In this document: positions 1-34,553 of the stretch, piece by piece | Layout: each line of letters opens with the position of its first letter | How positions within the stretch are numbered: the first letter of the stretch is position 1 | The notes under the pieces: generated by a model | Told to the model about the DNA's origin: nothing | The model's input: the letters and a program-made list of their open reading frames with translations, nothing else | Database searches by the model: none | Made by a program: the position numbers and the translations under genes | Origin: Candidatus Kerfeldbacteria bacterium | Lineage (GTDB): Bacteria; Patescibacteriota; Patescibacteriia; SBBC01 | Reading direction: 5' to 3' | Length of the DNA stretch: 34,553 nt | Assembly: GCA_016204585.1 (NCBI GenBank) | Contig: JACQKH010000038.1 | Location: 1 to 34,553 of the forward strand

Positions 1-2
1 GA

Positions 3-77
3 GCCCCCATAGTTCAACGGATAGAACAATCCCGTCCTAAGGGATGGATCTGGGTTCAATTCCTGGTGGGGGCACCA
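3..77 (+). tRNA. tRNA-Arg(CCU), CCA encoded
   Basis: Acceptor GCCCCCA/TGGGGGC, anticodon stem ATCCC/GGGAT with loop GTCCTAA, TTCAATT T-loop, 3' ACCA. Confidence 0.93.
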
Positions 78-149
78 TGTACTACTCGCTCCGCTCGAGT
101 ACATGGCGTCGCCAAGAAAGCTATTCCTGGCGTAGCCGTGAACATGAAC

Positions 150-256
150 GTCCAGCACCTTTCTTTGGGCCGTTAGCTCAGCGGTAGAGCACTGCATTCG
201 CATTGCAGGGGTCGCCGGTTCAAATCCGGCACGGTCCAGAAAGAAAGGTGCTGGAC
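150..256. repeat. Perfect 17-bp inverted repeat flanking tRNA-Ala(CGC)
   Basis: gtccagcacctttcttt (150-166) and aaagaaaggtgctggac (240-256) are exact reverse complements and sit directly at the tRNA ends. Confidence 0.9.
167..238 (+). tRNA. tRNA-Ala(CGC), CCA not encoded
   Basis: Acceptor GGGCCGT/ACGGTCC, anticodon stem CTGCA/TGCAG with loop TTCGCAT, T-arm GCCGG TTCAAAT CCGGC. Confidence 0.93.
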
Positions 257-367
257 AGGGGTCAGGGGTTTCCCGCCACCTTGATAAAAAAATCTTTAGG
301 AACAGCGGATCCGCCTCCCTTCGAGGGTCTTACGCCTCTGGCGTAAGGGTGTCGAACGACCGGCGGA

Positions 368-388
368 AAATCCAGCACGGTCCCACCA
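368..388 (+). repeat. Displaced copy of the tRNA-Ala 3' tail
   Basis: aaatccagcacggtcc (368-383) matches aaatccggcacggtcc (222-237) at 15/16 positions and is followed by cacca. Confidence 0.7.
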
Positions 389-400
389 ATCAAATTTCCT

Positions 401-476
401 GGGCCCTTAGCTCATTCGGTAGAGCGCTTCCATGGCATGGAAGAGGCGACCGGTTCGAATCCGGTAGGGTCCACCA
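401..476 (+). tRNA. tRNA-Ala(GGC), CCA encoded
   Basis: Acceptor GGGCCCT/AGGGTCC, anticodon stem CTTCC/GGAAG with loop ATGGCAT, T-arm ACCGG TTCGAAT CCGGT, ACCA end. Confidence 0.95.
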
Positions 477-563
477 GTTGGTAAAGCAGGAATATAACCT
501 CACTCCACATTGAGCAATGTTTTATGTTATCTCAACCCCATCCGCCAGGTGGGGAAGTTAGAT

Positions 564-1124
564 TTAACTTTGGTCAGGGTACCCCGAACGATCAAGGGAG
601 TAACTAAAGATTGCCTTTGAAAAAAAGACAATAGTCACGATCAGGAAGACAAAACTGGATTTCGAAGGCATGTTGAGAAATAACGCAATTAAGTATAGAC
701 CAAGCAGCATTAATACTGTTGAGGCGTATCCTAGTTGTGTCGCTTTAAGAATCATCATAGTTTCTCGTTCATCGCGTGGCTGAAGCCCAACATTTAAAAA
801 GGCGGAGCGCCACGACATTCGTCGTATTTTTTTCACGTAAATCCACTGCCATACAATGATAAATAAAAGAATAGATGCGTCTCGCCACCGAGATCCGGCC
901 TGAAAGAAGGGAACGAGAGAGGTATTCGATTCAAACCACGAAACTATTGAAAAAAATAGGAAAATAACTCCCATACCAAGACTTGTCTGCCAGTCACTTC
1001 GAGCCCGATACGTGTTCCACCAACCACGCTTACCCTTTGTCCAATTCCTGACAATGACAATCCAGAAAAAGATAATTCCGATGGGAATAATGAGCGGCAA
1101 TACGATGTTAGTTAAAATGTCCAT
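564..1124 (-). CDS. Multi-pass membrane protein of unknown function, paired with the XRE regulator
   Basis: 186-aa ORF with several hydrophobic segments, directly downstream of an XRE HTH gene on the same strand. Confidence 0.75.
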   Translation of the reverse strand: MDILTNIVLPLIIPIGIIFFWIVIVRNWTKGKRGWWNTYRARSDWQTSLGMGVIFLFFSIVSWFESNTSLVPFFQAGSRWRDASILLFIIVWQWIYVKKIRRMSWRSAFLNVGLQPRDERETMMILKATQLGYASTVLMLLGLYLIALFLNMPSKSSFVFLIVTIVFFSKAIFSYSLDRSGYPDQS

Positions 1125-1133
1125 AGGCTTACT

Positions 1134-1346
1134 CTAGAAGTTAGCTATAAATATTTCCTCAACTGGCAGTTTGAATGTCTGCGCAATCCTCATCCCCAAC
1201 AGCAGCGACGGCACGTACTCATTCTTCTCAATGGAGATAATGGTTTGCCTCGTCACGCCGACTTTTTGGGCTAAATCTTCTTGGGTCATGTTGAATTTCG
1301 CTCGTAACTCTTTGATTCTGTTAGAAATCTTGTTACGCTCGACCAT
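1134..1346 (-). CDS. XRE-family (Cro/CI-type) HTH transcriptional regulator
   Basis: 70 aa: NRIKELRAKFNMTQEDLAQKVGVTRQTIISIEKNEYVPSLLLGMRIAQTF is a classic compact XRE HTH. Confidence 0.93.
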   Translation of the reverse strand: MVERNKISNRIKELRAKFNMTQEDLAQKVGVTRQTIISIEKNEYVPSLLLGMRIAQTFKLPVEEIFIANF

Positions 1347-1352
1347 GTGGAC

Positions 1353-1381
1353 AGTGTAAAGTATGGCTTACATTATGTCAA
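1353..1381 (-). promoter_or_regulatory. Promoter of the XRE gene: TTGACA-17-TACACT, 6 nt before ATG
   Basis: Minus strand TTGACA TAATGTAAGCCATACTT TACACT gtccac ATG. Confidence 0.75.
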
Positions 1382-1393
1382 GTATGGATAACA
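1359..1393. promoter_or_regulatory. Candidate XRE operator: two direct repeats AAGTATGGMTWACA spaced 21 bp
   Basis: aagtatggcttaca (1359-1372) and aagtatggataaca (1380-1393) cover the promoter spacer and the -35 region. Confidence 0.55.
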
Positions 1394-1413
1394 TATGGCT
1401 CCCTCCTATGGAA

Positions 1414-1441
1414 TAAAAAATGGCTATTTTTAGCCATTTTT
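1414..1441. terminator. Symmetrical hairpin with A/T tracts, bidirectional terminator candidate
   Basis: aaaaaatggcta tttt tagccatttttct. Confidence 0.6.
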
Positions 1442-1450
1442 CTGATTCAT

Positions 1451-1560
1451 GACCACCCCAACAAACTTTGTTCAGAAATCAAAGATTTCTCCTCCCCTCC
1501 TCATGTGAGGAGGGGAGGGAATACGGCATGCCCTTAATTCAACCGCTCGTTGGGGTGGTC
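1451..1560. repeat. 110-bp inverted-repeat (MITE-like) element with nested hairpin
   Basis: Ends gaccaccccaac (1451-1462) / gttggggtggtc (1549-1560), perfect; inner hairpin cctcccctcctca tg tgaggaggggagg (1491-1518). Confidence 0.65.
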
Positions 1561-2153
1561 TGAAACCGCCACTCCTTCAGAATTTTTCTACAGGTGTTGA
1601 AATTGCCGATGTGGCAGACCGCCAGGCGGGAGGCAGTGAAGGTGAATGGGACTTCAATGTCTGTGGACACGCCCACGCCAAGGGTGAGGTGGGGATTGTA
1701 CGTTTTCTTTTGCGGATAGTCACGGGTCCATTGGATGCTGCCAGCCCGTATCGGCTCGGCCTCGAACCCATAGAAGGACGATTGGTCGCCTTCCGTAATA
1801 TAAGAAGCTGCGGTGCGCGTAAGCCGCTCATGCAGATTAACGATCTCTGGCGTGGGCGTGATATTGAGGCCAGAAATGACGAGTCCGTCCTCTAATGTGT
1901 GGGGATGGATTTCGAAGACATGGAGTATGAGCGGAGGACGATTTCGGATTTCTTGTTCGATGGCTGAGCATACGTTGGCGAGTGAAGCCGCAGCGATGTA
2001 TTGCTGAACAAGACTGATGTGCGGGAGATGCGTTTCGTCTAAACGAAAACCCTGCTTGGTTTTTTGCCAAAGCCGGGCGTTGATCTCGCGGCATTTTTTC
2101 ATGACATCATCCGGCGGCAGCAGGGCGACGTTGATGGCGAGGGATTTTGGCAT
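1539..2153 (-). CDS. 2'-5' RNA ligase / LigT-like 2H phosphoesterase family protein
   Basis: Two HxT/S motifs: LPHISLVQQY and YNPHLTLGVG. Start MPKSLAINVALLPPDD at 2153. Confidence 0.85.
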   Translation of the reverse strand: MPKSLAINVALLPPDDVMKKCREINARLWQKTKQGFRLDETHLPHISLVQQYIAAASLANVCSAIEQEIRNRPPLILHVFEIHPHTLEDGLVISGLNITPTPEIVNLHERLTRTAASYITEGDQSSFYGFEAEPIRAGSIQWTRDYPQKKTYNPHLTLGVGVSTDIEVPFTFTASRLAVCHIGNFNTCRKILKEWRFQTTPTSG

Positions 2154-2160
2154 GTTTGAT

Positions 2161-2169
2161 ATTATACCA
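2161..2169 (-). promoter_or_regulatory. Extended -10 (TGG TATAAT) 7 nt upstream of the 2'-5' ligase ATG
   Basis: Minus strand ggtggTATAATatcaaacATGCCA. Confidence 0.55.
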
Positions 2170-2213
2170 CCCAACCCACAGCGTGGGGTTTAAACCCCAC
2201 GCTGTGGGTTGGG
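2170..2213. repeat. Perfect 44-bp palindrome without spacer
   Basis: cccaacccacagcgtggggttt|aaaccccacgctgtgggttggg. Confidence 0.95.
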
Positions 2214-2228
2214 GTGATCGGTATCAGT

Positions 2229-2400
2229 GGGCGGGCATGTCCCGCACCGCTCGTCCCCCTCGACAAAGCACGGGGTCCTCGGGTGCGGGATCTTCGCTCC
2301 CGCTGGTCGCTGCGAGATTCGTCTTCCGGCGGGTGGAACCACTCGTGTACCCCGCACCAGTCCTCGCTTTGCTCGTCCGGTGCGGGGCAAGCCCGCCCAG
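2229..2400. repeat. Nested GC-rich inverted-repeat element
   Basis: Outer tgggcgggc...gcccgccca; inner cccgcacc...ggtgcggg and ccccgcacc...ggtgcgggg. Confidence 0.6.
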
Positions 2401-2452
2401 CATCGGAGTGAAACGACTGGTGCTGGGTAAAGACTACGACGTGCCCAGCGGT

Positions 2453-2522
2453 CGGTCCGCCTGGATTCGAACCAGGAACCATCCGTGTATAAGACGGACG
2501 CTCTACCGTTGAGCTACGGACC
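2453..2522 (-). tRNA. tRNA-Ile(UAU)
   Basis: Minus strand GGTCCGT/GCGGACC acceptor, TCCGT-CTTATAC-ACGGA anticodon arm, CCTGG TTCGAAT CCAGG T-arm. Confidence 0.85.
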
Positions 2523-2533
2523 GATGTGGTGCT

Positions 2534-2571
2534 GGATAAGACAGAAGCTCTAACCGTTAAGCTAGGTGCGC
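2534..2571 (-). pseudogene. 5' half of a tRNA (D-arm and 5' anticodon arm), truncated at the anticodon loop
   Basis: Minus strand CGCACCTAGCTTAACGGTTAGAGCTTCTGTCTTATCC: D-arm GCTTAACGGTTAGAGC, then CTGTCTTAT without a pairing 3' strand. Confidence 0.6.
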
Positions 2572-2624
2572 GCACGCAAGGGCTGGCGGCGTGTCTATGG
2601 TAGGGCATCGGAACTGACGTTGTC

Positions 2625-2660
2625 AAAAAACGCGGTCCTTTGACTGAGCTTGAGGACCGC
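2625..2660 (-). terminator. Rho-independent terminator of the 2682-3704 gene
   Basis: Minus strand GCGGTCCT...AGGACCGCGTTTTTT. Confidence 0.85.
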
Positions 2661-2681
2661 CGCCGATTCGTGGTTTAAGCG

Positions 2682-3704
2682 TTAACGCCCGGCGCGCGTA
2701 ATCACCGGTTTAGACGGCAATTCGGAATGTACGCCCAGGACGTAGTGGATGATCCGACGCAGTTTCGACGGCGCGTTGCCTTCCTCGAGTCGCAGGAAGA
2801 GGTGCGTCCAGGCCGCGAACTTGAAGGTGGTAAGCCAAGCGAACAAGAAACCGAGCAGGACCAGGAAAGTGAGATAGCCGCCGGTCGAGAGGTTGGGAAA
2901 TCCGGACGCCACCATCAACGTGGCCACGACCGTGTAGATCGCCAGGAAGCTGATAACCATTAGAATCAGGGCCAGCTCGAGCGTCACCAACCAGTGCCGC
3001 CGGAACAGACTGATGGCGGCGGCGATGGCCTGGCGGACGGGAAATCTTTTTATGACGATGTAGGCGCCGGCAAATCTGGTAACGAAGGCGACCACGGCAA
3101 TGATCGGGAAGAGAACGACGAAAGTCCAGAGGGCGGTGATGACCGCGACCGTATGGTTGCCCGTTTTGATGTAGGCCAGGCCTAGTGGGACGATCACAAT
3201 TAAGAGGGCGCCGTAGACGAAAACCTTGGCAATGACGTTGAGGAGGAAAACCGGCCAAAAGTTTGCCATCCCCACGTCAAATCCTTCGAGTAGGTTGAGC
3301 GACTTCCCATTTTCGTGCCGACGCGCCCCTTCGATCAGCGCGCTCTGCGAAACGATGATCAGCCAGGCCAGAGCCAGAATTGACAATAGCCAGGTCAAGG
3401 CGATTGTGGCCGAGCCCAACACGTTTGTTCGGAGGAACGTACCGAGATCGTTGATAAATGGCGTGGCTAGCCCTTGCTGCGCAATGATCCGCCATTGGTC
3501 AAGCCGGCGTTGGACCGAATCGAGGATGTCGACGTTTCGCAGTAGGAGATCGTACTCTTCGCCGATGGCTAAAATCGCCGCAAATAAGCCGAAGAACCAC
3601 AACGATTTGTGCGTCCAGGTAAGGCTCCACGCGCGTTTCAGAACTCCTTGACGGAAGAACGATTCGGCCATGGTTATTGTTTTCGCTATTCGCTCCTCTT
3701 TCAT
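2682..3704 (-). CDS. Multi-pass membrane protein of unknown function
   Basis: 340 aa with about 6 hydrophobic segments; no SD seen. Confidence 0.8.
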   Translation of the reverse strand: MKEERIAKTITMAESFFRQGVLKRAWSLTWTHKSLWFFGLFAAILAIGEEYDLLLRNVDILDSVQRRLDQWRIIAQQGLATPFINDLGTFLRTNVLGSATIALTWLLSILALAWLIIVSQSALIEGARRHENGKSLNLLEGFDVGMANFWPVFLLNVIAKVFVYGALLIVIVPLGLAYIKTGNHTVAVITALWTFVVLFPIIAVVAFVTRFAGAYIVIKRFPVRQAIAAAISLFRRHWLVTLELALILMVISFLAIYTVVATLMVASGFPNLSTGGYLTFLVLLGFLFAWLTTFKFAAWTHLFLRLEEGNAPSKLRRIIHYVLGVHSELPSKPVITRAGR

Positions 3705-3784
3705 GTCAGGGGGATGCGACTTGAGTCGGATCCCGACCCGCCGATTATACCACGGACACGGGCGTTCGAGGAAGTGGACAACCG

Positions 3785-5680
3785 CTAGTCCTTCCCAGGC
3801 CCTCTCTCCGCACGGTGCTTAGACTGCTTAGATTTTTCGTCGGTGGACCCGGCGCCGCCAGCGGAATGCTCGGTAAACAGCGCTTCGAACTCCTCTCGCT
3901 CAAGCGTTTCTTTTTTTAGGAGTTCGGACACGATGCGATCGAGGTAGGCGCGTTTTTGCTCGATCACGACTTGCGCGGTCTTAAGAGCATCGTCGAGGAA
4001 CCGTCCAACCTCGCCATCAATCAGCTGGGCGGTTTTTTCCGAATAATCGCGCTGCTCGGAAATTTCTCGGCCCAGAAAAATGAGTTCTTCTTTCTCGCCG
4101 AACGTGCGCGGACCGAGCTTCAAGCTCATACCGTACTTCGTGACGAGCTGGCGAGATAAACGCGTGGCCTGCTGCAGGTCATTGGCGGCGCCGGTGGTCA
4201 GATCACCAAAGACTTTTTGCTCGGCCACGTAGCCGCCGAGCATCACCGCCAGGTCGGCCACGAACTCTTTTCGTGAGTGCATTTTCTTGTCTTCGGTTGG
4301 CAGCTTCAGGGTGTAGCCGGCCACCCGGCCGCGCGAGATGATGGAGATTTTGTGGACCGGATCGGCCGCCGGCAGTTCGTGCGCCACCAGGGCGTGGCCG
4401 GCTTCGTGGTAGGCGGTGATTTTTTTCTCTCGTTCGGACAGGACGTAGCTCTTTCGTTCCGGTCCGAGCATGACCTTCTCGATGGCGCTCATGCAATCCT
4501 GCAAATTGATGATTTTTTTGTTCTCTCGCGCGGCCAAGATGGCTGCTTCGTTCAAGAGATTGGCCAGGTCGGCGCCGGTGAACCCCGGCGTCCGTTCGGC
4601 CACCCGGCGTAAGCTGACGTCGGGCCCCAGCGGTTTGCGCTTGGCGTGGACCTTGAGGATGGCCTCGCGGTCGTTGATGTCCGGCGCATCAACGACCACC
4701 CGTCGGTCAAAGCGACCGGGTCGAAGCAAAGCCGGATCGAGAATGTCTGGACGATTGGTGGCGGCGATGACGATGACGTTAGTATCAGTATCGAAACCGT
4801 CCATCTCCACCAATATCTGGTTTAAGGTCTGTTCGCGCTCATCGTGACTGCCGCCCAAGCCGGCGCCGCGTTGCCGACCGACGGCGTCAATCTCGTCAAT
4901 GAAGACGATGGCCGGCGCGCTCTTCTTGGCTTTTCGAAAGAGGTCGCGCACACGCGACGCGCCGACTCCGACGAACATCTCGACGAACTCCGAACCGGAG
5001 ATATTGAAGAATGGCACATTGGCTTCGCCGGCCACCGCTTTGGCCAGTAAGGTTTTACCAGTGCCCGGGCTGCCGAGAAGTAGAACGCCTTTCGGTACGC
5101 GAGCGCCCAGGGCGATGAACTTCTGCGGCAAGCGAAGAAATTCCACGACTTCGGACAGTTCTTCCTTAGCTTCTTTGGCGCCGGCCACATCGGCGAAGGT
5201 CACGCGCGCGCGTTTGTCGGTGGGCTGGATCTCGCGCGCGCTCGACTGACCGAACGATAAGGCCCGATTGCTCTGACCCTGCGCCTGCCTGAACATGAAC
5301 CACAGGAAGCCGGAGATGAGGAGGAACGGCAGGAGAAAAGAGAAGAGGGCGTTAATCCAGATCGAAGATCCGTTGTTTTTAACGTTCACTTTGGTACGCG
5401 ACAGTTGTTCGCCGGTGATGCCGAAGTTTGTGGCCAGTTCAGAGAAACTCTGGTTTTCCTCTTTGTACGTCGTTTCCGTTTTCCCGTCGGTCAGCAGGAC
5501 CGTTAGTTTCCCGCCTTCGACCTCGACGGCTTTGACCTGGCCGTCTTTGATTTGTTGGATGAAGGTGCCGAGATCAACCGGCGTCGGTTTCGTGAGCGGT
5601 ACCGAGATCCGGCTGAAGATGGCAAAAATGGCGATGAAGACGCCAAAGAAAATGAGGAAGTTTTTAAGCAATGATCGCAT
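3785..5680 (-). CDS. ftsH: ATP-dependent zinc metalloprotease FtsH
   Basis: Walker [44 protein letters not shown], zinc motif HEAGH. Confidence 0.98.
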
Positions 5681-5754
5681 GCTGGCGGGCTGATGAGCGT
5701 GTTAGAGTATAGCGGGGCAAGTCGGGCTTGACAAGGTAGAACGAGGTATTGTTA

Positions 5755-7017
5755 TCAACCCCGTTCTGGTGACGTTGACGGTTGGTTAGCCGTGGTGTCA
5801 GCTGGCGCGGTCGGGCTTGGCGGAATACTGGTTTCTCCTAACTTGGATGCCTCGGCCGCGGCTGACGGCAGTTCATCCGTTTTGTCGGCCAGTCGTTTTT
5901 TTACCTCATCCGGCGGTTCCTCAAGCGCTTTGAGGGACAGTCCGAGACGGTGGGCGTCCGGATCGATCGAGAGGATTTTGAACTTTCTCACTTCGTCTAT
6001 TTTCACTACTTCGCCCGGATGTTTGATCAGCTTCCAAGAAAGCTCGGAAATGTGAGCCAGCCCCTGGATCTCCGGATTAAGCTCGACGAACGCACCAAAA
6101 GGGTTGAGCTTGATGATTTTTCCTTCAACCACCTGGCCGACCGAGAATTTTTCGACGGCCTGTTTCCACGGGTTTTCTAGTAGACGTTTGCGCGATAAGG
6201 AGATTTTTGTGCCGTCGATGCCGATGATCATGATTTTCATCGGATCGCCGACGCGCACGAGCAGCCGCGGATCCTCAATCCGCTGCCAGGCCAGTTCGCT
6301 GATGTGCACCAGGCCCTCGAGTTTATCGCCGAACTCAACGAAGCAGCCGAAGTTCACGATGCCGGTCACCCGACCGTCAACCACGTCGCCGACGCGGTAA
6401 CGGCTGATGATATCCTGTTGTTGTTCTTCCCAGGCCGCTTTCTCCGAAACAATTAGTTTCGTATCTCGTTCGCTGACGTCAATGACTTTGATGCGAAGCG
6501 TCGCCCCCACGAGTTTTTGCAGCATTTCGAGGATGCGCTGTTTGTCGCCGCCTTCGACCCGCGGATAGTGTTCGGGCGTCAGTTGCGAGACCGGCAGGAA
6601 TCCCTCGATCCGCTTTACCTTGACAATCAGCCCGCCGCGGTTGGCGTCGATCACCGGCACCTCCAACACCTCTTTTTTCTCCATCAACTCAACCAGTTCT
6701 TCCCAGGCGCGTTGGTGACCGGCCGAGCGGAAGGACAGCTCCATCTGGCCGTTCTCATTTTCCAGCTCCAAAACCGTCGCCTGAACCTCATCGCCGACAT
6801 GGAGTTCGGAAAACTGGCCGGATTCGTCGAACAGCTCTCGACCCCGCACCAAGCCGGTGGCGATTCCGTCAATGTCAACGTGTACTTCGGACTTAGAGAC
6901 GCTGAGGATTTTACCAGTGACAATGCTGCCCACTTTAGGGAAGGCCTGAACATCTTCAGACTTCAAAAGTTGCTCCATGACCGGAGCAGCGTTTGTTTTC
7001 GGGACGGCGATTGTCAT
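5755..7017 (-). CDS. rpsA: 30S ribosomal protein S1 (four S1 domains)
   Basis: Repeated S1/OB motifs (GxVxGxV..FGxFVEF..KLEGLVHISEL; GAFVELNPEIQGLAHISELS). Confidence 0.93.
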   Translation of the reverse strand: MTIAVPKTNAAPVMEQLLKSEDVQAFPKVGSIVTGKILSVSKSEVHVDIDGIATGLVRGRELFDESGQFSELHVGDEVQATVLELENENGQMELSFRSAGHQRAWEELVELMEKKEVLEVPVIDANRGGLIVKVKRIEGFLPVSQLTPEHYPRVEGGDKQRILEMLQKLVGATLRIKVIDVSERDTKLIVSEKAAWEEQQQDIISRYRVGDVVDGRVTGIVNFGCFVEFGDKLEGLVHISELAWQRIEDPRLLVRVGDPMKIMIIGIDGTKISLSRKRLLENPWKQAVEKFSVGQVVEGKIIKLNPFGAFVELNPEIQGLAHISELSWKLIKHPGEVVKIDEVRKFKILSIDPDAHRLGLSLKALEEPPDEVKKRLADKTDELPSAAAEASKLGETSIPPSPTAPADTTANQPSTSPERG

Positions 7018-7151
7018 TGATTAATGCTCAGTTACCAGCGGCAAATCGTTAAATTCTCATTCGCCCTGGCGTCTGTTTTTTTAAGATACAGACGGTCAAT
7101 AAGATTGAGAGAATAGGATAGCGGAAAAGAGAAAAATTTGCAAGGCATAAA

Positions 7152-7180
7152 TTGACAAAACCGCGTAAAAGTTGTATTAT
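7152..7180 (+). promoter_or_regulatory. Consensus-like promoter TTGACA-17-TATTAT, 9 nt before ATG 7190
   Basis: ttgaca aaaccgcgtaaaagttg tattat gtatttaac atg. Confidence 0.8.
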
Positions 7181-7189
7181 GTATTTAAC

Positions 7190-8209
7190 ATGGCAGCACT
7201 TCCTTCTTATAAATCGAGGTTACGGGCTGGATCTTTGCGTTCGACCACAAAGAAAATGATGGTCACCAAAGCCGGCGGCTCGATGGTTGGCGATCAGAAG
7301 GTGAAGAAGTTTTTGAAGGAAGATAAGAGTCTCCGCCGCATCGCCTATCAAGATAAGGCGGCGACGCTCGAGGCCTGGAAAAGCAGGAAGTATTTCAAAA
7401 ACGTGAAGGAGAAGATTGGCGGATCGAGCGAGTATCGGGAAACGGTGTACGGTAAAAAAACCAGTTCGGCCAAAGCCTTCCGCGATACGGTCCGGGAAGA
7501 AGTCCGCCAGGACGCGCCGAAGGAACACCCGCCAACGAAAGAAGAGCTCGACCGGCAGCGACGACTTGATCAAGGGAAATCGCGTCTGCGGCAATTCGAG
7601 CAGACCAAGCAGATCGAGAAGGAAACGGGTAGGCCGCTGACCGGCCCCCCGCCGGACCGTCCCGAACCGCAGTCATCGGCCATCACCGGCCCGCCAGTCA
7701 AATCGTCGGCGGGCGGCGGGTCAGCTCCCCTTCCTAAGGCAGTTCCGCTAGCTGGCGGAGGCGTTATTCACGGCCTGACGCCGCCATCAAAATCTACACC
7801 GGCGCCGGCGTTTACCGGAGGTGTCAATATACAACAGACGGTTCCAGTCAATTCGCTTCCGCCAGTCTTCGGCCTGCGGGGTCGAGTCCTTCGGTTTGAC
7901 GAAGCGGCGATCGAGCTTTTCGTCCGCGTGCTCAATGCACCAACCGAACTGGCTGTGTTCATCGGCCGAGATCTGACCTTGAAAGTTCCGTCGCCGGCGC
8001 GGTGCTGGAAGGAGCGGCACGGCATCTCTTGTTCGGAAATCCGCGCCGCCGACCACATTGACGCCCGGGGCAAGATTTTAAACGAACAATTCGTGGTTGA
8101 CGAACTTTACGTCAACGAAGGCGATGTTCCTGATTTTGTGGTTCGCCTGGAGAACGCGGCCCCGAGCCCCGACCTTCCGCCTGAAGTGCCCGACGATTTA
8201 GCAATTTAA
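7190..8209 (+). CDS. Hypothetical protein with basic N-terminus, proline-rich linker and C-terminal domain
   Basis: 339-aa reading frame from ATG 7190. The track start at 7172 lies inside the promoter spacer. Confidence 0.75.
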   Translation: MAALPSYKSRLRAGSLRSTTKKMMVTKAGGSMVGDQKVKKFLKEDKSLRRIAYQDKAATLEAWKSRKYFKNVKEKIGGSSEYRETVYGKKTSSAKAFRDTVREEVRQDAPKEHPPTKEELDRQRRLDQGKSRLRQFEQTKQIEKETGRPLTGPPPDRPEPQSSAITGPPVKSSAGGGSAPLPKAVPLAGGGVIHGLTPPSKSTPAPAFTGGVNIQQTVPVNSLPPVFGLRGRVLRFDEAAIELFVRVLNAPTELAVFIGRDLTLKVPSPARCWKERHGISCSEIRAADHIDARGKILNEQFVVDELYVNEGDVPDFVVRLENAAPSPDLPPEVPDDLAI

Positions 8210-8288
8210 TGCCACGCCCGCTTGAAATGCGGTCGAAATCGTGATAGAATTGGAACGCCCTCTGACCAATTTTGTGTTGTGATAATCC

Positions 8289-8900
8289 ATGACAATTGAA
8301 TGGTTCGGCCATACCTGTATTCGTTTGATCACGTCGTCGGTGACGATTGTGGTCGATCCGCCAGAACCGGCTTCCGGCCTGAAGCTGTCGAAGATGAGCG
8401 CCGACGTGCTGCTGGTGACCAACGGCGGCGTTGACCCTTCAGCTGTCTCCGGGAAACCCTTCCTGATCAACGGTCCGGGCGAGTATGAAATAAAAAACAC
8501 CTTTGTCTACGGCCTCCCGGTCGGCCGAAATCTTCATGAACGTTTAACCATCTACCTCTTAGAGAGTGAGGGGATTTCTTGCGCTCACCTAGGCAACCTC
8601 GGACACCAACTCGCCAACGCTGAGCTCGAGCGACTCGAAGGGGTTGATGTTCTGTTCATTCCGGTCGGCGGTCACGACGTTCTCGACGCCAAGGCCGCTT
8701 CCGAGGCGATCAGCGCCATCGAACCGAGAATCGTCATTCCCACGCAATACCGCTTACCGGGACTCAAAAAAACGCTCGACCCGGTCAGCGCCTTCGCCAA
8801 AGAGCTCGGAGTCAAAGAATCAGCCACGCTGCCGAAGTTAAAGCTGAACAAGAAAGACCTGCCCCAGGACGATATGCGGGTGGTCGTTCTCTCCCCATAA
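8289..8900 (+). CDS. MBL-fold (UlaG-like) hydrolase homologue, degenerate metal motif
   Basis: MTIEWFGHTCIRL start, LLVTNGGVDPSAV at the HxHxDH position, CAHLGNLGHQL. Confidence 0.75.
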   Translation: MTIEWFGHTCIRLITSSVTIVVDPPEPASGLKLSKMSADVLLVTNGGVDPSAVSGKPFLINGPGEYEIKNTFVYGLPVGRNLHERLTIYLLESEGISCAHLGNLGHQLANAELERLEGVDVLFIPVGGHDVLDAKAASEAISAIEPRIVIPTQYRLPGLKKTLDPVSAFAKELGVKESATLPKLKLNKKDLPQDDMRVVVLSP

Positions 8901-8908
8901 AGAAGTCT

Positions 8909-9394
8909 ATGGCCAGGCCGAGAAAAAATCGAACCGGCGCTTCGCCGCGAACGCAGGCCGTCCCAGTCCGAGTGGTGAAATCCGGGCCAAGGCCGTCACG
9001 CCCAGCGGCCCTGGGAAAACCTGCCCTAGCCGGCAAACCACCGATGCGAGCTAGTCGACCGGAGGGAGACCGACGTTTACTGATGTGGAGCGGAGTGGCG
9101 ATCGTGACCATTTTTATTTTTATCGCGTGGCTAACCTTTCTGCCGGCGACCTGGTCGCGAGGATCAGGATCAGATTCTCTACTGGCGCGTTTACGAGTAC
9201 AGCTGACCGAGTTTTTTAAGAAAATTCAGCCGTTCCGACCGACCGCCAACCCAACGAATGCTGGAAATTCCGAAATTGATGAACTAAGAAATAACATTTT
9301 TCCTCCACTCGGCGACCAGCACTTCTCCACCACGCCGACAACAACGAATTTGAACGTATCTCAAACGACTAACGGAAATATCAGCGCGCCATGA
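8909..9394 (+). CDS. Hypothetical single-TM protein
   Basis: Basic N-terminus then hydrophobic segment [22 protein letters not shown]. Confidence 0.6.
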
Positions 9395-9411
9395 TCACAA
9401 AAGGCACCATG

Positions 9412-11883
9412 CCTAAGAAAATTCCTGAACGGCCGCCAGGCAACCAAATTGGCAAGGTTGAGCCGCGACCGATTGTGGTCGAGATGTCGCAGTCGTACCT
9501 CGACTACGCGATGTCCGTCATCATCGCCCGCGCGCTTCCCGATGTTCGCGACGGTCTAAAGCCGGTGACGCGGCGCATCCTCTACGCCATGTGGCAAAAC
9601 GGCATCCGATCGGGGGCCAAGCACCGCAAATCCGCCTACGTCGTAGGCGAGGTGCTCGGAAAATATCACCCCCACGGTGACATCCCGGTGTATGACGCAA
9701 TGGTTCGGATGGCCCAAGACTTTGCCATGCGTTACCCCCTGATTGACGGCCAAGGAAACTTCGGTTCGATGGATGGCGATGCGGCCGCCGCGATGCGATA
9801 TACGGAAGCTCGACTGGCGAGAATTTCCACCCAACTTCTTCAGGACATTGATCGGGACACGGTTGACTTTGTACCGAATTACGACAACACGCAGAAGGAA
9901 CCGAGCGTTCTTCCGGCCACACTCCCGAACCTTTTGGTCAACGGGACCGTCGGCATTGCCGTCGGCATGGCCACCAACATTCCGCCGCACAACCTCGGTG
10001 AAATCGCCGACGCCACGGTTCACTTGATTGACCATCCGAACGCCACGGTTGAAGATTTACTCCAGTTCGTAAAGGGACCGGATTTTCCCACCGGCGGTCA
10101 AATTTTCGATCAGTCAGCAATCAAGCAGGCCTACGCCACCGGCAAGGGTTCGATCACTATCCGCGCGGTGGCCGATATCGTCGAGCATAAAACCGGCGAT
10201 TTCCGTATCCTGGTAACGGAAATTCCTTATCAGGTGAATAAAGCCCAGTTGGTGGCGCACATTGCCGAGCTCGTTCACGAAAAAAGGCTCGAGGGAATTA
10301 AAGACCTGCGGGATGAATCGGACAAGAGCGGCGCACGCATCGTCATCGAACTCAAGCGCGATGCCTATCCGAAGAAGGTGCTGAACCGTTTGTTTTCCCT
10401 GACCCAACTTCAGGAAACCTTCCACGTTAATATGCTGGCGATCGTGGACGGCATTCAACCGCGCGTGCTGACCTTGAAAATGGTGCTCGAGGAATATCTG
10501 AAACACCGTCAGGCAGTGGTCAAGCGTCGGACGCAGCACGATTTGAACATGGCCAAGGACCGCGCCCACATCCTCGAGGGTTTGCGCGTCGCGCTTCTGC
10601 ACATTGACGCGGTCATCAAGACCATTAAGGCTTCAGCCGACAAGGATCAGGCGAAGGTAAATCTCATTAAGCGGTTCAAACTGACGGAACGGCAAGCCAC
10701 GGCCATCCTAGAAATGAAGCTCCAACAACTGGCAAATCTGGAACGCCTTAAAATTGAGCAAGAGTATAAGGAAAAGAAAGCGTTGATCGCCGAGCTGGAG
10801 TCCATACTGGCTTCGTCGAAGAAGCTTCTCGGCGTGATTCGGAAGGAATTAACCGATCTCCGCGCGACCCACGCCGATGACCGCCGGACCAAGGTGTTTG
10901 CGAATCCGGTCGGTGAGTTTACGCAGGAAGACCTCATTCCGAACGAGCCGGCCATTGTTTTCATCACCCGTGACGGTTATATCAAGCGCCTCTCGCCCGA
11001 GCTTTTCAAGACGCAGGGCCGCGGCGGCAAAGGCGTGATTGGACTGACGACGAAGGAAGAAGACGCAGTCAGCCACTTCCTATCCACCACCACGCATGCG
11101 GACATTCTTTTATTCACCAACCGCGGCCGCGTCTTTCAACTCAAGGCCTACGACATTCCAGCCGCTTCCCGGACGGCCAAAGGCCAAGCCATCGTTAATT
11201 TTCTCCAACTCCCTCAACCGGAGAAGGTCAACGTCGTTCTGTCCACTACCGACCTGAAGCCGTATAAGCATTTGGTGATGGTGACGAAGAACGGCGTCAT
11301 TAAGAAAGTTGATATTGAAGCTTTCAAGAATGTCCGCCGTTCAGGTTTGATTGCCATTAAACTCCGACCGGCTGACCAGCTCCGGTGGGTGAAACCCTCG
11401 ACCGGCAAGGATGACGTGGTGTTGGTAACGGCCAACGGTCAGTCCATACGTTTTCGCGAAGCAGCCGTCCGCGAGATGGGGCGGAACGCGGCCGGCGTGC
11501 GCGGCATGAAGCTGAAGGCTAATGATGAGATTAGCGGCATGGATCTCGTGCATGAGGGAAGAGCCGAGACCGGCGAGCAGATCCTGGTGGTCATGGCGAA
11601 CGGGTTCGGCAAGCGCACGCCCTTAAAGCAGTACAAAGTTCAGGGCCGCGGCGGCACGGGAATTAGAACAGCCAAGACAACCGAGAAGACCGGAAAAGTC
11701 GTAGCGGCTTTCATCGTTAACGCCCGGCTTGAGCAGAACGACATTATCGTGATTTCCGGCAAAGGCCAGGTCATTCGCCTGCCGCTCAAATCCGTATCGG
11801 TGCTCGGCCGCGATACCCAGGGCGTGCGGGTGATGCGGTTCAGTGAGAGCGGCGATAAGGTGGCGTCAGTGACATTTGTGTAG
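9412..11883 (+). CDS. gyrA: DNA gyrase subunit A
   Basis: [45 protein letters not shown] (catalytic Tyr), GyrA box QGRGGKG, CTD blades. Start could be 9391 or 9412. Confidence 0.96.
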
Positions 11884-11934
11884 GGCTTTACCACCCTCCT
11901 TGCAGCTCAAAATAAAGAAGCGCATACTGTATCC

Positions 11935-12114
11935 ATGGACACACCATCACAAAATCCAGGTGGTTACGGCAAACGCCCGCTCTGGCAGTGGATCGTGATC
12001 TACCTCGTTATTGGCGGAATTATTTACGGGGCGATTTACTATTTCGCCATTGCCAAGAAAGGCGGCTACGGCACCGATAGCGGAAATGCGAGTACCAGCG
12101 GCAGCCCGTACTAA
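11935..12114 (+). CDS. Small single-TM protein (59 aa), below the ORF-track cutoff
   Basis: MDTPSQNPGGYGKRPLWQWIVIYLVIGGIIYGAIYYFAIAKKGGYGTDSGNASTSGSPY*. Confidence 0.7.
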   Translation: MDTPSQNPGGYGKRPLWQWIVIYLVIGGIIYGAIYYFAIAKKGGYGTDSGNASTSGSPY

Positions 12115-12159
12115 AGATAAGGATTTCGTTGTCTAGTTCTCGGGTGTGATACTTGTGTA

Positions 12160-12246
12160 ATCCTCACCCGACCTCTCCTTGAAAAGGAGAGGAGTTTGCT
12201 TATATTATTTCTCTCCTCGAAAGCGACGAGAGGACAGGTGAGGAGC
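12160..12246. repeat. Nested REP-like hairpin repeat
   Basis: Outer tcctcacc...ggtgagga; inner cctctcc ttgaaaa ggagagg and ctctcctcg aaag cgacgagag. Confidence 0.6.
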
Positions 12247-12261
12247 GATAGAGAATGAAGC

Positions 12262-12294
12262 AACCCCAGGTCCTCCTTAAGTCCTGGGGTTTTG
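12262..12294 (+). terminator. Rho-independent terminator after gyrA region
   Basis: aaccccagg tcctccttaagt cctggggttttg. Confidence 0.8.
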
Positions 12295-12339
12295 TGCTGC
12301 GTGTTGCTTAACAGAGCATGGTAATGGGTGAAGGTGCGA

Positions 12340-12822
12340 TTAAATTTTCCGGTCGGTCGTGACGGTACCGTTGACGAGCACGTCGCAGTTCCTCGCCTGC
12401 CACCGCCTGAGCCGGCCGCTTCCGTCGGAAGTGATCCGAACCAATAGAGTCAGTCGTCGAGCGCCGTTCGAGATCCATCGGCGGATCCCCACGAGCATTC
12501 CCTGCTCGTCCTGGTAGCGGGTCTTGATCCGGCGGGTCAAGATGCTTTTCTGGCCGATCGCCCGGACCGCGGTCGAGTACGGCAGCGACCTCATGAGCGT
12601 GCAGTCGTGCGCCGGAAGTTCAAACTTCGGCTTCGGCGGCTTGTCGTCGCGAAAGTGGCGCTGGAAGTAAACAACCCGAACCTTGATCCACGGTACGACC
12701 GCCTTACTCGCCCAGTGTTCCATGCGTCGCTCGGAAACACTTCTCACGACCGCGAATCCGGTGCCGTCGCAGGGAATCCTGACGACATCGCCGACGCGAA
12801 TTGCACGATTCTTGGGCAACAT
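12340..12822 (-). CDS. Hypothetical protein, possible KOW/SH3-like N-terminal segment
   Basis: 160 aa; SD aaggaggg upstream of ATG; IRVGDVVRIPCDGTGFAVVRSV. Confidence 0.7.
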   Translation of the reverse strand: MLPKNRAIRVGDVVRIPCDGTGFAVVRSVSERRMEHWASKAVVPWIKVRVVYFQRHFRDDKPPKPKFELPAHDCTLMRSLPYSTAVRAIGQKSILTRRIKTRYQDEQGMLVGIRRWISNGARRLTLLVRITSDGSGRLRRWQARNCDVLVNGTVTTDRKI

Positions 12823-12827
12823 GGTTC

Positions 12828-12926
12828 CCTCCTTAGTCTTCCAGCCAGCATTGGTCGAGTCGCCAGTGCTCCTCGACGATTCCTCGGCTGGTCATGACGT
12901 TGACCACGGCATAGCGGTGCGGCCGG
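12828..12926 (-). repeat. Copy 1 of 99-bp direct repeat
   Basis: 97/99 identical to 13391-13489. Confidence 0.95.
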
Positions 12927-13386
12927 GCATGTAGTTGCTGCCGTGAAGTTGAACGGTCTGGCGTAGCCGATTGATCTCCCGTAGTGATTCGCCGAGGATT
13001 TTCTGATTCGGGCGACCGTCATTGACGATGACGATACCGGTGATCGGGATGGCCCGGCCCATCTTCCACTGCCTCCATCCCTTGGTCACGAACATGTACC
13101 TGAATCGCTCGGAGCTCTTGACCTGGATGAACAGATCGCCGACGTCGGTTTTGACCACGACGTCGATGCCCTGGATGTCCTGCTCTTCGCTGGCCAGTTC
13201 GACGTTGTGCATCCACGGCGGATGGTGCTTGGCGTGATTAAGGTAGTCCCTAAGCAGTTCGACCAGCCGCACCTCTCGCCTTCGCCCTACCTCGGCTCTT
13301 GCCTGATGCATTAACTGGTCGTTTCGGCCGAGGCTCGCCACTCCTCGTTCCCAGTGTCGCAATGGTCGATTGCTGCCTTTCATCAC
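12892..13386 (-). CDS. PD-(D/E)XK-like nuclease-fold protein (tentative)
   Basis: GIDVVVKTDVGDLFIQVKSSERFRYMFVTKG resembles the D...(E/Q)xK core; SD aaggagg before GTG/ATG. Confidence 0.6.
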   Translation of the reverse strand: MMKGSNRPLRHWERGVASLGRNDQLMHQARAEVGRRREVRLVELLRDYLNHAKHHPPWMHNVELASEEQDIQGIDVVVKTDVGDLFIQVKSSERFRYMFVTKGWRQWKMGRAIPITGIVIVNDGRPNQKILGESLREINRLRQTVQLHGSNYMPGRTAMPWSTS

Positions 13387-13390
13387 GATG

Positions 13391-13489
13391 CCTCCTTAGT
13401 CTGCCAGCCGGCATTGGTCGAGTCGCCAGTGCTCCTCGACGATTCCTCGGCTGGTCATGACGTTGACCACGGCATAGCGGTGCGGCCGG
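13391..13489 (-). repeat. Copy 2 of 99-bp direct repeat (3' end of the 13396-13593 gene plus its downstream SD)
   Basis: 97/99 identical to 12828-12926. Confidence 0.95.
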
Positions 13490-13593
13490 CCGCCGGCTTT
13501 CTTGGTGATGAACGTCTTGATGCTGCCAGTGCGTCTAGGATTGTCGACCCGATAGATGCGGTCGCCGATACGCAGCGTGACGGTCTGGATCAT
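13396..13593 (-). CDS. Small hypothetical protein (65 aa)
   Basis: SD gggagg upstream of ATG; coupled to the flanking small ORFs. Confidence 0.65.
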   Translation of the reverse strand: MIQTVTLRIGDRIYRVDNPRRTGSIKTFITKKAGGRPHRYAVVNVMTSRGIVEEHWRLDQCRLAD

Positions 13594-13961
13594 GTTTCCT
13601 CCCTCGGCGGCTCGTTGGTGGTTGTCGGTTGCGATTGTGAACGCGGTTGCGAGACGGCATGGTAGGCGCGAACGGCTTCATCGGTTTCGCTGCGCGCGAA
13701 TCGGCGAAGGCGGCGCATAAACCGACCGAACCCGCGGAGTAAGACCCACGGGTTGTCGGCAATCTCCCTGAGCCGGTCGTAGCTGACCCGGAACCGCGGC
13801 TCGTTGCCCCGAAGGATTACTTCTTGTTCGTGCCAGAAGCGGCAATAGAAAATACGCGTGGCCAATAAAAGCCGTCTGACTTTCAAGTAGCTACTCTGCC
13901 ATTGTTTTCGCTCCCTGATTGACGGCGGTTTTCTACCTGAAGCACCTTCGTGTGTGTGCAT
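13590..13961 (-). CDS. Hypothetical basic protein (123 aa)
   Basis: SD gaggtg before ATG; ATGA-type overlap with the next gene. Confidence 0.6.
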   Translation of the reverse strand: MHTHEGASGRKPPSIRERKQWQSSYLKVRRLLLATRIFYCRFWHEQEVILRGNEPRFRVSYDRLREIADNPWVLLRGFGRFMRRLRRFARSETDEAVRAYHAVSQPRSQSQPTTTNEPPREET

Positions 13962-13998
13962 TTTTTTAGCACCTCAACGCCGAACTATGGCGGATTGA

Positions 13999-14076
13999 CC
14001 CCGTTAGAGAGTCCCTTTGATGACTCTCTTTTGGTAGATGAGCGTTCGTGGTTTTTCATGCGGCTCTCTAACGGGA
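13999..14076. mobile_element. MITE-like element, family A copy 1 (78 bp)
   Basis: ccccgttagagag...ctctctaacggga; about 76/78 identical to 24707-24784; flanked by attga direct repeats. Confidence 0.8.
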
Positions 14077-14142
14077 TTGATTGTCAACGAAGCAACAAGC
14101 GAACGAATAGAAACGAGCGCATGGTAGCAGTGGCTGCTGGCC

Positions 14143-14171
14143 TTGTCAAACTTGGTCATTTCCGCTATAAT
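14143..14171 (+). promoter_or_regulatory. rpmF promoter TTGTCA-17-TATAAT
   Basis: ttgtca aacttggtcatttccgc tataat. Confidence 0.8.
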
Positions 14172-14201
14172 GGCAGTTGTAATTGGTGTTATTTACAACC
14201 C

Positions 14202-14447
14202 ATGGGTCTTCCTTCAAAACGCCGAACCAAGCAAAGCAAGCGCGAACGGGCATCGCACTTCGCCCTGGTGGAGACGAGTCTTACGACCTGCAGCCATTGC
14301 AAGCGTAAGATTCTTCCCCACCGCGTCTGTCCCCACTGCGGTTACTACCGAGGGCGGGAGGTTTTGAAATTGGAAACCATCCTCGGAAAAAAAACGCAGC
14401 GTCGGGCTGAAGAAAAGAAAGCGAAAACATCCGAGCATCATCACTAG
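14202..14447 (+). CDS. rpmF: 50S ribosomal protein L32
   Basis: MGLPSKRRTKQSKRERASH, zinc ribbon CSHCKRKILPHRVCPHCGYYRGREV. Confidence 0.95.
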   Translation: MGLPSKRRTKQSKRERASHFALVETSLTTCSHCKRKILPHRVCPHCGYYRGREVLKLETILGKKTQRRAEEKKAKTSEHHH

Positions 14448-14469
14448 TTTTGAAGAACGGGACTTTGCT

Positions 14470-14592
14470 ATGTCTAACCGCCGCTTCGCTCCGATCATCC
14501 TCCTTGCACATACCGGGATCGCTCATGATGGCGCCAAGGCCTCAGTAATCGTCGAACAGCACCTGACACGATGGAGCCGAAAGCATGTCTAA
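14470..14592 (+). CDS. Candidate 40-aa ORF translationally coupled to nusB
   Basis: [40 protein letters not shown], overlapping the nusB start as ATGTCTAA. Confidence 0.35.
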
Positions 14593-15034
14593 CCGACACT
14601 TGGCGCGCACCGTCGCCATGCAGACGCTCTACGAATGGGATTTCAACGATCGTAAGCAGAACCTGGCGGAGCTGCTAAAGCACAACCTAAAAGAATTCGC
14701 GCCGGATTTCAACGACGGCGGTTTTTCCGAGCGGATCGTCAAGGGCGTCGAGCAGAATCAAGCGGAGATTGACAAGGTCGTTGAGCGCTACGCGCCGGAA
14801 TGGCCGATCCAACAAATCACCATCGTTGATCGAAACATCTTACGCATCGGCGTGTTCGAGCTGAAGTTCGTCAAGGACATTCCCCCGAAAGTCGCGATCA
14901 ATGAGGCGATTGAACTGGCCAAGTCCTTCGGTGGAGAATCGTCCGGCCGCTTCGTCAACGGTGTGCTGGGAGCGGTTTACAAGGATATGGGCGGACTGCC
15001 GCCAGCGAAAGAACGCGGCTCGGTAGCTCGTTAG
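14585..15034 (+). CDS. nusB: Transcription antitermination factor NusB
   Basis: [18 protein letters not shown]...[50 protein letters not shown]. Confidence 0.96.
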
Positions 15035-15146
15035 CCCCGTACTACAACGAAATGGAAACTGCCACACCATTCAAGGTTCGCCAAAGAAGAGCTCGCTCCG
15101 CCTTCGGTCGGGGATGTGTCGTTGTAGTACGGGGTTAGCTCGTTAG
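15024..15146. mobile_element. MITE-like element: 16-bp perfect TIRs and 11-bp flanking direct repeats
   Basis: TIR ccccgtactacaacga (15035-15050) / tcgttgtagtacgggg (15119-15134); tagctcgttag at 15024-15034 and 15136-15146. Confidence 0.85.
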
Positions 15147-15192
15147 AAGTTTAGCAGGAAGTGCTTGTGAACGGTTTTGTTTCACCATTGTT

Positions 15193-15471
15193 ATGAAAAA
15201 TTTCAAGGAATTGAGAGTTTGGCAGAAATCCATTAAACTCGTCACGCAAGTTTATGAAATTACCAAGCGATTCCCAGATGATGAGAAGTATGGATTAGTT
15301 ATTCAAATGCGAAGGTCGGCGGTATCGATTCCTTCAAATATCGCTGAAGGTCATATGCGCACGACGAACAAGGACTTCAAACAATTTTTGTCCATAGCTC
15401 GTGGATCATGTGCCGAACTCGAAACACAAGTGGTGATTGCCGCTGAACTTGGATACACCACCGAACTTTAA
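15193..15471 (+). CDS. Four-helix-bundle protein (23S rRNA IVS / avd-like family), apparently truncated at the C-terminus
   Basis: FKELRVWQKSIKLVTQVYEITKRFPDDEKYGLVIQMRRSAVSIPSNIAEGHMRTTNKDFKQFLSIARGSCAELETQV. Confidence 0.9.
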   Translation: MKNFKELRVWQKSIKLVTQVYEITKRFPDDEKYGLVIQMRRSAVSIPSNIAEGHMRTTNKDFKQFLSIARGSCAELETQVVIAAELGYTTEL

Positions 15472-15507
15472 CCTCAACAAGCTAACGAGCCAACAAGCTC
15501 ATCACAC

Positions 15508-16209
15508 ATGCCCGACCTAACTGTCTACGAACAACTCGAATCGGACCTCGGTTTTAAATTCGCCAACCGCGATCTCCTCATTCAGGCCTTCACCCACCGA
15601 TCGTACTTGAATGAAAACCCCGGTCATCGGATCGGTCACAATGAACGCTTGGAGTTCCTGGGCGACGCGGTGCTCGAGCTGGTCGTGACCGAACATCTAT
15701 ACCACAACTTTCCGAATCCGGAGGGAGAGCTGACAAATCTCCGGGCCAGCCTGGTCAACGCCAAAACTCTCGGCGACATCGCCTTGGCGCTTAATTTCGA
15801 TAACTACCTTTTGCTCTCGCGCGGGGAAGCTAAGGACGCGAACTCCAAGGCCCGCCATTCCATCCTGGCCAACTCGGTGGAAGCACTAATCGGCGCGCTT
15901 TACCTCGATCAAGGACTGACGGCCGCCAAGAAGTTCATCGATTCTCAGGTCCTGACCAAACTGCCGGAAATTCTGGCCAAACAGGCCTACCGAGATCCGA
16001 AGAGCACCTTTCAGGAAATGGCCCAGAAGTACTCGAACATTACGCCGTCGTATAAGGTCTTGGCTGAGTGGGGGCCGGATCATGATAAGCATTTCCGGGT
16101 GGCGGTCAACCTCGAGACCGAGGAAATCGCCGTCGGCGAAGGACCGTCAAAGCAAGAAGCGCAAGTGGCCGCCGCGACCAACGCGCTCCGGGCGAAGGGA
16201 TGGGAATGA
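15508..16209 (+). CDS. rnc: Ribonuclease III
   Basis: NERLEFLGDAVLELVVTEHLY, ANSVEALIGALYLDQG, C-terminal dsRBD. Confidence 0.97.
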   Translation: MPDLTVYEQLESDLGFKFANRDLLIQAFTHRSYLNENPGHRIGHNERLEFLGDAVLELVVTEHLYHNFPNPEGELTNLRASLVNAKTLGDIALALNFDNYLLLSRGEAKDANSKARHSILANSVEALIGALYLDQGLTAAKKFIDSQVLTKLPEILAKQAYRDPKSTFQEMAQKYSNITPSYKVLAEWGPDHDKHFRVAVNLETEEIAVGEGPSKQEAQVAAATNALRAKGWE

Positions 16210-16288
16210 TCCCGTTAGAAAGTCAGCTTTCAACATTGATCAGAATCGGATTCACCTCAATACTTAGTGTGCTATCTTTCTAACGGGA
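16210..16288. mobile_element. MITE-like element, family A diverged copy between rnc and the next gene
   Basis: tcccgttagaaag (16210-16222) / ctttctaacggga (16276-16288), flanked by atga. Confidence 0.75.
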
Positions 16289-16803
16289 TGATCACCCTGC
16301 CAAACGTCCCGAGTCTATTAACCTCCACGGTTTTCCTGGCGACTTTTGCGGTGATGCTGGTGGGTCTGATCAGCATCGTTATTCCTTTTCTTCCATCCAT
16401 TCCGGTGATCTGGCTGGGCATTTTCCTTTACGGGGTGGGGACGAACTTTGCCGTGGTTGATGCTAATTTCATGCTTCTGATATCCCTGCTGGCCTTTGCC
16501 ACGGTGTTCTTGGATTACACCACTACGGTCTGGGGCCTGAAGAAGTACCGCGGCTCTTTTTGGGGCATCGTGGGGGCGGCGCTCGGCGGCTTTGTCGGTT
16601 CGATCTGGGGGATCTTCGGCGCATTCGTTATCGGACCGATTTTCGGGTCAATTGTTTTTGAAATGCTGCGGGGACGCGACAACGTCTACGGCGTGGAGAC
16701 TGAAAGATTCACCATTGTCGGATTCATCGGCGGCACGATCGTTAAGTTTTCGGTTGGCGTGGCCATGATCGGCTTGTTTTTGTGGAAGCTCATTTCCGGT
16801 TAG
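16288..16803 (+). CDS. DUF456-like membrane protein
   Basis: MITLPNVPSLLTSTVFLATFAVMLVGLISIVIPFLPSIPVIWLGIFLYG...; glycine-rich TM helices. Confidence 0.75.
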   Translation: MITLPNVPSLLTSTVFLATFAVMLVGLISIVIPFLPSIPVIWLGIFLYGVGTNFAVVDANFMLLISLLAFATVFLDYTTTVWGLKKYRGSFWGIVGAALGGFVGSIWGIFGAFVIGPIFGSIVFEMLRGRDNVYGVETERFTIVGFIGGTIVKFSVGVAMIGLFLWKLISG

Positions 16804-16815
16804 GGCGGTCGAACC

Positions 16816-19458
16816 ATGTATCTTGAGAAACTGGAACTTCAGGGATTTAAGTCGTTTCCCTCCAAGACGACGCTCGAATTTCGCCAGGGCATCACCGCCA
16901 TCGTCGGTCCAAATGGTTCGGGAAAATCGAATGTGGCTGACGCCATCCGCTGGGTGCTGGGTGAGCAGTCGCTGAAGCTCATCCGCGGAAAAAGGGCCGA
17001 GGATGTAATTTTTGCCGGCTCTGATCGGAAAACCAAGCTCGGCGCGGCCGAGGTGTCGTTATATTTGAACAATGAGGACGGCCGAGCGCCGATTGATTTT
17101 TCCGAACTGGTGATAACCCGGCGCGTCTACCGCGATGGCAGCGGTGAGTACTTCGTAAATAAGCGGCCAGTTCGACTCCAGGACATAATGATGCTCCTGG
17201 CCAAGTCGAACTTCGGGCAGCGGACATATTCGGTCATCGGACAGGGCATGGTTGATTCCATCCTGGTGACCAGCCCGCCGGAGCGGAAGCATTTTTTTGA
17301 TGAGGCCGCTGGCGTTCGACAGTATCAACTCAAGCGTGAACAGACGGTGACGAAGCTCGATCACACGCGTGAGAATTTGCGGCAGGCTGAGGCGCTCATA
17401 CAAGAAATCGAGCCGCGGCTCCGTTCGCTGACCCGTCAGGTCCGGCGACTTGAACGACGCTCAGAAGTCGAACAGGAGCTGACGCGTCTGCAGACTGCCT
17501 ACTACCGCGGCATACTTCAAGAGCTCCGTCGTCAAATGACGGAGGCCCTAGACCGGCAGCGTCAACTCGAGTCGGAGAGCGAGCTGGAAAATAAGGCGGT
17601 CACCACCCTTAACGCCGAGCTAGCGAAACTCGAGCAGGAACATTCGCGGTCAGAGGCCTTTGCCAGCTTGCAGCGTCAGTTCGAACGGGCGCAGGCCGAT
17701 AAAAGCGTGTTGTTGGCCGAAGATGCGGTGTTGAAGGGCCGGCGCGAAACCGCCTTTAAGGAATACGGTCAAGGCGATGTTGTCTGGTTGGAGAAACAGG
17801 TGGCTTCGCTTAACCACCAGCTCAAGGATTTAAAAGCCGAATCAGCCAATCTCGAGAATGAACAAAAGTCCGCCGCGGCAAAACTCTCCAGTTTAAAATT
17901 GCAACTGAAGGAGCGCCGGCTTCGTCAGGCTGCCCTTGAGGAACAACTCAAGCGGACGGTCGAGCTGACCGCCAGGGACGGCGTAACCACGCCGGCGGTT
18001 CAGTCCGAGTTTAGGGAGTTATTCGTTTTAGAGCAGTCTTTTTTAGAGCAGTTATTAGCCGTTACCTCATTACCGGAGCTCGAGGGATTGAAGAAGCGGG
18101 TTCCGGAGTTACGCGATCGGACCGCTCGTTTTGCCAAGAATCTCGAACGAGCCGGCGTTGGTGACGGACCGGCCAGCGTCATAGAACTTCAGAACAAGCT
18201 TTACGGCGAACTGCGTAATCGCGAAGATCTGCTCCATACCATCGGTGACATTGAGCTGGCGGTGCGCGTTCACATCGAGAAGCAATCATTGCTTAAGAGC
18301 ACCAGCGATCGTCTTCGTGAAGAGGATGAACGTTTGGAACGCGAGCTTACTCGCGCTCGGGCCGCCACCAAGAAGGACATGGACGCCACGCTACGCGATC
18401 AGTCCGAAGCGCTGGCCAAGAAAATCGCGGCGGTTGATGAACAGCTGGCGACCATCACCTCAGCCATCCAAAATTTTAACGCCAGCGAATCGGCCAAGCG
18501 CGACGAGCTCTTTCGCATCCAACGCGAGCTGCGAACCGCCCAAGACCGACTCAACCAGACCACCACGAAGCTTAACGAAGTCCGGATTGAGGTCGCCCGC
18601 CTGGAGACTCGCCTTCAAGACGTTGAGCGGGAAATTCGAGACGAGGTCAACGCCAACGCGCTATCAGACATTTTTACCAGTCAAGAATCGTCATCGCCGC
18701 CACCAGAACTGGCGGACGAGATCGCGCGCCTTAAGCATCAACTGTCACTCATCGGCGGAATCGACGTAGCCGTGGAGAAAGAATATCACGTCACTCACGA
18801 ACGTTATACCTTTTTGAAGACGCAGTACGATGACTTGATAAAAGCCAGCGAGCAGCTCGAGCAGGGCATTGCCGAACTTGACAAAACCATCAAGGAGCGA
18901 TTCGACGAGGCCTTCAAGAAGATCAGCGACGAATTCACTAAGTTCTTCCGGATTTTGTTCCGCGGCGGTAATGCAAAATTGCTGTTGGTGAAAGAAATTG
19001 TGCCTGAAGAAATCGTTGATGAAGACGAAGAGGGCGGTGAAAATAAGAAAACAGTTGAGGTCGCCGGTCCCGCCGGTGAGAAAGTGATCACTGGCATAGA
19101 GATTCAAGCCACGCCGCCGGGAAAGCGCTTGAAAGGAATTGCCATGCTCTCCGGCGGTGAGCGGGCGTTGACGTCGATCGCCCTGATTTGCGCGATTATT
19201 TCCAATAATCCCATGCCGTTTGTAGTGCTGGATGAAGTGGACGCCGCCCTCGATGAAGCTAACTCGCAGCGCTTCGCCGCCATCCTCGATCAACTCGCGC
19301 ACAAAACGCAGTTCGTGATGATTACGCACAACCGCGCCACCATGGAGAAAGCCAACATCCTCTACGGCGTGACCATGGGTGATGACGGCGCGTCGAAGTT
19401 GCTGTCGGTGAAACTGGAAGAAGCGGAGCACGTCATCAAGAAGTTCGGAAATCGCTAG
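16816..19458 (+). CDS. smc: Chromosome segregation protein SMC, short form (880 aa)
   Basis: MYLEKLELQGFKSFPSKTTLEF, GPNGSGKSN, LSGGERALTSIALICAI, PFVVLDEVDAALDEAN; long coiled coils. Confidence 0.93.
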   Translation: MYLEKLELQGFKSFPSKTTLEFRQGITAIVGPNGSGKSNVADAIRWVLGEQSLKLIRGKRAEDVIFAGSDRKTKLGAAEVSLYLNNEDGRAPIDFSELVITRRVYRDGSGEYFVNKRPVRLQDIMMLLAKSNFGQRTYSVIGQGMVDSILVTSPPERKHFFDEAAGVRQYQLKREQTVTKLDHTRENLRQAEALIQEIEPRLRSLTRQVRRLERRSEVEQELTRLQTAYYRGILQELRRQMTEALDRQRQLESESELENKAVTTLNAELAKLEQEHSRSEAFASLQRQFERAQADKSVLLAEDAVLKGRRETAFKEYGQGDVVWLEKQVASLNHQLKDLKAESANLENEQKSAAAKLSSLKLQLKERRLRQAALEEQLKRTVELTARDGVTTPAVQSEFRELFVLEQSFLEQLLAVTSLPELEGLKKRVPELRDRTARFAKNLERAGVGDGPASVIELQNKLYGELRNREDLLHTIGDIELAVRVHIEKQSLLKSTSDRLREEDERLERELTRARAATKKDMDATLRDQSEALAKKIAAVDEQLATITSAIQNFNASESAKRDELFRIQRELRTAQDRLNQTTTKLNEVRIEVARLETRLQDVEREIRDEVNANALSDIFTSQESSSPPPELADEIARLKHQLSLIGGIDVAVEKEYHVTHERYTFLKTQYDDLIKASEQLEQGIAELDKTIKERFDEAFKKISDEFTKFFRILFRGGNAKLLLVKEIVPEEIVDEDEEGGENKKTVEVAGPAGEKVITGIEIQATPPGKRLKGIAMLSGGERALTSIALICAIISNNPMPFVVLDEVDAALDEANSQRFAAILDQLAHKTQFVMITHNRATMEKANILYGVTMGDDGASKLLSVKLEEAEHVIKKFGNR

Positions 19459-19459
19459 C

Positions 19460-20227
19460 GTGTCAAATCAACTGAGACTCAAAACACTTCTCGTTGGAGG
19501 CGCGGGATTATTGTTCGTTTCATTGTCCGCCCCATTTCCAGCAAACGCCGCAAACGCTTCTTTTCCTCGCGGCCTGGTGGCCATCAACTTCGACGACGGC
19601 AAGCGAAACATCTATACCAACGCCATCCCGATCCTCAATCGCGCCGGTTTGAAAAGTACCTTCTACATTGTAACGAATTACGCTGACGGGACGCATCAGC
19701 CGAACATGCGGTGGCCGGAAATTATGGCAGTTCACCGCCAAGGCCATGAGATCGGCGCGCACACGCGAACGCATCGTAATCTCAAGAAGCTCAATCAGGA
19801 ACAGCGCATCGCCGAAATCCGCGGTTCGCGGAAAGACCTCGAGCGTCATGATATCACCAATGTCCAAACCTTCGCTTATCCCTATGGAATTTATACTGGC
19901 CGACTCATGAAACTCGTTCGGGAAGAGGGATTTTCCGGCGCCCGCGTTGCTGACGGCCAGGTGAATTCCAAAACAACCCATCCGTACGCCCTCCATTCCT
20001 TTTCCATTACTCGTAAAATGAGCTTGAAAGAAATTACCGGTGTGATCAATAAGGCAGTACGTCAAAAGAAATGGCTCATCCTCACCATCCACGACGTGAC
20101 GGCCAAGCCGAAGTTGTACGGGACAACGCCAAAGATATTTCGCGGAATCGTGGCGCACTTGAAGAAAAACAACATTAGGGTGGTAACGAATGCGGAAGGG
20201 GTGGAGATTATGCGTGCGACGCAATGA
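19460..20227 (+). CDS. Polysaccharide deacetylase (NodB-like) family protein with signal peptide
   Basis: VAINFDDGKRNIYTNAIPILNRAGLKSTFYIV, HEIGAHTRTHRNL. Confidence 0.9.
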   Translation: MSNQLRLKTLLVGGAGLLFVSLSAPFPANAANASFPRGLVAINFDDGKRNIYTNAIPILNRAGLKSTFYIVTNYADGTHQPNMRWPEIMAVHRQGHEIGAHTRTHRNLKKLNQEQRIAEIRGSRKDLERHDITNVQTFAYPYGIYTGRLMKLVREEGFSGARVADGQVNSKTTHPYALHSFSITRKMSLKEITGVINKAVRQKKWLILTIHDVTAKPKLYGTTPKIFRGIVAHLKKNNIRVVTNAEGVEIMRATQ

Positions 20228-20311
20228 AGGGGCTACAGGCCGGGTGAGGCGATGGAGAGTAAACGGGATGAAACAACGAAGATTTACATGATGCGAATCT
20301 ACAAATAGAAA

Positions 20312-20372
20312 CGAATCCACGAATATTGACATGATACGAAAAGACGAATTCGTTGATTCGTATTATTCGTGG
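20312..20372. repeat. AT-rich inverted repeat upstream of the GxxExxY gene
   Basis: ccacgaata...tattcgtgg with inner acgaattcgt palindrome; related attcgtagattcgta tracts follow the gene. Confidence 0.5.
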
Positions 20373-20396
20373 TTTCGCGGGAATTCCACCGCCCTG

Positions 20397-20425
20397 TTGA
20401 CAAAAGAAGTGTAGTGCTATATACG
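20397..20425 (+). promoter_or_regulatory. Promoter TTGACA-17-TATACG upstream of the GxxExxY gene
   Basis: ttgaca aaagaagtgtagtgcta tatacg. Confidence 0.65.
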
Positions 20426-20433
20426 AGATATAG

Positions 20434-20862
20434 GTGGCAATGATTAACGCCGCCGGATTTATTATGGAAACATCAAGAACTCTTAGAAAGGATATATTTG
20501 AAAAGGAATTATCATATCAATTGGTTGGTATTTTCTTTAGCGTGCAAGAACAATTGGGAAGATATTGCCGGGAGATTCAATACTGTGATGCGATTGAACA
20601 AGAATTGAAAATACGAAAATTTCATTATCAACGAGAATATTCCTTTCCCGTTGCCGGTAGATTATCGAATCGAGTTGACTTTCTCATTCCCGGTCGTGTG
20701 ATTATCGACGTCAAGGCCAAACCATTCGTCGAACGGGAGGATTACGACCAGATGCGCAGGTATCTTCAGAGTGCGAATATCAGACTTGGAATGATTGTCA
20801 ATTTCCGAAATAAATTTCTTCTACCAAAACGGGTTCTAAACCCTGCTTACGAACCACATTAG
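20434..20862 (+). CDS. GxxExxY family protein
   Basis: GRYCREIQYCDAIEQELKIRKFHYQREYSFPV...RVDFLIPGRVIIDVKA. Confidence 0.85.
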   Translation: MAMINAAGFIMETSRTLRKDIFEKELSYQLVGIFFSVQEQLGRYCREIQYCDAIEQELKIRKFHYQREYSFPVAGRLSNRVDFLIPGRVIIDVKAKPFVEREDYDQMRRYLQSANIRLGMIVNFRNKFLLPKRVLNPAYEPH

Positions 20863-20979
20863 CGCTATTCGCATAATTCGCATCTTTCGTAGATTCGTAC
20901 TATACCTGTTGACGTTGAGATAGGAAAAATGGTAAAGAGCGGTCAGGAGCAGTTCGCTGAAAACTGAATAGTTTCCGTG

Positions 20980-21016
20980 TCAGCCCGCACCGCACTGGGT
21001 GTGGGGCAGGCCGGGA
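20980..21016 (+). promoter_or_regulatory. Cassette stem-loop A
   Basis: tcagcccgcacc gcactg ggtgtggggcaggccggg. Confidence 0.55.
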
Positions 21017-21036
21017 GAGATAGTTGGAGGATCACC

Positions 21037-21219
21037 ATGAGCATCTACGATGCCTACCTGCCTCGTGACCCAGAGGAACAGAGGCAGTTTCTCGAGGCGC
21101 TCCGGATGTTGGTGAATCACTCGCCCAGCGAGGCGGTCGCAGATATTTTTCGCTCAGCCTACGGCGGGGCGAAAATCTGGCAGGTCATTCCAGGAGATAC
21201 ATCCGCCTCAGCCCCGTAA
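21037..21219 (+). CDS. Small hypothetical protein (60 aa)
   Basis: ggaggatcaccATG; MSIYDAYLPRDPEEQRQFLEALRMLVNHSPSEAVADIFRSAYGG. Confidence 0.65.
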   Translation: MSIYDAYLPRDPEEQRQFLEALRMLVNHSPSEAVADIFRSAYGGAKIWQVIPGDTSASAP

Positions 21220-21256
21220 AATCGCAGAAGCGATCACGGGGCAAGCTGGAAGCTGA
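21208..21256 (+). promoter_or_regulatory. Cassette stem-loop B
   Basis: tcagccccgtaaaatcgcagaagcgatcacggggcaagctggaagctga; 44/49 identical to E. Confidence 0.85.
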
Positions 21257-21280
21257 ATCTTTCAACCAAAGGAGTTCACG

Positions 21281-21439
21281 ATGAATCCTGAAGAGGTCGC
21301 CTTGTGGCTGATCGTCGTCGGCGCAACAATGATCACTGCCGTCCTAACACTGTTGTGGCGTCGCAAGCGCGGTCCGTGGTTTCTCTTTCCACCGGCATGG
21401 CTGATCGTGATCGGAGCTGCACTGGCTCTTCAGGGCTGA
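21281..21439 (+). CDS. Small membrane protein (52 aa), below the ORF-track cutoff
   Basis: aaaggagttcacgATG; MNPEEVALWLIVVGATMITAVLTLLWRRKRGPWFLFPPAWLIVIGAALALQG*. Confidence 0.65.
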   Translation: MNPEEVALWLIVVGATMITAVLTLLWRRKRGPWFLFPPAWLIVIGAALALQG

Positions 21440-21448
21440 GAAGTTCCG

Positions 21449-21480
21449 CGTCAGCTATAAGCCGATGTAAGTACATTCGG
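21449..21480 (+). promoter_or_regulatory. Cassette stem-loop C (diverged)
   Basis: gtcagctataagccgatgtaagtacattcgg. Confidence 0.45.
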
Positions 21481-21487
21481 AGGATAC

Positions 21488-21706
21488 ATGAGAAAGAATC
21501 GTCCTTCGACGCACTCGGTCGGTGATGACGTTACGTTCTTGGAAAGGCGTTACCGTCCTGGCGGTCGGGTCAGACGTCGATGCGGCGCAGTCGGAGAGAT
21601 CATCACGATTGACGCCCGTACCGTTAACGTCTACGTGATCGAGGCCGGGGTCCGAACCGATCGACGGGAGACGTGGAACCTTGGAGACGTTACCTTGATC
21701 ACCTAG
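21488..21706 (+). CDS. Small basic protein (72 aa), possible SH3/KOW-like
   Basis: cggaggatacATG; SVGDDVTFLERRYRPGGRVRRRCGAVGEIITIDARTVNVYVIEAG. Confidence 0.6.
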   Translation: MRKNRPSTHSVGDDVTFLERRYRPGGRVRRRCGAVGEIITIDARTVNVYVIEAGVRTDRRETWNLGDVTLIT

Positions 21707-21742
21707 TTGTGTACCCTGGCGAATCAAGGACATTGAGTCCGT

Positions 21743-21788
21743 ACCAGCCCCCGCATTGCGTTTGAGTGCGGGATAGGCTGGAAGTTGA
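21743..21788 (+). promoter_or_regulatory. Cassette stem-loop D
   Basis: ccagcccccgca ttgcgtttgag tgcgggataggctgg aagttgac. Confidence 0.65.
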
Positions 21789-21802
21789 CAAGGGGGGTTA
21801 GC

Positions 21803-21970
21803 ATGTCGAAGCGAAAGTCACGGAAGCGACCGTCGAAGGCTGCGAAAAGACCGTTGAGGTCCATGCGAGGAACTGGCCTCGCGCGTTACATCGAGGTGAA
21901 GCGGCTCGTTCGGCAGATCCCGCCTGAAGTCGTCAAGCAGATCATCCAGGAGGAATTAGATCGAATCTGA
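21803..21970 (+). CDS. Small basic protein (55 aa)
   Basis: aaggggggttagcATG; MSKRKSRKRPSKAAKRPLRSMRGTGLARYIEVKRLVRQIPPEVVKQIIQEELDRI. Confidence 0.6.
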   Translation: MSKRKSRKRPSKAAKRPLRSMRGTGLARYIEVKRLVRQIPPEVVKQIIQEELDRI

Positions 21971-21982
21971 AGCGAATCCACA

Positions 21983-22031
21983 TCAGCCCCGTAGAATCGC
22001 AGGAGCGAACACGGGGCAGGCCGGAAGCTGA
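21983..22031 (+). promoter_or_regulatory. Cassette stem-loop E
   Basis: tcagccccgtagaatcgcaggagcgaacacggggcaggccggaagctga. Confidence 0.85.
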
Positions 22032-22065
22032 CACACCTACAAGTTTTCGAAGGAGGAGTCGGAAG

Positions 22066-22239
22066 ATGGGAAAGCAGCCACTGCAAGACGCGCTTCGGGA
22101 GTGCGTATGAAAAGAAGTTAAAGCGTACTTCAGGGAGCCGGACGTGTGGATGCAACGGTACCTTCGCTACGCGCTGCAACGCCTTGTGCGTGAAGGCAAG
22201 TTGAAGTTGCCGAGAACGCGGGCTCGGCAGAAGAAGTAA
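22066..22239 (+). pseudogene. Small ORF interrupted by one in-frame TGA (22108-22110)
   Basis: gaaggaggagtcggaagATG; MGKQPLQDALRECV*KEVKAYFREPDVWMQRYLRYALQRLVREGKLKLPRTRARQKK*. Confidence 0.55.
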
Positions 22240-22243
22240 CCGA

Positions 22244-22288
22244 GTCAGCCCCGTACCAGGTTGGGTGCGGGGCAAGCTGGAGGCTGAC
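22244..22288 (+). promoter_or_regulatory. Cassette stem-loop F
   Basis: gtcagccccgtaccaggttgggtgcggggcaagctggaggctgac. Confidence 0.8.
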
Positions 22289-22302
22289 AAAGGAGGTGTG
22301 TA

Positions 22303-22890
22303 ATGAGGCAAAGCGAAGTGTTGGATTTCTACGACGAAGATGTCCACGCAATACGGCAGCTGGTCACGATTATGGACGGGCTCGGTGGTGACTTCTGGCG
22401 GCAGGAACCAGAGGGGCACTTCGGGCCGGGCGAGGAGTTCGTACACCTTGTCCAGTCTGGCCGGTTTGCCTGCCGGTTCATCCGCGAGCAGCTCGGGCTC
22501 GATCCGCCGACCGAGCTTGAGCCGTACTTCCAGCGCGCCGCCTTCAACCACGCCGAGCTGACCAAGCTCAACCTGCGCGGCGCGCGTACCGTTCGCGGCC
22601 AGCACAACAGAAGCTGCATCGCGTTCATTGACTGGTTGAATGACGAACTCCAGACGATTCGGGGACTGATTGACGGCATCCCCGAAGATCGCTACGGCGA
22701 CACCGTCTCGCACCCGCTGGTGCACATGGTCGGACCAACCGGCGAGGTCCTGGCGCGGATGTTCGCTCGCCACTGGCCGTATCACCTCGGTCAGATCACC
22801 GAAGCGATGAAGTCGGCCGGCTTCCGCGAGCACGTCCCGTTCCTGCTGCACTTCGGGAGGTTCGAAGAAGTTTCAGTGAAGGAGGAATGA
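22303..22890 (+). CDS. DinB/YfiT-like four-helix putative metal-binding protein
   Basis: aaaggaggtgtgtaATG; C-terminal HWPYHLGQITEAMKSAG resembles the DinB HxxYHxGQI motif. Confidence 0.65.
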   Translation: MRQSEVLDFYDEDVHAIRQLVTIMDGLGGDFWRQEPEGHFGPGEEFVHLVQSGRFACRFIREQLGLDPPTELEPYFQRAAFNHAELTKLNLRGARTVRGQHNRSCIAFIDWLNDELQTIRGLIDGIPEDRYGDTVSHPLVHMVGPTGEVLARMFARHWPYHLGQITEAMKSAGFREHVPFLLHFGRFEEVSVKEE

Positions 22891-22893
22891 TCG

Positions 22894-23142
22894 ATGGCCG
22901 GACGGAAGAAGCCGAAGAGAAAAGTCACCCGCATCATTCGACGCGCCATCCAACAGTCGCGACCCGAGGTCGTGGAGCGAATCGCGCGGGCAGTAGAGAA
23001 AGATGGCTTCAGGGGTGCCGTTCGTGCGGGCGACAAGAAGCTTCGTCGCATCTCGCAGGCGGCCAGGCAGCACGGCATCACGTCGCTGGAACAGGCGCGA
23101 GTCAAGCGCAAGAAGTTGCGGGCAAAGAAGCGCGGCCGCTAG
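22894..23142 (+). CDS. Small highly basic protein (82 aa)
   Basis: gaaggaggaatgatcgATG; MAGRKKPKRKVTRIIRRAIQQSRPEVVERIARAVEKDGFRGAVRAG. Confidence 0.6.
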   Translation: MAGRKKPKRKVTRIIRRAIQQSRPEVVERIARAVEKDGFRGAVRAGDKKLRRISQAARQHGITSLEQARVKRKKLRAKKRGR

Positions 23143-23175
23143 CCCCGAGGAGGATTGATCGATTGAAAGAAAGGG

Positions 23176-23287
23176 CTCCCCGCCCCCTGTCACCCTGAGA
23201 CGAAGTCGAAGGGTCTCCAACAAACTGCGGTTTGCGTGGAGATCCCACGCTCCGCTCGGGATGACAGGAGGGGCGGGGAGTTTTTAA
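23176..23287 (+). terminator. Large inverted repeat ending in a T-tract, with inner CCCTGAG.CGAAGTCGAAGGG-type repeat
   Basis: ctccccgccccctgtca...tgacaggaggggcggggagttttt. Confidence 0.75.
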
Positions 23288-23444
23288 TACTCCTCCCCTT
23301 TACTAAGGGGAGGGGAGCGAGCAGCGCGATTCTGACAACCGAACGCTTTCCGCATCTGCTCGTTAGGTGCATGTTCAAAGATTAGAGTAGAGACGCTGCG
23401 AAGCGGAGAGGGGGCGGGGGTTACGACACTCGCGATTCGTCAAC

Positions 23445-24650
23445 TTAGAACACCGCCAAGTGCGGATTAGCTGACGTGACGCGGTAGACTTCCTCGATGG
23501 CGGTAATTCCCGCCTTGGCTTTGGCCAGACCGTCATCGCGCAGGGTTTTCATGCCCTTGGCCCGCGCCGCTCTAGTGATTACGTCATACGAGGCGTGGCC
23601 AGTAATGAAGTTTCTAATCTCGTCGTCCGGCTCTAGCAGCTCAAAAATGCCGGTCCGTCCCAAATATCCGCTCATCCCGCACTGGTCGCAACCCTTGGCG
23701 CGGTATAGCGTGGCGTCGTCGCCCGTTAAACCGAGTTCTTTTCGCAGTTCACTCGACGGCTGGTACGCTTCTCGACAAGTCTGGCAGACTATGCGCACCA
23801 GCCGCTGGGCCAGCACGCCGATGGTGGAGGAAGCGATCAGCACCGGTTCCACGCCCATGTCCGTCAGCCGCGCTAGGGCGCCGATCGAGTCGTTGGTGTG
23901 GAGGGTGGTAAAAACCAGGTGGCCGGTCAAGGCGGCGCGAACGGCAATTTCTCCCGTTTCCGTGTCACGGATCTCGCCGACCAGGATGATGTCCGGATCT
24001 TGCCGCAGCAGGGCGCGGAGGCCCGAGGCAAAAGTCAGCCCGACGTCCGGATCAATTTGGGTCTGGCGGATGAACGGCAGTTGATACTCGACGGGATCTT
24101 CCAGGGTGGTGATGTTTTTTTCGACTGAGTTGATAATACTGAGGGCGGAATAAAGCGTGGTGGTTTTTCCCGATCCGTTCGGGCCGGTGACGTAGATAAC
24201 GCCGTAAGGACTTTTAATCATTTTATTGAAGGCTTCCAGGATGACCGGGTCCATTCCGAGTTGTTCGAGTCCGAAGCTGACCGCGGATTTATCAAGCAGG
24301 CGCAGGGAAACATTTTCCCCGAAGAGAGTCGGAAAAGTTGAGACGCGGACGTCAATGACGCGATCCTCAACGGGCAAGTGAAATCTTCCTTCCTGCGGTT
24401 TGCGTCGTTCGGTGATGTCGAGCTCGGCCAGGACTTTGACGCGCGACACGATCGATTCGAGGAGGGACAGCGGGTGTTTTTCAACCTCGCGGAGGATGCC
24501 GTCAATGCGAAAGCGGACGCGGACAATATTTCCTTCCGGTTCGATGTGGACGTCCGAAGCCCGGTTGGTAGCCCCGAGCTGGATAATCCGCGTTAGCAGC
24601 TGGATGATGACGCCGGAGCCGCTTTGGTCGTCTTCTTGGCGTTTGGCCAT
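23445..24650 (-). CDS. GspE/PilB-type type II secretion / type IV pilus assembly ATPase
   Basis: GPNGSGKTTTLYSAL, LEDPVEYQ, LLRQDPDIILVGEIRDTETGEIAVRAALTGHLVFTTLHTND, tetracysteine CQTC...CDQC. Confidence 0.95.
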   Translation of the reverse strand: MAKRQEDDQSGSGVIIQLLTRIIQLGATNRASDVHIEPEGNIVRVRFRIDGILREVEKHPLSLLESIVSRVKVLAELDITERRKPQEGRFHLPVEDRVIDVRVSTFPTLFGENVSLRLLDKSAVSFGLEQLGMDPVILEAFNKMIKSPYGVIYVTGPNGSGKTTTLYSALSIINSVEKNITTLEDPVEYQLPFIRQTQIDPDVGLTFASGLRALLRQDPDIILVGEIRDTETGEIAVRAALTGHLVFTTLHTNDSIGALARLTDMGVEPVLIASSTIGVLAQRLVRIVCQTCREAYQPSSELRKELGLTGDDATLYRAKGCDQCGMSGYLGRTGIFELLEPDDEIRNFITGHASYDVITRAARAKGMKTLRDDGLAKAKAGITAIEEVYRVTSANPHLAVF

Positions 24651-24706
24651 GGATGTATTGTATGGCGTTGCGACGCTGAAGGCAACCTCTGCGCGCGGTG
24701 GGTTAA

Positions 24707-24784
24707 CCCCGTTAGAGAGTCCCTTTAATGACTCTCTTTTGGTAGATGAGCGTTCGTGGTTTTTCATGCGGCTCTCTAACGGGG
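24707..24784. mobile_element. MITE-like element, family A copy 2 (78 bp)
   Basis: ccccgttagagagtccctttaatgactctcttttggtagatgagcgttcgtggtttttcatgcggctctctaacgggg. Confidence 0.85.
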
Positions 24785-24932
24785 TTGACGTTTTTTGTCG
24801 AATCAGCTACCCTGTACAGGCAACTGACAATGGTGGTTGGTACCACATCTCAACATCCGCCGATTAATCGGCTAATTACCACCCAATTCCCAAACCCTTA
24901 ATTCATAATTCATAACTCATCCTTCAGCCCCC

Positions 24933-25370
24933 ATGCTCACCATCCGTCTTCGCCGCATCGGCAAGCGCCAGCACGCCACCTTTCGTTTCTTGGTGATGGA
25001 GAAAAGTCGGAGTCCGCAAGGACGCGCGGTCGAGTTCCTCGGTTCATACAATCCGCATACTAATCCTTCAACAATAAACTTGAAGCGTGATCGCGTCGAG
25101 CACTGGCTGAAGGTCGGCGCCCAGCCGTCCGCCACAGTCCACAACCTTCTGGTTGATGCTGGCTTGATGCCTGGGTTAAAGTTGAAGGTGGGCAAACCGA
25201 AGAAAAAAGAAGCTTCAGCCGAATCAACTGCTCCGGCCGCGGAAGAAAAACCAGCCAAAGCTTCTGAAACAAAGGCAGAGACCGCGCCCGCTTCCCATGA
25301 GCAGAAAGCCGAGGCGTCGACGGCAACGGCAGCAGCCAAACCGGTTGAGGCAACTAAAGTACAACAGTAG
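24933..25370 (+). CDS. rpsP: 30S ribosomal protein S16 with Ala/Glu-rich C-terminal extension
   Basis: MLTIRLRRIGKRQHATFRFLVMEKSRSPQGRAVEFLGSYNP then low-complexity tail. Confidence 0.95.
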   Translation: MLTIRLRRIGKRQHATFRFLVMEKSRSPQGRAVEFLGSYNPHTNPSTINLKRDRVEHWLKVGAQPSATVHNLLVDAGLMPGLKLKVGKPKKKEASAESTAPAAEEKPAKASETKAETAPASHEQKAEASTATAAAKPVEATKVQQ

Positions 25371-25531
25371 AGCCGACGCCTGAATGCTGGCATTCGCTAA
25401 GGATTTTTTGTGCTTGACGAAGGCTGGCGAGGTTGATACGCTGGATTCACCACGAGACTCTGGGATTGCTCCAAAAAAGGTCGACAGGCTCGCTGGACAT
25501 GAAGCACACTGTACAGGAAAGAACGAACCGT

Positions 25532-25888
25532 ATGGCAGAAGCAATGCAGGAAGATCAAACGTTCGTCGAGTACGTCGTCAAGGCCTTGGTTGATCGGCCG
25601 GAAGACGTGAAGAGCGAACGAACCGTTGATGAGATGGGGGTGCTCATCACGCTCAAAGTTAATCCCCAAGATCTTGGTCAGGTCATCGGCCGTCAAGGGC
25701 AGACTGCCAAGTCACTCCGCACGTTGTTGCGGGTGGTTGGCGCGAAGAACCACGCCCGGGTGAACTTGAAGATTTACGAGCCGGAAGGATATCGAAAGGG
25801 ACCCCGACGCGATGAAGTCCCGGCTCAAGCGGCGCCGGCCGAAGCGCCAGCAGCGGATGTTGGACCGATCGACGATTTGAAGCTGTAA
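25532..25888 (+). CDS. khpA: KH-domain RNA-binding protein (KhpA/YlqC-like)
   Basis: VITLKVNPQDLGQVIGRQGQTAKSLRTLLRVVGAKNHARVNLKIYEPE; position after rpsP. Confidence 0.88.
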   Translation: MAEAMQEDQTFVEYVVKALVDRPEDVKSERTVDEMGVLITLKVNPQDLGQVIGRQGQTAKSLRTLLRVVGAKNHARVNLKIYEPEGYRKGPRRDEVPAQAAPAEAPAADVGPIDDLKL

Positions 25889-25905
25889 TTCGAATTGAAA
25901 ACCGG

Positions 25906-25936
25906 ACGCTCTCGTTACGAGGGCGTTTTGGTTTGA
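25906..25936 (+). terminator. Rho-independent terminator after the KH gene
   Basis: cgctctcg tta cgagggcg ttttggttt. Confidence 0.75.
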
Positions 25937-25990
25937 CAATAGTAGGCCGATACGGTAAGGTACTGGAAAATTCGGTGGCGCGGAGGATCG

Positions 25991-26590
25991 ATGACTCAAC
26001 GCGCCATTGATGGACCATTTGTATACTTCGTGACCGCCAACGTCCAGAACCGACGGTGGTTTTTTGTCACTTCCGGACGAGCGGCCGAGCTGGGTCAAGC
26101 CATCCAGACGTGCTGTCGGATGAAGAACTTCGATCTTCTGGCCTACTGCATCCTGCCGAATCACGTTCATCTTCTGGTGAGGAAACGTGACCTTGGTGAA
26201 TCTAACAGCGCACAATGCACGCTGGGCAGTTCTTCCAACCTGCCACAACGCACTCTGGAGAGAGTGCGTTGTGGACGAGGGCGCACAGCAAGACTTCCGC
26301 AAACCATCTTCCTTTTCCCATATCGTCGACTCTCTAGTCGGCGATCCCCGGCAGGAAAGAAGCGGTTCACTTTGTCAGATCTGATGCGCTCAATCAAAGG
26401 GACGTTCTCTCGATCTCTTCCAAAGGGAAAGTTCTGGCAACACCGTTCAAACTTTCGTATTGTGGAGACCGAAGCGTACCTGTCAAACGTCGTTGAGTAC
26501 ATTCTGCATAACTACCGAAAGATGAATCTTGACGAAAGGTATGGGAAGTCACCCTATATATTCCTGGATTGGAAACAATTTGATCAATGA
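25991..26590 (+). CDS. REP-associated-type Y1 (HUH) transposase, IS200-like
   Basis: FVYFVTANVQNRRWFF, LLAYCILPNHVHLLVRK, WQHRSNFRIVETEAYLSNVVEYILHNYRK. Confidence 0.85.
   Translation: MTQRAIDGPFVYFVTANVQNRRWFFVTSGRAAELGQAIQTCCRMKNFDLLAYCILPNHVHLLVRKRDLGESNSAQCTLGSSSNLPQRTLERVRCGRGRTARLPQTIFLFPYRRLSSRRSPAGKKRFTLSDLMRSIKGTFSRSLPKGKFWQHRSNFRIVETEAYLSNVVEYILHNYRKMNLDERYGKSPYIFLDWKQFDQ
26243..26274. repeat. Perfect 14-bp-stem hairpin inside the Y1 transposase gene
   Basis: ccacaacgcactct ggag agagtgcgttgtgg. Confidence 0.9.
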
Positions 26591-26666
26591 TCTTCCCCAC
26601 AGCGCGGCCTTAATCAAGCGCGCGCAGAAAAAGGGCGTGCTCGATCTTCGCGTTTGAAAAAATGAA

Positions 26667-26704
26667 GAGGCCCCGCGCAGGTGCGTGGCAGGGCCTCGTT
26701 TTGA
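26667..26704. terminator. Bidirectional terminator between the Y1 transposase and UbiA-family genes
   Basis: gaggccccgcgcaggtgcgtggcagggcctcgtttt; minus strand continues ttcatttttt. Confidence 0.75.
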
Positions 26705-26713
26705 CCGACCGCG

Positions 26714-27544
26714 TCATCGCGTCAGCCGGTAGAAGAACATGGTGAGTGTCAGAAGTAGCGAGCTGCCGAAGATCCAGTGCTTGGCATCGCCTGGTCGGTC
26801 ACGTTGGAACAGTTGAACCGTAATTCGACCGGTGATGAGCATCATGGAGGCGAATCCGATGGCGGTTGGAATAGCGCCTAGGAGATATCGCGCCGCTGGC
26901 ACAAGCATTAGGCCACTCAAGCCGGCACAGGTGCCGGCGATTCGCATGGCTCCGCGAGTTCCGACCTCCATCGGCAGAGTCACTCGGCGACCTTGATTAG
27001 CCAGGATATCGTCAACGTCCTTGACGATTTCCCGAGCCATGTACGCAGCGGCAATGCTGCCAAGCAGCCACGGGGTCATCGGGTTCATTCGGTGGCCGGC
27101 GAACCACCCCACCAAGACTGGCGAGGCAATCACCGTCGTAATCACGGTGTTCTTGGTTATCCAGTGTCGATCAAGCCGCCGCGCGTAGAGGATGATCGCC
27201 AAGACATTGAACAAGACGAGTCCGAAACACATCGGGTTGAGGAGAAGCCCGGTGATCAATAGTGAGATTCCGAATGAGCCCAATCCGGCGGACAGCAGCA
27301 CTATTCGGGGCTGAAATTCGATCCACAGCCGCTCACTCTTGCGGACATAGATTTCCCGCGCGGCACCGTAGTGATAAAGGCTCGCCCCGGCGACACAGAA
27401 AGCCATGGCTATCGGCGCGGCGACCTTAGGCGCGTTGACCCATTGAGCGCCGTTCGAAAGCAGCGCCACAACCCAGGTTCCGAGCGCCGCGGCTATGCAG
27501 TGTTGAAGTCGAATCGCTCTTGTCCAAAGATGTAACGAGCGCAT
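26714..27544 (-). CDS. UbiA prenyltransferase-like membrane protein
   Basis: Eight to nine TM segments; AREIVKDVDDILANQGRRVTLP matches the second Asp-rich motif region; SD aaaggaggg. Confidence 0.75.
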   Translation of the reverse strand: MRSLHLWTRAIRLQHCIAAALGTWVVALLSNGAQWVNAPKVAAPIAMAFCVAGASLYHYGAAREIYVRKSERLWIEFQPRIVLLSAGLGSFGISLLITGLLLNPMCFGLVLFNVLAIILYARRLDRHWITKNTVITTVIASPVLVGWFAGHRMNPMTPWLLGSIAAAYMAREIVKDVDDILANQGRRVTLPMEVGTRGAMRIAGTCAGLSGLMLVPAARYLLGAIPTAIGFASMMLITGRITVQLFQRDRPGDAKHWIFGSSLLLTLTMFFYRLTR

Positions 27545-27646
27545 GACGCGGCCCTCCTTTCTAGTATGTAGTGACGCGTCGGCGCTACCTTATCAGCATT
27601 AATTGCCTCTGGCAAGCTCATCTCTCCGACGGTATACTGTATTCGT

Positions 27647-28282
27647 ATGCGTTTTGACGTCATCACAATTTTTCCGAAGATGTTTAGTGCTTATTTGGGC
27701 GAGAGCATCATCAAGCGGGCGCAGCGGAAAAAGTTAGTGTCGTTCCATTTCCACGATTTGCGCGACTTTACGACTGACAAGCACCGCAGCGTGGATGACA
27801 GACCGTACGGCGGCGGGCCGGGCATGGTCATGAAAGTTGAGTCGATCTACAAGGCGCTTAAAGCCGTTCCCAAAAAGGGGAAACGGCGGGTACTGCTCAT
27901 GTCAGCCAAAGGGAAGACGTTCACGCAGGCTGATGCAAGACGACTGGCAAAATACCAGCAGATTGTAGTGGTCTGCCCACGCTACGAAGGCGTTGACGAA
28001 CGGGTAGTCGATTACGTTGATGAGGAGGTTTCTATCGGAAATTATGTCCTGACCGGCGGAGAATTGCCGGCGATGGTGGTGATGGATACGGTCACTCGCT
28101 TGTTGCCCGGCGTGCTTGGCAAGGACGAATCGAGCCTGGACGAATCGCACAGCCAAACGGGCGTTTTGGAGTACCCGCAGTACACGCGGCCGGAGGTGTT
28201 CCGGGGGAAGCGAGTCCCGAACGTATTGCTCTCGGGAGACCATCGAAAGATTAATAACTGGAGACAGTTACGAAGAAAATAG
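27647..28282 (+). CDS. trmD: tRNA (guanine-N1)-methyltransferase
   Basis: MRFDVITIFPKMFSAYLGESIIKRAQ, DDRPYGGGPGMVMK, GNYVLTGGELPAMVVMDTVTRLLPGVLG. Confidence 0.97.
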   Translation: MRFDVITIFPKMFSAYLGESIIKRAQRKKLVSFHFHDLRDFTTDKHRSVDDRPYGGGPGMVMKVESIYKALKAVPKKGKRRVLLMSAKGKTFTQADARRLAKYQQIVVVCPRYEGVDERVVDYVDEEVSIGNYVLTGGELPAMVVMDTVTRLLPGVLGKDESSLDESHSQTGVLEYPQYTRPEVFRGKRVPNVLLSGDHRKINNWRQLRRK

Positions 28283-28286
28283 TGTC

Positions 28287-28820
28287 ATGGTATACCGTCG
28301 AACTACGGTCGTCATAGTGTTGCTGGTCAGTCTTGGTGCTTTGGTTGTGCTCATCTTAGTTGGGCCGGCCGGACCTTTTTGGCTGCTGCTCGTCGCGCTT
28401 GCCGGTTTAGTGATGTTTCAAGCGGTGCTGCACTTTGTATTCCTCGGAACTTCTAATTTTTTTCCAGCCAAACGTTTTGTCGCCCACGAACGCCTGGAAG
28501 TACCGGCGAGCAACAACGTCGGTTCGACAATAGCCGCCGTGCTGGCTGAGCAGGGATTTAAAAACATCACCACCGACGAACCCCACGGTATCATTCTCGG
28601 CAGGAGCGGTTTTTCATTGTTCGGCGGATGGCAGGGCTTGCGAGTTCAGATCGGTGTGGCTGGTCGGGTGGCTAGGATCAATCTTGAACACGGACCGATT
28701 TCTCCGCCCGTATTATTTGAGTTCTATGTTGACCACACTGCGCTCTTCGATGTTAAACGGGAGTTGGTGCGCCGGCTTGGCGGGAGAAGTCCAAAAAAAC
28801 ATTTGACTCTTGATTTTTGA
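28287..28820 (+). CDS. Hypothetical two-TM membrane protein
   Basis: N-terminal hydrophobic hairpin then soluble domain; ATG 28287. Confidence 0.65.
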   Translation: MVYRRTTVVIVLLVSLGALVVLILVGPAGPFWLLLVALAGLVMFQAVLHFVFLGTSNFFPAKRFVAHERLEVPASNNVGSTIAAVLAEQGFKNITTDEPHGIILGRSGFSLFGGWQGLRVQIGVAGRVARINLEHGPISPPVLFEFYVDHTALFDVKRELVRRLGGRSPKKHLTLDF

Positions 28821-28823
28821 CTG

Positions 28824-29420
28824 ATGCAAACTGAACTCGAAGCGAAATTTCTTAATGTGGATCCGGACGCGACCCGGGCCAAGTTGCGCGAAACAGGAGC
28901 GGAGCTCGTGCATCCGGAACGGCTGATGCGTCGAAAATCCTTTGATGATAGTCAGGGACACCTCGACCGCCACCGTGCCTGGGTGCGGGTGCGCGACGAA
29001 GGCGATAAAATTACCATGAGTTACAAGCAGTCCGATGAAGACACGCTCCACGGCACTCAGGAAACCGTTCTGACCGTCGATGACTTTGAACGGGCGTGCG
29101 CCTTTCTCGAGGAAGTCGGTCTGGTGGCAAAATCCTACCAGGAAACCAAACGGGAAAAATGGATGCTGGATAATGTTGAAATCACGATTGACACCTGGCC
29201 GTGGCTGCCGACGTTCGTTGAGTTAGAGGGTCATCGCGAGGAAGACCTCAAGTCCGTAGCCGGTTCGCTCGGACTCGAGTGGAGCGCAGCAATACACGGC
29301 GGCGTTACTCCGGTCTACAAGCGTTACTACGACGTTACGTATGATGAAGTGAATTCATGGCCGCAGATCGTCTTTGGTCCAGTTCCGGACTGGCTTGAAC
29401 GAAAGCGCAAGAAGGTATGA
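28824..29420 (+). CDS. CYTH-domain protein (class IV adenylate cyclase / triphosphatase-like)
   Basis: MQTELEAKFLNVDPD (ExExK), RVRDEGDKITMSYKQ, ITIDTWPWLPTFVELEG. Confidence 0.88.
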   Translation: MQTELEAKFLNVDPDATRAKLRETGAELVHPERLMRRKSFDDSQGHLDRHRAWVRVRDEGDKITMSYKQSDEDTLHGTQETVLTVDDFERACAFLEEVGLVAKSYQETKREKWMLDNVEITIDTWPWLPTFVELEGHREEDLKSVAGSLGLEWSAAIHGGVTPVYKRYYDVTYDEVNSWPQIVFGPVPDWLERKRKKV

Positions 29421-30697
29421 CCAACCCGCGCGTTACGTTACTGAAAGCTCTGCCGATTCTCGGCCACGCCAACTTCCTGAAACTTTGGGGTTCGCAGATA
29501 CTCAACCAGTCCGCCGGACATATCCTGAACTTCGCTTTGGCCATCAGGATTTTCGAGATTTCGGGCTCGAGCACGTTGGTGGGAATTCTGGTGGCCACGG
29601 TCAGCCTGCCGCCGGTGCTGTTTGCCTCGTTAGCCGGAGCGCTGGCTGACCGGTTCGACCGGAAAGTCGTCCTGCTGCTGTCCAATCTGTGCCGGGCGTT
29701 CGTGGTGGTCGGTTTTTTCTTGTTTGGCAACTCCCCCTTCGCGCTGATTACCCTCGGTTTCATGATTTCGGCGATCAGCCAGTTCTTCGGTCCGGCGGAA
29801 AGTTCGTCCATTCCCGAGGTGGTTGATCGCAAGGAAATTTTTATTGCCAACTCACTCTTTGTTTCAACGGTTTATATCACTTTTCTCATCGGCTACTCGA
29901 TTGCCGGGCCTTTACTGCAAGCATTCGGCAGTGCCAAGGTTTACGCCATCCTCTTTTTCGCTTTTATCTTATCGGCTGTTCTCAACGCTTTTCTGCCTCG
30001 CTTGTCCGGCCATCTTGAACACGCAATGCGGATGAGAGAATTTTTTAAGCAGCTCCGCGGAGAAATCAAAGACGGGATTCGTTTCGTCCGAACCCACCAA
30101 AAGATTTTTCCGCTGGTCGTTCAATTCTCCATCGTCTTTGCGATCGAGCGCTCGATCGTGGCGCTGCTGCCGGCGCTGGCCAAGCGAACGCTGGACTTTA
30201 CTGTCCAGCAGATTTCCCTGTACCTGATTTTGCCGGCCGGCATCGGCGCGGCGCTCGGCGCGGTCGTCGGCAACATCCTGAAACGGCGCTGGCAGAAAGG
30301 AACGCTGATCGCGAGCGGCGTTCTCGGAGCCGGCCTGACGCTCTGCCTCTTGCCGCTGGTGACGCACATCGGCGACCCTAACCTGGCCGTTGTCAATGAC
30401 ACGCTCCAGCTTTGGTACACCATGGCGCTCGTGTTTCTGACCGGTTTTGCCGACGTGCTCATCATCGTGGCGGCCCAGACGACCTTTCATGAAGAAACGC
30501 CGAATCACACCCGCGGTCGGGTGTTCGGGTCGCTGATTACGCTGATGAACCTGGTCGGCCTGCCAATGATTTTGTTGGTTTCGAAAGCAGCGGAGTGGTT
30601 TCCGATTCTCAACGTCATTCTGGCGCTGGGGTTGATGATGGTCATTTTGGGAATTTTCAGCGCGGCGTTGGAGGTGCGGATGCGGCACGGTTTTTAA
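29417..30697 (+). CDS. MFS transporter
   Basis: 12-TM-like hydrophobicity; GALADRFDRKVVLLLSNL motif. Confidence 0.9.
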   Translation: MTNPRVTLLKALPILGHANFLKLWGSQILNQSAGHILNFALAIRIFEISGSSTLVGILVATVSLPPVLFASLAGALADRFDRKVVLLLSNLCRAFVVVGFFLFGNSPFALITLGFMISAISQFFGPAESSSIPEVVDRKEIFIANSLFVSTVYITFLIGYSIAGPLLQAFGSAKVYAILFFAFILSAVLNAFLPRLSGHLEHAMRMREFFKQLRGEIKDGIRFVRTHQKIFPLVVQFSIVFAIERSIVALLPALAKRTLDFTVQQISLYLILPAGIGAALGAVVGNILKRRWQKGTLIASGVLGAGLTLCLLPLVTHIGDPNLAVVNDTLQLWYTMALVFLTGFADVLIIVAAQTTFHEETPNHTRGRVFGSLITLMNLVGLPMILLVSKAAEWFPILNVILALGLMMVILGIFSAALEVRMRHGF

Positions 30698-30769
30698 TCG
30701 GGTGAATCTTTAAATAATCCAGCGTCGTCGCCCCGCATTGTAGCGCGCCGATTCATCGGCCTTGGTCAA

Positions 30770-30822
30770 AGGCCCATCACCGCCGTTGGCGGGACCCCGC
30801 CGAAGGCGGTGGTAAATGGGCA
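30770..30822. repeat. Long imperfect GC-rich hairpin
   Basis: gcccatcaccgcc gttggcgggaccccgccgaa ggcggtggtaaatgggc. Confidence 0.6.
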
Positions 30823-30861
30823 GGCTACAGATTGTTTTTAACGAACGGTGGTACCGGATTT

Positions 30862-30903
30862 GGGAAAAGAAGAACCCCACCGGATGTTCAGTCCGTTGGG
30901 GCT
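30862..30903 (-). terminator. Terminator of the minus-strand accessory cluster
   Basis: Minus strand agccccaacgga ctgaaca tccggtggggttcttctttt. Confidence 0.65.
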
Positions 30904-30907
30904 CTGT

Positions 30908-30947
30908 TCCCGCACCTATCGCGTGCAGATTGATACGATAGGTGCGG
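30908..30947. repeat. Perfect 13-bp-stem hairpin
   Basis: cccgcacctatcg cgtgcagattgata cgataggtgcggg. Confidence 0.85.
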
Positions 30948-31036
30948 GATTGTGCGACCTTGCGCGTCCGCCGTAGCTCGTGTATTTCACGAGCGAAGGT
31001 GGGCACGTTTCGGCACGCGTTGTTCGACCTACTACC

Positions 31037-31342
31037 CTAGACGGGTCGGCAGATTATCAGGTATTTTCGCATCTCCGCCTGGAGCCTGATGTTGTCGGCC
31101 GCGCTGATGAATGCTTTCAGCGCCGAACGGAGGGCGGGGATCTCTTCAGGCTTGAAGGTCGCCGCCTTAACCGCGACCGCAGCCTGCTGCTCGAGTATCC
31201 GCAGCTCCGGCTCGTTGCGGACCAAGAAATGCTTGAGCTTCCAGCGAGCGGCGATGTCCTCCAGCATCTGGATGATCTGCTTGTTGGTCCAGTCTAGGCT
31301 GCCTTCCCTGACCATGTGCTCGATTATCCCGGCATTGAACAT
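31037..31342 (-). CDS. Hypothetical protein (101 aa)
   Basis: gaggagcaacacgATG; alpha-helical sequence. Confidence 0.65.
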   Translation of the reverse strand: MFNAGIIEHMVREGSLDWTNKQIIQMLEDIAARWKLKHFLVRNEPELRILEQQAAVAVKAATFKPEEIPALRSALKAFISAADNIRLQAEMRKYLIICRPV

Positions 31343-31424
31343 CGTGTTGCTCCTCGTTTTGAGTCCGTTTCGCGAATCGGGATTCGGACACAGGACGAAT
31401 TCAGTTTTTCGCGGCTAGGTCGCG

Positions 31425-31868
31425 TCAGGGTCTGGCATCCGGCTTTGGCCAGGCCGAGAGAGCGGTTATGAGCGTCTGACGGTCGACGAGGAGATCATCG
31501 GCCGTTTCCCGGACCTCGGCCTTCCCATCCGGCTTGGTCAGGTAGTAGCGAACGAGGGTATGCCTCGTTTTGTAGACATCCCCGTACCGAATGGCGTTCA
31601 GCTTGAGGGACGGCACGAACCACCCGTCCGGGGAATGCGTGAAGATCAGCACCGTGTCGGTATTGGTGAACGACACCACGCGCAGTTCCCCCACTTCGGC
31701 GACCGAGCTGACCGTCAGCGTACGGGCCGAGTTCCAGGGCTGTTCATGAAGATTGAAGTTCCAGTGCGTCAACCCGATGAGGGCTGCCATCATAACAGCC
31801 AGGGAGATCAGCACGGTTATGATGATGAAGCGATGCTGGTGATCTACCATCTGCGCTTCAGAGTTCAT
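31425..31868 (-). CDS. Single-TM membrane protein (147 aa)
   Basis: gaaggaggtctgatcATG; MNSEAQMVDHQHRFIIITVLISLAVMMAALIGLTHW. Confidence 0.7.
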   Translation of the reverse strand: MNSEAQMVDHQHRFIIITVLISLAVMMAALIGLTHWNFNLHEQPWNSARTLTVSSVAEVGELRVVSFTNTDTVLIFTHSPDGWFVPSLKLNAIRYGDVYKTRHTLVRYYLTKPDGKAEVRETADDLLVDRQTLITALSAWPKPDARP

Positions 31869-31942
31869 GATCAGACCTCCTTCGTGTGATGTGTTTCTCC
31901 TCGGTTGGGCCGAGGACGATTGGAACACAGGGGTTGGTTGAG

Positions 31943-32095
31943 CTAGTCCGGGATTTCCGCCATCTCTCTGACCGGCGGCTCGTGGCTGCCGGCACAGAAG
32001 TTGTCGTCGCCGTCGTGGTGCGGCTTGATCACCACTCGACGCTCGAAGTCGCACAGCTCGACCGTCGCACGACACACTGAACAGGTTCCGTTCAC
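31943..32095 (-). CDS. Small CxxC zinc-binding-type protein (50 aa), GTG start
   Basis: ggaggcgagccGTG; MNGTCSVCRATVELCDFERRVVIKPHHDGDDNFCAGSHEPPVREMAEIPD*. Confidence 0.55.
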   Translation of the reverse strand: MNGTCSVCRATVELCDFERRVVIKPHHDGDDNFCAGSHEPPVREMAEIPD

Positions 32096-32141
32096 GGCTC
32101 GCCTCCTTGGCTTGGGGGTGGAAGCATCACTTGGTCGCGTT

Positions 32142-32453
32142 TCACGACAGTAGCTTCTCGGCTTCGCTTCGGATCGTCTCCTCGATCTCACCCTGGAAGG
32201 GACCGGCAATCGCCGGCAGGTTGCCGGAGATGGTGACGGATTCTTCCGAGACGTTCAGCTGGCCAGAAACCGAAATAGGGAAGATTCCCTTGATCCGGAA
32301 TCCGAATTCGGCGGCGGAACCGTCCCAGCGCTCACGAACATCCGTGATTCTGTTACCGTACTTCTGTTTCAAGCGCGGCACCAGGTTCTTGATGCGTGTA
32401 ACGGCACCATCTTGGCTGAGATGGTGTGGGATGGACACCTTGACTTGCGGCAT
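32142..32453 (-). CDS. Polyhydroxyalkanoic acid system-like protein (PHA_gran_rgn-type)
   Basis: MPQVKVSIPHHLSQDGAVTRIKNLVPRLKQKYGNRITDVRERWDGSAAEFGFRIKGIFPISVSGQLNVSEESVTISGNLP. Confidence 0.75.
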   Translation of the reverse strand: MPQVKVSIPHHLSQDGAVTRIKNLVPRLKQKYGNRITDVRERWDGSAAEFGFRIKGIFPISVSGQLNVSEESVTISGNLPAIAGPFQGEIEETIRSEAEKLLS

Positions 32454-32525
32454 GAATGGATCTCGCTTTGTTGGCTCACGCAGAGCCAGTTCACTTCGTC
32501 GCGTTGTAGCCGCTGAAAAAATTAA

Positions 32526-33236
32526 TCAGCGAATGCGCAGCTTTGCCAGCGCTTCTCTCGCCGCGGCATTTGAGGCAGCCTTCTTATTGTGCCCCTCGCC
32601 TTCGGCCAACAGATGGTTGCGGACATACACGCCCATCACGAAAACTGGGTTGTTGCTTGGACCGAATGTCCGTACCACCTCATACCGCGGGATAGCGTTT
32701 AGGCTTTTCCGAGCGTAATCCTCGAGGCGTTGCTTGGCGCTGACACCTTCAGCCCCACGGGCGGTGAACTCTTCCAGCCGAGGATCATACAAGCTCCGTA
32801 AGAAACTATTGACTAGTTCGTACCCTTGGTCGAGAAACATTGCACCGACCAGGGCCTCGAATGTCTCGGCTAGCATCCGTGAGGAGACTGTTTTCATCAC
32901 CCGTGCATCGCGGAGAAGGTAGTCGCCCAGATTCAGATCCCTGGCAATCGACGCGAGTATCGGCTCAGAAACGAGTCGGCCGAAAATATCGTGTAGCCGA
33001 CCCGGTTTCGCCGATCGCAAGTCGATGACGACCATCGAAGCAACAACGCACCCCAGCACTCGATCCCCAAGAAACTCAAGACCTTCGTTGGATGAAGACA
33101 TCTTTTCACGGGTGACGGAGCTGGCGACCGACGTGTGGTGGGTTATTGCCCGCAGTAGCAATCCCTGGTTGGCAAATCGTACGCCTAAACGTTCCTGGAT
33201 TTGTAAAAGAACCGTCTCTAGCTCCTTCGAATCCAT
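32526..33236 (-). CDS. Second ribonuclease III paralogue
   Basis: NEGLEFLGDRVLGCVVA, LAETFEALVGAMFLDQGYE, dsRBD-like tail NHLLAEGEGHNKKAASNAAAREALAKL; aaaggagggttgccATG at 33236. Confidence 0.9.
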   Translation of the reverse strand: MDSKELETVLLQIQERLGVRFANQGLLLRAITHHTSVASSVTREKMSSSNEGLEFLGDRVLGCVVASMVVIDLRSAKPGRLHDIFGRLVSEPILASIARDLNLGDYLLRDARVMKTVSSRMLAETFEALVGAMFLDQGYELVNSFLRSLYDPRLEEFTARGAEGVSAKQRLEDYARKSLNAIPRYEVVRTFGPSNNPVFVMGVYVRNHLLAEGEGHNKKAASNAAAREALAKLRIR

Positions 33237-33322
33237 GGCAACCCTCCTTTGCACCTCCGGATCAATCCGGGCTTGTTTAGGATCACTTCGTCGCGTCGTA
33301 GTTGCGACCGCGAACGGTCGGT

Positions 33323-33790
33323 TTATTTGATGTGACGTTTTCGCCACTCGTAGGCCGGAACAACCATCAGGTAGAACGTGGCGCCGGCCAAGACTTGGCC
33401 GATGATGATGCCGAGATTGATGCTGCCAACCAAGCGCGGCGCCCAGAACATGAAGAACGGCCGGGTGACGACCGTGTCAATCGTGTCGGCCGCGCTGTAT
33501 TCAAGCACGACGTCGCGAAACGCAAGCGCGAATGCCCTTATGCCTCGAGCGTGATTGTGGCGATGTATGAGTAGTTCACGGACAAGCGCGTAGCCGTAGT
33601 AGGCGATGGCATCCGCGACTGTCACGACGTACGCCGCCGCAATCTTGCTCCAGCTGAATCTTCCATCGAGGAACAGCGGTCGCAGCATGTTCGCCGCGTA
33701 GAGCGCGAAGAGCAGCGCCACGAGTTCCTGAGGAGCATACCGCCGAATCCACTCCCAGATTTTCTTCCGGGAGGGCAGCTTTAGATTCAT
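33323..33790 (-). CDS. Multi-pass membrane protein (155 aa)
   Basis: gggagggacgATG; several hydrophobic segments. Confidence 0.7.
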   Translation of the reverse strand: MNLKLPSRKKIWEWIRRYAPQELVALLFALYAANMLRPLFLDGRFSWSKIAAAYVVTVADAIAYYGYALVRELLIHRHNHARGIRAFALAFRDVVLEYSAADTIDTVVTRPFFMFWAPRLVGSINLGIIIGQVLAGATFYLMVVPAYEWRKRHIK

Positions 33791-33928
33791 CGTCCCTCCC
33801 GATTGTAGGTCGAATTTTCAAGGTGCAGTACCGCTGCGTCTTGATGATTCGACGCAGCAGATTGGTTCCGAGTTGGAACGCCATAATCTAGCACTAAAAG
33901 GGTGAAAAAGTCAACCCCTAGCGCCGAC

Positions 33929-33957
33929 TTGACAAGATCTCTTGTCCGGGCTATCCT
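33929..33957 (+). promoter_or_regulatory. rRNA operon promoter TTGACA-17-TATCCT
   Basis: ttgaca agatctcttgtccgggc tatcct, about 480 bp upstream of 16S. Confidence 0.7.
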
Positions 33958-33983
33958 CAAATTGTCCGATAATCTATTGTCGT

Positions 33984-34010
33984 CCCCGTAAAGCCCAAAC
34001 GGGCACGGGG
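33984..34010 (+). promoter_or_regulatory. CCCCGT...ACGGGG stem-loop in the rRNA leader
   Basis: ccccgtaaa gccc aaac gggc acgggg. Confidence 0.65.
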
Positions 34011-34048
34011 CCTCATGAAAGGAGACGATACATTCGGCAGTAAATAAC

Positions 34049-34057
34049 GCACTTTAA
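34049..34057 (+). promoter_or_regulatory. boxA-like antitermination site
   Basis: GCACTTTAA compared with boxA GCTCTTTAA, in the 16S leader. Confidence 0.45.
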
Positions 34058-34130
34058 GAACGAATCCTGCCCGTCCGGTTGTGGACGGGAGAAAACAGGG
34101 ATTGCTGAATGTTCGGCACTCACTGTTTTT

Positions 34131-34292
34131 GTAAGTTTAGAAGTTAGAAGTAAGAGGTTAGGAGTCGGACCAATTCACACCAGTTTCTGCTCACAAGCAA
34201 TGGTCAGTAAAGTGTTGTGAATCAAGAATGGAGCAAGGAAGGTCAGATCACCAAAGGATCCGACCTCCAATCTCCAACTTCCAACCTCCAGT
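34131..34292. repeat. Imperfect long inverted repeat of purine-rich GTTAGAAG / pyrimidine-rich CTTCCAAC motifs
   Basis: gtttagaagttagaagtaagaggttaggagtcggac versus ggatccgacctccaatctccaacttccaacctccag. Confidence 0.7.
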
Positions 34293-34437
34293 TATTTGAC
34301 AACTGAAATGCGGTAAGGAATAAGTAAAATTACGTCAATTTAGGTTCTTCAGCGATTCCACCAGTCGCGCTCCGCCAGGAGCGGGACATTCCCAAAAGCG
34401 AATCGCGGTGCACGGTGGGTAACAACCCGTGCGCGTC

Positions 34438-34553
34438 TTATTTGAGAGTTTGATCCTGGCTCAGGATGATCGCTGGCGGCGTGTCTTAGGCATGCAAGTC
34501 GAACGAGTAGATGTTGGAGTTTAGAGGTTAGAAGTTAGAAATGAGAAGTTAGA
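34438..34553 (+). rRNA. rrs: 16S rRNA, 5' end only (runs off the window)
   Basis: gagagtttgatcctggctcaggatgatcgctggcggcgtgtcttaggcatgcaagtcgaacgag. Confidence 0.95.

Follow-up and report, generated by a model that had tools for sequence, protein, structure and literature searches.

The contig described here carries a family of structured RNA hairpins, unnamed and uncatalogued, in the spacers of an array of small genes. We regard the array as a modular accessory operon that is antiterminated and occupies a fixed slot, with an RNA control element in most spacers, an account to which we give about an even chance of being right. A structured RNA family is thereby linked with a hypervariable operon, and the lineage is one in which little is understood of how genes are regulated or gained.

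The window is the entire contig G000:C4, 34,553 nt of a draft genome of Candidatus Kerfeldbacteria (1.04 Mb, 80 contigs, about 91% complete). The small size of this genome and of its relatives is what one would expect of Patescibacteria. Seven small open reading frames (o1 to o7) with strong Shine-Dalgarno (SD) sequences lie on one strand between two conserved genes. The left flank is a gene for a GxxExxY/PD-(D/E)XK protein (20434..20862, +; PF13366, E 7e-18; TIGR04256 above cutoff), which is kept in G002 (91% identical), a genome from a different genus in this family, and in G003, from a third genus. The right flank is a gene for a pilB/GspE-type ATPase (23445..24767, −), named from sequence and syntenic in G002. 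A REP-like long hairpin (23176..23285, +) lies at the array end, and one of the same type adjoins the G002 array.

Hairpins A (20980..21024), B (21208..21256), D (21744..21788), E (21983..22031) and F (22245..22287), all on the + strand, belong to one family. Each lies 5′ of a strong SD and ATG, and B, D, E and F coincide with or closely follow a stop codon. The pattern CAGCCCN{8,38}GGGNNARGCYGGARGYTGA had four matches in the window and none in 100 shuffles. Covariance model R1, built from the same five hairpins that it scores and run with filters off, gave them 40.7 to 56.5 bits (A, 40.7; D, 50.2; B, 53.3; E, 56.5), and the next-best match in the window scored 15.6 bits. Model R2, which also takes in the three G002 copies, gave 55.9 bits for B and 61.8 bits for F. 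Compared with 200 shuffles, B, D and F folded better than all and E better than all but 4; A, the most divergent copy, with a degenerate 3′ element, was weakly better. The array has no Rfam match at gathering score. The 44/49 identity of B and E reported in the initial annotation was reproduced, and another alignment gave 88% over 56 nt.

That annotation had listed six hairpins, A to F. Five of them stand, and the sixth, “C” (21450..21490, +), scored near noise with R2 (3.5 bits) and folds no better than shuffles (z −0.6). It is not a significant member of the family and is at best a decayed copy. o3 is therefore, like o7, without a good hairpin, and the statement that only the last gene lacks one was inexact. 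The annotation had also passed over the in-frame TGA of o5, the stop codon of o1 inside hairpin B, the promoter- and boxA-like leader before A, and the second stem with its GGA loop.

RNAalifold was applied to eight copies, five from the window and three from G002, all of which (8/8) lie in spacers on the gene strand. It gave a first stem, P1, followed immediately by a second, P2. P1 is formed by 5′ GCCCCGTA and 3′ TACGGGGC around a variable loop and has 7 to 10 pairs; P2 is a small stem, RGC-YGGAN-GCY. The element is about 45 to 50 nt long, and the spacers read stop, P1, P2, SD, ATG. An alternative outer pairing, TCAGC/GCTGA, competes with P2 and is as well supported, so a switch between the two pairings is possible. 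Folding did not show the hairpin hiding or freeing the SD in any regular way.

Slid controls pair far worse than the real alignment. Covariation is real but thin: one stem pair is altered on both sides, and column shuffles score as well as the real pairs because most stem positions are invariant. Two arrays, with eight good hairpins, are known, and covariation is therefore weak. The non-Watson-Crick cells, read on the + strand, comprise 14 G-U and 4 A-C, a small sample that favors selection of the structure on the transcript strand and not on the opposite one. This polarity speaks in favor of the earlier claim of selection at the RNA level. The earlier view of an operon with hairpin-bounded cistrons is partly supported, the structure looking selected on the transcript strand.

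In the operon account favored here, the transcribed element would be a control point between one cistron and the next, affecting translation start, mRNA processing, or both. One specific form of this account, tentative and in our judgment rather unlikely, is a CsrA operator, in which a dimer would bridge the GGA of P2 and the GGA of the SD, repress each downstream cistron and co-regulate the operon. GGA motifs upstream of ribosome binding sites recruit CsrA/RsmE (PMC4005645), and CsrA is encoded in the genome (PF02599, 91 bits); the almost invariant P2-loop GGA, a few tens of bases 5′ of the SD, together with this gene makes the bridge a specific proposal. GGANG is kept in 7/8 copies while the P2 stem shifts from A-U to G-U. 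A GGA in the P2 position lies 24 to 43 nt before the ATG in eight of the nine leaders with a hairpin or remnant, and the SD GGA lies about 8 to 14 nt before the ATG in all leaders but that of D, where the SD is GGGG. The high-affinity loop is ANGGAX (PMC4005645), however, and the five-base P2 loop, YGGAN, has no such A. Moreover, hairpin A has no GGANG motif, CsrA does not require a strong P1 stem, and P2 is in competition with the TCAGC/GCTGA pairing. The csrA gene is located at 140-388 of another contig (L093; G000:C36), which also carries a miaA-like gene.

The hairpins might instead serve processing or stability with no ligand involved: RNase III would cut the stem that bounds each cistron, or the stem would block exonucleases, and separate small mRNAs would result. 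Stable P1 stems immediately 3′ of stop codons would suit this role, as would the two RNase III-type genes in the window, one above the family cutoff (15508-16209, +) and one just below it (32526-33347, −). A stem of 7 to 10 pairs such as P1, however, is a short substrate for RNase III. The 3′ part, ARGCYGGANGCTGA, is strongly conserved in primary sequence, which a simple block does not require, and the last two genes, o6 and o7, have no hairpin after them. This explanation is the chief alternative, though we consider it unlikely. The two RNase III-type genes are about 17 kb apart, and the one at 32526-33347 is divergent, being 34% identical to the other.

The array ORFs are all on the + strand and encode small proteins that are mostly specific to the lineage. 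o1 (21037..21219, 60 amino acids [aa]), whose stop codon lies within hairpin B, has no family match, and o2 (21281..21439, 52 aa) is membrane-like. o3 (21488..21706) encodes 72 aa, and o4 (21803..21970) encodes a basic protein of 55 aa. o6 (22303..22890, 195 aa) is weakly DinB_2-like (PF12867, E 1e-4, 23 bits against a cutoff of 24.8); a DinB-like homologue in G007 has no R1 or R2 hairpin close by. o7 (22894..23142, 82 aa) is basic and has no hairpin on either side; its N terminus resembles that of the final ORF of the G002 array, which is also basic. Besides the weak DinB_2 match and, in G002, a patatin, no convincing family was found among the array proteins.

The reading frame of o5 (22066..22239, 57 codons) is broken by a TGA at 22108-22110, and its G002 orthologue is intact. 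The two proteins are 62% identical, and over the part in common dS is 1.46 and dN is 0.28 (dN/dS about 0.2), values that indicate purifying selection on o5. The intact orthologue and this ratio point to a real protein gene, probably one decaying in the window genome. Among 381 genomes of the class, homologues besides those in the window genome and G002 were noise only (E about 0.01-0.05). The TGA corresponds to arginine in the intact homologue and could be a nonsense mutation, recoding or an assembly error.

Upstream of hairpin A, sequence comparison revealed a promoter-like TTGACG-N18-TAAAGA (20909..20938, +), found in the same slot of G003 as TTGACG-N17-TAAAGA, and a boxA-like leader, GTTCGCTGAAAACTGAATA (20952..20970, +). 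Homology of the left flank to G002 stops at 20971, just 5′ of hairpin A. The leader motifs are kept in three genera (window, G002 and G003), each with a different first gene. In G003 they follow an inserted CAP-like gene and precede yet another first gene, GNAT-like by eye and without Pfam support; the G003 contig stops about 430 nt into the array, before any hairpin. The leader includes the 13-mer TGAAAACTGAATA, and five copies of it were found across ten genomes of the order. Three of the occurrences are the slot leaders of the window, G002 and G003, and another is 144 nt upstream of the 23S rRNA in G008. The fifth is around position 1500 of the csrA contig, upstream of a long secreted-protein ORF. 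The boxA-like sequence agrees with about 8/11 positions of GYTCTTTAANA, a consensus that is gamma-proteobacterial (PMC5725501).

Its presence in the three slot leaders and in a pre-23S leader makes TGAAAACTGAATA most likely a boxA. A strict consensus promoter scan reported no promoter at 20909..20938, so we infer promoter and boxA function from conservation. BoxA helps polymerase through structured, poorly translated transcripts such as rRNA, CRISPR arrays (PMC7862264) and suhB (PMC5725501). In the operon account, transcription would begin at the promoter-like sequence and pass the boxA-like antitermination signal, which would keep RNA polymerase moving through a structure-rich message poor in long coding regions. 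The window also contains nusB (14585-15034), identified from sequence. If either the CsrA or the boxA reading is true, the lineage offers a concrete, testable post-transcriptional circuit.

The scan of relatives with the covariance model, a check proposed in the initial annotation, found extra copies in G002, three of them good (R1, 48, 36 and 26 bits; R2, 63, 57 and 50 bits). The G002 locus (L067) has the order SMC, GxxExxY gene, leader, array and pilB and is thus the same slot, with DNA similarity of 72-87% to the window on both flanks. Its array comprises an 89-aa ORF followed by genes for a patatin-like protein, a TM protein, the o5 homologue, a second TM protein and a basic protein; a decayed hairpin (10.4 bits) precedes the last gene. 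o5 is the one gene common to the two arrays, and the rest are largely different.

The hairpin 3′ of o5, F, is orthologous to H3 of G002 and 82% identical to it, whereas the hairpin 5′ of o5, E, is 66% identical to H2. The local DNA match of o5 plus F extends no further than the final bases of the hairpin (22287 in the window; L067 11224). B and E, alike at 88% including their loops, precede unrelated genes, and their similarity ends at the same GCTGA. These two ends are independent instances of a joint at the hairpin end. Because o5 keeps F and not the upstream E, a gene and its 3′ hairpin may form the moving unit, of which this is one example. Hairpin A precedes the first gene, and no array gene lies upstream of it. 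In the operon account, genes have been exchanged, apparently with their 3′ hairpins, at junctions at or near the GCTGA of the hairpin end. The earlier suggestion of a modular cassette array is partly supported by the same slot with a different gene set in G002 and by o5 with its 3′ hairpin; an integrase-driven form of it is disfavored.

Such a form would be an integron-like array, with each gene and an attC-like hairpin moved by a site-specific recombinase and the leader serving as attI. One slot holding different genes, the linkage of gene and 3′ hairpin, junctions that fall sharply where the hairpin ends, and a hairpin pair within one genome as alike as B and E would all be expected of it. 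The core boxes of attC are RYYYAAC and GTTRRRY, but no paired RYYYAAC...GTTRRRY was found: RYYYAAC is in no unit, and the P1 loop regions of F and H3 each contain a single GTTRRRY, the only ones seen. The sole tyrosine recombinase found in the genome (about 91% complete) is of XerA/XerC type, above the XerA cutoff and at 135 bits against the integron integrase cutoff of 265. Furthermore, attC acts as the bottom strand (PMC2727003), whereas the wobble polarity here favors the + strand, and the arrays are very short. This explanation is very unlikely. The XerA/XerC-type gene (L142, 1138-2094) is followed by an ORF that is LAGLIDADG-like by eye (2506-2961).

A new kind of array is also conceivable, in which units of one small gene and an RNA-active 3′ hairpin would be exchanged precisely at hairpin ends in a boxA-led chromosomal slot with no integrase, in a lineage whose genomes are very small; we consider this distinctly unlikely. 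If gene-plus-hairpin exchange is true, small genes are shuffled in this lineage without a dedicated recombinase.

The hairpin family is restricted to one lineage. In the order and in 286 genomes of the class, the exact pattern matched in the window genome only, and the covariance model found no comparable array besides that of G002 in 240 class genomes. The exact pattern found no relatives in 84,980 species genomes, where six single matches were attributed to chance from their sequence and surrounding open frames, or in viral contigs, where the one match lies within an ORF. Model matches in G000:C42, G050, G111 and others are unrelated CCCCGCACC/GGTGCGGGG hairpins and were rejected on inspection, as neither the 3′ element nor the gene context is present; a match in G004:C36 was rejected as lying in apparent protein-coding DNA. 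Hairpins of the form CCCCGCACC...GGTGCGGGG recur between genes in several class genomes (L125 301-335, L130 and L098), with three equal-scoring copies in G111, and are possibly terminator-like or a repeat family.

This distribution bears on two further explanations. REP/RAYT-type mobile hairpins inserted between genes would fit the REP-like element that closes the array and the RAYT-like Y1 transposase gene in the window (25991-26590). Dispersed copies are lacking, however: the pattern finds no other copy in the genome outside the array, and the remaining model matches elsewhere fit only the generic CCCCGCACC stem. We disfavor this explanation as the least probable of those considered. In relatives, the transposase is located elsewhere. 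It is also highly improbable that the array derives from the early region of a phage and that its hairpins are start-associated stem-loops of the kind represented by the SAS/ESAS of cluster K mycobacteriophages. That layout, an inverted repeat with a variable loop, an SD and a small gene, is very similar (PMC3203893), but the hairpin sequence differs from SAS, and the flanks are chromosomal genes kept across genera. No relatives of o3, o5 or o6 were found in 50,697 phage records, nor of o5, o6 or o7 in viral contigs, and the 13-bp GGGATAGGAGCCC core of SAS/ESAS is absent from all spacers read.

The operon account shares features with several known systems. SAS/ESAS is the closest published layout: repeated inverted repeats with a variable loop, mostly in one orientation and restricted to a single lineage, lie just 5′ of the SD sequences that serve small, functionally uncharacterized genes (PMC3203893). 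Those elements, however, have their 13-bp core, occur in phage genomes and are conserved with the downstream gene family (PMC3203893), whereas the slot here is chromosomal in three genera, its sequence is different, and the one testable hairpin follows its upstream gene. Integron arrays (attC, VCR) likewise combine a gene with a 3′ imperfect hairpin of variable tip, a conserved leader and variable genes at one locus; the present array has a structure probably kept on the top strand and is short, and it has neither an integron integrase nor attC core boxes. CsrA/RsmE leaders (PMC4005645) resemble it in a hairpin-loop GGA upstream of a GGA-bearing SD (7/8 copies), and CsrA is encoded, but here the loop, a candidate site, is a five-base YGGAN that recurs at the majority of cistrons in a single operon. 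As in boxA-antiterminated operons, a boxA-like sequence heads a structured, poorly translated transcript; here, this is a protein-coding operon of small genes, and the candidate boxA is recognized solely by its resemblance to the local pre-23S leader.
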